NCBI RefSeq assembly: GCF_002259645.1
Contig: NZ_MWWV01000006.1
Coordinates: 186,001-250,000 of the forward strand
Direction: 5' to 3'
From: Bifidobacterium tissieri
GTDB taxonomy: Bacteria; Actinomycetota; Actinomycetes; Actinomycetales; Bifidobacteriaceae
DNA: 64,000 bases
Shown: piece by piece, positions 1-64,000 of the stretch
How the letters are laid out: every line of letters begins with the position of its first letter
Numbering within the stretch: position 1 is the first letter of the stretch
Notes under the pieces: model-generated
Database searches by the model: none
Told to the model about the DNA's origin: nothing
The model's input: only the letters and a program-made list of their open reading frames with translations
Made by a program: the position numbers and the translations under genes

Positions 1-23
1 TGCGGACTCAAGATGAAACGGCA

Positions 24-821
24 ATGGCCAGCGCATCGAGGTACGGTGGCGAAGCGGACAACAGCCGCTCATCGGTGGCGATCGAGGCAATCGGCCTGAC
101 CAAGGACTATGGCGAGGGCGACACCGTGGTGCATGCGCTGCGCGGGGTGGACGTCTGCTTCGAGCAAGGCAGATTCACGGCGATCATGGGACCGTCAGGT
201 TCCGGCAAATCCACGCTCATGCACACGCTTGCCGGCCTCGACTCCGCCACCAGCGGACATATCCTGCTCGGCGGCGAGGATCTGACCGCCATGAACGACC
301 GGCAGCTGACACTGCTGCGCCGCAAGCGCATCGGATTCATCTTCCAAAGCTTCAATCTGCTTCCCATGTTCACCGCCGAGCAGAACATCCTCATGCCACT
401 CACCCTCGCCGGGGCCAAACCCGACCGGGGCTGGATGCGCACGCTCGTTCGCACGCTTGGACTCGAGCAGCGACTCAACCATCGCCCGAACGAACTGTCC
501 GGCGGCCAGCAGCAGCGTGTGGCCATCGCCCGCGCACTGATCACACGCCCCAGTGTCGTGTTCGCCGACGAGCCCACCGGCAACCTCGATTCCGTATCCA
601 GCGCTGAAGTGCTCGACTTCCTCAAACGATCCGTACGCGAACTCAAGCAGACCATCATCATGGTCACGCATGACGCCGTCGCCGCGTCATACGCCGACCG
701 GGCCATCGTGTTCGCCGACGGTCGCATCGTGGCCGACGAACCGAACCCCACAGCCGACCGCATGAACGAACTGCTGATGGAGGAACGGCAGCGCGCCACC
801 GCCTTGGCCATGACCTACTGA
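24..821 (+). CDS. ABC exporter ATP-binding protein (MacB/LolD type)
   Basis: ATPase subunit of a membrane ABC system that works with the FtsX-type permease encoded next. The 265-residue protein is one complete ABC domain. Seen: Walker A GPSGSGKST at about residues 56-64, signature LSGGQQQRVAIARAL, Walker B VVFADEPTGNLD and H-loop MVTHD. The DEPTGNLD form is typical of MacB, LolD and BceA ATPases. The first ATG lacks a clear ribosome binding site and the first 17 or so residues are not part of the fold, so a later start is possible. The next gene begins 48 nt downstream on the same strand, so the two form one transcription unit. The substrate cannot be told from sequence; drug, peptide or lipoprotein export are the family options. 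Confidence 0.9.
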   Translation: MASASRYGGEADNSRSSVAIEAIGLTKDYGEGDTVVHALRGVDVCFEQGRFTAIMGPSGSGKSTLMHTLAGLDSATSGHILLGGEDLTAMNDRQLTLLRRKRIGFIFQSFNLLPMFTAEQNILMPLTLAGAKPDRGWMRTLVRTLGLEQRLNHRPNELSGGQQQRVAIARALITRPSVVFADEPTGNLDSVSSAEVLDFLKRSVRELKQTIIMVTHDAVAASYADRAIVFADGRIVADEPNPTADRMNELLMEERQRATALAMTY

Positions 822-869
822 CGGCCGACGACCACGCGCACCACATAACAGAGGAAACGAGAGACCATC

Positions 870-3500
870 ATGCTGTCCATCACCATACAACTCATGAAAC
901 GCAGCGCGAAGATGCTGATTCCCGCCGGCATCGCCATCCTCATCGGCACGCTGTTCATCTCCAGCACGTTCCTGTTCGGCAACACGCTCGACTATTCGAT
1001 ACGCCGACAGATCACCGCCGATTTCGGCGGCGCCAACTACGTGGTCAATGCCGGAGCCGCCGACGACATCACCACCTCCCGATCCGTCGACGACTTCAGG
1101 CTCGACGACATCCGAGCCATCACGGGCGTTGACGGTGTGCGGGTCTCCACCGCTCTGCCGTTGCAGATCAGCAATGCCGACGGCAAGCATTCCACCACCA
1201 CCATGGTTCCCACGGCCGATAACGCCAGTGCGATGATGCCGATGACGATGGCCGAAGGACATTGGCCAAGCGCCAACGGAGAAATCGCGATTCCCGCCGA
1301 CGTGGCCAAACGACTCGGCGTACGTGTGGGCGACACGGTGCGCGTCGACAACTCCACCATGTTCGGTTCCGCCGACATGGGTGATATGACATCCACCCTT
1401 GACGAAACGGTTGTGGGACTCACCCGTGACGACAACGGTGCCTACGCCGGCAACGGTGGCGCAAGCGCCATGGCCGGCGACGATTTCGCCGTCATGAACG
1501 CGGTCCAGGATTTCGGCAAGGTACCCGCCTATGCGGTGTATCTGCTCATCAACGCGCCGCAGGGGTCCACCAACGCCACGATCATCGACCAGATCAAGAA
1601 GACCGTGCCGCACGCCTTCGCCGTACTTGACATCAACGAGTACGGGGACAAGCAGATGGAGTCGATGAGCAGCAGCGGCACCAACATCATCACCACGTTC
1701 ATGCTTGCCTTCGGCGTGCTCGCCATGGTCGTCGCGGCCTTGGTGATCGGTAACACGTTCCAGGTGCTCGTCGCTCAGCGCCGCCGTACGTTGGCATTGC
1801 TGCGCACCATCGGAGCGCAGAAGGGCCAGCTGTATCGGTCGGTGATCCTCGAGGCGGCGCTTCTGGGCTTCATCGCCTCCGCGCTCGGTGTGGCAGCGGC
1901 GTTCGGACTCATCGGCATCATGCATGCCGCAGGCGCCAACTATCAGGGACTCGTGTTCTCCGTGATCCCCAGTCCGGAGGCGTTCTGGGTGCCGATCGCC
2001 TTCGGCATGGTCGTGACTATGATCGCCACCATCGGGTCCGCACGATCCGCCACCCGGGTCACTCCGCTTGAGGCATTGCGTCCTGTGGAACTTGTCGAAG
2101 GCAAGCGTTCCGGACTGTTCCGTACGGTATCCGGCATCCTTTTGGTGATTCTGGGACTGGCATTGACTGGTGTGGCGTTCTGGCAGAATCACGTGGCGGT
2201 CAACGGCGGCCGTATGCTGATCAATGCCTCATCGGCACCGCTGCTCATGGCGATGGGCGGTGTGGCGCTGATCTTCCTCGGACTCCTGTTCTCCGCCATC
2301 CGCTGGCTGCCATGGGTGCTTTCCGGCATCGGCGCGCTGGTCTCGCACATCGGTCCGTCCGCTGTCATCGCGGCCGCGAATATCCGCAAGAACCCGCGAC
2401 GCGTGGCCGCCACCGGATCCGCATTGCTCATTGGCGTCACCCTCGTCTCCTGCATCGGCACGGGCGCGGCCAGCGCCAAGGCCACCATGGCCGATGCGCT
2501 CGACTCGCGCTACGGGGTGGACATCACCATCACCGGTGCCGATCTCAACGCCGACCTTGCCACAACAATCGCCGGAACCAAGGGCGTCAAGGCGGCCGAG
2601 GCGGTACAGACGTCCATGGCGCAATGGAATGATGGCCACGGCCACGACGTCACCGTGCAAGTCGTCGGCATCAGCGAGGCGCAGCGCAATGCCGTACTCA
2701 ATATCAGCGCAGGCATGCATGCCATCGATTCCCGCAGCATCGAAATGATGAATACGATGGGCGACAGTAAGAACCCGATCGCAGACGGCTCCGATGTCAC
2801 CATACGATTCGGCAAGCCCGAGGGCGACGCATTCACCGCAGTCGGGGAGAAGACCCTGACCGCGCACAAGTCCGATTTCCGAATCTCCGACGACTACGTC
2901 GGCACCGCACTCGTCGATTCGACCGTGCTCGCCGATGCCACCGGCGGCGATACGGTCACGCAGATCTGGGTGAAATCCGACGGCACCACAAGCGCGACCG
3001 GCCTGTTCACCAACGTGAAGGATGCCGTAAGCTCGGAAAACGGCGTGAACGTGACCGGTTCCATCGCCGAGCGCGCGCAATGGGAGCAGATGGTCGACAT
3101 GCTCATGATGGTGTTGGTGGCGCTGCTCGCCGTGGCCGTGTTCATCGCACTGGTGGGCGTGGCCAACACGCTCTCCCTGTCGGTGATCGAACGCACCCGT
3201 GAATCGGCCACATTGCGGGCCATCGGCATGACCCGCGGTCAGCTTCGCGGCTCGCTGGCGGTAGAGGCGCTGCTGATCTCCCTGGGGTCCGGTGTGGTCG
3301 GCGTCATACTCGGTACGGTGTTCGGCTGGGTGGGAGCCACCGTCGTATTCTCCGATTTCGGTGCCGTGCAGTATCCCGTCGAATGGGAGACCGTCGTTGC
3401 GGTACTGATCGTGTCCGCCGTGGCCGCGCTCATCGCCAGCATCGTTCCCGCGCGACGAGCCGTCCGCACGCCGCCGGTCGCCGCGCTCGCCGAAGCCTGA
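870..3500 (+). CDS. FtsX-like ABC permease, duplicated FtsX core
   Basis: Membrane subunit of the ABC system encoded with the upstream ATPase. The 876-residue protein has an N-terminal membrane helix (about 12-32), a large extracytoplasmic MacB-type periplasmic-core region, a first FtsX block of three helices (about 270-400), further helices near 420-480, a second extracytoplasmic domain, and a C-terminal FtsX block (about 740-870). This double-FtsX plan is common in Gram-positive MacB-like systems with about ten helices in one chain. Both FtsX blocks carry the motif around RTIGAQKGQL and RAIGMTRGQL. The start has a purine-rich stretch (GAGGAAACGAGAG) upstream. It ends facing a two-component system, a pairing often seen for stress-responsive exporters. 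Confidence 0.9.
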   Translation: MLSITIQLMKRSAKMLIPAGIAILIGTLFISSTFLFGNTLDYSIRRQITADFGGANYVVNAGAADDITTSRSVDDFRLDDIRAITGVDGVRVSTALPLQISNADGKHSTTTMVPTADNASAMMPMTMAEGHWPSANGEIAIPADVAKRLGVRVGDTVRVDNSTMFGSADMGDMTSTLDETVVGLTRDDNGAYAGNGGASAMAGDDFAVMNAVQDFGKVPAYAVYLLINAPQGSTNATIIDQIKKTVPHAFAVLDINEYGDKQMESMSSSGTNIITTFMLAFGVLAMVVAALVIGNTFQVLVAQRRRTLALLRTIGAQKGQLYRSVILEAALLGFIASALGVAAAFGLIGIMHAAGANYQGLVFSVIPSPEAFWVPIAFGMVVTMIATIGSARSATRVTPLEALRPVELVEGKRSGLFRTVSGILLVILGLALTGVAFWQNHVAVNGGRMLINASSAPLLMAMGGVALIFLGLLFSAIRWLPWVLSGIGALVSHIGPSAVIAAANIRKNPRRVAATGSALLIGVTLVSCIGTGAASAKATMADALDSRYGVDITITGADLNADLATTIAGTKGVKAAEAVQTSMAQWNDGHGHDVTVQVVGISEAQRNAVLNISAGMHAIDSRSIEMMNTMGDSKNPIADGSDVTIRFGKPEGDAFTAVGEKTLTAHKSDFRISDDYVGTALVDSTVLADATGGDTVTQIWVKSDGTTSATGLFTNVKDAVSSENGVNVTGSIAERAQWEQMVDMLMMVLVALLAVAVFIALVGVANTLSLSVIERTRESATLRAIGMTRGQLRGSLAVEALLISLGSGVVGVILGTVFGWVGATVVFSDFGAVQYPVEWETVVAVLIVSAVAALIASIVPARRAVRTPPVAALAEA

Positions 3501-3629
3501 CCGGACGACGAACAGATGAAACCGTCACCGAACTGTTCCCGAACATCTACGCGATGGTGAGCTTCCGTTCAGGTTCGCCATTCATACTCGGAGACAACGG
3601 TTAAGAGAAGAACCGAAACACCAAAGTGG

Positions 3630-3668
3630 TGCCCGCACGACGCATCTACGGATGCGAAACGGCGGGCA
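3630..3668. terminator. Hairpin between convergent genes
   Basis: Inverted repeat TGCCCGC/GCGGGCA with an inner CGCATC/GATGCG stem, lying between the permease stop and the response-regulator stop. There is no clear T-run on either side, so termination is inferred from position and stem strength only. Confidence 0.4.
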
Positions 3669-3719
3669 TCGTCAATTGTGTCACTGTTGTGCCTCGTATG
3701 CGTCGCATGACCGCAATGA

Positions 3720-4466
3720 TCACACCAGGTGGTTTTCATAGGCGAACACCACGGCCTGAACACGGTCACGGGCGTTGATCTTCGCAAGAATATGCGCCAC
3801 ATGCGTCTTGACGGTGGGCAGACTGACAAACAGCTTGTCGGCGATCTCCTGATTGCTCAATCCATGCGCGATCTCGATCAGCACCTCGCGTTCACGATCC
3901 GTCAGCAGATCAAGCTCCGGATCGGTGTACACCGCGGCCTGAACGGGGAAGGGATGCTGCGCGGCGGCATTCCCCGCCTGACTCATCTTCTCGATCAGAC
4001 GTTTGGTGGCCGAAGGCGCGATGATCGCATTGCCCTGATACACCGTACGGATCGAACTGAGCAGCGACTCGGGCTCGGCATCCTTGAGCAGAAATCCCGA
4101 CGCCCCGGCGTTGATCGCCGCCATCACATACTCATCCAGATCAAACGTCGTGAGAATGATCACGCGGGTCAGCGGCGCGTTTGCCCCGCCACAGTGCTCG
4201 GTGATCAGGCGAGTGGCCTCGATGCCATCCATACCGGGCATACGCACGTCCATCAGCACCACATCGGGATGCAGTCGACGCACCAGCTCCACGGCCTGTG
4301 CCCCATCGCCGGCCTGTCCGACCACATCAAGATCCTTCTGCGAGCCGATCACCATGGCGAATCCGGCTCGGACCAACTCCTGATCATCGGCGATCACCAC
4401 ACGAATGGGGGATGAGGGCTCCGCGTCCGCGGATTCGATGGCCCCGGTCATATTCACGTCAGTCAC
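3720..4466 (-). CDS. NarL/FixJ-family response regulator
   Basis: DNA-binding response regulator paired with the histidine kinase encoded just upstream on the same strand. An N-terminal receiver domain has the acidic pair ADDQ and phospho-acceptor aspartate in VVLMDVRMPG; a C-terminal LuxR-type helix-turn-helix reads LTDREREVLIEIAHGLSNQEIA and continues to the recognition helix VSLPTVKTHV. I place the start at GTG 4466 because AAGAAGGAG lies 5 nt before it; an upstream GTG at 4487 that would overlap the kinase stop has no ribosome binding site. From 4466 the protein is 248 residues. It probably controls the convergent ABC exporter, but no target site was identified. Confidence 0.9.
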   Translation of the reverse strand: MTDVNMTGAIESADAEPSSPIRVVIADDQELVRAGFAMVIGSQKDLDVVGQAGDGAQAVELVRRLHPDVVLMDVRMPGMDGIEATRLITEHCGGANAPLTRVIILTTFDLDEYVMAAINAGASGFLLKDAEPESLLSSIRTVYQGNAIIAPSATKRLIEKMSQAGNAAAQHPFPVQAAVYTDPELDLLTDREREVLIEIAHGLSNQEIADKLFVSLPTVKTHVAHILAKINARDRVQAVVFAYENHLV

Positions 4467-4483
4467 GGACACTCCTTCTTCGT

Positions 4484-7168
4484 TCACTGCTTCAACTCTA
4501 GCTGCTCGTCAAGTGAAACCGCCGGAACCAGACGCATCTGGTCCTTCCGGGGCGTCTCATCGCTGAACCCGGTCTCACGCAGCACGCCCAGCAGCTGCCG
4601 CATGCGCTTCAGTGCGGCACGCCCCTCCGTGGCAATGCCTTCGAATGCGGCGGCGATCGAATCGGCGTCCGCGTTGCCCGAATCGATCGTCCGCAATCCC
4701 GCATCGGTCTTGCCGATCACCCCCAGCAGCGTGTCGGTCACATCGGTCTGGATGTTCGCGCTGATCCGATCGCGCTCCATATTCGCAGCCAGGATCTTCT
4801 GCTTGCGTTCCTCGGCACGCAGCGCCTCCTCGCGAGCCTGCAACACCAGCAAGTTCGATCCGCGCGAGCGCGACCACATGCCTGCGGCCATGGCACCCAT
4901 CAGGGTGATGAACGTGGCGACCGTGTATATGGCCACCGCCCACAACACCGACGGCAGGGACATCGTCGACGGTTCGATGAACCCAGCCGGCCATTCTCCT
5001 GCCAGCATCGTGATAGCCCGGAAGATCGTGTTTATCCCGTACGCCACCGACACCATCACCTTGACCGCGAACAGCACCGAACCGATGCCGATCGTCGGAA
5101 TCACCCAACGTCTGGCCGTCCGAGGCCCGTACAACGTCACCGAATACACGGAATACACCGACACCAGCCCCGCCACGGTGATCCATGGCAAGAACAGGAG
5201 CTGCAGTATGGTCAACACCGCGAATACGGCTGCACTCGCCTGCGGGAACCGTCGACGCCAGATCAACGGCACTGTCACGATGATATTCGACCACGACCAG
5301 CCCAGCAGAGCTGGGGAACCGTAATAGACCGCGATGCTCCCGTCCGTAGACGAGGAGGCCTCATTGGTCGGCGCGCCGAACAGCACGAGAATCAGCACCA
5401 CATACAGGGTGTCCATGATCAGATAATGACGCTCCGTCCACTGGGAGAGCCGCTCGATCACATTGAGTCGGGAGCGCTCCGGTGAGTCCGGCAACGCCCC
5501 CAATTGCTTCACTGAACGTATGAACGAGCGATGATGCTCGAGCAGCGCCTGCTTCAAGCCGCTGGCGATCCCGGTGGAATCGTCGTTCTGATTCGATTGG
5601 CCCGTTACCGACGTCGACACGGGTTCCGTTGTGGGAGCGGGACTCGACGAAACAGGTTCCTGTCCATCAGTCGGCGTGGGCACGGCCCCGACCGCCGACT
5701 GCACCGACGATGTTGACTGCGTTATCGGCATCGACTGCGCCGACGATGCCGGCACCCCCGATCGGTCTCCGCCAGGGAAGGGGATGAACGTGGTCACCTC
5801 GAAGCCGCCGCCAAGACGCGGTCCGGCAGAGCACGAGCCACCCAATGAGTCGAGCCGCTCCCTCATGCCGATCAGACCATAGCCCGGTTTGTGCCCATCA
5901 TCGGCGGACGTAAGCCCCCGGCCATCATCAGACACGCGGATCATCAATCCATCCTCGGACCAGCGTTCCTCCACGGACACGTGCACATTCGTTCCCGCAT
6001 ATTTGCGGACATTGGTCAGCGCCTCCTGCACCACGCGATATGCGGTGCTCGCGGCCAGCGTACTCAGCCTGTCCGGATTCGGAGTGCCAAGAACCGTATG
6101 GGTGATGCGCACGTCCGTCGACGCCGCGTCCGCCTGCCGCACCAGACCGGCGATATCGGCATAGCCTGGTGCGTGGGCGAACGAATTCGTGTCGGTTCCG
6201 TCGTCTCCTCCGATGGGGGAAATGGATGAAATGGGGGAGACAACGTCACCGGTGTGCGCTCCGAAAATGCCGAGCAGTCGTTTCATATCGCCCAATGCAC
6301 GCACGCTCTCATGCCGGATCGTCTCCATGGTGGATCGTGCGAGCACGGGATCGTTCGCCCCGGCGAACCGACCGCCGTCCGCCTGCACGATGATGATCGA
6401 CAGCGTATGGGCCACCACGTCATGCATGTCCCGCGCAATGCGGGCACGCTCGGCGAGCGCGGCGATATGCGCCTCCTCCTCGCGCCTCGACTCCAACGCG
6501 GCATTACGCTCCTGCATCATGCGCACCGTCTGCGTCTTCGCCCGCTGCCAGTAGCCCATCACGATCACCGCGGCGAGCGGTGCCGCGATCATCATCAACG
6601 TCAGCAGAAAATCCGTCCGAAGCGTCTGATTGCAGAAGTCGAGATCCATCACTCCCGACGCCACACAGTCATAGAACCCGATCTCATGCCGTTCGCTCAC
6701 CGGTATCGTCAATGGTCCGAAATCCTGCACACCGGCGTTGACGCCCGCCGCAACCAGAGTCATCCCCGCCGCGATGACGATGAACGCTCGGATTGCGTCG
6801 CGTTCGCCATACACGATCACCGTGTAGACGTGAATGAGCGCGAAGCAGTTGCTGAACACCAAGGCAGGCCCGAACACCAGCTGTATCAGGCAGAGCAGTA
6901 CGAACGCGATGGCACTGGCCCGGGGCAGCCGCCGTCGGAACGCCAACGGCAGACAGTACATCCATGTCCAGAACTGCAACACTGCATTGTTATCCGCGTA
7001 ATGGAAGAGCAGTCCATCCTGTAACGAGCCGTAGCCCGTGATGGCTGTGCACAGCGATGTCAGTACCAGTGCGAGCAGCGTGTCGGGAATGAGTACAAGA
7101 TTGCCCCGACCCGTCGTCATGATGCGACGGATCGTTCCCCTGCCTTTGAAAATCTCCATTGGTTTCAC
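4484..7168 (-). CDS. Sensor histidine kinase fused to a second, degenerate kinase module
   Basis: Membrane sensor kinase of the HisKA_3 (NarX/DesK-like) class, 894 residues, about twice the family size. Module 1: membrane helices within residues 25-205, DHp helix with RDMHDVVAHT (His249), and an HATPase domain about 360-465 with N-box EALTNVRKY and G-box DDGRGL. A Ser/Thr/Pro-rich linker (about 470-530) follows. Module 2 (about 546-894): new membrane helices (585-760), then a DHp-like helix reading RISANIQTDVTDTL, aligned with RIARDMHDVVAHT but without the histidine, and a second helix KRMRQLLGVLRE matching KRLLGIFG of module 1. No second ATPase domain follows. The response regulator is immediately downstream. 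GTG 7168 is the longest start; ATG at 7159 or 7120 is possible. Confidence 0.88.
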   Translation of the reverse strand: MKPMEIFKGRGTIRRIMTTGRGNLVLIPDTLLALVLTSLCTAITGYGSLQDGLLFHYADNNAVLQFWTWMYCLPLAFRRRLPRASAIAFVLLCLIQLVFGPALVFSNCFALIHVYTVIVYGERDAIRAFIVIAAGMTLVAAGVNAGVQDFGPLTIPVSERHEIGFYDCVASGVMDLDFCNQTLRTDFLLTLMMIAAPLAAVIVMGYWQRAKTQTVRMMQERNAALESRREEEAHIAALAERARIARDMHDVVAHTLSIIIVQADGGRFAGANDPVLARSTMETIRHESVRALGDMKRLLGIFGAHTGDVVSPISSISPIGGDDGTDTNSFAHAPGYADIAGLVRQADAASTDVRITHTVLGTPNPDRLSTLAASTAYRVVQEALTNVRKYAGTNVHVSVEERWSEDGLMIRVSDDGRGLTSADDGHKPGYGLIGMRERLDSLGGSCSAGPRLGGGFEVTTFIPFPGGDRSGVPASSAQSMPITQSTSSVQSAVGAVPTPTDGQEPVSSSPAPTTEPVSTSVTGQSNQNDDSTGIASGLKQALLEHHRSFIRSVKQLGALPDSPERSRLNVIERLSQWTERHYLIMDTLYVVLILVLFGAPTNEASSSTDGSIAVYYGSPALLGWSWSNIIVTVPLIWRRRFPQASAAVFAVLTILQLLFLPWITVAGLVSVYSVYSVTLYGPRTARRWVIPTIGIGSVLFAVKVMVSVAYGINTIFRAITMLAGEWPAGFIEPSTMSLPSVLWAVAIYTVATFITLMGAMAAGMWSRSRGSNLLVLQAREEALRAEERKQKILAANMERDRISANIQTDVTDTLLGVIGKTDAGLRTIDSGNADADSIAAAFEGIATEGRAALKRMRQLLGVLRETGFSDETPRKDQMRLVPAVSLDEQLELKQ

Positions 7169-7279
7169 AATAGTCCCGTGATTTCCCGACGGCCATCATG
7201 CCAGAGGACGACGGCCGATACATGGGTGTGCGAGTATGGGCATGGACGGAACAGGCAAGGACAGGCAAGGAGATGCGTG

Positions 7280-8674
7280 ATGACGTTGCTGGCCAAATAT
7301 CATGTACCGGGACTGGTGGTGGAGGATCATGCCATCGAAGTACCCCTCGACTGGCATGGACGGGATCCGATGGATGTCGTCCGATCCGGATTCGACGAGA
7401 CGGATGATGGCGGCGAAACGATCGGCTTGTTCTACCGGGTGCTGTGCGCTCCGGAGCATGTGCATGATGATCTTCCGTTGCTGGTCTTTCTGCAGGGAGG
7501 CCCCGGCGGGCAGTGCCCGCGGCCGCTCGGGCCGGACGATGACGGATGGATCGCCGAGGCGATACGGCACTTCCGTGTGATCCTGCCGGATCAGCGTGGC
7601 ACCGGACGCTCCTCACGTGTGGAGCCCAGGTCGATCGATGGGATGAGCGCACGTCAGGCGGCCGACTATCTCAAACGATTCCTTGCGGATTCCATCGTCC
7701 GTGATTTCGAATATCTTCGGCTCACCGAGTTCCGCGGACAGCGTTGGGTGAGTTTGGGACAGAGCTATGGCGGATTCCTGACACTCACGTATCTGTCGCT
7801 GTTTCCGCGCGCGTTGGCGGCCTCGTTCACCACGGGCGGCATTCCGCATGTGCCTGCCAGTGCCGACGAGGTGTATGCGCATACGTTCCCGCGTATGATG
7901 CGCAAGACGCGACAGTATTACGAACGGTATCCGCAGGATCGTGCGCGTGTGGCCGCAGTGGCGGATCTGCTTGCCGGGGGAGAGGTGCGGTTGCCGAATG
8001 GCGATCCGTTCTCCGTACGTCGATTGCAGATGCTCGGCTCGGATTTCGGTATGAAACCTAGTTTCGAGCGGTTGCATTGGCTGATCGATCAGGCGTTCGT
8101 GGATGGTGCCTTCGGGGTCGGAGAATCCTCCGGCGAGATCCGTGAATCGGCGAATCTGTCGTCGGGATTCGCGTTGGAGGTTCTGGCGCGCACCGCGTCG
8201 TACGGTCGGCCGCTCTACTGGCCGTTGCAGGAGTTCATCTACGCCGACGGCGAGCTGGAGAAGCCCATCCGGTGGGCGGCGTGGTCCGAATTGCAGCGGC
8301 ATCCCGAATTCGCCGTGGATGCACGTCCGCTCATGTTCACCGGCGAGGCGGCATTGCCGTGGATGTTCGAGGAGGACAGTGCATTGGTGCCGTTCCGTCC
8401 GGCGGTGGATGTGCTGATGCAGGACACGCATTTCGGTCGCATCTATGATGCTGACCAACTGGCTCGCAACGAGGTGCCGTTGCAGGCCGCCGTCTACTTC
8501 GACGACATGTACGTGGATTCCGGCATGCAGTTGGATACGCTCTCGCGCATCGGCAATGCGCACGCCTGGGTGACGAACGAGTTCGAGCACGATGGCGTGC
8601 ATCATGGCACGACCGTGTTCCGTCACCTGTATGAGGAGGCGCTGTATCGCGGGGATCTGGACTCGCTGCTGTAG
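7280..8674 (+). CDS. Alpha/beta hydrolase, S33 proline iminopeptidase-like
   Basis: Predicted cytosolic peptidase or hydrolase of the S33 family, which removes N-terminal proline from peptides. Seen: oxyanion segment FLQGGPGG near residue 70, DQRGTGRSS near 104, nucleophile elbow GQSYGG with Ser about 162, and a C-terminal histidine region VHHGT. The 464-residue length fits large actinobacterial proline iminopeptidases. I use ATG 7280 because AAGGAG lies just before it; an in-frame upstream start at 7178 would run into the divergent kinase promoter. No signal peptide. It is transcribed alone, divergent from the kinase, and followed by a strong hairpin. Substrate is inferred from family only. 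Confidence 0.85.
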   Translation: MTLLAKYHVPGLVVEDHAIEVPLDWHGRDPMDVVRSGFDETDDGGETIGLFYRVLCAPEHVHDDLPLLVFLQGGPGGQCPRPLGPDDDGWIAEAIRHFRVILPDQRGTGRSSRVEPRSIDGMSARQAADYLKRFLADSIVRDFEYLRLTEFRGQRWVSLGQSYGGFLTLTYLSLFPRALAASFTTGGIPHVPASADEVYAHTFPRMMRKTRQYYERYPQDRARVAAVADLLAGGEVRLPNGDPFSVRRLQMLGSDFGMKPSFERLHWLIDQAFVDGAFGVGESSGEIRESANLSSGFALEVLARTASYGRPLYWPLQEFIYADGELEKPIRWAAWSELQRHPEFAVDARPLMFTGEAALPWMFEEDSALVPFRPAVDVLMQDTHFGRIYDADQLARNEVPLQAAVYFDDMYVDSGMQLDTLSRIGNAHAWVTNEFEHDGVHHGTTVFRHLYEEALYRGDLDSLL

Positions 8675-8709
8675 CAACGGGGATCGGAGGGCGGGTTTGC
8701 TGACGGAAA

Positions 8710-8750
8710 ACGGCTGGTGCGAAGCACGATGCTTCACACCAGCCGTCTGG
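8710..8750. terminator. Bidirectional terminator
   Basis: Stem ACGGCTGGTG / CACCAGCCGT with an inner GAAGC/GCTTC stem. AAAA precedes and TTTT follows closely, so it can serve both the hydrolase and the convergent amino-acid transporter operon. Confidence 0.8.
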
Positions 8751-8827
8751 TTTTCTCACATCGTCGGCCGAAGCCGAACGTCTATATGGCGAGACCGTGG
8801 GATACGGTCATCGTCGCGAGAACATGA

Positions 8828-9682
8828 TCACTTGGTGATGATGACGTCCTCGGGCTTGATGTCGTCGGTGAACGACGGGGCGAGCTCGGTCTGGTAGGCC
8901 TGCTCAAAGAATCCGTCGTCGGTGAGGGTCTTGATCTCCGAGTTGACCCACTTGAGCAGGTCGGCGTTGCCCTTCTTCACGGCCGGGGCGATGGTGGATT
9001 CCTCGCCGAGGGTCTTGACGCCCACGGTGTATCCCGGGTTCTCCTTGGCCCACGCGTACAGATAGGTGTTGTCGTCGGCCAGAGCGTCGACACGGCCGTC
9101 CTTGAACGCCTGGAACTGCTGGGTCTTGGAATCGTACTTCTGCAGGGTCACGTCAGGGTAGTTCTGGGTGAAGTACGTTTCGGCGGTGGTGCCCTTGGTC
9201 ACGGCCAGGGTCTTGCCCTTGAGCTGGTCGGCGTCGGTGATCTTGGCGGAATCGGGGGAGACCACGCCGATCGACACCTTCATGTACGGGCTGGCGAAGT
9301 CGACGACCTGCTTGCGCTCATCGGTCACGGTGAAGTTGGCGAGCACCAGATCTACCTTGTCGGACTTCAGGGCGTCCACTCGGCCATCGGCGTTGACCTG
9401 CACCCAGTCGACCTTCACGCCCAGATCCTCGGCCAGCTTGTTGCCCAGAGCCACGTCGTAGCCGGCACGGGCGCCGTCGTTCTTCACGTAGCCGTACGGC
9501 GGCAGATCGCCGAAAGTGGCGATGCGGATCTTGCCTGCCTTCTTGATCTGCTCAACGGTCTGACCCTGCTGGCTGGAGGCCGAGGAGTCGCTGCTGCCGG
9601 AGCTGGACGAACCGCATGCGGCGAGCGAGATCAGCGCGGCACCGGCCACCAGACCGGCGATGATCTTCTTGAGTTTCTTCAT
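8828..9682 (-). CDS. Amino-acid ABC transporter solute-binding lipoprotein (family 3)
   Basis: Extracytoplasmic binding protein that captures a polar amino acid for the importer encoded upstream on the same strand. The N-terminus MKKLKKII plus a hydrophobic stretch ends in lipobox SLAAC (Cys23), followed by a Ser-rich tether. The rest is a family 3 domain (PF00497-like) with segments such as GYDVALGNKLAEDLG, DLVLANFTVT and KGKTLAVTKGTTAE. ATG 9682 is chosen because GGGAGG lies at ideal spacing; an ATG 27 nt further upstream would add nine residues before the signal peptide. The protein is 284 residues. Glutamate, glutamine, aspartate, arginine and cystine binders all belong here, so the ligand is not assigned. 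Last gene of a four-gene operon. Confidence 0.92.
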   Translation of the reverse strand: MKKLKKIIAGLVAGAALISLAACGSSSSGSSDSSASSQQGQTVEQIKKAGKIRIATFGDLPPYGYVKNDGARAGYDVALGNKLAEDLGVKVDWVQVNADGRVDALKSDKVDLVLANFTVTDERKQVVDFASPYMKVSIGVVSPDSAKITDADQLKGKTLAVTKGTTAETYFTQNYPDVTLQKYDSKTQQFQAFKDGRVDALADDNTYLYAWAKENPGYTVGVKTLGEESTIAPAVKKGNADLLKWVNSEIKTLTDDGFFEQAYQTELAPSFTDDIKPEDVIITK

Positions 9683-9768
9683 GATTCCTCCCTTGTGGAT
9701 TCCTCTCATTTGCCAATATGCAAAAAATGGTGTCGGATGATCGATGACTTGCGTCGATCATTGCAATG

Positions 9769-10575
9769 TCAGGCTTCCTCGTCATCCGTGATCGGCGACA
9801 TGCTGTCCAGGAAGCTGCGGGCGCGATCGGTCGCCGGATGCGTGAAGAAGTCCTCACCGGACTGGCGTTCCAGAATCACGCCGTTCTCCAGGAACAGCAC
9901 AGTGTCGGCCACGCGGCGGGCGAACTCCATCTCGTGCGTCACCACGATCATGGTCATGTGCTCCTTGGCCAGTCGCAGCATGAGCTCGAGCACCTCGCGC
10001 ACCATCTCCGGATCGAGCGAGGCGGTCACCTCGTCGAACAGCATGAGCTCGGGGTTCATGGTCAGTGCGCGCACGATGGCGATGCGCTGCTTCTGTCCGC
10101 CGGACAGCTCACGAGGATAGGCGTTGCGATATTCGCTCAGCTGCACGTCCGCCAGAAGGCGGTCCATCTGCGGTTCCACCTCGGATTTGTCGCGCTTCTG
10201 CACCTTGGTGGGGCCGAGCAGGATGTTCTGCGCCACGGTAAGGTTGGGGAACAGGTCGTAGCTCTGGAACACCATGCCGATCTCGGTGCGCAGTTTGCGC
10301 CATTCCTTTTCGGTGCCGCTTACCGGCCTGCCCTTGAACTCGATCGTGCCTCCCTGAATAGTCTCCAGACCGTTGAGGCATCGGATGAGCGTGGACTTGC
10401 CGGAGCCGGAGGGGCCCAGCAGCACGAATACCTTGCCGCGCGGCACGTCGAAGCTGATGTCCTTGAGCACCTCGTGATCGCCGTAGGCCTTGCGCAGATG
10501 CTTGACCGACAGCAGCGGGGTCTCGGTGGCGGCGTTGCTGTTCGCCGCGGTTGCGGGATTCTCGTTTTCAGCCAT
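9769..10575 (-). CDS. Amino-acid ABC transporter ATP-binding protein (GlnQ/HisP type)
   Basis: Energises the amino-acid importer. The 268-residue ABC domain has Walker A GPSGSGKST, signature LSGGQKQRIAIVRAL, Walker B LMLFDEVTASLDPE and switch histidine VVTHE. The DEVTASLDPE Walker B is characteristic of polar amino-acid uptake ATPases. About 20 Ala/Asn-rich residues precede the domain. It overlaps the permease gene before it by 8 nt, indicating translational coupling, and is followed by the binding-protein gene after a gap of about 85 nt that may carry a separate signal. Confidence 0.93.
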   Translation of the reverse strand: MAENENPATAANSNAATETPLLSVKHLRKAYGDHEVLKDISFDVPRGKVFVLLGPSGSGKSTLIRCLNGLETIQGGTIEFKGRPVSGTEKEWRKLRTEIGMVFQSYDLFPNLTVAQNILLGPTKVQKRDKSEVEPQMDRLLADVQLSEYRNAYPRELSGGQKQRIAIVRALTMNPELMLFDEVTASLDPEMVREVLELMLRLAKEHMTMIVVTHEMEFARRVADTVLFLENGVILERQSGEDFFTHPATDRARSFLDSMSPITDDEEA

Positions 10576-11293
10576 TGTTACGCTCCTTGGCGCGCTTCTT
10601 CAGGGCCTGGGCAATACGAGCCAGAGGCCAGCACACGATGAAATACAGTAGGAACACGAATCCGTACACCCAGAACGCGGAGTCGGGGTGGCTCATGCGA
10701 TTCGCCTCCATGATCTGCTGTCCGACAGTGATCACGTCGATCACGCTGATCAGCAGCAGCAGGGACGTAGTCATGATCACGCGGGCCGCCAGATTGATGG
10801 TCGCCGGAATCATGAGGTTGACCGACTGGGGAAGACGGACGTACCACAGCAGCTGCAGTCCGTTCATGCCCAGCGCCTTGCCGGCGTCCACCTGATGCTT
10901 GGGTACGGAGATCAGGGCGCCGCGCACGACGTCGCTGATCTCGGCCGCCACCCACAGGCCGAACGCCACCACGGCGATGGTCTCACCGTCCACCTGCACG
11001 CCCATCTCGCGGGGTAGGATGTAGTAGAAGAGGAACAGGATCACCAGTGTGGGGATGATGCGGAAGAACTCCAGATAGAGGCGCAGAACCGCGCGCAGAA
11101 TCGGATTGTGCATGATGCGCAACGCGCCAAGCACGACTCCCAGCGGGATGCCGAAGATCAGTGCAAGTCCCGCCACGCTGACCGACGTCCACAATCCGCC
11201 GAGCAGACGGGTGAAGTTGTCTCCCGTGAAGATGACCGTCCAGCCGGGTTGCGCCGCAAGGACGAGGGCCTGATCAATCGCCGAAGGTGCCAC
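10568..11293 (-). CDS. Amino-acid ABC transporter permease 2 (HisMQ family)
   Basis: One of two permeases of the amino-acid importer. Membrane helices start near residue 30; the EAA-type coupling loop reads VDAGKALGMNGLQLLWYVRLP. I choose GTG 11293, preceded by GGAAAGGAGG, giving 241 residues and a 20-nt overlap with the end of the previous permease gene. A longer frame from 11353 would lie wholly inside that gene and has no ribosome binding site. Two different permeases in one operon imply a heterodimeric channel, as in HisQM and GltJK. Confidence 0.92.
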   Translation of the reverse strand: MAPSAIDQALVLAAQPGWTVIFTGDNFTRLLGGLWTSVSVAGLALIFGIPLGVVLGALRIMHNPILRAVLRLYLEFFRIIPTLVILFLFYYILPREMGVQVDGETIAVVAFGLWVAAEISDVVRGALISVPKHQVDAGKALGMNGLQLLWYVRLPQSVNLMIPATINLAARVIMTTSLLLLISVIDVITVGQQIMEANRMSHPDSAFWVYGFVFLLYFIVCWPLARIAQALKKRAKERNNG

Positions 11294-11933
11294 GACGGAC
11301 CCTCCTTTCCAGAAGCGTGAGGATGATGGACATCGGGATGAGGATGATCGCATAGGCGATCACCAGCACGAGCAGGTACTCGTCGGTGCGGTAGTACATG
11401 CCGATCAGGTCTCGTGCCGTATTGGTCAGTTCGGGCACGGCGATCACCGTGAACACTGAGGTCTCCTTGACCAGGAAGATCGCGTTGGCGGCCATTGCGG
11501 GCACGCTGCGCACCAGTCCCTGGGGGAGGATGACATGCCGGATCATCTGCAACGGCGACAGGCCGAGCGCTTTGGCCGACTCGATCTGGATCTTCGGAAT
11601 GCCGCCGAATCCGCCGCGGAATGCGCCGGACATGTAGGCGGCTCCAAGCAGGGACGAGCCGAGGATTGCGCAGGTCTCCGCGCTCAGCTTGAGGCCGATG
11701 GACGGTAGACCGTAGTAAAGGAAGAACAGCTGGATGAGCAGCGGGGTGTTGCGTAGCAGCTCTTCGAACGTTGCGCAGATCTGCGAGACCACGGGGATGC
11801 GGCTATCGCGGGCGATCGCCACCACAAGCCCGAGCAGGGTGGCGAGAATCACGGCGATGGCGGATAGTCTCAGCGTGAGGATGAACGCCTTTTCGAACAG
11901 GGGCAGGCTTTGCTGGATGACTTCCCAGCTCAT
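11274..11933 (-). CDS. Amino-acid ABC transporter permease 1 (HisMQ family)
   Basis: First gene of the amino-acid importer operon. The 219-residue membrane protein has an N-terminal helix, the LRNTPLLIQLFFLYYGLP segment typical of HisMQ permeases, and the EAA loop IESAKALGLSPLQMIRHVILP. A strong ribosome binding site (GAGAGGAGG) lies before ATG 11933. It overlaps the second permease gene. The long upstream gap (11934-12437) must hold the operon promoter. Confidence 0.92.
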   Translation of the reverse strand: MSWEVIQQSLPLFEKAFILTLRLSAIAVILATLLGLVVAIARDSRIPVVSQICATFEELLRNTPLLIQLFFLYYGLPSIGLKLSAETCAILGSSLLGAAYMSGAFRGGFGGIPKIQIESAKALGLSPLQMIRHVILPQGLVRSVPAMAANAIFLVKETSVFTVIAVPELTNTARDLIGMYYRTDEYLLVLVIAYAIILIPMSIILTLLERRVRRGTFGD

Positions 11934-12437
11934 TGCGTGCCTCCTCTCTTATATGGCGTATATGGAATCGACAATGGTGTCATGGTTTTCTCTTGGAAAC
12001 GTCTGTGAATACAATACGGGGTTTTCGCCGTCCCACCGGACGCCCATAGGCTCGCCCAATGGGTTTTCGAGGGGTGAAACAAGGGGGACGACGGGTGGAG
12101 AGATCGTGAAGACCGATGGTTGTCGTTGATCTCAATACGCCGGCATTCGTTGCAAGCAGTGGCGTTTCGACGTGCGGAACATGTCTCGACGAGACGTCCG
12201 TGGCATGGAGGCCCCTCCAGTCGTTATGAATGATGGTTATGGCGTGCTATCAGCAAATCAATAATAGCTATAACCAAACTTTGGTGTGTCGCAATTGTCT
12301 GAACCGAATCGGTTGGGATATTGAGCCGACGGTCATCCGGGTGGCTGGAAAGTCGCGTCGCCGAATGCCGACCATCGGTGTTCTCCGGGCTTCTGCGATA
12401 TGTCGCCGATGTCTGCATTCGCCTTAGACTGGAAGTC
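11934..12437. other. 504-nt intergenic region, divergent promoters
   Basis: No coding frame is convincing here. It separates the minus-strand amino-acid operon from plus-strand ychF. Seen: an odd-centred palindrome CCAAACTTTGG (12274-12284) next to the 8-bp palindrome ATAGCTAT (12264-12271), in a locally A/T-rich patch, and a small GGAGGCCCCTCC dyad near 12211. These are candidate operator sites. I found no T-box or riboswitch fold by eye. Confidence 0.5.
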
Positions 12438-13532
<1,095 letters not shown>

Positions 13533-13547
13533 TCGCCGGGTAGGGTT

Positions 13548-13585
13548 AAAGGCCTTGGAATCCATTGACGGTTCCAAGGCCTTTT
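13548..13585 (+). terminator. Rho-independent terminator of ychF
   Basis: Perfect 13-bp stem AAAGGCCTTGGAA / TTCCAAGGCCTTT followed by T, starting 15 nt after the ychF stop. A second terminator, apparently once belonging to the same gene end, lies at 14411-14462. Confidence 0.9.
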
Positions 13586-13754
13586 CCGCTCATATGGGGT
13601 TATGGTCGTTGGCGATTGTAATGTCGATCGGTATGCGTTCGTAACTACGTTATCCGGTGATGCCCTGCGCGTGGTTATGCGCGGTCATTGCCTTGGAGAA
13701 TATACTTGAGACAGAAGCCGCGCTCATATGGAATGATGGATCGGAGGGACTGGA

Positions 13755-14021
13755 ATGCCGGAGTTGAGTCGGTTCTTTGGCATCATCATTCGCATGATGT
13801 ATCAGGACGAGAGTGAGCATCATAAGCCGCATGTCCATGTGTACTACGGTGATTTCAAAGCCTCTGTCGGTATTGACGGCGAACTGTTGGCAGGATCGTT
13901 GCCGGCGAAACAATACAAGCTGGTGGCCGCGTGGCTTGTGCTGCACGAGGACGAGCTGTACAAGGCATGGAATGAGGCCGTATCCGGGCGTCCGTTCGAC
14001 CGCATTAAGCCGCTTTCGTAG
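13755..14021 (+). CDS. DUF4160 domain protein (possible toxin-antitoxin type partner)
   Basis: An 88-residue protein with the DUF4160 signature: FGIIIRMMYQDE, HHKPHVHVYYGDF, a short middle, then WLVLHEDELYKAWNEA. DUF4160 genes are commonly paired with DUF2442 genes, as here, and the pair has been suggested to be toxin-antitoxin-like; function is not established. Ribosome binding site GGAGGG precedes ATG 13755. A TATACT hexamer at 13701-13706 may be its -10 box. The region is visibly richer in A and T than its neighbours, and it sits between two copies of the ychF 3' end, which points to insertion. Confidence 0.8.
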   Translation: MPELSRFFGIIIRMMYQDESEHHKPHVHVYYGDFKASVGIDGELLAGSLPAKQYKLVAAWLVLHEDELYKAWNEAVSGRPFDRIKPLS

Positions 14022-14036
14022 AGAAAGGAAACCGAC

Positions 14037-14348
14037 GTGTTCGAGATGAATGGCATCCTGTATGCGGATGAACCCTCTCGGGAACTGGAAGTCCGCTCAG
14101 CCCGTATCACTGATGATCACATCATGCTGGTGACGTTCTCCACAGGCGAGACACGGTTATGCGATTTCACTGAAATGTTTGACGATGTCCCCGCGTTCGC
14201 CCCATTGCATGATGAGAAGATATTCGAGGATTTCCGCATCGACCATGGCGTTCTGACGTGGCAGGACGGCGACATCGACATCTCGCCCACGTATCTGTAC
14301 AACCATTCATACAAATACGCCATTCGAGGTGAACTGGTCTCGCTTTGA
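14037..14348 (+). CDS. DUF2442 domain protein
   Basis: A 103-residue protein that starts 15 nt after the DUF4160 gene, with GAGAAAGGA before GTG 14037. The C-terminal half has the DUF2442 pattern: conserved hydrophobic strands (IMLVTFSTGETRLCDF), the segment FEDFRIDHGVLTWQDGDIDIS, and a final Y-rich strand. The domain is found alone or fused to helix-turn-helix modules and is often adjacent to DUF4160. No helix-turn-helix is visible here. It likely forms an operon with the preceding gene; calling it antitoxin would be guesswork. Confidence 0.78.
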   Translation: MFEMNGILYADEPSRELEVRSARITDDHIMLVTFSTGETRLCDFTEMFDDVPAFAPLHDEKIFEDFRIDHGVLTWQDGDIDISPTYLYNHSYKYAIRGELVSL

Positions 14349-14356
14349 TGCCATAT

Positions 14357-14395
14357 GACGGCATTGTCGAGTGCAAGTTCAACGTCTCCAAGTGA
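14357..14395 (+). pseudogene. Remnant copy of the ychF 3' end
   Basis: Reads DGIVECKFNVSK and a stop, against DGDIVEFKFNVSK and a stop at the end of ychF. By eye, 35 of 39 aligned bases match with one 3-nt gap (13491-13532 against 14357-14395). It is in no gene and is followed after 15 nt by its own terminator. It marks the right border of the DUF4160/DUF2442 insertion. Confidence 0.8.
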
Positions 14396-14410
14396 GTAGC
14401 CTCTCGTAAG

Positions 14411-14462
14411 AACGGCGGAATCCAGTGTTCCAGTTTGAGAAGACTGTGGATTCCGCCGTTTT
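14411..14462 (+). terminator. Second terminator, right of the cassette
   Basis: Stem AACGGCGGAATCCA / TGGATTCCGCCGTT followed by TT, 15 nt after the ychF-like stop. Its distance from that stop equals the distance of the first terminator from the true ychF stop, so it may be an original ychF terminator. Confidence 0.82.
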
Positions 14463-14516
14463 GCCGGGATATATCAGCCTGCAACGAACAAGGTCACAGA
14501 ATATGGCAGCTGTCGA

Positions 14517-14545
14517 TTGCAAGCGCTGTCATTCGGCGTTATCCT
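14517..14545 (+). promoter_or_regulatory. Promoter of the MFS exporter gene
   Basis: TTGCAA, 17-nt spacer, TATCCT. The -10 box ends 58 nt before GTG 14604. Recognised by eye only. Confidence 0.55.
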
Positions 14546-14603
14546 ATGCTGGTCACAGTTCGCACACTCATGTTGAGAGAGCAGCGAGAGAACAGGAAGA
14601 CCA

Positions 14604-15782
14604 GTGAAAAAGAGCCTCTTAGCCATTGCCGCCGGAGCGTTCGTGCTCGGTGCCGCCGAATTCGTGATGATGGGCATCCTGCCCGAGGCGGCAGCCGCCA
14701 CGCACGTTTCCATTCCGACCGCCGGACACTTCATCTCCGCATATGCGATCGGCGTGTGCGTGGGCGTCACCATGCTTGTCTTCGGCAGGAAGACCAGTCC
14801 GAAGCATCTGGTGATCCTGTTCATGATCCTCGCACTGATCGGCAACGCGATGAGCGCCGTCGCGCCGAACGCCACGGTGCTCGTCATCGCCCGATTCATC
14901 GCCGGACTGCCGCACGGCGCGTTCTTCGGCACGGGAACCGTCATCGCCAGGGCGCTCGCCGACAAGGGCAAGGAAGGCAAGGCCGTGTCCGTGATGGTCA
15001 CAGGCCAGACCATCGCCAACATGTTCGGTGTTCCCGCCGGCACGCTGCTGGCCGAATACGTGGACTGGCGCCTCGCCTTCGTGATCCTGGCCATTGGTGC
15101 CGGACTCACCATCGTATTGACGTTGGCATGGATGCCGCTCATCGCCGCAGTACCGGACGCCGGTCTGGCCGGACAGTTCCGCTTCCTTTCCAAGCCCGGT
15201 CCGTGGCTGGTGCTGGGTGCCGTGTTTGTAGGCAATTCCGGCGTGTTCTGCTGGTGGAGCTACGTGTCCCCGTGGCTGCAGAAGACCGGAGGATACGATT
15301 CGCGGTTTGTGCCGCTGCTCATGATGCTCGCCGGATTCGGCATGGTGGTCGGCGGTCTTGCCGGCGGACATTTCGCCGACCGGTGGCTTCGCGCGGTGAC
15401 CGCCGCGGTGGGCCAGTCGATCTCCGCAGCCGGTCTGCTCATGGTGTTCCTTGTCCCGGGCAATCTCGTGACATGCGCGCTGCTCACCTTCTGCATCGCC
15501 TTCGGCCTGTTCTTCATCAACGGTCCGCAGATGCTGCTCATGGCCGAGGCGGGCAAGGGCGGCGGCGAGCTGATCGGCGGAGCCGCGGTACAGATCGCCT
15601 TCAACGGAGGCAATGCCGTCGGCTCACTGGTCGGTGGCATGGCGCTGAACGCCGCCGGTATGAACTACCACATCACCGGTCTTGCCGGATTGCCGTTCAC
15701 CTTGGGCGCGGTGCTGTTGCTCGGCATATTCGCCATGCGCTTCGAACGCAGAAAGCCCGTGGAGCTGAAAGCCGTCAACTAA
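14604..15782 (+). CDS. MFS transporter, DHA1 family (AraJ/Cmx-like)
   Basis: Twelve-helix inner-membrane exporter of 392 residues. Helix 1 reads AAGAFVLGAAEFVMMGILPE, the typical DHA1 opening; the loop 2-3 segment is shortened to FGRKTSPKHL; helix 4 holds RFIAGLPHGAFFG and helix 5 has the antiporter-type motif TGQTIANMFGVPAG. Such proteins export sugars, chloramphenicol or purine nucleosides; substrate is not predictable here. GTG 14604 is preceded by AGGAAG. Its 3' end overlaps the convergent methyltransferase gene by 8 nt. Confidence 0.88.
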   Translation: MKKSLLAIAAGAFVLGAAEFVMMGILPEAAAATHVSIPTAGHFISAYAIGVCVGVTMLVFGRKTSPKHLVILFMILALIGNAMSAVAPNATVLVIARFIAGLPHGAFFGTGTVIARALADKGKEGKAVSVMVTGQTIANMFGVPAGTLLAEYVDWRLAFVILAIGAGLTIVLTLAWMPLIAAVPDAGLAGQFRFLSKPGPWLVLGAVFVGNSGVFCWWSYVSPWLQKTGGYDSRFVPLLMMLAGFGMVVGGLAGGHFADRWLRAVTAAVGQSISAAGLLMVFLVPGNLVTCALLTFCIAFGLFFINGPQMLLMAEAGKGGGELIGGAAVQIAFNGGNAVGSLVGGMALNAAGMNYHITGLAGLPFTLGAVLLLGIFAMRFERRKPVELKAVN

Positions 15783-16782
15783 GCGTTTCCCGGCCGCCGG
15801 TTTGCGTTCGCACGGACGGCCCGTGGCAGACTGCGGCCAGCTCCCGAATATCCGCCGGCGTAGTACGGCAACAGCCACCGAGGATCGACGCCCCGGCATC
15901 AATCCACCGCGGTGCAAGTTGGGCAAGGCTCAGACCACTGGGATTCGGCGTCCACGTCTTGGTGCCGGGATGATAGATGTCGCCGTTGTTCGGATAGACA
16001 ATGATCGGCTTGCTCGTGGCGGAGCGAATGCATCCGATCGCATCGCCAACCAATTCCAGCGGCACGCAGTTGACGCCGATCGCGCTGATGCCGGGAACAC
16101 GGTCAAGCGCGGCGGTGGCCTCATCAAGCGCTGTGCCGTCACACAAATGTCCCGCATCCCGCAGACTGAACGACATCCACGCTTCCATGTCGGAGAATTC
16201 GTCGTTTAGCAATCCGACCAGGGCCTGTACCTCCGCCATGTTCGGCATGGTTTCGAAGGCAAAGAGATCTACGCCGGCGTCGGCGAGAACACGCATGCGC
16301 TCGCGGTGGAAGTCACGGTATTCCGCATCGGTGAGTGAATACCCGCCCGTATATTCACTGCCGTCCGCAAGAAACGCCCCGTACGGGCCCACGCTTCCGG
16401 CGACAAGCAACGGTCGGGAGCGGCGATCATCGGACGTGTTCTCCATGGCTGGCGCAGGAACGGACGAGCGATAGTCATCTCGTGCCGCAACCGCCTCGTC
16501 CACCGCGACGGTGATCAGTCGTCGTGCCTCATCGTCAGTCAGACCGATCCGTTCAAACCCGGGAATATTCGCCTGATAGGTATTCGTGATGGCGATGTTC
16601 GCCCCGGCCTCGAAATAGCTCCGGTGCACGTCATGCACCGCCTGCGGGTCACGGATCAACGCCATCGCCGACCACAGTGCGTTCGCCGTATCGACCCCAC
16701 GCTTCTCCAGTTCGGTGGCCATGGCCCCGTCCACGAGCAAAGGAGATTGCGCGGCCAATGCCGTGCCAAGTATGCCGTTCAT
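15775..16782 (-). CDS. mmuM: Homocysteine S-methyltransferase
   Basis: Transfers a methyl group to homocysteine, usually from S-methylmethionine, to give methionine. The 335-residue protein starts with LLVDGAMATELEKRG, contains TNTYQANIPGF, and carries the zinc-binding cysteines: one in GVNCVPLE and the pair in GGCCRTTP near the C-terminus. It lacks the other domains of MetH, so it is the stand-alone enzyme. Start ATG 16782 is chosen because homology begins there; the open frame continues far upstream without meaning. The upstream region is shared with divergent mazG and contains a 7-bp hairpin. Confidence 0.92.
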   Translation of the reverse strand: MNGILGTALAAQSPLLVDGAMATELEKRGVDTANALWSAMALIRDPQAVHDVHRSYFEAGANIAITNTYQANIPGFERIGLTDDEARRLITVAVDEAVAARDDYRSSVPAPAMENTSDDRRSRPLLVAGSVGPYGAFLADGSEYTGGYSLTDAEYRDFHRERMRVLADAGVDLFAFETMPNMAEVQALVGLLNDEFSDMEAWMSFSLRDAGHLCDGTALDEATAALDRVPGISAIGVNCVPLELVGDAIGCIRSATSKPIIVYPNNGDIYHPGTKTWTPNPSGLSLAQLAPRWIDAGASILGGCCRTTPADIRELAAVCHGPSVRTQTGGRETLS

Positions 16783-16880
16783 GATTCCGTCCCGTGCCTT
16801 CTTGTGATGGGATATTGTGGTTGCCCTCCACAGTAGCGGCGGATGGCCCGTATTCCGGTATTGCGCTGTATTATGCCATG

Positions 16881-16897
16881 TCTGCCGGTTCGGCAGA
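16881..16897. repeat. Short perfect dyad between mmuM and mazG
   Basis: TCTGCCG-GTT-CGGCAGA, in the 183-nt divergent region. Could be an operator for either gene or a leader hairpin; it has no T-run. Confidence 0.4.
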
Positions 16898-16965
16898 TCG
16901 TTTACCATGGTGTGCGACGAAGCGAGACGTGGGCGACGTGTCGCCGCGAAGGATGGAGGTCGATC

Positions 16966-17898
16966 ATGGCAGAGTCGAATACGAATAATCCCAACATGGG
17001 CGAGACCGCAAACAACGGCCAGAGCACCCAGAACATTCAGGGCAACCGCGGCAAGTACCATCTGCCCGCAGGCTATGAGCATTGCGCGAAGCTGCGTCCC
17101 GTCGCCGAGGCGGCCACGGCGCTCGACCGGGTCAAGGCCATCGTCGACATCCTGTACTCGCCGGGTGGCTGTCCGTGGGATGGCAAGCAGACGAACCGGA
17201 GCCTCCTCAAGCATCTGCTCGAGGAGACCTATGAGTACATCGACGCCGTGGAAACGAACGATCGTGACAACATGCGCGAGGAACTCGGCGACGTGCTGCT
17301 CCAGTCCGTGTTCCAGGCACGCGTATGCGAGACCGATGCCAAGGATCCATTCGATATCGACGAGGTGGCTGACCGACTGGTGGCCAAGCTCATCACCCGC
17401 CATCCGCACGTGTTTGTGCCGGACGATGGCAACGATGACGACGATGATGTGGCAAATGTGTCGAATGCCGACACGTCCGTCACCGGGGAGCGTGCCCCGG
17501 AGACCCCGGAGGAGACGCTGGCCCTCTGGGAGCGCGTCAAGCAGCGGGAGAAGCATCGCAAATCCGTGCTCGACGGCATCTCGCATACGCAGGGCGCGTT
17601 CCTGCGTGCCGCGAAGGTGGTTTCCCGTGTGTCCAAATCCCCGGATGCCGACGAACTGTTCAAGGCGTTCGAGCATGAGGAATGCATGCTTCCTGCGGCA
17701 TCTGCGGTTTCCGGCACTGAGACCACACCACGTGACGGTGCCTCCGATGATGTTCGGTATGCCGATGAGATCCTTGATGTCATTCGTCGTGCGCAGAGTG
17801 CTGGAGTGGATGTGGAATCCGCATTGCGGAACCGATTGCGGATGGTGGAAGCCGAGATCGGCAAGCGAGAGGATGTGTTGCGTTCATCCCGTTCCTGA
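16966..17898 (+). CDS. mazG: Nucleoside triphosphate pyrophosphohydrolase MazG
   Basis: House-cleaning enzyme that hydrolyses (d)NTPs to monophosphates and pyrophosphate. The MazG core is clear: GGCPWDGKQTNRSLLKHLLEE, metal-binding EExxE (EETYEYID) and EELGDVLLQ. The protein is 310 residues. A polar, acidic insert with a run of aspartates (about residues 158-190) splits the core from the WERVKQREK helix, and a C-terminal helical tail ends the chain. ATG 16966 follows GGATGGAGG. Near mfd and eno in many actinobacteria, mazG is here separated from them. Confidence 0.9.
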   Translation: MAESNTNNPNMGETANNGQSTQNIQGNRGKYHLPAGYEHCAKLRPVAEAATALDRVKAIVDILYSPGGCPWDGKQTNRSLLKHLLEETYEYIDAVETNDRDNMREELGDVLLQSVFQARVCETDAKDPFDIDEVADRLVAKLITRHPHVFVPDDGNDDDDDVANVSNADTSVTGERAPETPEETLALWERVKQREKHRKSVLDGISHTQGAFLRAAKVVSRVSKSPDADELFKAFEHEECMLPAASAVSGTETTPRDGASDDVRYADEILDVIRRAQSAGVDVESALRNRLRMVEAEIGKREDVLRSSRS

Positions 17899-18023
17899 CA
17901 TTGATGCCGACGGTGGCCCGTATCCGTTACCATGTGTCATGAGGAGAACGGAAAGCAGGACGCTTGCGGGTGGGGCGGGCGAGCCATTTCCAGATATTCG
18001 GATACAAAAAAAGGAGCCATCAT

Positions 18024-18338
18024 ATGCAGTCGACCATCGATCAGATTCTGTTATGGTATGGTGACTTGCCATCGGGTGTGCAGACCGGCATCACCGTCGT
18101 GGTGGGTGCCGTTGTGGCGATGATCGTGTTCAAGATCGTCATTCGTTTCCTGACCGGTATTCTTACCGCGGTCATCGCAGCCGCGCTTTCGTTCCTGCTC
18201 ACTACCGTGCCGGGGCATGCATTACTGCAAACCGGCGTGGATCAGGTGAAGCAGCGTGTGGATACGTCAATCAGTGAACAACAGCGGGGCGATTTCATTG
18301 GAGGCGCATCATTCTTAGCGTTTTCTGAACGTATTTAG
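18024..18338 (+). CDS. Small membrane protein of unknown function
   Basis: A 104-residue protein with two adjacent hydrophobic segments (about residues 18-65) and a polar, Gln-rich C-terminus. It has an excellent ribosome binding site, AAGGAG, before ATG 18024. I recognise no family. It lies 125 nt after mazG on the same strand and 48 nt before a HAD phosphatase gene; co-transcription with either is possible. Confidence 0.65.
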   Translation: MQSTIDQILLWYGDLPSGVQTGITVVVGAVVAMIVFKIVIRFLTGILTAVIAAALSFLLTTVPGHALLQTGVDQVKQRVDTSISEQQRGDFIGGASFLAFSERI

Positions 18339-18386
18339 CATAATCTTACTTACACTGGAACCGAGTGGTACTGGGGAGAGCGAATT

Positions 18387-19070
18387 ATGCGGGTGTTTGA
18401 TTTTGACGGCACGATCTACGACGGTGAAAGCCTGTTCGACCTGTATCTGTTCAGCGCCCGCTATGATCCCAAGGTGTTCCGCCATATCGCACCCGTATTG
18501 CGATACGCCATCAAATACAAGCTTGGTCGCGCCACTCTTGAACAGATGGAACGCGGCGTAGGCAAAGTCGCCAAAGGCTATCTCAAGGATCTAGCCGGCT
18601 CCCGGAGAATCGACGGCATTCGGATGAATCCGCTGCTGCACGCGGAAAATGCGGGCCTGGGGGACGATGTGCTGGCAAGTGACGCGTCCACGATCGAACG
18701 GGAGTCGCTCACTGGCGGACTGAGGTCGCTGGTCAGTGCGTTCTGGGACCGCAACATGCATCGCATCAAGCCGTGGTATGTGCCTCGCCCGGATGACGTG
18801 ATTCTCACCGCGTCGTTTGATGTGACCGTGGGGGAGGCCTGCCGTCGTCTGGGCGTTGGTCGTCTGATCGCGTCGACCATCAATCCCGCCACGCTGGAGG
18901 TCACCTACCTCAATTTCAATACGAACAAGCCGAAGCGTCTGCGTGAAGTGCTGGGCGCGGATGCGGTAATTGACGAGTTCTACACCGACAGCAAATTCGA
19001 CCAGCCCATGATCGACATGGCCCGCAAGGGGTTCATGGTCAAGGGAAACCTGATCACTCGCGTCAAATAA
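18387..19070 (+). CDS. HAD-superfamily phosphatase (SerB-like, class IB)
   Basis: Predicted soluble phosphatase of 227 residues. HAD motif I is at the N-terminus (FDFDGTIYDGES), motif II Ser is in ILTASFDV, and the motif III/IV region reads VIDEFYTDSKFDQPMIDMA. The helical cap between motifs I and II fits the HAD-IB group that contains phosphoserine phosphatase and related lipid or sugar phosphatases. The motif IV DSxxD form (YTDSKFDQP) agrees with this. GGGGAGAG precedes ATG 18387. Substrate unknown. Confidence 0.82.
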   Translation: MRVFDFDGTIYDGESLFDLYLFSARYDPKVFRHIAPVLRYAIKYKLGRATLEQMERGVGKVAKGYLKDLAGSRRIDGIRMNPLLHAENAGLGDDVLASDASTIERESLTGGLRSLVSAFWDRNMHRIKPWYVPRPDDVILTASFDVTVGEACRRLGVGRLIASTINPATLEVTYLNFNTNKPKRLREVLGADAVIDEFYTDSKFDQPMIDMARKGFMVKGNLITRVK

Positions 19071-19120
19071 CGACAGGCATCGTGGCCATGACGCTATATC
19101 TCTATCGGATGGAATCCTGA

Positions 19121-19966
19121 TCACAGATACGTATTCCAGCCGAGCTTGACGGCAAGCGTCACACCGGCGAGCACGGCTGCGGCGCGCATGATGTTCGCGG
19201 GAATGCGACGGGTGATCGGCGGGGCGATGTAGCTGCCGATGAAACATCCGGCACACAGTGCGATCGCGAACGGCCAGTTGACCGAACCGCGCACGATGAA
19301 CATCGCCGACGCGGTAATGTTTGCGCCGAATCCGATCACGGTCTTCAGTGCGTTGATCTCATGGAATCGTCCGATATGGCCCAGATCGAGCATCGCCAGG
19401 GCAAGCGTTCCCGCGCCTGCGCCGAAATAGCCGCTGTAGATGCCGACGAAGCTGACGCCCAGCCACATCCACCGTGGATCCTTATGTACATCGTCCTTGG
19501 GCCTGTCCAGTTCGCGTTGGATGGATTCCCTCGCCTGCACGGACTGCGGACCAAGCGCACGGCCTACCGAGTCCCGGGCATGTGCCCGTTCCTTCGGGTT
19601 GAGCGCGATGATCAGCGCACTGAACAGGATCAATGGCGGAACCAGATATTCGAACACAACCGCGGGAAGCTCGAGTAGCAGCATTCCACCGGCCACGCCG
19701 CCGACGATGCCGATGCATGCGTAGATGATTACGCGTGTGCGATGGCCATGCAGTTCCTTGCGTGCGGAAAGACAACCGCCAACGCCGGTTCCCATCACGC
19801 CCACGGTGTTCGTGGTGTTCGCCAGCACCGGAGGCACACCGATGGCCAGCAGTGCCGGATAGGAGACCAGAGAGGACGCGCCCACCGCATAGCCGACAAA
19901 CCCCGCCCCGATGCCAGCGACGAGCACGAGTATCAGGGTGACGGCGGATGTTCCTGCGATGGTCAT
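19121..19966 (-). CDS. TauE/SafE family membrane exporter
   Basis: Integral membrane protein of 281 residues, about eight helices in two repeats, with the family pattern GFVGYAVGASSLVSYPALLA and LANTTNTVGV in the first half and IYSGYFGAGAGTLALAML in the second. A polar loop of about 50 residues separates the halves. TauE/SafE proteins export sulfite, sulfoacetate or related organic anions; the ligand here is unknown. ATG 19966 is preceded by GGAGG; a TTG 12 nt upstream is less likely. Confidence 0.88.
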   Translation of the reverse strand: MTIAGTSAVTLILVLVAGIGAGFVGYAVGASSLVSYPALLAIGVPPVLANTTNTVGVMGTGVGGCLSARKELHGHRTRVIIYACIGIVGGVAGGMLLLELPAVVFEYLVPPLILFSALIIALNPKERAHARDSVGRALGPQSVQARESIQRELDRPKDDVHKDPRWMWLGVSFVGIYSGYFGAGAGTLALAMLDLGHIGRFHEINALKTVIGFGANITASAMFIVRGSVNWPFAIALCAGCFIGSYIAPPITRRIPANIMRAAAVLAGVTLAVKLGWNTYL

Positions 19967-20108
19967 GACAGCCTCCAACGCGATCTCAAGGGTGTTAGGA
20001 TTCCGTTAGGATATTTGCGAGCATACCCATGACGCCCACGGTGGTAACTACTGATGATCAGATCGTGGACTGCCCACAGGCAGGCGGGGACACGCATTCA
20101 TCAAACGA

Positions 20109-20139
20109 TTGACATCATGCGGTTTTGAGGCGGTATGAT
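20109..20139 (+). promoter_or_regulatory. Probable promoter of the SDR gene
   Basis: TTGACA, 19-nt spacer, TATGAT. The spacer is longer than ideal. An ATG 5 nt after the -10 box opens a 37-codon frame that overlaps the SDR start; its role is unclear. Confidence 0.5.
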
Positions 20140-20214
20140 CGGATATGACAACCACTACGCGTCGGGTCGGATTACGGTCCTCCGGCGTTCTCACAACACG
20201 ACGGGAGTCCCACT

Positions 20215-20925
20215 ATGAGCACACAATCCGGCAGGAAACTCGCCATCGTCACCGGTAGCGCACTGGGTCTGGGCTACGAGCTGGCCCGGCAGTTGATCGA
20301 CAAGGGCTGGTTCGTGGCTGGCATCGATTTCAACGAGGAACGACAGATCGAATTATCTCGCCAGTTCCCGGCCGACACCTACCGAGGATTCGTGGGGGAC
20401 GTGTCGGATGAGCTGTTCGTGAAGGCGTCCGTAGCGGAAATCGCGAAGATCGGTCACATCGATCTGCTGATCAACAACGCCGGTCAGCCCTCGTTCAAGA
20501 AGCCGACGGCGTATGAGGCCGCCGACGTGGACAAATGCCTCAAAGGTCTTAAGGGCATGATCCTGTGGAGCGTGGAGACCCTCAAGGCCACCGGCGAACA
20601 GGATCTCAAGATCGCCAACGTAATGAGCACCGCCGCGACGCGCGGCAACGCGAACGAATCCGTGTACTGCGCCACCAAGTGGGGGGAGAAGGGATATACG
20701 CAAAGCCTCAAGGTGGCATACAAAGGGTCCAGCGTGAAGGTCGTAGGCGTCTATCCCGGCGGAATTGACACGGACTTCTACCGGGACAGCCACGACTACG
20801 TTTCGCTGGAGAAGCAGCATTCGTTCATGAACGCCGCGGAACTGGCCGAAGTGATCCTGTTCAATCTTGTCAACGACGCGAATCTGACCGTCTCCGACAT
20901 TCTGATCGAACGCAATTACCGATAA
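20215..20925 (+). CDS. Short-chain dehydrogenase/reductase
   Basis: NAD(P)-dependent oxidoreductase of the classical SDR family, 236 residues. Cofactor motif TGSALGLGYELA at the N-terminus, LLINNAGQPSF in the middle, and the catalytic YCATKWGEKGY (YxxxK) preceded by the serine-containing STAATRG. The sequence after beta-2 (GIDFNEE) has an acidic residue, which favours NAD over NADP. GGGAG lies before ATG 20215. Substrate unknown. The stop codon is only 4 nt from the convergent BrnQ stop. Confidence 0.88.
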   Translation: MSTQSGRKLAIVTGSALGLGYELARQLIDKGWFVAGIDFNEERQIELSRQFPADTYRGFVGDVSDELFVKASVAEIAKIGHIDLLINNAGQPSFKKPTAYEAADVDKCLKGLKGMILWSVETLKATGEQDLKIANVMSTAATRGNANESVYCATKWGEKGYTQSLKVAYKGSSVKVVGVYPGGIDTDFYRDSHDYVSLEKQHSFMNAAELAEVILFNLVNDANLTVSDILIERNYR

Positions 20926-20929
20926 TGAT

Positions 20930-22354
20930 TTACCGATAGTGACGCCGGCGGCCGCGGTGCCGGCTATCGTTGGGCGGCCTGCCGTCCAACGATAGCCGGC
21001 TGTCGATCACGCCCACGATCATGCCGACAAGCGCGGGGCAGAGCCATCCGAGCTGGGCGTCGGCAAAGGGCAGCAACGCCAGCGTGGTGTCCAGCCATGG
21101 CAGTGAGCCTCCGAACACGGCGACCAGACTCGACACGCAGTGCAGGGCTGCGGCGATCCCCGTCAGCAGCACCGTCCAGAAATACACACGCGGGAACCGC
21201 GACGAGAACACACGATCGATCATCGACAGCGCCACCAGTACGATGGCGATCGGATACAAGGCCGACAGCACCGGCACCGACACCTTGATGATCATGCTCA
21301 GACCGGCGTTCGACACCACGAAGCTGAACACCGTGAACACCGCGCCCCAACGGCGATAGTTCATGCGACGGCCGGCCACGACGGGGAAGTGGTTCTGGAA
21401 ATACGTGCCGCAGGTGGAGATCAGACCGGTGCATACGTTGAGACAGGCGATGATGAACACCAGACCGACGAATGCGGTGCCGAACGGGCCGAACATGGCG
21501 GACGTCAGATTCGTCAGCACCGTCGCTCCCGTGTCATGCGAGGGGTCGATCGAGGCAATCGACCCGGACACCGCACCCATATAGGCCAGTACGCCGTAGA
21601 TCACGATGAGCAGCAGACCGGTGCCCACGCCGGCGAGCGCGGTCTCGCGGCGTACCTGCGATTCGTCGTCCACACCCATCGATCGCACGTTCGCCGAGAT
21701 CACGATGCCGAAGTACAGGGCAGCGAGGAGATCCATCGTCTGGTATCCATCGAGGAATCCGCGTGCCATCTGGCCGTTGGCGTAGTCGCCCATGGGGGCG
21801 GCGAATCCGCCCGGATGCCGTATCACGCAGAAGACGAACAGGATAGCGATCAGGATGAGCAGCAGCGGGCCCATGAACTTGCCCAGTGTCTTCGACAGTT
21901 TCTCCGGATGCTGGGAAAGCAGGTACGACACCGCGAAGAACACCAGAGAATACGCGAACTGCGTGAGATCGGTCGGCAGCGTGGGCGTGAACGGTACGAT
22001 CGCCATTTCGAATGATGTGGTCGCCGTGCGGGGGATCGCGAAGCACGGTCCGATGGTCAGGATGATCGCCAGACCCAGAATGAGTGCGAATCGGTTCGAC
22101 ACGCGGTTCGCCAGCCGTTCGAATCCGCCGGCGAACGACACCGCCACCACGCCGAGGATGGGCAGACCCACCGCCGACACGATGAATCCGATCGAGGCGA
22201 GCATCGTACGGTCACCGGCCTGTGCTCCCACGAACGGGGGGAATATCAGGTTGCCGGCTCCAAAGAACATGGAGAAGAACGTGAACGTGGCTAGTATGCG
22301 GTTGCGCCCGTTCAATGCCGTGGCGCCCGTTGTCGCGTTCCGTGTGTCCGTCAT
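20930..22354 (-). CDS. brnQ: Branched-chain amino-acid transporter BrnQ (LIVCS family)
   Basis: Twelve-helix cation symporter for leucine, isoleucine and valine; 474 residues from ATG 22354, which follows GGGAGGA. Seen: TFFSMFFGAGNLIFPPFVGAQAG at the N-terminus, the hallmark of the family, and GPCFAIPRTATTSFE. The last 20 or so residues are basic and are encoded by a perfect 15-bp inverted repeat (20959-21000) that looks like a transcription terminator, so the present C-terminus may be a recent extension. Confidence 0.92.
   Translation of the reverse strand: MTDTRNATTGATALNGRNRILATFTFFSMFFGAGNLIFPPFVGAQAGDRTMLASIGFIVSAVGLPILGVVAVSFAGGFERLANRVSNRFALILGLAIILTIGPCFAIPRTATTSFEMAIVPFTPTLPTDLTQFAYSLVFFAVSYLLSQHPEKLSKTLGKFMGPLLLILIAILFVFCVIRHPGGFAAPMGDYANGQMARGFLDGYQTMDLLAALYFGIVISANVRSMGVDDESQVRRETALAGVGTGLLLIVIYGVLAYMGAVSGSIASIDPSHDTGATVLTNLTSAMFGPFGTAFVGLVFIIACLNVCTGLISTCGTYFQNHFPVVAGRRMNYRRWGAVFTVFSFVVSNAGLSMIIKVSVPVLSALYPIAIVLVALSMIDRVFSSRFPRVYFWTVLLTGIAAALHCVSSLVAVFGGSLPWLDTTLALLPFADAQLGWLCPALVGMIVGVIDSRLSLDGRPPNDSRHRGRRRHYR
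20959..21000 (-). terminator. Long hairpin inside the brnQ 3' end
   Basis: Arms of 15 bp, GCCGGCTATCGTTGG and CCAACGATAGCCGGC, with further pairing in the loop. It lies about 30 nt before the annotated brnQ stop. No T-run follows on the minus strand, so termination is inferred from stem strength and from its place between convergent genes. Confidence 0.5.
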
Positions 22355-22444
22355 GAGGACGATCCTCCCGTGGTGGTTGAGTGGTTTCGAAAAAATACTC
22401 AACGCATTGTGATGGAATCGTCCCGATTCGTCAAATCGGCAGGG

Positions 22445-24034
22445 TCATTCGGCGATGATGACGTCGTCGGTCGGCGGGTCCAGATCGATCACGTCGTCGC
22501 ACCAGTCGGCGGCCAGTTCCTCGTCATGCGTGACGACGACCACGATCCTGCCATCGCGTTTCAGCCGTTGCAGCAGCAGCCCCACCTGACGCATGTGGAA
22601 ACGGTCGAGTCCGCTGGTCGGCTCGTCGAGCACGATCAGCTCCTTGCCGCACATGAGCGCCGATGCGATGGCCGTGCGTTGCTTCTCCCCGCCCGACAGG
22701 CTCATTGGATGCCGCTCGGCGAGGGCGTCGAGATCCAGATCGTGCAGGATGCGGTCACAACGCTTGCGTGCCGTGGCGTCGTCACCGGCCGTCTCGGCGA
22801 AACCGAGCATGACCTCCTCCCGCACACTGTCGGCGAACAGCTGATAGTTCACATCCTGCATCACCAGAAACGCCTTGGCCGTCAGCGTGTGCGCCTTCAC
22901 CGGTTTCCCGTTCCACAGGATGCTGCCGCAGATCGGACGGAGCAGACCGCACAGGGTACGTACCAGCGTGCTTTTTCCGGTGCCGTTGGCGCCCATCAGC
23001 GCCGTAACCCGTCCGGCTCGCAGCGCCAGATCGGGGACGTCACGAAGGAATTCGCCGCGTGACGAGCGACGGTTGGTGCGGACAAGCGTCCCGAGCCCGC
23101 GTCTCCTGCCGTACCCGATGCGCAGCATGCGTGTGCGCAGGACGGGGGTGGTGCCGGCGCCCTCCGCTTCGGGGTCTTCGGTGCCATCACCCATGCCGTT
23201 GCCGGTGCCCTCCAACCGCGTTTGTGGTCGTTGACGCTTCGCCTCCACGATGGTCCGGTATCGGCACAGATCCAAGGCGCGCAGGCCCATGCTGGCGATC
23301 GTCTCTGGTGAAAGTGCAAGGAAGTCGTGTGCGGGATAGTCGCCGATCACACGTCCCTGTTCGAATACGACGAATCGATCGGCGATATCGCGACACCATG
23401 CCAGACGGTGTTCGGCGATCAGTACGGTCGTGCCGGACCGCTTGAGTCGTGCGATCATGTCATGCAGTTCGTCGATCGAGCGGGCGTCGAGATTACTGGT
23501 CGGCTCATCCAGCACCATGACCGGTGGATGCAGCATCGTGGCGACCACCACGGCAAGACGCTGTTTCTGCCCGCCGGACAGACGGAACACACTGCGGTTG
23601 AGCAGTTGTTCGATGCCGAACCGGTGCACCGTGTCGGCCATGCGACGCCGGATCTCATCGGAGGGCATGCCCATGTTCTCGCACGGGAATGCAAGCTCCG
23701 ACGTGGCATCGGCGTTGAAGTACTGGGTCTTGGGGTTTTGGAACACGCTGCCGACCAGCGGCGTGAATGCGTCGATCGGAGCACCCGCGCCCAATCCCGC
23801 CGTATGATGTTCGCCGGTCAGTGATCCCGAGAAGAACGTGGGGATCAGTCCGTTGACCAGACGGGTGTAGGAGGTCTTTCCGCAGCCGCTGCGACCGCAC
23901 AGCATTACGCATTCGCCGGGGGAGACGTGCAGTGAGACGTCGTGCAGGGCGTTGCTGGCTGCGACTGTGTCAGCGGTGCTTGCACCACCATAACGGAAGG
24001 TGACATGTTCGGTTTCGATGATGCCGTCGGTCAT
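22445..24034 (-). CDS. ECF transporter ATPase, fused double ABC domain (EcfA/A')
   Basis: Energy-coupling ATPase of an ECF-type vitamin or metal importer. The 529-residue chain holds two ABC domains. Domain 1: Walker A CGRSGCGKT, signature LSGGQKQRLAVV, Walker B VMVLDEPTSNLD. Domain 2: Walker A GANGTGKST, signature LSGGEKQRTAIA, Walker B LIVLDEPTSGLD. The interdomain linker (about 245-300) is Gly/Arg-rich. Most ECF systems have two separate ATPases; here they are one polypeptide. The gene overlaps ecfT by 4 nt and is the last of a three-gene operon. Confidence 0.92.
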   Translation of the reverse strand: MTDGIIETEHVTFRYGGASTADTVAASNALHDVSLHVSPGECVMLCGRSGCGKTSYTRLVNGLIPTFFSGSLTGEHHTAGLGAGAPIDAFTPLVGSVFQNPKTQYFNADATSELAFPCENMGMPSDEIRRRMADTVHRFGIEQLLNRSVFRLSGGQKQRLAVVVATMLHPPVMVLDEPTSNLDARSIDELHDMIARLKRSGTTVLIAEHRLAWCRDIADRFVVFEQGRVIGDYPAHDFLALSPETIASMGLRALDLCRYRTIVEAKRQRPQTRLEGTGNGMGDGTEDPEAEGAGTTPVLRTRMLRIGYGRRRGLGTLVRTNRRSSRGEFLRDVPDLALRAGRVTALMGANGTGKSTLVRTLCGLLRPICGSILWNGKPVKAHTLTAKAFLVMQDVNYQLFADSVREEVMLGFAETAGDDATARKRCDRILHDLDLDALAERHPMSLSGGEKQRTAIASALMCGKELIVLDEPTSGLDRFHMRQVGLLLQRLKRDGRIVVVVTHDEELAADWCDDVIDLDPPTDDVIIAE

Positions 24035-24741
24035 AGTACTCCTGCGATGTCAAGCGCGACCGGCGCGGCGCATACGGCCATGGCAAGCCAGTCGACCGGT
24101 CTCATGCGGATTTCGGTCAGCGACGTATGGGTTCCGGAACGTCCCAGCCCCTTGGTCAGTGCGGCGACGGACAGGTCCTGGGCCACATTGTTCGCGTTCA
24201 TGAGCAGCGGAACGAGCACATACTCCAACGACTGCATCGGATGACGGACGAGCGCGAACCTGCCGACGGCAATGCCCCGCAATGCCATGGCGGCGCGGAT
24301 CTGCCGATAGTCCTGGAGGATCGTGGGAAAGAAGCGGATCACCACCATGCACGGGATCACGATCGCCTCCGGCACGTGCATGCGTCGCATCGCGCACACG
24401 AACTCGCTGGCGCGCGTGGTGGCGAACGCATACGCGCCGGTGATGAAGCACGGCAGCATCATCCGCAATCCCACCGCCACCAGCGCCAGACCATGCAGCC
24501 AGGGATTCGTCGAATCAGCCGGCACCAGATAGCTGACGGCCACCAGCATCGCATAGAAGAGTCCAAGCCGTAGCGTCATGCGCCATCGCCCGGCGGCCAG
24601 CATGGGCATCAGCACCAATGCCACCAGCATGATCTCGGTATGCGTATGCACATGGAAGAAAAGCAGAAGATTCGCCAGCAGCAGCATGAACAGCTTGGCG
24701 CGCGGATCCAATGCGAGGGGATTCGCCGTCGTCGGTGTCAT
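24031..24741 (-). CDS. ECF transporter transmembrane component EcfT
   Basis: Membrane coupling subunit that links the ATPases to the substrate-binding S component. The 236-residue protein opens with NPLALDPRAKLFMLLL, the usual EcfT start, and has about five helices. The two coupling-helix Ala-Arg-Gly type motifs are represented by AAMALRGIAVG and AALTKGLG; the second lacks the expected arginine in the ARG triplet. It starts 3 nt after the S-component stop. Confidence 0.88.
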   Translation of the reverse strand: MTPTTANPLALDPRAKLFMLLLANLLLFFHVHTHTEIMLVALVLMPMLAAGRWRMTLRLGLFYAMLVAVSYLVPADSTNPWLHGLALVAVGLRMMLPCFITGAYAFATTRASEFVCAMRRMHVPEAIVIPCMVVIRFFPTILQDYRQIRAAMALRGIAVGRFALVRHPMQSLEYVLVPLLMNANNVAQDLSVAALTKGLGRSGTHTSLTEIRMRPVDWLAMAVCAAPVALDIAGVL

Positions 24742-24744
24742 CGG

Positions 24745-25413
24745 TCAGACGATTCCGGCCTTGACGAAATGCCTGCGGAGCACGCGCTGACCGAACCAGC
24801 CGCCGACCAGCGCACACACGACGATGGCGATCATGGCGATCGCGAACGTGCCCATGTTGATGTGCGAGAACACGCCGTCGATGTAGGCGGCATCCTTGCC
24901 GCGGGCCTGAAGGCTGGCCACGTAGGCGTCCTTCATGAACCACAGCGGCAGGATCGGCCCGGTGAGACCGTACGAGAACACCACGTAGCTGGCCAGCAGG
25001 CCGGTGCGGCTTCTGTACGAGCCGGCGCGGGCGATCAGATCGGCGATCACGGGAAAGACGATGCTGGCGATGAACGACAGGACGAAATGCCCGGAGACGA
25101 ACAGGAACAGGCCGATCACGGCGCCCATCACCGTGATCGCGCCGAATTTGCGCACCTTGGTCGCGAGCAGCATGTACACGCAGCCGGAGATGAGTGCGGC
25201 GATGGCGGGGAGAAAGATCGAGGCGAACCCGACGAACGCCACTGTGCTGATCAGCGTGGCAACCGCCACCAACACGAAGTACAGTGCCGTGAACACACCG
25301 ATCGTGATGAGATCCGGCACGGACAGTCTTGCCGCCTTCGCTGCCATCGTCGTGTTGCCAGCCGAATCGACGGATGCGGTCGTGATGTTCGTGTCGTTGC
25401 CCTGATGCGTCAT
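24745..25413 (-). CDS. ECF transporter substrate-specific (S) component, Trep_Strep/MptD-like
   Basis: Membrane protein that binds the imported small molecule. The 222-residue protein has a polar N-terminus of 30 residues, then six hydrophobic helices starting VPDLITIGVFTALYFVLVAV. The resemblance is to the Trep_Strep/MptD group of S components, whose ligand is not firmly known; I am moderately sure of that subfamily. ATG 25413 follows GAGGATC; longer in-frame starts run through the promoter. First gene of the operon S-T-AA, so this is a group I ECF system with its own energising module. Confidence 0.82.
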   Translation of the reverse strand: MTHQGNDTNITTASVDSAGNTTMAAKAARLSVPDLITIGVFTALYFVLVAVATLISTVAFVGFASIFLPAIAALISGCVYMLLATKVRKFGAITVMGAVIGLFLFVSGHFVLSFIASIVFPVIADLIARAGSYRSRTGLLASYVVFSYGLTGPILPLWFMKDAYVASLQARGKDAAYIDGVFSHINMGTFAIAMIAIVVCALVGGWFGQRVLRRHFVKAGIV

Positions 25414-25444
25414 GATCCTCGTTCCCGTTGACTGTCCCCAATGT

Positions 25445-25455
25445 GTGACCGTCAC
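25445..25455. promoter_or_regulatory. Palindromic site at the ECF operon start
   Basis: GTGACCGTCAC, a perfect 11-bp palindrome immediately after the -10 box of the ECF promoter. Two copies of ACATTGG (minus strand) flank it. The position fits a repressor operator. Confidence 0.5.
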
Positions 25456-25456
25456 C

Positions 25457-25485
25457 AATGTAACGGGGAACGTCCGATTGCACAA
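25457..25485 (-). promoter_or_regulatory. Promoter of the ECF operon
   Basis: On the minus strand: TTGTGC, 17-nt spacer, TACATT. The predicted leader is only about 40-45 nt, too short for a typical vitamin riboswitch. Confidence 0.55.
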
Positions 25486-25623
25486 TAGTTTTTCACGGAC
25501 ATTTCCGAGGCATGCGAAGACTGAACGTCGTTTGTCCGCCGTCTGGCCGGAACATGAATTCTTGGTCAACCCTGCGATTGCGTGGGTGTCGCGGGTGCCC
25601 ATCGACTAGCGTGAAGAGAACAT

Positions 25624-25636
25624 TCGAGATTCTCGA
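25624..25636. promoter_or_regulatory. Palindrome upstream of the histidine phosphatase gene
   Basis: TCGAGA-T-TCTCGA, perfect 6-bp arms, ending 25 nt before ATG 25662. Could be an operator or a small 5' hairpin. Confidence 0.35.
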
Positions 25637-25661
25637 CGAAGTGAATGGAGGAACGGCAAGT

Positions 25662-26489
25662 ATGGGAATGCCGTTGGATTTGTATGTGATCCGCCACGGG
25701 GAATCCGAGGCGAACGTGATCGTCAAGGCCGGGGAACAGGGCGACAACTCCCTGTACACGCAGGACAACGTGACGGTGCCCGACCGTTCGTGGAGGCTCA
25801 CCTCCACCGGTCGCAAGCAGGCGGATTGCATAGGACGCTGGCTGGTCTCCCAGCAGCCCCTGTTCGATCGGTATCTGGTCTCGCCGTATGTGCGTACACG
25901 CGAGACGGCGGCTACGATGGCGCTGCCCAAGGCCAAGTGGGAGGAGACCCGCGTGCTGCGCGAACGTTCCTGGGGTGAGATCAACACCATCACCCAGGAT
26001 GAGTTCCGTACGAACTACTCGCGCAACTGGATGTTCAAGCGCACCGATCCGCTCTACTGGCGTCCGCCGGCAGGCGAGTCCATCGCCGACGTGGCGGAGG
26101 ACCGCGTGCACAATCTGCTCACCTCGCTCAACCGCCGTGCCGAGGCGGAATCCGTGGTGGCGGTGACCCACGGCGACTTCATGCTCGCGCTGATGCTCAC
26201 CTTGGAGGACATCTCCGACGAGGAGTTCCTTCGCCGTACGTCCGATGACGCATGGACGATCACCAACTGCACCTGCCTGCATTACTCACGTCGCGATCCC
26301 AGCACCGGCCGCACCTCGCAGCGAGTGCGCTGGGAGCAGACCGCTCGTCCCGTGTTCAACGAGGAGACGGGACGCTGGGAGGTGAAGGTGGAGCCGTGGC
26401 GTGAATTCCAGCGCCCGCTGCTCAGCAACGGCGATCTGGTGGACGTGGTCCACGCCGTGGATCACCACCTCGACCAATACGCCAAGTAG
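25662..26489 (+). CDS. Histidine phosphatase / phosphoglycerate mutase-like protein
   Basis: Cytosolic member of the histidine phosphatase superfamily, 275 residues. The catalytic RHG motif is near the N-terminus (YVIRHGESEAN), the second arginine region reads VSPYVRTRETAATM, the acid residue is in LRERSWGEI and the second histidine in VAVTHGDFMLAL. This gives the full catalytic set, but whether it acts on phosphoglycerate or another phosphate ester is not evident. ATG 25662 follows TGGAGGAA; upstream in-frame codons lack a ribosome binding site. Confidence 0.88.
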   Translation: MGMPLDLYVIRHGESEANVIVKAGEQGDNSLYTQDNVTVPDRSWRLTSTGRKQADCIGRWLVSQQPLFDRYLVSPYVRTRETAATMALPKAKWEETRVLRERSWGEINTITQDEFRTNYSRNWMFKRTDPLYWRPPAGESIADVAEDRVHNLLTSLNRRAEAESVVAVTHGDFMLALMLTLEDISDEEFLRRTSDDAWTITNCTCLHYSRRDPSTGRTSQRVRWEQTARPVFNEETGRWEVKVEPWREFQRPLLSNGDLVDVVHAVDHHLDQYAK

Positions 26490-26542
26490 GTCGCATCGCC
26501 TTGACCGACATGGCGTTATGAGTTATGAGTTCTGACCAACAT

Positions 26543-26593
26543 GGCGGAGGCGATATCGACGGCTGAACAATGACCGTCGATATCGCCTCCGCC
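26543..26593. terminator. Bidirectional terminator, 20-bp stem
   Basis: Perfect arms GGCGGAGGCGATATCGACGG and its complement with an 11-nt loop, between the convergent phosphatase and GH13 genes. Confidence 0.8.
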
Positions 26594-26641
26594 GTTGTGA
26601 TCGTTGTGATATGGCCGTTGCCTGCTTGGCGGCGATCCGCG

Positions 26642-28039
26642 TCAGCGATCCGTGTTGCGGTACAGTGTCCCTCCATCCTCGTCGGTGATCGTCACCCGAG
26701 GCGTGCCGGACACGTCAAGATCCACCGTGAGCGCATGCGTGCCGTCGGCGGAGACGGAACGATACGTGTAATGCTCGTTCGTCAGCGTCAGCGTCTCCGT
26801 ACGCGCCTCGACCAGCCAGGGGTTCCGACGGCGCAATCCGATCAGATCCTGATGCGCGCGGTAGATCGGCGCACCCAGCGGGGACAGTTCGTCGGGGGAG
26901 TGCGGGAATGCCGGGCGGATCTCGTCATCACCGCCCAGCCGTTCCTCCTTGATGCCCGTATACCCCTGCTCGTCGCCGTAATAGATGCTGGGTACGCCAC
27001 CGACCGTCATCAGTATGGCCAGCGCAAGCACCGCCTTGTCTGCGCCGATTCTGCTGGCGATACGCGTTACATCGTGGTTGCCAATGAACGTCTGCGGCAC
27101 GAATGCGTCAAGGAATCCGTTATGGCGGTGCAGCGTCCAATCCAGTTCGAAGAAGTTCCTGGTCTGCAGACTCGACCACACGGCCTTCCACAACTCGTAT
27201 TCGGTCACCGAGTCCATCGTCGACTCGGTCACGATCCGCGCATAGTCGCCGTGAATCACCTCGCCGAAGATCCATGAATACGGATGGGACTGCTTCACCT
27301 GCGGCAGCACCTTCGTCCAGAACGACGGATCCGTGGCGTACGCGGCATCAAGACGCCATCCGGACGTCCCTCGATCCAGCCAGTGGTTCATCACCGTCGT
27401 CACATAGGCCGCCGTCACGGGAGATGAGTGATCCAGATCAACCAGACGATCATGCCCCTCGAACACCGCAAGGGTGGGCTGCCCGTCCGGGCCGGGCGTC
27501 GTGCGGACCAATCCCGCCCACGGGCTGGCGGAATCCCCCTCCAATGCGGCGCGCACGGCGGGATGATCGCGTCCTACATGGTTGAACACGCCGTCGAGCA
27601 CCAACTGCAGTCCCTTGTTCCGGCAGGCTTCGGCGAGTCTATCGAACGCCTGATCGCCGCCAAGCCGCACATCCACATGCATATGGTCCAACGTGTCATA
27701 ACCGTGCGACGAGGATTCGAAGATCGGGCCGAGCAGCAGTCCCGACACACCAAGATCGCGGGCATAGTCCAGCCAGTCGATCAGTGCGTCGAGGCCCCGG
27801 CCGCGGAATGTACGCTCGCCGGTTGGACGGATCTCCGCCCCGACGAACCCCAGCGGATAGATGTGCCACCAGATGCCGTACCGCACCCAGTCCGGCATCG
27901 GATGCGTCGGCAGAGGACAATGCAACGGCGAACGCCCATCGTCATCATATGATTGCGTATCGTGTACTGCGCCGTTCGCATCGTGCGTGTGGTTTGTCGC
28001 GTGATCTGTCGTGGGATCCATATGATTCGCAGCGGCCAT
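26642..28039 (-). CDS. GH13 alpha-amylase family enzyme
   Basis: Intracellular glycoside hydrolase (no signal peptide) of 465 residues. The four GH13 regions are present: LVLDGVFNHVG (region I), SGWRLDAAY with nucleophile Asp231 (II), WIFGEVIHG with acid/base Glu260 (III) and FIGNHDVTR with Asp323 (IV). The first 45 residues are polar and His/Asp-rich and lie outside the barrel. The C-terminal domain is short. Probably acts on malto-oligosaccharides or related alpha-glucosides, but bond specificity cannot be read off. ATG 28039 follows AGGAGG. Divergent from the EamA transporter gene. Confidence 0.88.
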   Translation of the reverse strand: MAAANHMDPTTDHATNHTHDANGAVHDTQSYDDDGRSPLHCPLPTHPMPDWVRYGIWWHIYPLGFVGAEIRPTGERTFRGRGLDALIDWLDYARDLGVSGLLLGPIFESSSHGYDTLDHMHVDVRLGGDQAFDRLAEACRNKGLQLVLDGVFNHVGRDHPAVRAALEGDSASPWAGLVRTTPGPDGQPTLAVFEGHDRLVDLDHSSPVTAAYVTTVMNHWLDRGTSGWRLDAAYATDPSFWTKVLPQVKQSHPYSWIFGEVIHGDYARIVTESTMDSVTEYELWKAVWSSLQTRNFFELDWTLHRHNGFLDAFVPQTFIGNHDVTRIASRIGADKAVLALAILMTVGGVPSIYYGDEQGYTGIKEERLGGDDEIRPAFPHSPDELSPLGAPIYRAHQDLIGLRRRNPWLVEARTETLTLTNEHYTYRSVSADGTHALTVDLDVSGTPRVTITDEDGGTLYRNTDR

Positions 28040-28174
28040 GGGAAGCCTCCTGTTCCATGCTGTGAAGTGACGTCCCGTCCCCTTCATATATAGTGGTTCG
28101 ACACACTGCATGAACGCAACCGATACCGCGTGTCACGGTGGACTCGCCGGCGAACACGACCGTTCATGATCCGA

Positions 28175-28180
28175 TATAAT
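28175..28180 (+). promoter_or_regulatory. -10 box for the EamA gene
   Basis: A consensus TATAAT, 64 nt before ATG 28245. The matching -35 box is weak. Confidence 0.4.
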
Positions 28181-28244
28181 CGCCTCGGTTTGATCGACAG
28201 AGGGCCACGTTGCATACGCGACTCCGAGACTGGCGGGAGCGACA

Positions 28245-29249
28245 ATGACGGACAGGGTTCTGCACGCGAATGATGGGTCCCGTGGCATTTCGCCATCACT
28301 GGCCCGCCTGATGCTGCTGACGAATGCCGCCGTATGGGGCTCCGGTTACACGATTCTCAAATTCATCCAGACGACCGTGCCCACACAGTGGATGATGACG
28401 TTCCGACTGGGGGCGGCGGCCATACTGATGGGTCTGATCTTCCTGCCGAAACTTCGGAAGATCGACCTGCGACGACTGATCGTGCCCGGCCTGATCCTGG
28501 CGATCACCTACTGGCTGGGATTCATGTTCCAGCTCGCCGGACTCAAGACCATCGCCCCGGGGCGTAACTCGTTCCTCACCGACACCTACTGCGTGATGGT
28601 CCCGTTCCTCATCTGGGCGATCACCCGTCGCAGGCCGAACTGGCAGCATATGGCGGCCGCATTCGTCTGCATCATCGGCATCGGATTCGTATCCCTGAGC
28701 GAGGGGGCGGCATCCGGACTGCTGTCCGTCAGCTTCGGAGACGCGGTGACGATCGTGGGCGCGTTCTTCTTCGCCGCGAATCTGGTCGCGGTGGGATTCA
28801 TGGCCAAGAAATTCGATCCCGTGGCGCTGATGTTCATGGAATTCGTGTTCACCACGCTGCTGTTCCTCGGCGGCGCGATCCTGACCGAATCCTCGCCGGA
28901 ACCGTCATGGGCCAGCTGGAAGATCATCGCCGGACTGGCCTATCTGGTCATCGGCTCGACGATCATCGCACAGATCTTCCAGACCGTAGCCATCCGATAC
29001 GTGCCAACCTCGCAGGCGTCGATCATCCTCAGCACGGAAAGCCTGTTCGGCGTGCTCGTCTCCGTCATCTTCTACGGAGAACGACTGACCGTGGCCGTGA
29101 TCATCGGATTCGCGCTGATCTTCTGTGCGATTCTGCTGTCCGAACTGCACCTGCCGAAGCGCAAACGGCGCAAATCCGACGACGATACGGATGCGAGCGC
29201 GAGCGCCGACGGGATCAGTGCGCCGGGCCCTGATCCCATCCGGCGATAA
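28245..29249 (+). CDS. EamA/DMT-family transporter
   Basis: Ten-helix drug/metabolite transporter, 334 residues, with two EamA repeats: the first begins LMLLTNAAVWGSGYTILKF, the second follows VSFGDAVTIVGAFFFAANLV. The second repeat ends with SIILSTESLFGVLVSVIFYGERL, the usual EamA signature. A polar 25-residue cytosolic tail follows. Such proteins export metabolites or amino acids. The GGGAG ribosome binding site precedes ATG 28245. The 3' end overlaps the convergent Fic gene by 35 nt. Confidence 0.88.
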   Translation: MTDRVLHANDGSRGISPSLARLMLLTNAAVWGSGYTILKFIQTTVPTQWMMTFRLGAAAILMGLIFLPKLRKIDLRRLIVPGLILAITYWLGFMFQLAGLKTIAPGRNSFLTDTYCVMVPFLIWAITRRRPNWQHMAAAFVCIIGIGFVSLSEGAASGLLSVSFGDAVTIVGAFFFAANLVAVGFMAKKFDPVALMFMEFVFTTLLFLGGAILTESSPEPSWASWKIIAGLAYLVIGSTIIAQIFQTVAIRYVPTSQASIILSTESLFGVLVSVIFYGERLTVAVIIGFALIFCAILLSELHLPKRKRRKSDDDTDASASADGISAPGPDPIRR

Positions 29250-29982
29250 GAAATACGCGAGTCGGATTCGCCGGACGAGTGATCGCGTCAAACATGCCGG
29301 CAAATCCCGACAGGTCTCCGTTGTAGGCGCGCAGTTTCGCATCCCGATAGCGCTCGCGGGTCACCGGCTCCCAGTCAAGATCCCAGCCGGCGGAATGCGC
29401 CAGACGGGATACGAAGATGCGCAACGTCATCGCATTGCCATAGGGGAAGGGGTGTAGGTATCCCAGTTCGTCATAGAAGTGGGCGAGTTTCGTCACAAAG
29501 ACCGGACGGTCAAGGCATTTGAGATCACGTGCCTCGGCCAGCTCCGAGGTGATGTTCGCGGCCCCGGTCTCCAGCAGGGCCGCCGGGAAGAACGCCGCTG
29601 GACTGGCACCGAGACCGCCGGCGGATGTCGAACTTGTCGTGTCATGCGTGCGGATACCTCCGGCGTCCGACCGCACTCCGCCGAACAGCGTGCCGTGAAT
29701 GGACCGGAGCTCGCCCAGACCCCCGCCGGATGCCGGTCGTGCGGCGAACAGGACGATCCGTGCGAACACGGCGTCTCCCAGATCCTGGATGCTCTGCGTG
29801 TTTCCGGGATCGGCCTGTGCTGCGTCGGACGGCGAGCATGCCGTCACGAACTCGTCAAGGTGGATCCTGCCCGATTCGTAGTCCCGGGCTGCTTGCATGG
29901 CGGCCCTGCTGATCGTCATCGATTCCAGGGCACAGTTCTTCGCGGCGAATGCCACCGCGCTCATTCGTTCTGCTGGCAACAT
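29215..29982 (-). CDS. Fic-domain protein with atypical active-site loop
   Basis: 255-residue protein related to Fic AMP-transferases, which modify target hydroxyls with nucleotides. The helix pair LRSIHGTLFGGV and the loop HPFPYGNAMTLR are recognisable. The usual loop is HxFx(D/E)GNGRxxR: here the acidic residue is Tyr, and Gly-Arg is Ala-Met, while His, Phe, Gly-Asn and the last Arg remain. An N-terminal CALESMTIS resembles the inhibitory helix (S/TxxxE G/N) but is also altered. A 20-residue Thr/Ser/Gly-rich insert lies mid-chain. Start is uncertain (ATG 29982 or 29961); no clear ribosome binding site, and the GH3 gene's hairpin lies directly upstream. Its 3' end overlaps the EamA gene. Confidence 0.75.
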   Translation of the reverse strand: MLPAERMSAVAFAAKNCALESMTISRAAMQAARDYESGRIHLDEFVTACSPSDAAQADPGNTQSIQDLGDAVFARIVLFAARPASGGGLGELRSIHGTLFGGVRSDAGGIRTHDTTSSTSAGGLGASPAAFFPAALLETGAANITSELAEARDLKCLDRPVFVTKLAHFYDELGYLHPFPYGNAMTLRIFVSRLAHSAGWDLDWEPVTRERYRDAKLRAYNGDLSGFAGMFDAITRPANPTRVFLIAGWDQGPAH

Positions 29983-29987
29983 AGTTC

Positions 29988-30058
29988 GATGATAGCCCGC
30001 CTTCACCATGAAGCGCTGCGGAACCGCGGACAACCGCGGACGAAGGCGGGCTATCATC
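29988..30058 (-). terminator. 17-bp inverted repeat after the GH3 gene
   Basis: Perfect arms GATGATAGCCCGCCTTC and complement, with a 37-nt loop that can fold further (CCGCGG repeats). It begins at the GH3 stop codon and ends 6 nt before the Fic start. No T-run follows. Confidence 0.55.
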
Positions 30059-31334
30059 AGCCGGCCAGACCGGCGTTGACCTTCAATGTGAGCACGCGCA
30101 ACGCTGCCTGATCCACCTGCTGGGCGAAGGAGGGATCGGACTGGGCCTTCTGCACCAGACCGGTGAGGATCGGACGCACATACTCATTCGCCCCGATGCA
30201 GATCAGATCGCCTCCCGCCGACACGAACCGCACGCCAAGCTCATTGGTTGGAATGGATCCAAGCGCCGCCGCCGACATGGAATCCGAGGTGACCACGCCC
30301 TGATAGCCCAGCGTGCCGCGCAGATAGTCGTTGAGGATCTTCGAGGAGAACGCCGCCGGCTCCTCCGGATCGATCTGCGAATAGGTCGCCAGCGACATCA
30401 TCACCATGTCGGGATTGGACTGCAGCGCCTGATGGAAACCTTCGATCTGGCCGCTGTTCAGGGTGGTGGTCGTGTCGGTGATGCCCGAATCGGTGAAATC
30501 CGTATTGCCGGTCACGCCGCCAAGACCGGGGAAGTGCTTGACCGAGCTCATCACACCCGCGTCACGCATGCCATTGACGAACGCGGCCGCATGCTGACCA
30601 TTGCCGGACGCATCGAGGCCGAAATCACGGTTGAGCGCTCCGATGGGCGCGTTTTGGGATCGGCTTTGCGTCTGCACGGTGCCGGCCACCGGAGCCAGAT
30701 CCACGTTCACGCCAGCGGATTTGAGCTGTGACCCCCATGTCTTTGCCGCTGCGCGCAGATCCTCCACGCTCATCTGCCCCTGCTTCACCGCGGAGGGCAT
30801 GGTGTCGAACCCGGCACCGGTCAGGTGCTGGACCTGGCCGCCCTCCTGATCCGCGCAGATCAGCAGGCCGATGCCGTCCGACGTGTATCCCTGCAGCGTC
30901 GAGGATACCTGTGCCACAGCGGTGGTGCCGTTCTTCCAGTTGCCCAGCAATAGCACCGATCCCACATGGTTCTTCTGCACCAGGCTTTGCACGTCCGATG
31001 CCCTGTTGCCGGCGAAGAGCGGCACCATTATCAGCTGCCCGACCTTCTGTTCCAGACTCATGCCGGACAGCAGTTGCTTCGCCTTGTCCTGCGCATTGGG
31101 AGCCGGGGCCTCGGTCTTGGTTTCGTTGTCGGCGTTCGGGGAGTCGCTGTCATTGTTCTGGCCGTCATTCAGTGCGGTCTTGGTGGTGGCCGGTGCCGAT
31201 GCTGCCGGGGTGGGGTCGGCGCCACTGGCGAACAGTGGCATGGAGCATCCCGCCGTGGCGAAGAGCAGGGAGACGGTGGTCGCAAGGACGGCGGTTCGGC
31301 GGATGAGTACGGACAGGGATCGCTGATGCGTCAT
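30057..31334 (-). CDS. GH3-family lipoprotein (beta-N-acetylhexosaminidase-like)
   Basis: Predicted surface lipoprotein of 425 residues with a GH3 N-terminal domain like NagZ, which releases GlcNAc from cell-wall fragments. Signal peptide with lipobox FATAGC (Cys30), then a 60-residue Ala/Thr/Asn-rich linker. Seen: GQLIMVPLFAG, ICADQEGGQVQHL, KHFPGLGG and the nucleophile segment VVTSDSMSAAAL. Typical NagZ proteins have KHFPGHG followed by a DSH dyad; here the histidine of both is missing (GLGG, then NTDFTD). So activity may differ. ATG 31334 follows AAGGAACAT. Divergent from the L,D-transpeptidase gene, which also acts on peptidoglycan. Confidence 0.85.
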   Translation of the reverse strand: MTHQRSLSVLIRRTAVLATTVSLLFATAGCSMPLFASGADPTPAASAPATTKTALNDGQNNDSDSPNADNETKTEAPAPNAQDKAKQLLSGMSLEQKVGQLIMVPLFAGNRASDVQSLVQKNHVGSVLLLGNWKNGTTAVAQVSSTLQGYTSDGIGLLICADQEGGQVQHLTGAGFDTMPSAVKQGQMSVEDLRAAAKTWGSQLKSAGVNVDLAPVAGTVQTQSRSQNAPIGALNRDFGLDASGNGQHAAAFVNGMRDAGVMSSVKHFPGLGGVTGNTDFTDSGITDTTTTLNSGQIEGFHQALQSNPDMVMMSLATYSQIDPEEPAAFSSKILNDYLRGTLGYQGVVTSDSMSAAALGSIPTNELGVRFVSAGGDLICIGANEYVRPILTGLVQKAQSDPSFAQQVDQAALRVLTLKVNAGLAG

Positions 31335-31561
31335 ATGTTCCTTGATAGCACGTTCCGGCTCCAAAGGGCGTCTTGTGATTTCTTGCAGTCACGGGTGCTA
31401 CCCTGTATGACGGTGATTCCGCATGACACCTGTTCCGGGTTGGGGTGGTGTGCCGGTCGTCCCGCCGGACTCGTTCACGGGTCGCGGACTCTGATGGCAT
31501 GCCGGTATGGGAATCACTATGATGAGTGACCGCATATGGCAACGGACGAGTGAGGTGAGAT

Positions 31562-32311
31562 ATGGCGACATCCAACAACGAACGGCGACGCAGGGCGCAC
31601 GCGTTTCGTCTCAACGTATTTGCAATGATCGTCTCCTTCCTGCGTCTGTTCGACAAGCCGACTCGCGTGCTGATCGTATCCTGCGTGGTGTTCGTCACGG
31701 CGTCGCTGTGCGTGATCGTGCCCAAGGGGTCTGCCGCGTTCATGAACGATCAATCCCAGTCTGTGGTGGCCGCGGATTCGAAGGAATCCTCGACGACGGT
31801 CGAGAATGGTTCCTCGACGGGATCCTCGACCAAGCGAGCCTCCGCGGTACCGGCAGCGTCAAGCGCCACCGCCACATCCTCCGACCCGTCCTGGATGCTC
31901 CCCAGCGGGGGCGACTACGTCGATCTCACCAAAGTGGATGATCTCAACATCCGCGTATCGATCGCCGACCAGAAGGTCTATATCCGCAGTGGTGATAGGG
32001 TCGTCTATACGATGATCTGCTCCACGGGCATGGACGGTTCCACGCCCACCGGCAGTTACAACGTGCAGAACCGCGGCGAGGACTTCTTCAACGGTGAGGA
32101 GAACATGGGCGCCCGATACTGGGTGTCATGGGCCAACTACGGCGAGTATCTCTTCCACACCGTACCCACCGACAGCAACGGCGAGTACATCGTCTCCGAG
32201 GCGGAGAAACTCGGCGTTCCGGCATCGCACGGATGCGTGAGACTGACCGTCGCCGATGCGAAGTGGCTGTATGAGCAGCTGCCCGACAATACGCCCGTGC
32301 TCATCGAATAG
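31562..32311 (+). CDS. L,D-transpeptidase (YkuD domain), membrane anchored
   Basis: Cell-wall enzyme that makes 3-3 cross-links or attaches proteins to peptidoglycan. The 249-residue protein has a basic N-terminus, one membrane helix (about 34-55), a Ser/Thr/Ala-rich linker (about 65-110) and a C-terminal YkuD domain. Catalytic motif SHGCVRL holds Cys225; the partner histidine is in YLFHTVP. GAGGTGAG lies before ATG 31562, and TATGAT near 31519 may be the -10 box. Confidence 0.9.
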   Translation: MATSNNERRRRAHAFRLNVFAMIVSFLRLFDKPTRVLIVSCVVFVTASLCVIVPKGSAAFMNDQSQSVVAADSKESSTTVENGSSTGSSTKRASAVPAASSATATSSDPSWMLPSGGDYVDLTKVDDLNIRVSIADQKVYIRSGDRVVYTMICSTGMDGSTPTGSYNVQNRGEDFFNGEENMGARYWVSWANYGEYLFHTVPTDSNGEYIVSEAEKLGVPASHGCVRLTVADAKWLYEQLPDNTPVLIE

Positions 32312-32442
32312 ACGATGCCGAAGGCGATGTCGACTGGAACGGATCGCATCGTCGCCCCCGATGATTTCGCCGTGAACGAAATCCGTCGTCGGCCAATGGC
32401 GCAAGCGTTTTCGCAGTCGGTTTTCCATGTTTTCCCACTCGT

Positions 32443-32459
32443 TTACCGGTCTACGGTAA
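32443..32459. promoter_or_regulatory. Inverted repeat before the UPF0182 gene
   Basis: TTACCG-GTCTA-CGGTAA, perfect 6-bp arms, 9 nt before ATG 32469. It overlaps a possible -10 hexamer TACGGT, so it could be an operator. Confidence 0.4.
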
Positions 32460-32468
32460 GGTGGATGC

Positions 32469-35400
32469 ATGTCTTTATTTGATATGTTTGGTTTCCCCGA
32501 CCCCTTCGACCCCCGCAACGGTCGACGTGGATCACGAGGACGGGACGATGATGATCCCACGATCCTCAATGTGACCGTCGACGGTGACGAGAGCCACGAG
32601 GAACATCGCGGCTCCTCCGGTCCCGGGCGAGGCAACGTCCCCCCGAACTTTCCCCGCATCCCGCGTGCGGCGTCAGGCGGCTCCCCGACGGGCATGAGCC
32701 GTGGCAACAAGATCTTCATCGGCGTGGTGGTGGCCCTGCTGGTCGTCGTCGGCCTTGTCTTCGGACTGTCGCAATTCATCACCGAGGTCATGTGGTACAC
32801 GCAGCTGGGCTTCTCCAGCGTGATCTGGACCACCTACGGTGTCCGTATCGGCCTGTGGGTGGCGTATGCGATCCTCGTGGCATTGGTGGCCTATGTGTCC
32901 GCGTTGCTCGCCATCCGCACGCGCCCGGATTTTGAGGACGGCAGCAAGATCCGAGTCCGGGATGGTGTGATGGAGATCGAGCCCGGCGTCGGCTCCAAGC
33001 TGGCCCGACGCGTCGCGTTCATCATCTCCCTGCTGGTCGGTCTGGTGTTCGGTGCCCAATTTAACGCCAACTGGGCCGAGGTGCTCCTGCTGTTCCATAA
33101 CCAGTCGTTCGGCTCCACGGACCCGCAGTTCGGTCTGGACACCGGATTCTACGTGTTCGTCCTGCCCGGTCTCAAACTCGTGGTCATGGCAGTGTTCACG
33201 CTGCTCGCCATGGGTCTGGTATTCTCCGTCATCACGCATGTGCTCATGGGTGGCATCCGCCTGACCATGCCGACGCAGGGCCGTTCCATCTTCGACATGA
33301 CCAAGCGTGCCCGTCGACAGATCGGCATCTGGCTGATCCTGTTCTTCCTCGCCTGGGCAGCCCGCATGGGCCTTGGCGTGTTCTCCACGCTTACCGAACA
33401 GGGTGATCGCATCACCGGCGCGGCCTACGCCTCGGTGCACGCCACCATCCCTGTCACCATCGTCATGTCCGTACTCATCGCGCTGCTCGGCGTGGTGCTC
33501 GGCGTGTGGATCATGCTCACCAAGTCGCTGAGCAACGCCACACCCGCCACATCCGCCGGCGAGGCGCTCAGGGCATGGCGCACTCCCGTGGTCGCCGTTG
33601 CCGTCGTGGTCGTCGCCTCCATGCTGCTCACCGTCGTCTACCCGGTGCTGCTGCAGCGTTTCAAGGTGAACCCGAACGCGCAGGAGCTGGAATCCACATA
33701 CATCCAGCGCAACATCGACGCCACCACCAAGGCGTATGGACTGGGCAACATCAAGGTGGAGAAGTACGACGCCACCACCGCCGGCGAATCCGGCGCACTG
33801 GCGTCCGATGCCGAATCCACCGCGCAGATCCGACTGCTTGATCCGCAGGTCGTCTCCCCGACGTTCAAGCAGCTGCAGCAGTCCAAGCAGTACTACACCT
33901 TCGCCGACACGCTTGCGGTGGACAAGTACGAGATCGACGGCGTGAGCCAGGACACGGTCATCGGCGTACGTGACATCAACCTCGCCGGCAACGACAACCG
34001 CAACTGGGTGAACGACCACACCGTCTACACGCACGGCTACGGTGTCGTCGCCGCCTACGGCAACAAGGTCACCGCCGACGGCCAGCCCGAGTTCTTCGAA
34101 TACGGCGTGCCCACCCAGGGCAAGCTCACCGAATCCCAGCACTACGAACCGCGCATCTACTTCTCGCCGAACTCTCCCGACTACTCGATCGTGGGAGCCC
34201 CCAAGGGCACGGCCTCATGGGAGTTCGACTACCCGACGGGATCCCAGGGAGCGACCACGACGTTCACGGGCGAGGGCGGTCCGCGCATCGGCAACCTGTT
34301 CACGCGCATCCTGTACGCGATCCGCTTCGGTTCGGACCAGATCCTGTTCTCCGACCGAGTGAACAACGAATCGCAGATCCTCTACGATCGTGATCCGCAG
34401 ACCCGCGTGGCCAAGGTGGCCCCCTACCTCACGCTCGACGGTCGCGTCTACCCGGCCGTCGTGGACGGTCGCGTCAAGTGGATCGTCGATGGCTACACCA
34501 CCTCCGACGCCTACCCCTACTCGCAGAAAACCGATCTGGGCGCGGCCACCGCCGACTCCCTGACCGAAACGTCCAACACCGTCAAGGGACTCGGCTCCCA
34601 GGAGGCCAACTACATCCGCAACTCGGTCAAGGCCGTGGTCGACGCCTATGACGGTTCGGTCAGCCTGTACGCGTGGGATACCGAAGATCCGGTACTCAAG
34701 GCATGGGAGAGCATCTTCCCCAACCAGTACAAGCCGATCTCCGAGATCAGCGGCGATCTGATGAGCCACATGCGCTACCCGGAGAGCCTGTTCAAGGTGC
34801 AGCGCTCGCTGCTGGCCCAGTATCACGTCACGAGCGCCAACCAATTCTTCTCGGGCGAGGACTTCTGGCAGACGCCCACCGACCCGACCGAGCCGAAGAA
34901 GGATCAGGACGCCGGCATCAAGCAGCCCCCGTACTACCTGACCATGCAGACTCCGGGAACCAAGGAGCCCACGTTCTCGCTCACCTCCACCTACATTCCT
35001 GCCGGCTCGTCCACCAGGGAGATCCTCACCGGATTCCTGTCCGTCGACTCGGATGCAGGCAACGAGAAGGGCGTGATCGGCAAGAACTATGGCACGCTGA
35101 GGCTGCTGGAACTGCCGAAGAACACCAACGTACCGGGTCCTGGACAGGCGCAGAACAACTTCAACGCCAACGCCGACGTGTCCAAGGAACTCAACCTGCT
35201 CGAATCCGGTTCCACCAATGTGGAGCGTGGCAACCTGCTCACCCTGCCTCTCGGTGGCGGACTCGTCTACGTGCAGCCGGTGTATGTCAAGTCGAGCGGT
35301 TCCACCAGCTACCCGCTGCTGAAGAAGGTGCTCGTGGCGTTCGGTGATCAGGTCGGATTCGCCGACACCCTCGATGAGGCGCTGGACCAGGTGTTCGGCG

Positions 35401-35696
35401 GTGATTCGGGTGCCGCGGCGGGCGACGCATCCAAGGGAACCTCCTCGACTCCTGCCTCCGGACAGCAGAACGGCACCACGGATTCCGGCAAGTCCGACAC
35501 ATCCGGCACCGCCGGTGACCAGTCGTCCGGCACGACCACGATGTCCCCCGAGCTCCAGCAGGCGCTCAAGGACGCCGGTCAGGCCCTGCAGGATTCCGAC
35601 ACCGCCATGAAGAACGGTGACTGGAGCGCCTACGGCGAGGCCCAGAAGAAGCTGCAGGACTCCCTGAACAAGGCCATGCAGCTGTCCGGCCAGTGA
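32469..35696 (+). CDS. UPF0182 family membrane protein
   Basis: Large envelope protein of 1075 residues conserved in actinobacteria, without known function. An N-terminal disordered Gly/Arg/Asp-rich part (about 1-75) is followed by seven or so helices between residues 77 and 400, then a long extracytoplasmic region with the family's conserved segments (ESTYIQRNIDATTKAYGL; YGVPTQGKLTESQHYEPRIY; MRYPESLFKVQRSLLAQYH). The tail (about 975-1045) is Ser/Thr/Gly-rich, ending in a helical Gln/Ala segment. ATG 32469 has TAAGGTGG upstream. Confidence 0.9.
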   Translation: MSLFDMFGFPDPFDPRNGRRGSRGRDDDDPTILNVTVDGDESHEEHRGSSGPGRGNVPPNFPRIPRAASGGSPTGMSRGNKIFIGVVVALLVVVGLVFGLSQFITEVMWYTQLGFSSVIWTTYGVRIGLWVAYAILVALVAYVSALLAIRTRPDFEDGSKIRVRDGVMEIEPGVGSKLARRVAFIISLLVGLVFGAQFNANWAEVLLLFHNQSFGSTDPQFGLDTGFYVFVLPGLKLVVMAVFTLLAMGLVFSVITHVLMGGIRLTMPTQGRSIFDMTKRARRQIGIWLILFFLAWAARMGLGVFSTLTEQGDRITGAAYASVHATIPVTIVMSVLIALLGVVLGVWIMLTKSLSNATPATSAGEALRAWRTPVVAVAVVVVASMLLTVVYPVLLQRFKVNPNAQELESTYIQRNIDATTKAYGLGNIKVEKYDATTAGESGALASDAESTAQIRLLDPQVVSPTFKQLQQSKQYYTFADTLAVDKYEIDGVSQDTVIGVRDINLAGNDNRNWVNDHTVYTHGYGVVAAYGNKVTADGQPEFFEYGVPTQGKLTESQHYEPRIYFSPNSPDYSIVGAPKGTASWEFDYPTGSQGATTTFTGEGGPRIGNLFTRILYAIRFGSDQILFSDRVNNESQILYDRDPQTRVAKVAPYLTLDGRVYPAVVDGRVKWIVDGYTTSDAYPYSQKTDLGAATADSLTETSNTVKGLGSQEANYIRNSVKAVVDAYDGSVSLYAWDTEDPVLKAWESIFPNQYKPISEISGDLMSHMRYPESLFKVQRSLLAQYHVTSANQFFSGEDFWQTPTDPTEPKKDQDAGIKQPPYYLTMQTPGTKEPTFSLTSTYIPAGSSTREILTGFLSVDSDAGNEKGVIGKNYGTLRLLELPKNTNVPGPGQAQNNFNANADVSKELNLLESGSTNVERGNLLTLPLGGGLVYVQPVYVKSSGSTSYPLLKKVLVAFGDQVGFADTLDEALDQVFGGDSGAAAGDASKGTSSTPASGQQNGTTDSGKSDTSGTAGDQSSGTTTMSPELQQALKDAGQALQDSDTAMKNGDWSAYGEAQKKLQDSLNKAMQLSGQ

Positions 35697-35746
35697 TGAT
35701 GACCGGAATGTGATGCGGTCCTGAGCGGCCGCACCGCTTCGAACAT

Positions 35747-35795
35747 CGGCGAGGGGCCCGTGCCACGATACGGTACGGGCCCCTCGCCGTGTTTT
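35747..35795 (+). terminator. Terminator after the UPF0182 gene
   Basis: Perfect 15-bp stem CGGCGAGGGGCCCGT / ACGGGCCCCTCGCCG, then GTTTTTT-like T-rich sequence (TGTTTT). Confidence 0.9.
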
Positions 35796-35819
35796 CCGGC
35801 ACCGGTATACACTATTGCC

Positions 35820-36419
35820 GTGCAGTTATTGAATGAGACCTATTCCACTACGTATTCCCATGGTCGGACCATCGTGATCCGCGACGCCGTGGACGATGAT
35901 CTGAGCGATATCACCCGCATCTACAACATGGCGGTCGTCGTCGGCGGCAGCACCGCCGATCTCACCCCGCGTAATCTCGACCAGCGGCGTGAATGGGTGT
36001 ACTCGCACAATCCACGCAACCAGTATCCGGTCGTCGTCATCGAGGTCGATGGCAAGGTCGCCGGATTCGCGTCACTGTCGAAATACCATGCCCGCGCGGG
36101 ATACTCCGATATCACCGAATTCAGCTACTACGTGGACAAGGCGTATGCACGGCAGGGGCTCGGCACCATGCTGGTCGACTGGCTGGTCAAGGCGGCGACC
36201 CGCATCGGGTTCCGCATCGCCGTATGCGTGGTGTTCGCCGACAACGTCGGCTCCACCGCGCTCATGCACAAGTTCGGTTTCGAACGCTATGGGTACCTGC
36301 CTGCCGCATGCTGCAACGGCACGCGTCTGCTCGACGTGGCGTACTGGTACAGGAATCTTGACACACACGCCGACGACAACGCGGCGGACTCGACCGAAGA
36401 CACGACCGACGGCAACTGA
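35820..36419 (+). CDS. GNAT-family N-acetyltransferase
   Basis: Acetyl-CoA-dependent acetyltransferase of the phosphinothricin acetyltransferase-like type, 199 residues from GTG 35820. Begins with VIRDAVDDDLSDITRIYNMAV; the CoA-binding segment is YARQGLGTMLVDWLV and the closing motif NVGSTALMHKFGFERYGYLP. The GTG lies 6 nt after TACACT (8 after TATACA) and has no ribosome binding site, which suggests a leaderless mRNA. It ends 8 nt before pth. Confidence 0.85.
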   Translation: MQLLNETYSTTYSHGRTIVIRDAVDDDLSDITRIYNMAVVVGGSTADLTPRNLDQRREWVYSHNPRNQYPVVVIEVDGKVAGFASLSKYHARAGYSDITEFSYYVDKAYARQGLGTMLVDWLVKAATRIGFRIAVCVVFADNVGSTALMHKFGFERYGYLPAACCNGTRLLDVAYWYRNLDTHADDNAADSTEDTTDGN

Positions 36420-36427
36420 CAGGGGGA

Positions 36428-37030
36428 ATGATGGCATCCGATTTCTGGCTGATCGTAGGACTGGGCAATCCCGGATCGAAGTATGAAGGCACGCGACACA
36501 ACATGGGCTTCATGTGCGCCGACGTGCTCGCCGAACGATGGTCGGTGAGTCTGTCCGACCACAAGGGACTCGCGAAGCTCGGCAAGGGCTTCATGTCGCT
36601 CGGCGGGCGGCGGGTCAAATTCTTCCTCGCCAAGCCACTGACCTACATGAACGAATCCGGCAACGCCGTGTCGTCGATCAGCGCCTACTACGACATCCCG
36701 GCCGAGCACATCGTGGTGATCCACGACGACATGGACCTCGACTTCGGCCGCATCAAGGTCAAGGCCGGCGGTTCGGCCGGCGGACACAACGGCATCAAAT
36801 CCATCGACCGATCTTTGGACACCAACAAGTACTCCCGCGTCCGACTGGGCGTCGGCCATGCCCAGCGTGGCCCTCATGCGCACGACAACACGGTCAACTG
36901 GGTGCTCGGCGGCTTCTCGCCGCAGCAGCGCAAGCAGCTTCCCGAGTTCCTCGCCGACGGTGCCGACGCCGCCGAGACGATCATCATCGACGGTCTGCGC
37001 CACGCCCAGGAGAAGTTCAATGGCCGATAA
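36428..37030 (+). CDS. pth: Peptidyl-tRNA hydrolase
   Basis: Recycles peptidyl-tRNA dropped from stalled ribosomes by cleaving the ester bond. The 200-residue protein has the Pth signatures: VGLGNPGSKYEGTRHNMGF with the catalytic histidine, KPLTYMNESGNAV, HDDMDLDFGRIKVKAGGSAGGHNGIKSI-type segment, and RLGVGHAQRG. AGGGGGAA sits just upstream; ATG 36431 would be an equally good start. It overlaps mfd by 11 nt, so both are probably translated in a coupled way, a common actinobacterial order. Confidence 0.96.
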   Translation: MMASDFWLIVGLGNPGSKYEGTRHNMGFMCADVLAERWSVSLSDHKGLAKLGKGFMSLGGRRVKFFLAKPLTYMNESGNAVSSISAYYDIPAEHIVVIHDDMDLDFGRIKVKAGGSAGGHNGIKSIDRSLDTNKYSRVRLGVGHAQRGPHAHDNTVNWVLGGFSPQQRKQLPEFLADGADAAETIIIDGLRHAQEKFNGR

Positions 37031-40000
37031 GCGTTCGGCCGGCACGATCGACGGCACGCTCGCCCCGCTGCTCGCCGGTCTTGCCGGCGACCGGGGATTC
37101 GCCGATGTCGTGAATGGGGGAGAGGACGCCGGTTCTGCCGCGGCCCTTGAACCCCGGTTGACCATCGGCGCCCCTCTTGGCATCCGACCGGCGCTTGCCG
37201 CTGCCGTTTGCGCCGCGGACGCCGATCGGTCCGATGATGAGCGGCGGACCGTGGTCATGGTGGTCCCCTCCGGCCGTGATGCGGAGGAGACCGCGCAGTC
37301 ATTGCGGTCATGGTATGCCGGCGATCCGAATGACATCGCCGTGCTTCGGGCATGGGAGACGCTGCCGCATGAGCGACTCTCGCCGCGCAGCGATACCGTC
37401 GCCGGTCGCATGGCAGTATTCCGCCGACTCGCTCACCCGCAGTCGGGGCACGGAATGTTCGGCCCCATCCGCATCCTCGTCATGCCGGTGCGCTCGCTGA
37501 TCCAGCCCGTGGTGGCGGGATTGGGCGATGTGGAACCGCTGGTGTTCCGCCCTGGAGAGGAGCTGTCGCTTGACGATGCCGTGCGCCGGCTGATCCAGAA
37601 CGCCTATACCCGTACGGAACTGGTCATGGACCGAGGGGAGTTCGCCGTCCGTGGCGGCATCCTCGACGTGTTTCCGCCCACCGTCGCGCATCCGGTGCGC
37701 ATCGAGTTCTTCGGCGATGAGATCGACACGATCCGTGAATTCCATGCATCGGACCAGCGCACCTACGGCGATGACGTGCCCGCCGTCTGGGCCACGCCAT
37801 GCCGTGAGTTGCAACTTACCGACGCGGTGAAGACGCGCGCCAAGACGCTGATCGGGCGGATTCCCGCCGCCGCGGATATGCTCGAATCGATCGCCCAGTC
37901 CATCCCCGTCGAAGGCATGGAGTCGCTGCTGCCGGCGCTCGTGGACGATCTGACCCCGGTGCCGTCGCTGCTGCCCAAACGATCGGTGATCATGCTCTGC
38001 GATCCCGAACGCCTGCGAAGGGCCGGAGAGGATCTCAACAAGACGGCCGACGAATTCCTCGCCGCCAGCTGGCACGTCGCCGCTTCCGGAGGCGGCGCGG
38101 GAGCTCCGATCAGCTTCGACGAAGCCAGCTTCATCGACTACGACGATGCCGTACGATCCCTGGTCGTCTCCGAACGTCAGGTGTGGCAGCTCACCGATTT
38201 CAAGGTCGACGATTCGCGCGACGGGTACGTACAGCTCGCCGCCGACGCCCCCGAGGAATACCGCGGCGTCGAATCACGGGCCACGGCAGGTGTGGAAGGA
38301 CTGCTCGACCGCGGCATGGCGGTCACGGTCACCGCCGCCGCCAAGGGCACACTGTCCCGTCTGCGACGGGCGCTCGACATGGCGGGCATAGCCCGCGTCG
38401 ACTATGTACCGTCATGCGCGGTGGACGGATTCGTCGATGAGGCGGCCGGCGTGGCGTTGCTCACCGAACGCGACCTGACCGGAAAGTCCGGCGTGGCGGC
38501 CCAGGCCAAAACCCCCAAGCGTCGTCGCAAGGCCATCGACCTCATGGAGCTCAAGCCCGGCGACTACGTGGTGCACGACCAGCATGGCATCGGACGTTTC
38601 GTCGAAATGAAACAACGTACGATCGGTGCCGGCAAGGCCCGTTCGCAGCGGGAGTATCTGGTCGTGGAATATGCGCCGAGCAAGCGCGGCGCCCCGCCGG
38701 ACCGGTTGTTCATCCCCACGGACCAGCTCGACAAGGTCAGCAAATACGTGGGCGCGGATGTGCCCAAGCTCAACAAGCTCGGCGGTTCGGACTGGGCGGC
38801 CACCAAGGAGAAGGCCCGCAAGCACGTCAAGCGGATCGCCCAGGATCTGGTGAAGCTCTACTCGGCTCGCCAGAGCGCGAAGGGATTCGCGTTCAGTCCG
38901 GACACGCCGTGGCAGAAGGAGCTCGAGGACGCCTTCCCATATCAGGAGACCGCCGATCAGCTCACCACCATCGACGAGGTGAAGGCCGACATGGAGAAGC
39001 CCGTGCCGATGGACCGTCTGATCTGCGGTGACGTGGGCTTCGGCAAGACGGAGATCGCCTTGCGTGCCGCGTTCAAGGCCGTGCAGGATTCCAAGCAGGT
39101 GGCCGTGCTCGTCCCCACCACGCTGCTGGTGCAGCAGCATTACGAGACCTTCACCGAACGGTTCGAGGGATTCCCCGTGAACGTGGCCGCCATGAGCCGC
39201 TTCCAGACCGCCAAGCAGCTCAAGGAGACCACCGAGGGACTGGCCGACGGAACCGTGGACGTGGTGATCGGCACGCACAAGCTGCTCAGCCCCAAGATCC
39301 GGTTCAAGGATCTGGGATTGGTGATCATCGACGAGGAGCAGCGCTTCGGCGTGGAACACAAGGAGGCGCTCAAGGCTCTGCGCACGAACGTTGACGTGCT
39401 GAGCCTGTCCGCCACGCCTATCCCCAGAACGCTGGAGATGGCGATCACCGGCATCCGCGAGATGTCCACCCTCGCCACGCCCCCCGAGGACCGTCTGCCG
39501 GTGCTCACCTATGTGGGCGCCTACGAGGACGCACAGGTCACCGCCGCCATCCGCCGAGAACTATTGCGCGGCGGACAGGTGTTCTACGTGCATAACCGCG
39601 TGGACGGCATCGAGCGACTCGCCGCGCATCTCAAGGAGCTCGTGCCCGAGGCGAACATCGGCATCGCCCACGGCAAGATGGGCGAGAAACAGCTTGATGC
39701 GGTGATCCGTGACTTCTGGCATCGCGACATCGACGTGCTGCTGTGCACCACGATCATCGAGACCGGACTTGACATCTCCAATGCGAACACGCTGATCGTG
39801 GATCACGCCGACCGTTTCGGACTCTCACAGCTGCACCAGCTGCGCGGACGCGTGGGCCGAGGGCGTGAACGCGCCTACGCGTACTTCCTGTACGACCCGT
39901 CCAAGACGATGACGCAGACGGCGCATGACCGTCTCTCAACCATCGCACAGAACACCGCCCTGGGATCCGGCTACGACGTGGCCATGAAGGACCTTGAACT

Positions 40001-40637
40001 GCGAGGCACCGGCAACCTGCTGGGCGGCGAGCAGTCCGGGCACATCGAGGGAGTCGGATTCGACCTGTATGTGCGCATGGTCTCCGAAGCGGTGGAGGAG
40101 TACAAGGAACCCGACCGCAAGGAGCCGGTGTCCGTGACCGTCGACCTGCCGGTGGACGCGTCGATCCCCGAGGAGTACATCGACTCCGACAAGCTCCGAC
40201 TCGAGGCCTACCGCAAGATGGCCGCCGCGCGTGACGAGAACGATTTCCGTGAACTGCGCGAGGAGCTCACCGACCGTTACGGCACACCCCCCACCCAGCT
40301 CGACACGCTCTTCGCCGTGGCCCGTCTGCGCGCCCGCGCCCGCGACATGGGACTTGAGGAGATCGTGACCCAGGGGCGTAACGTACGCGTCGGCAAAATC
40401 GATCCTCCCGAATCCGTGGCGATGCGCATGGCCCGCATATACAAGGGATTGCAGTATCGACCCGTCACCCACCAGTATCTCATCGCCACTCCGTTCCAGG
40501 GATCGATGGGCTCGGGGCCGATGGACTCGCAGGCCGTGCTTGACTGGGTCAACCAGCTGCTCGACGACCTGTCGTGGAAGCATCGGCCGGCCAAGGCAGC
40601 CGAGGCCGCCAAGGCGTCCAAGGCTCCCAAGGCATGA
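37020..40637 (+). CDS. mfd: Transcription-repair coupling factor
   Basis: Translocase that removes stalled RNA polymerase and recruits UvrA. The 1205-residue protein has the UvrB-like N-terminal domain, the RNA-polymerase interaction domain starting near residue 510 (GDYVVHDQHGIGRF), RecG-like helicase motifs with Walker A GDVGFGKT (about 670), DEEQRFG (about 770), and a C-terminal TRCF domain. An Ala/Lys-rich tail ends the chain. ATG 37020 is preceded by AGGAG inside pth. A much longer in-frame extension through pth is not used. Ends overlapping pabB. Confidence 0.96.
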   Translation: MADKRSAGTIDGTLAPLLAGLAGDRGFADVVNGGEDAGSAAALEPRLTIGAPLGIRPALAAAVCAADADRSDDERRTVVMVVPSGRDAEETAQSLRSWYAGDPNDIAVLRAWETLPHERLSPRSDTVAGRMAVFRRLAHPQSGHGMFGPIRILVMPVRSLIQPVVAGLGDVEPLVFRPGEELSLDDAVRRLIQNAYTRTELVMDRGEFAVRGGILDVFPPTVAHPVRIEFFGDEIDTIREFHASDQRTYGDDVPAVWATPCRELQLTDAVKTRAKTLIGRIPAAADMLESIAQSIPVEGMESLLPALVDDLTPVPSLLPKRSVIMLCDPERLRRAGEDLNKTADEFLAASWHVAASGGGAGAPISFDEASFIDYDDAVRSLVVSERQVWQLTDFKVDDSRDGYVQLAADAPEEYRGVESRATAGVEGLLDRGMAVTVTAAAKGTLSRLRRALDMAGIARVDYVPSCAVDGFVDEAAGVALLTERDLTGKSGVAAQAKTPKRRRKAIDLMELKPGDYVVHDQHGIGRFVEMKQRTIGAGKARSQREYLVVEYAPSKRGAPPDRLFIPTDQLDKVSKYVGADVPKLNKLGGSDWAATKEKARKHVKRIAQDLVKLYSARQSAKGFAFSPDTPWQKELEDAFPYQETADQLTTIDEVKADMEKPVPMDRLICGDVGFGKTEIALRAAFKAVQDSKQVAVLVPTTLLVQQHYETFTERFEGFPVNVAAMSRFQTAKQLKETTEGLADGTVDVVIGTHKLLSPKIRFKDLGLVIIDEEQRFGVEHKEALKALRTNVDVLSLSATPIPRTLEMAITGIREMSTLATPPEDRLPVLTYVGAYEDAQVTAAIRRELLRGGQVFYVHNRVDGIERLAAHLKELVPEANIGIAHGKMGEKQLDAVIRDFWHRDIDVLLCTTIIETGLDISNANTLIVDHADRFGLSQLHQLRGRVGRGRERAYAYFLYDPSKTMTQTAHDRLSTIAQNTALGSGYDVAMKDLELRGTGNLLGGEQSGHIEGVGFDLYVRMVSEAVEEYKEPDRKEPVSVTVDLPVDASIPEEYIDSDKLRLEAYRKMAAARDENDFRELREELTDRYGTPPTQLDTLFAVARLRARARDMGLEEIVTQGRNVRVGKIDPPESVAMRMARIYKGLQYRPVTHQYLIATPFQGSMGSGPMDSQAVLDWVNQLLDDLSWKHRPAKAAEAAKASKAPKA

Positions 40638-42238
40638 CCGGCATGGATGACGCGATGGGCACAACCGCGTCGAACTCATCCGCTACGGCAGTCAGCGTCT
40701 CCGATGCCTACGGTCCGAGTGCCCCGAGCGTGACACCGCTGCCATGTCATCCGGTGGCCGACATGGCCGACGCGCTCGCCGAGACGATGTCCGCCGACGG
40801 GCGCGGTGCCATGATGCTGTTGCATTCCGCCCGTGGCGGACGGTATACGATGCTTGGCCTGCATCCCTACCGTCGTCTTCTGCAGATCGGAGACCGGGTG
40901 CGGGATGAATCGTTGGCGGCTGATGGGCGTTGGCGCTGCGCAACCGTGGAGGGCGACGCCCTCGCCCTGCTGGGGGAATGGCTGTCCGGACGCTCCGGCC
41001 GATCCGCCGATATGGCCGCGCCGGTGGCATCGGATCCCGTCACCGGCGAGCGCCTGCCGTTGGCCGACGGCGTCATGGGATTCATGTCGTATGATGACGG
41101 GCTGCGTCGCGAGGGTATCCGGTCGCGTCACTCCCGGTCGGCGATTCCCGATGCCGCCTGGTGGTGGTTCGACGACATCCTCATTGAGGACATGCTCGCC
41201 GGCACGGTTACGCTGGTCTCCCACCATCGTATGCCCGGTGGTGCCGAGCGCATCATCGAACGTTGGAACTCTCGTAGACGCCAACGCGGGACCGCGACCG
41301 GCGTGCCATCGGTCCATGACATGATGGACGGCATCATGCCTGGTGCCGTTCCGCGCCGTGACGGCCATGGCACGACCATTGCCGGCTGGTCGTCCGACCA
41401 TGACCGCGCATCCTACTGCGAAGGCATCAGGGCCCTGTGCGGGCGCATGCGTGACGGGGACATCTACGTGACGAACTATTCGCTGCGTCTGCGCGTCAGG
41501 AGCCTCATCGCGCCTCCGGTCATGTTCAACCGACTGCGATCCGATAACCCGTCACCGTTCATGGCTTACCTCGACGCCGGGGACTGGCAGATCATCAGTT
41601 CCTCTCCGGAACGATTTCTGGAAAGCCGGGGAGGGCATGTCGTCACCCAGCCGATCAAGGGCACTCGGCCGAGAGGTCGAGACGTTGCGGAGGACGATCG
41701 TCTGCGCGGTGAGCTCGAGCATTCGTTCAAGGATCGTAGCGAACTGCTCATGATCACCGATCTGGAACGTAACGATCTGAGTCGCATCGCCATGCCGGGG
41801 ACGGTGTCGACCACCGGCTTCGCCGAACTTGAAGCATATCCGCACGTGTTCCATCTGGTCTCTACCGTGGAGGCGGACGTTTCGCCGGGGCGTACGATTG
41901 CTGATGTGCTGGCTGCACTGAGCCCGGGAGGGTCGATCACCGGAGCTCCGAAGCACAGCGCCATGACGCTGATCGATCGGTATGAGCACAGCGCCCGTGG
42001 CGCCTATACTGGAAGTCTGGGGTACATCGATGCGTCGGGCGACTGTGATCTGAGCATTCTGATTCGTATGGCGATACATCAGGGGAACGCCGCTGTCGGC
42101 GGTGCGTATAGTATCGGCGGTGGTGGGGGAGTGACCCTCGATTCGGATCCTGACTTCGAATACGACGAGGCCATGCAGAAAACCGAGGCCCTCCTGTCCG
42201 CCTTGGGGTGCGACACGCGAAAGGGATGGCATGACTGA
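40634..42238 (+). CDS. pabB: Aminodeoxychorismate synthase component I
   Basis: Chorismate-using enzyme that makes 4-amino-4-deoxychorismate for para-aminobenzoate and folate. The 534-residue protein carries SSSPERFLE, the lysine motif PIKGTRPRG, and GGSITGAPKHSAMTLID followed by GAYTGSLGYI. The PIKGT lysine distinguishes ADC synthase from anthranilate synthase (PIAGT). ATG 40634 overlaps the mfd stop as ATGA. No glutamine amidotransferase (pabA) lies here, so ammonia must come from an enzyme encoded elsewhere. Overlaps pabC by 8 nt. Confidence 0.92.
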   Translation: MTGMDDAMGTTASNSSATAVSVSDAYGPSAPSVTPLPCHPVADMADALAETMSADGRGAMMLLHSARGGRYTMLGLHPYRRLLQIGDRVRDESLAADGRWRCATVEGDALALLGEWLSGRSGRSADMAAPVASDPVTGERLPLADGVMGFMSYDDGLRREGIRSRHSRSAIPDAAWWWFDDILIEDMLAGTVTLVSHHRMPGGAERIIERWNSRRRQRGTATGVPSVHDMMDGIMPGAVPRRDGHGTTIAGWSSDHDRASYCEGIRALCGRMRDGDIYVTNYSLRLRVRSLIAPPVMFNRLRSDNPSPFMAYLDAGDWQIISSSPERFLESRGGHVVTQPIKGTRPRGRDVAEDDRLRGELEHSFKDRSELLMITDLERNDLSRIAMPGTVSTTGFAELEAYPHVFHLVSTVEADVSPGRTIADVLAALSPGGSITGAPKHSAMTLIDRYEHSARGAYTGSLGYIDASGDCDLSILIRMAIHQGNAAVGGAYSIGGGGGVTLDSDPDFEYDEAMQKTEALLSALGCDTRKGWHD

Positions 42239-43049
42239 ATCGAACACTGCCGATCGGCAGCCTGAGGAACCTGCGGAAACAACGACGGAAAGCGACGTCA
42301 CATCGACGAGCGAACCCGAAAGCGGACCTAAGCGCCGAACGATCGCACTGGATGAGGGATACCAGTTCGGTCTCGGTGTATTCGAGACCATGGCACTGCG
42401 GTCCGGTCGGATCATGATGCTTGACCGTCATCTGAACCGGTTGCGCAAGGGCGCGGAGGCATTGGGCATCGACGTTCCCAGCGATGATGATCTGCGATGG
42501 ACCCTTGGCGAGTACCTGCATGAAGCCGATCTGGAGGGTGCGGCGTCCGCCGTGGTCAAGATCATCCTCTCCGAGGCGAACACGGTGATCACGAACCGGG
42601 AGAACCCCTATGACGATTGGGGCCCCGACCGTGCGCTGCATCTTGGATGGTGCACGACTCGGCGCAACGAGCGTTCATTGTTCACGTACCACAAGACCCT
42701 CAATCAAGGCGACAACATCCTCGAATTCCGCAAGGCGCACGATCTGGGACTCGACGGGGCGGTGTTCCTCAACTCCCGCGGCGAGGTGTGCGAGGCCACC
42801 AATGCCAATCTGTTCTTCGTCAGGGACAACCGTTGGTATACGCCGGCCGTCGAGTGCGGATTGCTTCCGGGGACCGTGCGCCAGCGCGTGTGCGAGATGC
42901 ACCACGCGGTGGAAATGCATATTCGTCCTGATGATCTGGCTGGATTCGACGCATGCTACGCCACGAACTCATTGATGGGCGTGCGTCCGGTCGCCGTTCT
43001 TGGCGAGGCGCGATTCTCCGTCAGTCCGTACGGGCTGTTTGGGCGCTGA
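42231..43049 (+). CDS. pabC: Aminodeoxychorismate lyase-like class IV aminotransferase
   Basis: PLP enzyme of fold type IV, 272 residues, predicted to release pyruvate from aminodeoxychorismate and yield para-aminobenzoate. Seen: YQFGLGVFETM, LDRHLNRLRKGAEALGI, PLP lysine in TYHKTLNQGD, and RGEVCEATNANLFF. The first 35 residues are acidic and disordered, unusual for the family. Position right behind pabB, with overlapping ends, supports the lyase role over branched-chain or D-amino-acid aminotransferase, which share the fold. Confidence 0.87.
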   Translation: MTESNTADRQPEEPAETTTESDVTSTSEPESGPKRRTIALDEGYQFGLGVFETMALRSGRIMMLDRHLNRLRKGAEALGIDVPSDDDLRWTLGEYLHEADLEGAASAVVKIILSEANTVITNRENPYDDWGPDRALHLGWCTTRRNERSLFTYHKTLNQGDNILEFRKAHDLGLDGAVFLNSRGEVCEATNANLFFVRDNRWYTPAVECGLLPGTVRQRVCEMHHAVEMHIRPDDLAGFDACYATNSLMGVRPVAVLGEARFSVSPYGLFGR

Positions 43050-43109
43050 CACTCATTGCCGCCGGTGCTGGCTCACCGGCTGTTTCGTATCTCATGTCGT
43101 GAACGCCTA

Positions 43110-43156
43110 TATACTTATCATTGGTAATGACTCTTCGTAATTATCAATAGTAAGGA
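43110..43156 (+). promoter_or_regulatory. marR promoter with two repeated operator-like sites
   Basis: TATACT at 43110-43115, then TTATCATTGGTAATGA (43115-43130) and TTATCAATAGTAAGGA (43141-43156). The two 16-mers match at 12 positions, start 26 bp apart, and the first contains the dyad TCATT-GGT-AATGA. This fits self-repression by the MarR protein. Confidence 0.6.
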
Positions 43157-43166
43157 TATTGATCGT

Positions 43167-43720
43167 ATGTCCGACAACGAACCGAATGATTCTCCGGCGG
43201 AGAAGACCGGCGGCGGAGCACTGAACGTCGAAGACGTGCGCAGATTGCTCGACGCCTGCTGGAAGGCAAAGCGCATCACCGAGCTGCTGCCCAGCCTGCC
43301 GAAGGGCATGAAACCGCGCCACGTCCATGTGATCGACGCCATATGGCACATCAACGAACCATCGGGGCAGCACACCGCCGTCGCACGTGTCGGCGACGTC
43401 AGCGCCTTCCTCGACGTCACCACGCCCAGCGTCACCAAACTCGTCAATGAACTCGTCAGACTCGGCCTCGTGGAAAAACACGCGACCGCCGACGACCGCC
43501 GAGCAGTGACGCTCACGCTCACCAAGCAGGGAATGACATGCCGGCGCACGTACGTCGAGCAGTACCACGCACATCTCATGCACGTGCTCGCCCCACTCGC
43601 CGTCGACCAATGCAACACCACGGTAGACACATTGAACACAGCTCTGCGACTCATGTACGCCGACCTCATCCAACGCGACAAGACCAACGGACCCGACAGC
43701 GACAGCAAAGGAACCAACCG

Positions 43721-43724
<4 letters not shown>
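43167..43724 (+). CDS. MarR-family transcriptional regulator
   Basis: Winged-helix repressor of 185 residues. The N-terminal helices are followed by the DNA-binding part: VGDVSAFLDVTTPSVTKLVN and the wing LVEKHATADDRRAVTLTLTK, a classical MarR DxRxxxxxLT motif. The last 15 residues are polar. AAGGATAT lies before ATG 43167. The gene overlaps the exporter gene (ATGA), so it very likely controls that exporter and itself through the repeated sites just upstream, responding to an exported drug or phenolic ligand. Confidence 0.9.
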
Positions 43725-46601
<2,877 letters not shown>

Positions 46602-46665
46602 GCGAGTTCTTCGGCGTCCTGACGCCTGTCGGCGACATGTCCGAATAGGCGTTAGCGTATAGCGC

Positions 46666-46704
46666 ATACCCGTCGCATTTCTAGTCGAATGCGGCGGGTA
46701 TTTT
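46666..46704 (+). terminator. eno terminator
   Basis: 14-bp stem ATACCCGTCGCATT / AATGCGGCGGGTAT with one mismatch, followed by TTT. The T-run is also a possible -10 box (TATTTT) for the next gene. Confidence 0.85.
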
Positions 46705-46711
46705 CATAGAT

Positions 46712-47359
46712 ATGATCAAACCGGGTGTCAAAAAAACCTCTCGCGGAGGAAAAGGGAGCAACACCGTTAGAAACGGGAAATCTCCAAAGGCCACAGGGAC
46801 CGCGAACAGGAAGACGACATCCAAAGGGCAGCAGGGAGCCGTTCGCTCTTCCGCCATGCCGTTAACGTTCTTCATCGCCGTGATCATCGTGATCCTTGGA
46901 TCCATTCAGCTGCTGTCCACGTTCCATACGTATGCGTTGAATCTGGCCGAGTTGAATTCGTTGCGTAATCAGGAGGCGACTCTGGTCGCGAAAAAGGCCG
47001 AGCTTGAGAACGATATCAAACGCTGGGACGATGACGCCTATGTCACGGCCCAGGCCCGTGAGCGTCTGGGATTCGTCTTCCCCGGTGAGCGTTCGGTACG
47101 TGTGCTTCATCCCGAGGCCGTGACCGGAGATGCCGCCACGGGGAACGATACGGCGTCCACTCCGTCGGACACGGAGCAGACGCGTCCCTGGTACAAGGAC
47201 ATGTTCTCGTCGTTCGGCAAGGCGGACAAGGACACCACGAAGAGCGCCGGCGATGCGTCGGAGACCCCATCCTCCGAATCCTCCGGCTCGAGTGGCGACG
47301 GCACCACAGGAAACACCGGCTCCAACAGCACGGCTAACACTACGAAGGAAGGTCAATGA
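46712..47359 (+). CDS. Septum formation initiator (DivIC/FtsB family) protein
   Basis: Bitopic division protein of 215 residues. Basic cytosolic N-terminus (1-48), one membrane helix (about 51-70), then a coiled coil (about 73-105) ending with the family sequence DDAYVTAQARERLGFVFPGE. The C-terminal third is Ser/Thr/Asp-rich and disordered. DivIC/FtsB binds FtsL and FtsQ/DivIB to activate septal synthesis. ATG 46712 lies 7 nt after TATTTT, with no ribosome binding site. Overlaps the DUF501 gene by 4 nt. Confidence 0.88.
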   Translation: MIKPGVKKTSRGGKGSNTVRNGKSPKATGTANRKTTSKGQQGAVRSSAMPLTFFIAVIIVILGSIQLLSTFHTYALNLAELNSLRNQEATLVAKKAELENDIKRWDDDAYVTAQARERLGFVFPGERSVRVLHPEAVTGDAATGNDTASTPSDTEQTRPWYKDMFSSFGKADKDTTKSAGDASETPSSESSGSSGDGTTGNTGSNSTANTTKEGQ

Positions 47360-47994
47360 ACAACGACGATATCCGCAAGGTGACGGAGATTCTGCAGGAG
47401 CGTCTGAGCCATGGTCTCGACCAGCGAGACGTGGATGTGGTGCAGCGTCAGCTGGGACGATTCCCCCGTGGCATGGTCGCGGTGGGCGCCCGTTGCGTCT
47501 GCGGCAATCCTCTGGCGGTGATCACCCGGCCTCTGGTCGAACAGCGGATCCCGTTCCCCACTACTTGCTATCTCACCTCTCCCGAGGCGGTGAAGGCGGT
47601 GTCCCGGTTGGAGGCGGACGGCGATATGACCGAGTATACGCGTCGGGTTCAGGAGGAGCCTGAGGTGAAAGCCGCATACGAACGCGCCCATGAGATGTAT
47701 CTTGAGTTCCGCCATCAGCTTGCGGAGCGTCTGGGTGATGACGAAAGTCATATCGCCGGCATCAGCGCCGGCGGCATGCCGGTGCGCGTCAAGTGTCTGC
47801 ACGCGTTGACCGGTCAGGCGCTGGTGATGGGCTGGGGAGTGAATCCCATTGCCGATGACGTACTGCGACGTGTCAAGGCGCAGTTTGATCCGTCCGTATG
47901 CCGGTGTTCGGTGCCCTATGGCGTTGTCGACGACGAAGAAGCGAATGCCGAGGACCATTCGGACGCGACCATAGAAAGGGATGATGCACGATGA
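47356..47994 (+). CDS. DUF501 domain protein
   Basis: A 212-residue cytosolic protein of the actinobacterial DUF501 family. Recognisable segments: VVQRQLGRFPRGMVAVGARC, PFPTTCYLTSP, and near the end MPVRVKCLHALTGQALVMGWGVNPIADDVL. The conserved Cys and His residues (ARCVCG, TCYL, VKCLHAL) suggest metal or redox chemistry, but no activity is known. Its place between the DivIC-like gene and ppx is conserved in actinobacteria (eno, DivIC, DUF501, ppx). Confidence 0.9.
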   Translation: MNNDDIRKVTEILQERLSHGLDQRDVDVVQRQLGRFPRGMVAVGARCVCGNPLAVITRPLVEQRIPFPTTCYLTSPEAVKAVSRLEADGDMTEYTRRVQEEPEVKAAYERAHEMYLEFRHQLAERLGDDESHIAGISAGGMPVRVKCLHALTGQALVMGWGVNPIADDVLRRVKAQFDPSVCRCSVPYGVVDDEEANAEDHSDATIERDDAR

Positions 47995-48998
47995 GCGATG
48001 TACGGGTTGCCGGCATTGACTGCGGCACGAATTCGATCCGTCTGATGATCGCCCGTGTGGGAGAGCGCGGCATGAGCGTCGAGGTTCCCCGTATCATGCG
48101 CGTGGTGAGGCTGGGACAGGATGTTGACAAGACCCATCGATTCGCCGATGATGCGTTGGAACGCACCTACCGGGCGATTGATGAGTTCGCCGCGGTGCTG
48201 AAGGAGCATCCGGTGGACGCGTTGCGCTTCGTGGCAACATCGGCCACGCGCGACGCGGAGAACCGGGAGGAGTTCGAGAACGAGGTGGAGAAGCGCCTTG
48301 GGGTACGTCCCGATGTGATTCCGGGCACGGAGGAGGCACGACTCAGTTTTCTTGGTGCCACGTCGGTGCTGCATACCCAGTTCGGCGATCAGCTGCCGCC
48401 TGCCCCGTATACCGTCATCGATCTCGGCGGAGGTTCCACCGAGATGGTCATTGGCGGTGACGGTACGGATGTGCCGACTGATAGGGTCGCCGCCGCGTTC
48501 TCCATGAACATCGGTTCGGTGCGTATGAGCGAGCGGCATCTGTTGAGCGACCCGCCCACGCGGGATGAAATCAAGCAGGCCGTGGCGGATATCAACGAGC
48601 ATATCGACGAGGCGTTCGACAAGGTTCCGGCGTGGAAGACCGGCACGCTGATCGGCGTGTCCGGGACGGTCACCACCATGACCGGCATCGCGCTTGGCCT
48701 GAAGGACTACGATCGTGATGCCGTGGACGGTGCGGTGATCGGATTCGCCGACGCATGCTCCACCTGCGACAAGGTGCTGACCATGACCCGCGCCGAACGA
48801 CACGAATATCCGGTGATCCACCCCGGCCGTATCGATGTGATCGGCGGCGGCGCACTGGTATGGAATTGCGTGCTCAACCGTATCGGCGATGCGGTGCGCA
48901 CGCGCGCCCATCGTGTACTCAACTCCTATGTGACCAGCGAGCATGGTCTGCTCGACGGCATCGTTCTTGATCTCGGTCGCAGGACGCTGTCCGCATGA
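47991..48998 (+). CDS. ppx: Ppx/GppA family phosphatase
   Basis: Exopolyphosphatase or pppGpp phosphatase of the ASKHA fold, 335 residues. Seen: N-terminal phosphate-1 motif AGIDCGTNSIRLMIARV, ATSATRDAENREEF, and the glycine motif TVIDLGGGSTEMVIGG. It lacks the C-terminal HD-like domain of E. coli Ppx/GppA, as is usual for the short actinobacterial forms. The start overlaps DUF501 by 4 nt. Followed by a hairpin and tRNA-Leu. Confidence 0.9.
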   Translation: MSDVRVAGIDCGTNSIRLMIARVGERGMSVEVPRIMRVVRLGQDVDKTHRFADDALERTYRAIDEFAAVLKEHPVDALRFVATSATRDAENREEFENEVEKRLGVRPDVIPGTEEARLSFLGATSVLHTQFGDQLPPAPYTVIDLGGGSTEMVIGGDGTDVPTDRVAAAFSMNIGSVRMSERHLLSDPPTRDEIKQAVADINEHIDEAFDKVPAWKTGTLIGVSGTVTTMTGIALGLKDYDRDAVDGAVIGFADACSTCDKVLTMTRAERHEYPVIHPGRIDVIGGGALVWNCVLNRIGDAVRTRAHRVLNSYVTSEHGLLDGIVLDLGRRTLSA

Positions 48999-49020
48999 TG
49001 ATTTCTGCGCGGTGACTTTT

Positions 49021-49044
49021 CGGGACGGGTGCGTTCCCGTCCCG
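49021..49044 (+). terminator. Hairpin after ppx
   Basis: Perfect 9-bp stem CGGGACGGG / CCCGTCCCG with loop TGCGTT. No T-run follows, so termination is uncertain; it also lies just upstream of the tRNA promoter (CATAAT near 49053). Confidence 0.45.
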
Positions 49045-49083
49045 GTTCGTGGCATAATAGCCAAGTCGGCTTTTTGCCGGCAT

Positions 49084-49163
49084 GCCCCCGTGGCGGAATC
49101 GGTATACGCAGCTGACTTAAAATCAGCCGCTTCGGCTTGTGGGTTCGAGTCCCACCGGGGGCA
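49084..49163 (+). tRNA. tRNA-Leu (anticodon UAA)
   Basis: 80 nt. Acceptor stem GCCCCCG / CGGGGGC with discriminator A; anticodon stem GCTGA / TCAGC around loop CTTAAAA gives anticodon TAA, which reads UUA. The variable arm is short but of class II type (CGCTTCGGCTTG), and the T arm has GGTTCGAGTCC. CCA is not encoded. UUA is a rare codon in this G+C-rich genome. Confidence 0.95.
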
Positions 49164-49245
49164 CGTATTCTCTTTTGCCGCGTATTGCTGTGACGTAGTG
49201 TATTACTGTGACATAGCGCGATACATCGCACGCCAACCGACGGTG

Positions 49246-49263
49246 GCGTGATCATAATCACGC
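49246..49263. promoter_or_regulatory. Palindrome GCGTGAT-CATA-ATCACGC
   Basis: Perfect 7-bp arms in the 135-nt gap between tRNA-Leu and the membrane-protein gene. Two imperfect copies of CTGTGACGTAG precede it. Possible operator. Confidence 0.4.
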
Positions 49264-49298
49264 GTCTCGTAACCTGGTTTTTCGAAATGCGTGGCACT

Positions 49299-49934
49299 AT
49301 GATGCGCATGACTCGACAGAATGAAACCAATTCACAGGTATCAGCGCAATCATCGAAGACGTCGACGAACGTCCCACGTTCGACCGGGCCGGTCTCCACG
49401 GAAGCCCCGACCCTGCCCATCATGCTCACGCAGGCCATTGTGGCTGCCGGCGTGATGTGCGTATGCGAGATCATCTGTGCACCATTGATCATCAGCATGG
49501 CATCCGGTGCGTTCGCCCTGGTCCCCTGGATCGCCGTGGCCTGCATGCTTGCCGTGCTGTTCATGGTGATTCTTGGTTTTGCCTTTCTGTGGCTGGCCGA
49601 CAACCTCTCGCATAATTTCGCCGAACGTCGCGCCCCTATCTGCTATGCCGTGATCGGCGCCATCGCTTTCGGCATCTGGGGAGGTCTGCTGTATCCCACG
49701 TTCATCAATTCGGTGCTGGAACCGGCCGGGATCGATCCGATTTCCCGGGGAGACCTGTATGCCATCGTATTCAATTGCGTGATCGTCGGATTGGTCTCGT
49801 ATCTGTGTGCATCGCTGTTCGCCGAACGTCTTGCCAGGCGCCGGACGCTGGCCATCGTCATCGGAATCGTACTGGTACTGGTCGCATTGCTGGGCGCGTT
49901 CTATCTGTGGCGTTTCTACGCCATGCTGTACTGA
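49299..49934 (+). CDS. Membrane protein of unknown function
   Basis: About 211 residues with an N-terminal polar Ser/Thr-rich region of about 40 residues and five predicted helices (starting at MLTQAIVAAGVMCVCEIICA and ending at IGIVLVLVALLGAFYL). I recognise no family. The start is one of three in-frame ATGs at 49299, 49302 and 49308; none has a ribosome binding site. It stands alone on the plus strand between tRNA-Leu and the FKBP gene. Confidence 0.65.
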   Translation: MMRMTRQNETNSQVSAQSSKTSTNVPRSTGPVSTEAPTLPIMLTQAIVAAGVMCVCEIICAPLIISMASGAFALVPWIAVACMLAVLFMVILGFAFLWLADNLSHNFAERRAPICYAVIGAIAFGIWGGLLYPTFINSVLEPAGIDPISRGDLYAIVFNCVIVGLVSYLCASLFAERLARRRTLAIVIGIVLVLVALLGAFYLWRFYAMLY

Positions 49935-50024
49935 TCGTTCGCGCCGGTGTCGATCCTGCGGAACGTTTTCTGATCCGGAGCTTGAAACTGTCTTCGATTG
50001 CGTATACTTTTGACGGTTATATGC

Positions 50025-50053
50025 CATGCTCGTCCGTATATCGGGCGGGCATG
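50025..50053 (+). promoter_or_regulatory. 5' leader hairpin of the FKBP gene
   Basis: 12-bp stem CATGCTCGTCCG / CGGGCGGGCATG (two G-T pairs), loop TATAT. TATACT at 50003-50008 is the likely -10 box, so the hairpin would be in the leader, 27 nt before ATG 50081. Confidence 0.45.
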
Positions 50054-50080
50054 TTCACATATTCGTATAAGGAGTGACAG

Positions 50081-50491
50081 ATGAGCGATTCGACGATGCC
50101 CAAGGTGAACGCCGAGTTCGGTGCCAAGCCCGAGATCGAATTCCCGACGGAGACCGCGCCCAAGGGCCTCAAGAGCGTTGAGATCATCGAGGGTGATGGC
50201 CCCGTGGTGCGCAAGGGCGATACCGTGACCGTGAACTACCACGGTGTGGTGTGGGGCAAGCAGGCCCCGTTCGACTCCAGCTTCGAGCGCCACACGCCGG
50301 CCAGCTTCGGCATCGGCGTCGGCCAGGTCATCAAGGGCTGGGACCAGACCGTTCCGGGCCACAACGTCGGCTCTCGTCTGGTGGTGTCCATCCCGCCGGA
50401 ATACGGCTACGGCTCCCGTGGCGTTCCGCAGGCCGGCATCGGCGGCGGTGACACGCTGGTCTTCGTCATCGACATCATCTCCACTCGATGA
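50081..50491 (+). CDS. FKBP-type peptidyl-prolyl isomerase
   Basis: Cytosolic proline isomerase, 136 residues, a single FKBP domain: GDTVTVNYHGVVWG, PFDSSFERHTPASFGIGVGQVIKGWDQ-type active site, and the closing PPEYGYGSRG and DTLVFVIDIIS. No signal peptide or trigger-factor domains. ATAAGGAG precedes ATG 50081. Lies upstream of greA with an 79-nt gap. Confidence 0.94.
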   Translation: MSDSTMPKVNAEFGAKPEIEFPTETAPKGLKSVEIIEGDGPVVRKGDTVTVNYHGVVWGKQAPFDSSFERHTPASFGIGVGQVIKGWDQTVPGHNVGSRLVVSIPPEYGYGSRGVPQAGIGGGDTLVFVIDIISTR

Positions 50492-50570
50492 CGTGCCGGA
50501 CGCGCCTCGGTGGGAATGAGGAGCGTCGGCTGAATTCGAAATATTCAAGGTGATCCAGGAGGATTCACAA

Positions 50571-51056
50571 ATGGCAGACGACAAGGTCCTGCTGCTGACG
50601 CAGGAGGCATACGACAAGCTCCAGGAGGAGCTGCAGTACCGTGAGGGCAAGCTGCACGATGAGATCATCGCCAAGGTGGCCGCAGCTCGTGCCGAAGGCG
50701 ATCTGAGCGAGAACGGTGGCTATCAGGCCGCACGCGAAGCCCAGCGCAAGAATCAGGGACGTATCGAGGAGCTCACTGTCAAGCTCCGCGATGCGAAGAT
50801 CCTGCAGGCACCGCCGGAAGGCACGGTCGGCAACGGATCGCTGATCACGCTCGACCTGATGGGTAACGAGATGGTCTATGTGCTCGGCGCGCACGATCTG
50901 TCTGCCGCCACCGACTACGACATCATCAGCCCCGAGTCCCCGATCGGCGCCGCAGTCATGGGTGCCAGCGTGGGTGACACGGTGAGCTACAAGGCTCCCA
51001 ACGGCCGTGAGATCAAGGTGACCATCAAGAGCGCCAAGCCGCTCGGTGATGAGTGA
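50571..51056 (+). CDS. greA: Transcript cleavage factor GreA
   Basis: Rescues backtracked RNA polymerase by stimulating transcript cleavage. 161 residues: N-terminal coiled coil with the acidic tip AEGDLSENGGYQAA, and a C-terminal FKBP-like domain ending GREIKVTIKSAKP. AGGAGG precedes ATG 50571; an in-frame ATG 21 nt earlier is less likely. Followed by a strong terminator. Confidence 0.95.
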   Translation: MADDKVLLLTQEAYDKLQEELQYREGKLHDEIIAKVAAARAEGDLSENGGYQAAREAQRKNQGRIEELTVKLRDAKILQAPPEGTVGNGSLITLDLMGNEMVYVLGAHDLSAATDYDIISPESPIGAAVMGASVGDTVSYKAPNGREIKVTIKSAKPLGDE

Positions 51057-51092
51057 TTCCAGCAGACGTTGTACGGCAACGCTGACCTGAAT

Positions 51093-51137
51093 CGCGAATG
51101 GTCCGTTCCCTTATGAATAGGGGACGGACCATTCGCG
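51093..51137. terminator. Bidirectional terminator after greA
   Basis: 18-bp stem CGCGAATGGTCCGTTCCC / GGGGACGGACCATTCGCG with one wobble pair; lies between convergent greA and the HlyIII gene. Confidence 0.8.
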
Positions 51138-51170
51138 TTCCACGGAGCATAGCCCCGGGGAACGATGCGG

Positions 51171-52115
51171 TCATTGCCCCAGCATGATGCTGACGATGAC
51201 GAAATAGATGGCGACCATATGGCAGGCGTATCCGGCGACGGTGCCGCAGTGGAAGATCTCGTGGAAGCCGAAGACCTTGGGCCACGGGTCCGGTTTGCGC
51301 AGTCCATAGACTATGGCTCCTGCGATATAGCAGATGCCGCCGGCGACGATAAGCCACACCACCACGGGACCCGCGAAGGGGGATTCCCAGAAGAAGCCGA
51401 GGAATGCGGCCCCGGAGACGCCGAAGATGATGTACACGATGGTATACAGCCAGCGTGGCGCCGAGATCCACACCACATGGATGAGCAGGGCCACCAGCGT
51501 GCAAGACCAGATGCTGATGAGGATCAGGTTCCTCCAGAAGGGTTCGAGCGCGAATGAGACCGGCGTGTATGTGCCGGCGATAAGCAGGAAGATATTCACA
51601 TGGTCGATGCGCCGCAGCACGTCGGTGACCTTGGGCGACCAGTCGCCAAGATGGTAGATCGCGGAATTGCCGAACAGGATCAGCGAGCACGCCATGAATG
51701 CCGCGCACGCCCATTTGAGTGATGCTGTGGGGGATAGGCAGATGAGTACGATGCCTGCGGCCAGTGCCAGTGGCGTGGCACAGGCATGGATCCAGCCGCG
51801 CATCGCAGGCTTTGGACGTCCGTGCACGTCAAGACGGATCTTGTGTATGCCGTGTGCCTTGTCCATGATGCGCTGGGCCTTGAGCTCTCCCTTGGCGATG
51901 ACGCGGTCGGCCTTGGCTCGCGCGCGTGCACGCACCTCATCGGCCTTGGCCTGACGCTCCTGAAGGTATGCCTCGCGCACCGCCTTGCGGGTGCGCTCCA
52001 GTTGCGCCGGACCGGGAAGGTCGTTGGTCGGAGCCATGCGGTTGCCGGACACCTTCCGCGGCTTGACGATCGTCGCTGCCGGCCGCCTTGATGCGGAGCG
52101 TCTCTTTCTGGTCAT
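51171..52115 (-). CDS. HlyIII/PAQR family membrane protein with long basic N-terminus
   Basis: Seven-helix membrane protein of the hemolysin III/adiponectin-receptor group, 314 residues. The core (about 105-314) has the three conserved parts: NSAIYHLGDW, IDHVNIFLLIAGTYTPV, and FGFHEIFHCGTVAGYACH, giving the zinc-type His/Asp/HxxxH set known for PAQR proteins. The first 100 residues are basic and form a coiled-coil-like segment (VRARARAKADRVIAKGE), not usual in the family. PAQR proteins affect membrane lipid balance. AAGGATACC precedes ATG 52115. The promoter has two palindromes. Confidence 0.88.
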   Translation of the reverse strand: MTRKRRSASRRPAATIVKPRKVSGNRMAPTNDLPGPAQLERTRKAVREAYLQERQAKADEVRARARAKADRVIAKGELKAQRIMDKAHGIHKIRLDVHGRPKPAMRGWIHACATPLALAAGIVLICLSPTASLKWACAAFMACSLILFGNSAIYHLGDWSPKVTDVLRRIDHVNIFLLIAGTYTPVSFALEPFWRNLILISIWSCTLVALLIHVVWISAPRWLYTIVYIIFGVSGAAFLGFFWESPFAGPVVVWLIVAGGICYIAGAIVYGLRKPDPWPKVFGFHEIFHCGTVAGYACHMVAIYFVIVSIMLGQ

Positions 52116-52134
52116 GGGTATCCTTTCGCATCGC

Positions 52135-52164
52135 TTACGTTACCGTAACTTACGCTACCGTAGC
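52135..52164. promoter_or_regulatory. Two tandem palindromic operators with compensating changes
   Basis: Two adjacent 15-mers, TTACGTTACCGTAAC (52135-52149) and TTACGCTACCGTAGC (52150-52164). Each contains an 11-bp palindrome, GTTAC-C-GTAAC and GCTAC-C-GTAGC. The two differ at two positions only, and both changes keep the symmetry. They cover the spacer, the -10 box and the start region of the HlyIII promoter. Confidence 0.7.
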
Positions 52165-52175
52165 TATCGTGTCAA
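52147..52175 (-). promoter_or_regulatory. Promoter of the HlyIII gene
   Basis: On the minus strand: TTGACA (a perfect -35 box), 17-nt spacer, TAAGTT. One palindrome fills the spacer; the other starts inside the -10 box. Confidence 0.65.
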
Positions 52176-52258
52176 TGCCGACATCCGATATGCGGCGGAA
52201 CAGTATTGGAGCCGTGTCGGCCCCCGTTTTCCCCCGACTACCCGCTAGCATAAGAACC

Positions 52259-53740
52259 ATGGTTGATTTTTCACATCTTGTAGCGAACAATCCGGATTTC
52301 AATGATGCGGATCGCGAATGGCTACATCATCTTGTGGCCGACTGGCAGGTCATCGCCGACCTGAGCTTCGCCGACCTGCTACTGGTGCTGCCCGGCGCGA
52401 ACGGACAGTATATTGTGGCAGGACAGTGCCGTCCCTCCACGGTGATGTCCGTACGATTCGAGGATATGGTCGGATCGACGATCGAGGGTGAGGATGCCCG
52501 TGCGATCTCCAAGGCCATGACCGAGCAGAAGATCTCACGACTTGATCACTATCGTGCCGTGGGCAACACCACGGTATGCGATGTTTATGCGCCGGTTCGG
52601 CGCGAGGGCAAGGTGCTGGGCGTGGTGGTTCGCGAGACCAACATGGCCACCCGCATGCTCAACGGTCGATACGAATCGGAAAGCATCGCAGCCGGCAAGA
52701 ATCTCTTCGAGATGATTCCCGCGGGAACATTCCCGTATCGTGACGCCATCCTCAATCAGCGTCACAATGCCCGTGTATCCGATGGGTTCATCGTCCTCAG
52801 CGAGGACGGCATCGTGGAATACGCATCGCCGAATGCGATCAGCTGCTTCCGCCGACTGGGATCCGTCGACGTCATGGAGGGGCAGTCGCTGTCCCAGATC
52901 GGCACGTCCCTGATTCACGAGAATGACATGCTTCCGGAGACTCTGCCGCTGGTGCTCGCCGGCAAGGCCGCCGTCGATTCGGAGATCAACGCGAACCGTT
53001 CCACGGTGTCCCTGCGTTCCCTGCCGTTCTTCGGACCGCATGGTCGCACTGGTGCCGTGGTGCTGTGCCGCGACGTCACCGAGGTTCGTCGTCGTGAGAA
53101 GGAGCTGGAGACCAAGGATGCTGCCATCGCCGAGATTCACCACCGTGTGAAGAACAATCTGCAGGCCGTGTCCGCCCTGTTGCGTCTGCAGGCCCGCCGC
53201 ACCAAGTCCCCCGAGGTCAAGTCCGAGCTGGAGGAGGCCATGCGTCGTGTGGAGACCATCGCCGTGGTGCACGAGGGGCTGAGCCAGACCGCCGACGAAA
53301 TCGTCGACTTCGACAAGGTGATCGCCGACCTGCTGCGCATGAGTGTTGATCTGGCCACCAGCAAGGACCAGCACATTCGCATCTCCTATCTGGGCAAGTT
53401 CGGCATGATGCCGGCCCAGGATGCGACCCCGCTGTCGCTGGTGCTCACCGAGCTGGTCACCAACGCCGTGGAACATGGTTTCCAGGGGCGTACCGAAGGC
53501 AATGTGTGGATCTCCGTGGGCCGTGGAGGAAGCAGCCTCAACATCGTGGTGGAGGATGATGGCATCGGCTATACGTCGGAATCCGATCAGGGCATGGCGT
53601 GCTCCAGCGGCTCGGGATTGGGCACACAGATCATCAACACGTTCGTGAAGAACGATTTCGGTGGTTCGGTACGGTGGGAGCCGCGGCGTGACGGTGGTAC
53701 TCGTGTGGTGCTTGACATGAAGCTGCGTGCCGCCCAGTGA
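52259..53740 (+). CDS. pdtaS: PdtaS-type sensor histidine kinase
   Basis: Soluble histidine kinase of the HisKA_2 class, 493 residues. N-terminal GAF-like domain (about 1-150), a PAS-like domain (about 165-285), then DHp with EIHHRVKNNLQAVSALLRLQ (phospho-acceptor His about 294-295) and an HATPase with ELVTNAVEHGF and DDGIGY. This is the plan of mycobacterial PdtaS, which signals to the antiterminator PdtaR; no pdtaR lies here. Its neighbour whiB1 matches the mycobacterial order. ATG 52259 lies 7 nt after TAGCAT and has no ribosome binding site, so the mRNA may be leaderless. Confidence 0.92.
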   Translation: MVDFSHLVANNPDFNDADREWLHHLVADWQVIADLSFADLLLVLPGANGQYIVAGQCRPSTVMSVRFEDMVGSTIEGEDARAISKAMTEQKISRLDHYRAVGNTTVCDVYAPVRREGKVLGVVVRETNMATRMLNGRYESESIAAGKNLFEMIPAGTFPYRDAILNQRHNARVSDGFIVLSEDGIVEYASPNAISCFRRLGSVDVMEGQSLSQIGTSLIHENDMLPETLPLVLAGKAAVDSEINANRSTVSLRSLPFFGPHGRTGAVVLCRDVTEVRRREKELETKDAAIAEIHHRVKNNLQAVSALLRLQARRTKSPEVKSELEEAMRRVETIAVVHEGLSQTADEIVDFDKVIADLLRMSVDLATSKDQHIRISYLGKFGMMPAQDATPLSLVLTELVTNAVEHGFQGRTEGNVWISVGRGGSSLNIVVEDDGIGYTSESDQGMACSSGSGLGTQIINTFVKNDFGGSVRWEPRRDGGTRVVLDMKLRAAQ

Positions 53741-53772
53741 TGAACGTGCGGTGATGCAGGTGATGCAATAGG

Positions 53773-53826
53773 GGAGTGTGCGTGGCTGATCATGACTGAA
53801 ATAGGTCACGGCCACGTGCACACTCC
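53773..53826. terminator. First hairpin between pdtaS and whiB1
   Basis: GGAGTGTGCGTGGC / GCCACGTGCACACTCC, one 2-nt bulge, 33 nt after the pdtaS stop. Confidence 0.6.
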
Positions 53827-53839
53827 GTATACGACTTGC

Positions 53840-53907
53840 ATATGACAAAGGTGCCTGCGTGATCAGACCAGATTGGTCGATGAATCACGCAGGCACCTTT
53901 GTCATAT
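53840..53907. terminator. Second hairpin, perfect 24-bp arms
   Basis: ATATGACAAAGGTGCCTGCG continuing to 53863 pairs with 53884-53907; a small GACCA/TGGTC stem is in the loop. Serves pdtaS and the convergent whiB1. Confidence 0.85.
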
Positions 53908-53958
53908 ACGGTTATCGGTACGACGTATGCCGGATTAGACCGTAAGGCCGGAACGACA

Positions 53959-54237
53959 TCAGGCCTGCATCTGCAGGGCGGCTGAACGACGGGCACGCAT
54001 GGCGCGACGCTTGAGCGCGCGACGTTCGTCCTCGCTTAGACCGCCCCACACGCCGTAGTCTTGGTTGGTGTCCATGGCGCATTTCAGGCAGGCGTCAATG
54101 ACCTTGCAGGTACGGCAGACGGCCTTAGCCTCTTCGATCTGCTGGTAGGCGGCACCGGTGTTGCCTACAGGGAAGAACAGCTCCGGATCCTTGTCACGGC
54201 AAGCGGCCTTTGCGCGCCAATCATATGCACTGCTCAT
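53959..54237 (-). CDS. whiB1: WhiB1-type iron-sulfur transcription factor
   Basis: 92-residue WhiB protein that holds a 4Fe-4S cluster reacting with nitric oxide and binds the sigma factor. Four cysteines (C13, C41, C44, C50) in the pattern C-x27-C-x2-C-x5-C; GVWGG turn at 62-66 and a basic C-terminus (LKRRAMRARR) for DNA contact. Segments YDWRAKAAC, DPELFFPVGNTG and EDERRALKRR match WhiB1/WblE rather than other classes. GAGGAC precedes ATG 54237. It lies downstream of the EccC-like gene with a 98-nt gap. Confidence 0.93.
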   Translation of the reverse strand: MSSAYDWRAKAACRDKDPELFFPVGNTGAAYQQIEEAKAVCRTCKVIDACLKCAMDTNQDYGVWGGLSEDERRALKRRAMRARRSAALQMQA

Positions 54238-54335
54238 AAGTGTCCTCGATCCCAAACGAAATACAAAACTCTCATGTATGAGCAAACCACGAATACCACG
54301 ATTTTTCAAGGGTTTTCCGCAACTGGACGCAAGAT

Positions 54336-56285
54336 TCACCAGATTGGGTCGCAGTCATGGCACTGTACCGGCGTGGCGGAGCCCTGCACGAGCAGTACGG
54401 CGCGCCCCGGGATGCGTACGTCGTCGCCGTCGAACTGCGACAGCGCCTGCGAGGGGATGCCTGCCATCATGTCGATGGCCCGGTCGCCCGTAGGGAATAC
54501 CAGTCGTATACCACAGTGATCGGGGAACCTCAGGTGTCGTGATGCGCTCAAGGTGAACACCACGACACGATGCGGATCGGCGAGTGCGTTATGGAATTCG
54601 TCATGGTCCGGACCTCGTCCCAGCGGATCGAGCAGTTCGTCGGCATCGTCGACGAGCCAGATCCGCTTCGGAGAGGAATCGGCGTTCGGCGTCCGGGGCT
54701 TCTGGCCGGTCGGGTCTGCCGATTCCTCCGCCAAGCCTGTCGCGTAACGCGTGGCGTCGCCAATGATCGTGCCCGTCGACGGATGCTCGGTTACATAGCC
54801 GTCGGCGGTCTTTCGGGTCAGCATGACCTCGACGCCATGTCGTGGCAGCAGCGCTCTCGCCATGGCCATGAGCGCGGTGGTCTTGCCTCGTGGGCCGGAT
54901 CCGATGATCGCGATATTGCCGAGATCCAACGGCAGACAGAACGGTTCGAGCGTGACTCCGGTATCGGCGACGCCGATGATCATCGGTGCATCGGGAGCTT
55001 CTGTGACATCGTTCATGGCTGGCGCCTCAAGACGTTGAGGCAGCGGCGGGGAGAACAGTGGGGGAGGGGCCTGCTCGCCAAGGAATCGGCACGCCCACTG
55101 TCCTCCGCGGGTCAGGACTTCGCTGGAGGCCGGCACCGCGCATCGGAATGCCTCCCGTTCCTCGCCGCCATAGGCGAATGCGGTACCCGGTGCCTGCGGA
55201 CTGATCAGAGCGGCGGCTTTCGACCCGAGCAGCTCGGACGACTGCAGGGGGTCACGTACCCGGAGACAGATGTTGAGCCCGATGTTCGCCTTCATCTCAC
55301 TGCTGACCTGGCCAAGGGGATTCTGCGTACAGGCGATAAGATGCATGCCGAGGGAACGCCCCAGCGCGGCCAGCGCCGTCAGTTGGGTGAGATAGTCGGG
55401 AAGCTGCCGTTTCAGGGCATGGAACTCATCGATGACCACTACGATGCGCGCGGGAGGATGCCTCAACTCATTGACATCCGCCACATGCGCGCGGGAGACG
55501 ATCATCTCACGACGTTTGAGCTCCAATTCCATGGAACGCAGTGCCCGTACGGCGTGCTTGAGATCAAGGTCCGAAACGAAGCCCACGGTGTGGGGCAGTC
55601 GGTGCAGCACACGGAATGCCGAACCACCCTTGAAATCCAGGAACACGAAGTTGAGCATGGACGGCGGGAATCGGCTGGCCAGCGAGAGACACCATGATTC
55701 CAGCAGCACCGATTTTCCCGATCCTGTGGTACCGGCTACCAGTGCGTGCGGTCCCTGCTTCGGCATGTTGATCGAGAATACGCCGGTCGGCGTGACACCC
55801 ACCGGTACGGTGTGCAGCGACGTGATCGTCCGACGATCACCCTTATCCTGTGCGGAGCGGGCGCGCTCCCATTGTCGGGCCATGCCCTTCCACGCGGATG
55901 GGACATCTCCGGCATCGATGTCGAGCAGCTCCTCCAGCTCCATGTGGATTGCGGCGCATTGCCGGGCCGCTTCGGTGTCTCGCTCATCTGACGATGCGCC
56001 GGCCACACCACCGGGAAGCGCACCTCCGGATGATACGCCGCCTGCGTCGGTCTGCGCATTGGACCGCGCACGCCGACGCATGGCGATGTTGGCCAGTGCC
56101 GAAGCCAGACATCCAATGAGGCCGGGAACGATAAGCCCTACGAACATCCAACGACGTTCGATGATCATCATCACCAGCATCATTGCCTGTCCGGCGACGG
56201 GCGCGATCATGGACAGCAGCAGCAATCCCGAGCCATCGCCTCCTGCTGTGCGAGAGCCGGCTCGTGTTGTTCGTGAGGTAGTCAT
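54336..56285 (-). CDS. FtsK/SpoIIIE-type tandem ATPase resembling EccC/EssC
   Basis: Membrane ATPase of 649 residues: two helices (about 20-40 and 48-66), a polar linker, then two P-loop domains. Domain 1: Walker A GTTGSGKS (185-192), Walker B IVVVIDEFHAL (281-291). Domain 2: Walker A GSGPRGKTT (462-470), Walker B IWLVDDADELL (542-552). This is the plan of EccC/EssC, the motor of type VII (ESX) secretion, but with two rather than three ATPase domains and no FHA domain; it does not look like division FtsK, which has one motor and a gamma domain. No WXG100 or EccB/D/E gene is near. GGGG lies before ATG 56285. Confidence 0.85.
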   Translation of the reverse strand: MTTSRTTRAGSRTAGGDGSGLLLLSMIAPVAGQAMMLVMMIIERRWMFVGLIVPGLIGCLASALANIAMRRRARSNAQTDAGGVSSGGALPGGVAGASSDERDTEAARQCAAIHMELEELLDIDAGDVPSAWKGMARQWERARSAQDKGDRRTITSLHTVPVGVTPTGVFSINMPKQGPHALVAGTTGSGKSVLLESWCLSLASRFPPSMLNFVFLDFKGGSAFRVLHRLPHTVGFVSDLDLKHAVRALRSMELELKRREMIVSRAHVADVNELRHPPARIVVVIDEFHALKRQLPDYLTQLTALAALGRSLGMHLIACTQNPLGQVSSEMKANIGLNICLRVRDPLQSSELLGSKAAALISPQAPGTAFAYGGEEREAFRCAVPASSEVLTRGGQWACRFLGEQAPPPLFSPPLPQRLEAPAMNDVTEAPDAPMIIGVADTGVTLEPFCLPLDLGNIAIIGSGPRGKTTALMAMARALLPRHGVEVMLTRKTADGYVTEHPSTGTIIGDATRYATGLAEESADPTGQKPRTPNADSSPKRIWLVDDADELLDPLGRGPDHDEFHNALADPHRVVVFTLSASRHLRFPDHCGIRLVFPTGDRAIDMMAGIPSQALSQFDGDDVRIPGRAVLLVQGSATPVQCHDCDPIW

Positions 56286-56385
56286 GCCCCGAGTGTGAAC
56301 CGCGCCTGACGGCCAGCGCAAGGGGCAGCGCACAATGTGCGTCGATGTGGATGGGCCGGGTGGAGTCGGATGGGATGACTGGGAT

Positions 56386-57738
56386 TTACATTCCGCCCAC
56401 CGTACCGGCGTCGTGGGTACCGGCCTCCAGCTGGTCGAACAGTTCGGTATTACGGGAATCATCCAAGAGTACCGTCGAACCGATGCCGGACTTCGGATAA
56501 TAGTCGCTGCTCTTGTAGTACACGCTACCGGTTACGCCCTTGGTTCCCGTCGCGGCCTTGAATGCGGTCGCCATGCCGAACAGGTCGAAGGCTCCGGTCT
56601 TCTCGTCGACGGTCAGGGATGACAGCCCTGCCTTCATGAGCTTGCTGACGGTTGAGGGATTGGTGAGCACTGCGGGGGATCCGGCCTTTTTCGCCACTGC
56701 GGCGATGACCTGACGCTGTCGCGCGGCTCGGCCGATGTCTCCGGTCGGATCCGAATACCGCATACGGGAGAATGCCAGCGCGGTGCCTCCGTCCGCCTGA
56801 TGGCAGCCTGCCTCCCATACCAGACCGGAGTTGGCGTCGTTCACGGTACGGTCGTAGCACAGCTCCACGCCGCCGATCGCGTCGACGACCTTCTCCACGC
56901 CACCAAAGCCGATCTGCACCACGTGGTCGATCTTCATGCCCGTAATGCTCTCCACCTGGGTGACCAGCGCGGAATAGCCCTTTAGCGTGGCCACCGCATT
57001 GATCTTCATGTCCTGTCCATCCACGGTCACGTAGGAGTCACGCGGGATAGAGATCAGGGAGCTGGTTCCGCTCTTGGGACGGGTGAGCACCAGAATCGAA
57101 TCGGTTCGTGATCCGGGGACGTCCTGTTCGGTGCCGGTGCCGGCGGTGCCATCGCGCTCGTCGGAGCCAAGAATCAGCCATGTGGTCGCGGGCGTATTGG
57201 TCATGGATGACAGCATGTTCTTGTGGGTGAGCTGTCCGTCAACCCAGTGGACAAGTCCGAATACGGCGATCAGTAGGATGACCAACAACGCTGCCAGTAC
57301 CGCGAGCGCACGGTGACGGAACCGATGGACGACGGCAGTCCCGGCATGTCGATGGCCGAAGCCACGCAGCGAGGAGCGATCGAACTGTCGTGTGCCGCGG
57401 GAATGGTTCGTGACCGGTTTCGATGCCGCCGACGAGAGCCGGGAATGCGCTCCGCGGTCGAACGAGACGGAGCCCGAAGCGGAAGCGTGATTTCCCGAAC
57501 CCGACAGGGAACGGGGCTCCGCACGCCGAGCGGAACCGGCTGGGGAGAAGCTCGGAGGTGCGGCCGGGGCGTTCATCGGTTCGATGGCCGGTTCGCTGGC
57601 CTGCTCGATATGACGAGGCGCGCTTCGGCGTGGTTGGAAGGACTCCGGCTGCGCCGGGGACGGGGACGGAGCGGAACGGCGACGCGGCGACCCGGAGGGT
57701 ATGAAACTCGGGGGCGTGTTTTCCGGCGTGCCGTTCAT
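56386..57738 (-). CDS. LytR-CpsA-Psr (LCP) family protein 1
   Basis: Envelope phosphotransferase that attaches polymers such as teichoic acid or polysaccharide to peptidoglycan. 450 residues: a disordered Pro/Ser/Arg-rich cytosolic part (1-140), one helix (143-164), then an LCP domain (187 to about 400) with SRTDSILVLT, SIPRDSYV and FSRMRYSDPTGDIGRAARQ. GAGAGGAG precedes ATG 57738. The second LCP gene lies 73 nt upstream on the same strand; the EccC-like gene follows 100 nt downstream. Confidence 0.92.
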   Translation of the reverse strand: MNGTPENTPPSFIPSGSPRRRSAPSPSPAQPESFQPRRSAPRHIEQASEPAIEPMNAPAAPPSFSPAGSARRAEPRSLSGSGNHASASGSVSFDRGAHSRLSSAASKPVTNHSRGTRQFDRSSLRGFGHRHAGTAVVHRFRHRALAVLAALLVILLIAVFGLVHWVDGQLTHKNMLSSMTNTPATTWLILGSDERDGTAGTGTEQDVPGSRTDSILVLTRPKSGTSSLISIPRDSYVTVDGQDMKINAVATLKGYSALVTQVESITGMKIDHVVQIGFGGVEKVVDAIGGVELCYDRTVNDANSGLVWEAGCHQADGGTALAFSRMRYSDPTGDIGRAARQRQVIAAVAKKAGSPAVLTNPSTVSKLMKAGLSSLTVDEKTGAFDLFGMATAFKAATGTKGVTGSVYYKSSDYYPKSGIGSTVLLDDSRNTELFDQLEAGTHDAGTVGGM

Positions 57739-57811
57739 GGATCTCCTCTCGTGGTGGACGATGTGCTCACCTGACTATGACGCATAATGTCCGGCCTGAG
57801 GCCGGAGAAGG

Positions 57812-59275
57812 TCATTCCTTCTCAGTAACGGCACAGAACGTGCTGTTCACATAGGCGTCGGCTATGCCGATGGCCTGACTGGTGACGGGATCACGAATGG
57901 TTCCGGTGTTTGGATCGACGATGCCTCCGGTATTCGGATCGACCAGCGTGCCGTCGGCCTTGGTGATCAGACCGGTCTTCGGATCCGGCGTGGAATCGGC
58001 GCTTGCGGTGTCGGAGGGGGACGATGATGCGGAATTCGACTGCTCAGGCGAAGCCGAGGGGGCGTCGGATTCGGAGGGGGACTCGGAAGGCGCGGCGCTT
58101 GACGACGAATCTGCGGAGTCGCCGGTGGTGGAATCATCCGAATCGGAGTCGTCGGTGAGCGTCAGAGGCTTGTCGTCGGCGAGCTTCTTCCACAGGCTGT
58201 CAGCATCCTTCGTCCACACCACGCGATTGCGATCGCGCGACCATTCGGTCACGGGAACGGTCTGGGCGTAGATCTTCGCGGTGTCGAGATCCTTAAGCGC
58301 GGCACCCAGGCCCACGAGTACGCCGGCATCGGCCAGACCATCGCTCATCTTCAGCGACTGAATGCCGGCGGTGGCCAGCTGATACAGCTGGTTGGTCTGG
58401 GTGAACAGATTCTTGCTGGAGGCCTCGCGCAGCAGCGATTTGACCAGATACTGCTGTCGGGTGGTGCGCATGATGTCGGTGCCATCGCCCACGTGACGTA
58501 CACGGGCATACTGTGTGGCCGCCACGCCATCGAGATGATGCAGTCCCTGCGTGAGATCGATGCCGGTCGTATCGTCCTTCATGGTCTGATTCACACAGAT
58601 GTCCACGCCGCCGACGGCGTCGATCATGGAGCTCAAACCAGCGAAATCGGCTACGATGAACTGCGAGATATCGAGGCCGGTCAGCGAATTGACCGCGTTG
58701 AGCGTGCAACTGGCGGCAGACGCCACATCGCCTCCAGTGGAATAGCCCAGTGCGAAAATCGAGTTGAACTGTACGTTGTACCGTGCCGGCACCGTGCCGT
58801 TGGTGGTGTTGCAACTCGGCGCGTTCACGATCGAGTCACGTGGAATGGACACGATATTGATGAAGCTGCGGTCGGCGGAGATCTGCACGATCATCGCCGT
58901 GTCGGACTGATGGTCGGTCGCCGATCCGCCGGCGCCGATCGCGGCGTTCGCCTCGCCTTCACGGGTATCCTGTCCGAGCACGAGAATATTGACGGTCTTG
59001 CCGGCGTTCGGATCGATGACCTGATTGGTCTTGACGTGCGCCTGTCCGAGCACCGCTGTCTTGCTGTCATTGATCAGCGTGAACAGATTGGTCGCCGTCG
59101 CTCCGGTCGCCGTGGCCACGAACGTGAATATGGCCACAAGAACCAGCGCGATCGTGGTCCGGAGTCTATGGCTCACCGTGTATCCAAGAGAATGGAGCGG
59201 TCGCGCGCCCCCGTGATTCGCCAGATTTGGGGCGGAGTACCTGCCTCGGGAACTGCTTGGGCGGTGTGAAGCCAC
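57812..59275 (-). CDS. LytR-CpsA-Psr (LCP) family protein 2
   Basis: Second LCP enzyme, 487 residues from GTG 59275, which follows GAAAGGCG. Helix at about 38-60, then LCP domain with VLGQDTREGE, HQSDTAMIVQ, SIPRDSIV and YARVRHVGDGTDIMRTTRQ, all expected catalytic arginines and aspartates. A Ser/Asp/Glu-rich tail (about 370-445) ends in short repeats of the form VDPNTG. The tail is likely exposed and may bind wall or metal. Divergent from whiB2. Confidence 0.92.
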   Translation of the reverse strand: MASHRPSSSRGRYSAPNLANHGGARPLHSLGYTVSHRLRTTIALVLVAIFTFVATATGATATNLFTLINDSKTAVLGQAHVKTNQVIDPNAGKTVNILVLGQDTREGEANAAIGAGGSATDHQSDTAMIVQISADRSFINIVSIPRDSIVNAPSCNTTNGTVPARYNVQFNSIFALGYSTGGDVASAASCTLNAVNSLTGLDISQFIVADFAGLSSMIDAVGGVDICVNQTMKDDTTGIDLTQGLHHLDGVAATQYARVRHVGDGTDIMRTTRQQYLVKSLLREASSKNLFTQTNQLYQLATAGIQSLKMSDGLADAGVLVGLGAALKDLDTAKIYAQTVPVTEWSRDRNRVVWTKDADSLWKKLADDKPLTLTDDSDSDDSTTGDSADSSSSAAPSESPSESDAPSASPEQSNSASSSPSDTASADSTPDPKTGLITKADGTLVDPNTGGIVDPNTGTIRDPVTSQAIGIADAYVNSTFCAVTEKE

Positions 59276-59492
59276 GGGAACGCCTTTCTACCGGGTGTAT
59301 GAAAACAACGGGGGTGCGGCAAAGCCGTCGAGACCGTAATATACAGACTCATCTTTCGACGCACATCAGGCAATACGGTACCAAAATGGGAATTGTTTAC
59401 AACACCCTTCCATTAGGTACCGGTGATCATTGCACGAGTCAATGTGCTCTACCACTTCAAGTCAATATTATTGGTAACGACACCCCTTAAAC

Positions 59493-59522
59493 TTGACAAA
59501 AACTGAGTGACAAGTGTGTAAT
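59493..59522 (+). promoter_or_regulatory. Promoter of whiB2
   Basis: TTGACA, 18-nt spacer, TGTAAT. The -35 box is perfect. The leader is about 50 nt. Confidence 0.65.
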
Positions 59523-59528
59523 TTACCA

Positions 59529-59549
59529 TGTCTTCCGTACCGGAGGACA
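59529..59549 (+). promoter_or_regulatory. 5' leader hairpin of whiB2
   Basis: TGTCTTCCG-TAC-CGGAGGACA, a 9-bp stem with one wobble at the start of the leader, 30 nt before ATG 59580. Confidence 0.4.
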
Positions 59550-59579
59550 TTGCACGGCATTTTTTTGGGAGGTTTCGAC

Positions 59580-59921
59580 ATGTGGGGAGTGTTCGGCGAT
59601 TCCCAAAAAGGCGACGATTCCGACTCCGCCACACCGGAGTCCGCCGAACGTGCCCTGTTCGAGCTCTGGGGGCTGTTTGATGCCGACGAAGACGTGTCAT
59701 GGCAGCACAAGGCACTGTGCGCCCAGACCGATCCCGAAGCCTTTTTCCCGGAAAAGGGAGGATCCACCCGGGATGCCAAGCGTGTGTGCGCCCAGTGCGA
59801 AGTGCGGGAGCAATGTCTCAAGTGGGCCATTGACCATGATGAACGATTCGGCATCTGGGGCGGGATGAGCGAGCGCGAACGTCGCCGATATAAGAAAGAA
59901 CATGGTAAAGAACAGGCCTGA
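59580..59921 (+). CDS. whiB2: WhiB2-type iron-sulfur transcription factor
   Basis: 113-residue WhiB protein of the WhiB/WhmD (WhiB2) class, needed for septation and sporulation-type development in other actinobacteria. Cysteines C47, C70, C73, C79; GIWGG at 91-95; basic tail. The segment ALCAQTDPEAFFPEKGGST is the hallmark of the WhiB2 class. GGGAGG precedes ATG 59580. The next gene encodes a large glycosyltransferase; the order whiB2, GT2, DUF5719 with LCP genes nearby is common in actinobacteria. Confidence 0.94.
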   Translation: MWGVFGDSQKGDDSDSATPESAERALFELWGLFDADEDVSWQHKALCAQTDPEAFFPEKGGSTRDAKRVCAQCEVREQCLKWAIDHDERFGIWGGMSERERRRYKKEHGKEQA

Positions 59922-59963
59922 CGGATACGCCGTGTTCGCCCGGGTTGTCATACAGTGGAGAAG

Positions 59964-62900
59964 ATGAAATCTGTTATGGACGAGGCCCAAGGCATTCAGG
60001 AGACGGTCGGCTCCGTACTTTCCGGCCACCGGGCGCAAACCGGACAGGAGGTGGATTCCGCCGTGGCGGCGGTGATCTGCGTGGAATCCGATATCCGATT
60101 CCTGCCCGACACGCTCAGCGCCGTGCTGGCGCAGCGTACACTGCCCGGCATCATCGTCATCGCCGACTGCACCGGGGAAACGAAAACCTCCGTGCGATGC
60201 GCATTCCGACTGGCGACGCCGGTCTACGGATCATATGACGACGAACATGCGAGCATGGTCCATGACGTCGATATCCAGATCGTCAGTGCGGAAGGAGCCG
60301 TCACATTCGGCGATGCCGTCAGCCGCGCACTCGATCATGCCCGTCTGACGGCGGCGATCCGCGCACTTTGGCTCCTGCACGACGATTCCCGTCCTGCCGA
60401 TGACTCCTGTCTCGACACCATGCGCGAAGCCTGGCGCAACGCCCCCACCGCATCCGTGCTTGGATGCAAGCAGATATCCTGGGAAGGCGACCACCTCCAC
60501 GACGTCGGCTACTACGCCACACGGCGACACGGCATCGCATCCCTCGTGGTCGACGGCGAACCCGACCAGGAACAGTACGACGCCAGACAGGACGTCTACG
60601 CGGTCGATCTCGCCGGCGCCCTCATATCCCTCCAGACGTGGATGGAGCTCAACGGCACCAGTCCGCAGATGGGAACATTCGCCGAATCCGCCGATTTCTG
60701 CAGGCGCGTCTGTCTCTCCGGCGGCCGCGTGCTGATCGTGCCTCGCAGCGTCATCCGACACCGTCGTGCGCGATTCGAAGGGCTGCGCACCCATACCGGT
60801 CATTCCACCGGCAGCCACACCTCCATCAACCCGTACGCCATGAAGGTCGATGCGCGCGAGCGCTACCGGTTCACCGACATCCGCGGCATCATGTGGCTGC
60901 CCACATGGCTCCTGCGCTTCCTCATGTCATTCATCCTCGCCTTCACCCAGTTGGCGGGCAAGCGTCCATACGAAGCGCTTTGCGAACTCGGCGCACCCTG
61001 GCGCACCCTGCTCTGGATGCCTAGGGGAGCGTCCGCCCGAGGCAAGGTGGCCAGACAGTCCTCCATGAGTCTGCGACAGCTATCCGTACTTGTCGCCAGG
61101 CGCGATCAGCTCGCACAATGGCGGGAACGCAGCAGCGCCTTCGCCGACTCGCAGGGCACCACGCTGCTCAGCCCGCTGGCCCTCGCGCACCTGCGTGCAC
61201 AGCGCCGTCGCCGTACACTCTGGGTAAGCATCATGATGATCCTGTCGCTCATCGCCGGCATTCTGGCCAATATCAGCGTCCTTACCTCGCTGACCTCGGG
61301 AACGTCCTTCCACTCCGCGACCCTTGTCCCGTCCTCCGCCAGCCTTGCCCAGATCGCCGAGGCCGCCACTGGCGTCTTTACCTACGCCAACGGTCCGGGA
61401 ACCACAGCGCCACCGGCGCCGTTCCTGTTGATCCTTATGGCCCTTACCACGATCGCATTCGGCCATGTCACCGTGGCCATGGCGCTGATCATCCTCCTTG
61501 CCGCGCCGTTCTCCGCCCTCTCCTTCTGGGCGCTTGCCGGTATTTTCACCCGTTCCAATTCGGTGCGTGTGGCCACGGGCCTGCTGTGGTGCATGCTTGG
61601 TGGCATGTTGGGGCTTTACGCGCAGGGCAATCTTCCGATGCTCATGGTGATGGTCTTCCTGCCGGCGGGCATGGCGTTCGTGTTCCGTGCGGTAGGCATG
61701 TACCACACCGAGGCGGTGCTCACCCCTACGGCATCCGTGCAATCCGCCGGACTGGCCTCGCTGTGCCTGGCCGTGGTCGTTGCCTCCGAACCGCAACTGG
61801 TGCTGCCGCTCGTCGTCGTATTCCTTGCGTTCCTGATCATGGTGCGTTCGCACCGGGTGATGCTGCTGCTCATCCCGGTGCCGGGTGCATTCCTGCTGGC
61901 TCCTACGTTGCTCAACGTGGTGTTGAATCTCAACTCCGGTTCATATCGTCAGCTATTCGCCGACATGATGCTGCCGGAGTCTTCCGTGAACGGATCGGTG
62001 CGTGCCTCGAATCTGCTGGGAATTCTCGGCGAGACGCTTGGCGTCGCTCCTACCGCGAATTCCTCGATATGGGCCATGCTGCGCGTGCCGGAGTCCGCCG
62101 CCGTGCTGGCCACGGTGATCTTGGTTGTGGCGGCTGCCGTGGTAGCCTTGTTCCTTCCGTTCGCGTTACGCGCGTCACGCATGATGTGGACCATCGGCTT
62201 GACGGGCGCACTGACCGCCATCGTCGCGGTGCGCGTGGCCGTTGCCCCGGGGCAGGACGGACCGATTGCCGGCATGGCTCTGCCGGGCGTCGCATTCATG
62301 ATGGTTGGCATGTTCTCCTGCCTGTGCATTGTCGCGGGACGCGCCGTGCGCCCGTTCTCTCCGCTGCTGGTGCGTGATGGCGACGATTCCGCGGCACGCA
62401 TTGAATCACGTCATCGAAGCTTCTACGGCCGTCGCAATCTCATCATTGTGGCACGCGCGACTCTGGTCGTGCTGCTGGCGGCATGCCTGGGACTCTGGGG
62501 CTCGATCTGCGGCGTGAGAGTGCAGCAGGGGGCGCATCTGAATGTGCAGAACCATGAGCTGCCGTTGATCGCGCAGGACTATCTGGCCGCGAATCCGGGC
62601 CATCGCATCCTTGCACTGAATGCGGAGTCGTCCACGGCGGTTGACTACTCGTACATGCGCAGCGGACGCGGTGATTTCATCGACAATTCCCCGGCCATCA
62701 ACGCGCGCGCCGTGTCCCAGCCATTGGACCAGACTGCTGAGAAGGTGTCCAAGGTTGCGGCGAGCCTGCTGCAGAACAACGATGATTCCGCTGTAGCCAC
62801 CTTGGCGTCACTGGGTATCGGCGGCATATATGTTCCATATTCCGATGATTCCGCCAACCGTGATCTGGTGGCGAATATTCTCGCAAGCGGCGGTACCCAG

Positions 62901-63110
62901 TCCGTGGTGAGCAACGAAGCGGGAACCTACGTGCGGCTCACCACCGCGTCCGGCGACGATATCAGTATGGATACGGGTGCCGAATCGCGTGCGCTGTCCG
63001 ATGGATGGCGTCTGGCATGGGTATGGTGCATGGGCGTGGTCGTGGTGCTGTACTGCATCGTCGCATTCCCGAGATTCCGTCGAATCAACATCAATGGGGG
63101 ACAGGTATGA
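59964..63110 (+). CDS. Large membrane GT2-like glycosyltransferase
   Basis: About 1048 residues. N-terminal GT-A glycosyltransferase domain (about 30-290) with VAAVICVESDIRFLPDTLSA, LWLLHDDSRPADDSCLD (nucleotide-sugar acidic residues) and LAGALISLQTWMELNG. Then about twelve helices (410-880), an extracytoplasmic part (about 885-1010) and a last helix near 1020-1040. Predicted to act at the membrane in cell-wall polysaccharide or lipid-linked sugar assembly; the sugar is unknown. ATG 59964 lies 7 nt after TACAGT and may be leaderless; GTG 59955 is an alternative. Overlaps the next gene as ATGA. Confidence 0.85.
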   Translation: MKSVMDEAQGIQETVGSVLSGHRAQTGQEVDSAVAAVICVESDIRFLPDTLSAVLAQRTLPGIIVIADCTGETKTSVRCAFRLATPVYGSYDDEHASMVHDVDIQIVSAEGAVTFGDAVSRALDHARLTAAIRALWLLHDDSRPADDSCLDTMREAWRNAPTASVLGCKQISWEGDHLHDVGYYATRRHGIASLVVDGEPDQEQYDARQDVYAVDLAGALISLQTWMELNGTSPQMGTFAESADFCRRVCLSGGRVLIVPRSVIRHRRARFEGLRTHTGHSTGSHTSINPYAMKVDARERYRFTDIRGIMWLPTWLLRFLMSFILAFTQLAGKRPYEALCELGAPWRTLLWMPRGASARGKVARQSSMSLRQLSVLVARRDQLAQWRERSSAFADSQGTTLLSPLALAHLRAQRRRRTLWVSIMMILSLIAGILANISVLTSLTSGTSFHSATLVPSSASLAQIAEAATGVFTYANGPGTTAPPAPFLLILMALTTIAFGHVTVAMALIILLAAPFSALSFWALAGIFTRSNSVRVATGLLWCMLGGMLGLYAQGNLPMLMVMVFLPAGMAFVFRAVGMYHTEAVLTPTASVQSAGLASLCLAVVVASEPQLVLPLVVVFLAFLIMVRSHRVMLLLIPVPGAFLLAPTLLNVVLNLNSGSYRQLFADMMLPESSVNGSVRASNLLGILGETLGVAPTANSSIWAMLRVPESAAVLATVILVVAAAVVALFLPFALRASRMMWTIGLTGALTAIVAVRVAVAPGQDGPIAGMALPGVAFMMVGMFSCLCIVAGRAVRPFSPLLVRDGDDSAARIESRHRSFYGRRNLIIVARATLVVLLAACLGLWGSICGVRVQQGAHLNVQNHELPLIAQDYLAANPGHRILALNAESSTAVDYSYMRSGRGDFIDNSPAINARAVSQPLDQTAEKVSKVAASLLQNNDDSAVATLASLGIGGIYVPYSDDSANRDLVANILASGGTQSVVSNEAGTYVRLTTASGDDISMDTGAESRALSDGWRLAWVWCMGVVVVLYCIVAFPRFRRININGGQV

Positions 63111-64000
63111 GCAGATCAACACGGTCGGGCGCCGCCCGCCGATCCCGTAGCGTATGGGGCACCGTGGGCAAGGTGTTTGTCTCCTCGGTCACGGCGATAC
63201 TCCTGTTGGCGGTATTCGGTCTGCTTGCTGTCCTGACGCCGGCCGATCATCTCATTGACGGGTCGGACGCGCGTTCCGGTTCCCATACGGTCAGTGTGGG
63301 GCAGACCATGCTGCAGTCCTACTGCCCGGCGCGCATGCAACTGGCTGATACCGAATCGTATGGCGACTCCGCGTATCAGATCTCGGAGGGCAATATCGTC
63401 GGCAAGGCGAGATTTGCCGCATTCGGCTCCATGTATAGCACCGCCGTCACCTCGCTCAACGGCGATGACAAGCATGATACGCCGGACATTGATCTGACCG
63501 ATCAGACGAAGGCGTTCGTATACGGATCCGATGCGGGCGCTGATCCGCTGCTACTCACGTCCAGGATGCTGGATGTGAGCAAAGGATCCGGTGTGGCCGC
63601 TTCCGTGGCCTCCTGGGCCACTGAAGGCGACCTACAGGGATTGTCCTCCGTGCAATGTGTGAATCCTCAGCTTCGGCAGTCGTTCCTGCTGCCTGCCACG
63701 CAGACCGGGTGGACCCAGCAGCTTGTGCTGGCCAACCCGACGGAAAAATCAACGACCGTGTCGATGAGCATGTGGGGTACCGGTTCCGCGCAAGCCATCG
63801 CATCCTCCACCGACAGCAAGGTGACCGTGGCGGGCAAATCACAGACCGTGGTCGATGTCTCCGCCGCCGCACCTGCACAGGATGGTCTGTATCTGTCGCT
63901 GACGAGTAGTGGCGCACCGGTGTCGGCCGTGGTGCGTGTGGTCCATGCCGAGGGGCTCGCTCCAAGGGGATCCGACTACGCGACTCCGTTGCCGGCCACA
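63107..64000 (+). CDS. DUF5719 family protein, truncated by the window edge
   Basis: Open for 298 codons and continues past the right edge. A basic N-terminus, one membrane helix (about 20-45), then an extracytoplasmic Ser/Thr/Gly-rich region with beta-sandwich-like segments (LLPATQTGWTQQLVLANPT; TVSMSMWGTG). This matches the DUF5719 proteins encoded next to whiB2 and the GT2 gene in actinobacteria. ATG 63107 overlaps the stop of the glycosyltransferase gene, with GGGGGACAGG before it. Function unknown; envelope role inferred from position. Confidence 0.85.
   Translation, partial: MSRSTRSGAARRSRSVWGTVGKVFVSSVTAILLLAVFGLLAVLTPADHLIDGSDARSGSHTVSVGQTMLQSYCPARMQLADTESYGDSAYQISEGNIVGKARFAAFGSMYSTAVTSLNGDDKHDTPDIDLTDQTKAFVYGSDAGADPLLLTSRMLDVSKGSGVAASVASWATEGDLQGLSSVQCVNPQLRQSFLLPATQTGWTQQLVLANPTEKSTTVSMSMWGTGSAQAIASSTDSKVTVAGKSQTVVDVSAAAPAQDGLYLSLTSSGAPVSAVVRVVHAEGLAPRGSDYATPLPAT

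Follow-up and report, generated by a model that had tools for sequence, protein, structure and literature searches.

A conserved pair of palindromic boxes upstream of a bifidobacterial HlyIII/PAQR gene, a probable operator of an unlinked TetR-type regulator

The window, a stretch of 64,000 nucleotides from Bifidobacterium tissieri, contains a HlyIII/PAQR gene and, divergent from it, the histidine kinase gene pdtaS, with a pair of similar boxes between them (Table 1). Against a model separate from those in the table, TIGR01065, the HlyIII/PAQR protein scores 125.6, under the cut-off of 172.2. Two adjacent 15-mers had been predicted here from the sequence, and are found at 52135–52149 and 52150–52164; on the minus strand, upstream of HlyIII/PAQR, the boxes read TACGGTAGCGTA and TACGGTAACGTA, with a 15-bp step. 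Their distance to the divergent pdtaS start, put at ~100 bp in the original prediction, was measured as about 97 bp from its ATG. A TTGACA-17-TAAGTT promoter, also predicted, is present under the sites and kept in all eight own-genus genomes with the pair. A simple sigma-70 scan called no promoter in the stretch upstream of HlyIII, and this promoter is therefore a consensus reading, with the start not mapped. None of the phage records matched the stretch.

Table 1. Features of the HlyIII/PAQR locus and the candidate regulator gene. Coordinates are window positions unless a contig is given.
Feature	Coordinates	Strand	Basis or remarks
HlyIII/PAQR gene, 314 codons, ATG at 52115	51171..52115	-	Pfam PF03006, E 8.5e-49; NCBIfam TrhA model NF011669 above cut-off
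Operator pair (putative) TACG-N4-CGTA-N3-TACG-N4-CGTA	52136..52162	-	sequence; conserved in own genus, family and class
Box 2, -10 edge across predicted start	52136..52147	-	+ strand reading TACGTTACCGTA
-10 hexamer TAAGTT, junction of both boxes	52147..52152	-	consensus reading
Box 1, within -35/-10 spacer	52151..52162	-	+ strand reading TACGCTACCGTA
-35 hexamer TTGACA, HlyIII promoter	52170..52175	-	consensus reading; same offset to pair in 8/8 own-genus genomes with the pair
pdtaS, histidine kinase, divergent neighbour, ATG at 52259	52259..53740	+	Pfam GAF_PdtaS, HisKA_2
Candidate TetR regulator, 268 codons	G000:C34:8043-8849 (this genome)	-	TetR_N HTH 57.9 bits, cut-off 24

A genome-wide scan finds the spaced pair at a single exact place in 2.87 Mb. 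The other places number eight, all at 3 mismatches in 16 and none better; the reversed-pattern control gave 29 places, a level that the eight do not reach. The 11-bp motif GYTACSGTARC matches the window exactly twice, against a mean of 0 in 100 shuffles, and nowhere else in the genome.

The symmetry of the boxes differs from that first proposed, in which each operator was an 11-bp palindrome with covarying differences. Among the 16 own-genus boxes (eight genomes) that palindrome is intact in six, while TACG-N4-CGTA, its centre offset by 2.5 bp, is intact in all 16. On these counts the 11-bp dyad was rejected as the operator, and its covariation is incidental. The flanks and the N4 of the boxes show no base pairing above shuffles. 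Conservation of the arms is tested by the own-genus boxes alone, since the family set was picked by matching the pair. Palindromic boxes over the promoter of the presumed target, as seen here at the sequence level, agree with a TetR-family operator. In some genomes, among them G038 (one mismatch) and G218, a further 15-bp step leads to a third box.

Own-genus genomes were reached through the HlyIII protein, independently of the motif, and eight of nine carry the pair upstream of HlyIII, the exception being G003. Within the family, the pair with at most one mismatch is found in 119 of 189 genomes. Twenty-seven loci are shown for genus g5 (L023–L049): 25 are upstream of HlyIII, 24 of these flanked by a pdtaS match, and L043 and L044 are second sites. 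In most family HlyIII loci read, pdtaS is the divergent neighbour. The three matches in genus g3 (L020–L022), with neither HlyIII nor pdtaS alongside, are probably due to chance. Palindromes not conserved upstream of orthologues had been named as grounds for giving the prediction up; the operators are conserved in related genomes, and, with the sites retained upstream of HlyIII orthologues, the claim that two operators in tandem overlie the promoter of a gene for membrane homeostasis survives.

The promoter is less constant in position than the pair. In all eight own-genus genomes the -10 is a TANNNT at the box junction and the -35 has the position -13 relative to the pair; among other bifidobacterial promoters, 18 of 37 have the -35 at -17, 4 bp further out, and TANNNT inside box 1 at a spacing of 16. 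The remainder comprise 17 of 37 without a hexamer at 5/6 matches and two with one elsewhere. The phase thus differs while the pair stays, and conservation of the promoter does not account for the pair.

A dimeric TetR-type regulator, encoded elsewhere in the genome, had been predicted to read the pair, and TetR-family genes were the class screened. A TetR_N profile search gave 101 matches in 13 genomes, of which 70 were clustered; clustering was complete except for G008 (3 of 22) and G053 (4 of 16). One group has members in this genome (G000) and in G008, G022, G034, G043, G053, G065, and G072, and none, in this clustering of 13 genomes, in G003, G057, G079, G126, and G129. The latter five have no near-exact pair; G034 and G065, with the gene, have degenerate or re-spaced pairs only. 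No TetR gene adjoins the pair, and the identified member is on another contig, in keeping with an unlinked regulator. A site in the TetR gene's own promoter, also anticipated, is lacking in all eight bifidobacterial genomes examined, and a linked or self-regulated TetR was rejected for the bifidobacteria; outside the family, TetR usually trails a site-bearing desaturase gene.

In the family at large, where counts of co-occurrence are not phylogenetically independent, this TetR (126 of 189 genomes) is found in all 116 genomes with both HlyIII and a site at up to one mismatch, and the site in none of the 39 with HlyIII but without TetR. In genus g6, HlyIII is present in 27 of 27 genomes, and site and TetR occur in the same six. 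Only three family genomes have a site without TetR; all are g3, and also lack HlyIII. Forty-eight HlyIII genomes lack a site at up to one mismatch: the 39 without TetR, and nine with it. Of these nine, G171 and G172 have pairs at 2 mismatches (that of G172 beside pdtaS, on a short contig), and G034, G170, and G173 at 3; G011 and G012, at 4 mismatches and hence at chance level, were read by eye as one box plus a half or re-spaced pair, and G065, at 5 and likewise at chance level, as two intact boxes with a 4-bp gap. G183 has no pair at up to 2 mismatches despite having TetR and HlyIII. Seven of the 39 TetR-less genomes were read, with best matches at 5–7 mismatches, like the reversed control at 4–7; no pair was seen in an eighth, G003. 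The joint absence in G003, 21 of 27 g6 genomes, and G009/G010 suggests several losses. One bifidobacterial genome, G046, has TetR with neither a HlyIII match nor a near-exact pair.

The bifidobacterial TetR scores 181–238 bits against TetRs linked to desaturase genes in other actinobacteria, against at most 53 for the other bifidobacterial TetRs retrieved; by sequence comparison it appears to be their counterpart. The DNA-contact region fits one pattern at 108 of 109 loci, 66 sharing one form, but this was given no weight because the loci were found with that same stretch. In 394 genomes drawn evenly from the class, the exact pair is present in 205 (75 of 138 genera) and TetR in 244: 202 have both, three the site only (G238, G271, G515), 42 TetR only, and 147 neither (Fisher p about 1.5e-64, uncorrected for kinship, these counts too being phylogenetically non-independent). 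The reversed-pattern control was rare in this search. Seven of the 42 TetR genomes without the exact pair were read: four have a 1-mismatch pair near TetR, one a 2-mismatch pair, and two none there.

Twenty-nine class loci were read, one per genome (the best listed), with gene classes assigned via tblastn to Pfam-checked members. Acyl-CoA desaturase genes come next in 18 and acyl-ACP desaturase genes in four; E1 dehydrogenase and nitronate-monooxygenase-like genes account for two loci each, and the remaining three have HlyIII, FadD, and a desaturase oxidoreductase gene with a DesA3-like gene after it, one each. TetR comes after the acyl-CoA desaturase gene at 17 of those 18 loci, giving the order site–desaturase–TetR. 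Among 28 same-contig pairs selected from the matches listed, site and TetR are 1.0–1.4 kb apart in 19, 3.1–5.6 kb in seven, and farther in two. For 80 TetR loci in named genomes, mostly Streptomyces and found with a query taken from a site-bearing locus, the exact pair lies 0.75–1.5 kb upstream of TetR in 72, and the reversed pattern in none. Sites in family f12, whose loci look mycobacterial, are at a DesA3-like desaturase gene and that of its oxidoreductase, and at three loci from other families of the order the site is flanked by HlyIII and a gene for undecaprenyl diphosphate synthase. The nitronate-monooxygenase-like gene is preceded by the pair in two genomes (L175, L189). Both genomes of the order in which the pair precedes an E1 dehydrogenase gene (L166, L167) also have one at HlyIII, which may point to control of precursors for branched fatty acids.

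These desaturases were sought in bifidobacteria by profile, with 0 of 101 over cut-off for PF00487 (eight weak matches) and 0 of 101 for PF03405. Bifidobacteria thus lack the desaturases yet keep TetR and site, and the regulator has therefore outlived its usual targets. More than one match is present in 18 g5 genomes; in G038 the extra match is the adjacent third box, and in the other 17 the second site is at FadD (seven), a HlyIII paralogue (five), biotin carboxylase (three), or elsewhere (two). Of the last two, G044 has an exact pair (L044:1501-1527) between nitroreductase and carbon-nitrogen hydrolase (nadE-like) genes, with no obvious lipid gene, and the site in G115 has no nameable gene downstream. 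G181 and G182 each have their 1-mismatch site at FadD, with that at HlyIII showing 2 mismatches. The biotin carboxylase sites (L060, L069, L338, in three bifidobacterial genomes) are 1-mismatch pairs upstream of the gene, one of them divergent from BioY, and may possibly provide a link to malonyl-CoA supply.

Several described regulators invite comparison. According to the part of the source available, the HlyIII/PAQR gene trhA (yqfA) of Escherichia coli is among the targets of FabR, a TetR protein that represses genes for unsaturated fatty acids, and eukaryotic PAQR relatives are tied to fatty-acid unsaturation (PMC9017321). A TetR linked to a HlyIII/PAQR gene and to unsaturation would be common to the two systems, but the targets elsewhere of the TetR studied here are desaturase genes rather than fabA/fabB, and three of its members score 26.0, 28.6, and 30.4 bits against the FabR equivalog NF008402, whose cut-off is 151. 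FasR of Mycobacterium tuberculosis is described, in the passages available, as an acyl-CoA-sensing TetR that activates fas-acpS and is released by long acyl-CoA (PMC7382501). It is the best sequence match of the bifidobacterial TetR (6o6n, 6o6o, 6o6p; E 2.9e-20) and its closest solved relative; it is also the best fold match, at 34% identity, for a predicted structure of a TetR relative from outside the family, a model built from nine sequences with a mean pLDDT of 68 (medium confidence) that bears on kinship only. By eye, seven of eight arm positions in one box match the oligonucleotide of the FasR crystal. Kinship is not membership, however: scores against the FasR equivalog NF053731 are 89.8, 109.6, and 115.7 bits for three members, far under the cut-off of 330, and identity with FasR was rejected. 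MadR was rejected as well, its consensus in the accessible portion of the source, TCTGTGxxxxxxxGT, being different (PMC8872791).

A likely described relative, judged by gene arrangement rather than by its own sequence, is SCO3129 of Streptomyces coelicolor. The passages available cite this TetR, associated with osmotic stress, as regulating SCO3128, SCO3130, and itself (PMC8303971), and term SCO3128 a putative fatty acid desaturase (PMC6585502); HlyIII and bifidobacteria are not mentioned in them. The Streptomyces site lies about 1.1 kb upstream of TetR, a distance like that in the site–desaturase–TetR loci read elsewhere. This arrangement is present in other actinobacteria; control of a linked desaturase and of the regulator itself is not found in bifidobacteria, which have no desaturase over cut-off and no site at TetR. 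At L324 and L325, in two f12 genomes, TetR has a glmU gene on one side and an mfd-type gene on the other, presumably also the neighbours of Rv1019, which is a probable mycobacterial counterpart. No pair at up to 2 mismatches was found near mfd at either locus. The reported target of Rv1019 (TetR, mfd-mazG) is mfd (as cited in PMC9579286), whereas the operator discussed here is at desaturase genes, also in other f12 genomes. A literature search on a HlyIII link in actinobacteria, mostly of listings and passages with subscription papers largely outside it, turned up no paper describing one.

We consider it highly probable that the pair serves as operator for an unlinked, lipid-responsive TetR repressor, elsewhere a regulator of desaturation and here almost wholly devoted to the PAQR gene; we infer its binding, its repressing action, and its ligand. 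One TetR dimer would sit on each box, reading the TACG arms, and, with the -35/-10 spacer, the -10, and the start all lying under the boxes, two dimers would repress HlyIII. Long-chain acyl-CoA might release the protein, by analogy with FasR; for this response the fold kinship in the medium-confidence model is the basis. Co-occurrence lends support to the predicted regulator type, as does linkage in operons of other actinobacteria, where this TetR would govern membrane desaturation (acyl-CoA and acyl-ACP desaturases and the oxidoreductase of a desaturase) and, in some genomes outside bifidobacteria, E1 dehydrogenase, FadD, or HlyIII too. In bifidobacteria the regulon would have shrunk to HlyIII in this genome, with FadD, biotin carboxylase, or a second HlyIII added in some relatives.

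The sign of regulation could differ, because FasR, described in the available passages as an activator released by long acyl-CoA (PMC7382501), is the closest solved relative: the same TetR and sites might activate HlyIII and desaturases as FasR activates fas. This is unlikely, given that in 8 of 8 own-genus promoters the boxes overlie the -10 as well as the -35/-10 spacer, a position from which bound protein usually keeps polymerase out, and that scores against the FasR equivalog are under its cut-off. A different regulator, co-inherited with TetR, might conceivably read the pair, and the screen, covering TetR-family genes and clustering 70 of 101 matches in 13 genomes, leaves some room for one; the TetR gene trailing the site-bearing desaturase outside the family makes it distinctly improbable. 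Control of pdtaS instead of HlyIII would suit the short distance from pair to ATG and the presence of pdtaS beside most bifidobacterial HlyIII loci read, but is very improbable, as second sites precede HlyIII paralogues without a pdtaS match (L062, L064, L339, L340, L346) and HlyIII with the pair adjoins an undecaprenyl diphosphate synthase gene instead at the three loci in other families of the order. That the repeats are just a conserved promoter with chance symmetry is scarcely credible: the -10 does fall inside the element, but promoter phase moves between genera under a constant pair, HlyIII genomes without TetR have no pair, and the reversed pattern is rare in the class.

Returning to the TetR repressor, we lean slightly toward the broader reading that bacterial PAQR (HlyIII) has long belonged to an old regulon for membrane unsaturation in actinobacteria, and that desaturase-free bifidobacteria have kept its acyl-sensing regulator as a near-dedicated PAQR switch. 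In that case the level of PAQR expression would reflect how the acyl pool stands even where desaturases are missing, much like FabR and trhA in E. coli though with an unrelated operator. Finding HlyIII grouped with desaturases under another TetR, which has an operator of its own and belongs to a distant phylum, would suggest that the link is general. Bifidobacteria would offer a clean test, since they have this sensor but no desaturase, and this genome has a single exact operator. Across the class, the 16-base signature also predicts lipid genes, and it provides a conserved but little-described regulator with a candidate operator.

One TetR sequence stands apart by origin: at L293, on a contig titled as a Bifidobacterium breve MAG, it aligns with TetRs from other actinobacteria, at 68% with one of Microtetraspora, and the contig is perhaps misbinned.
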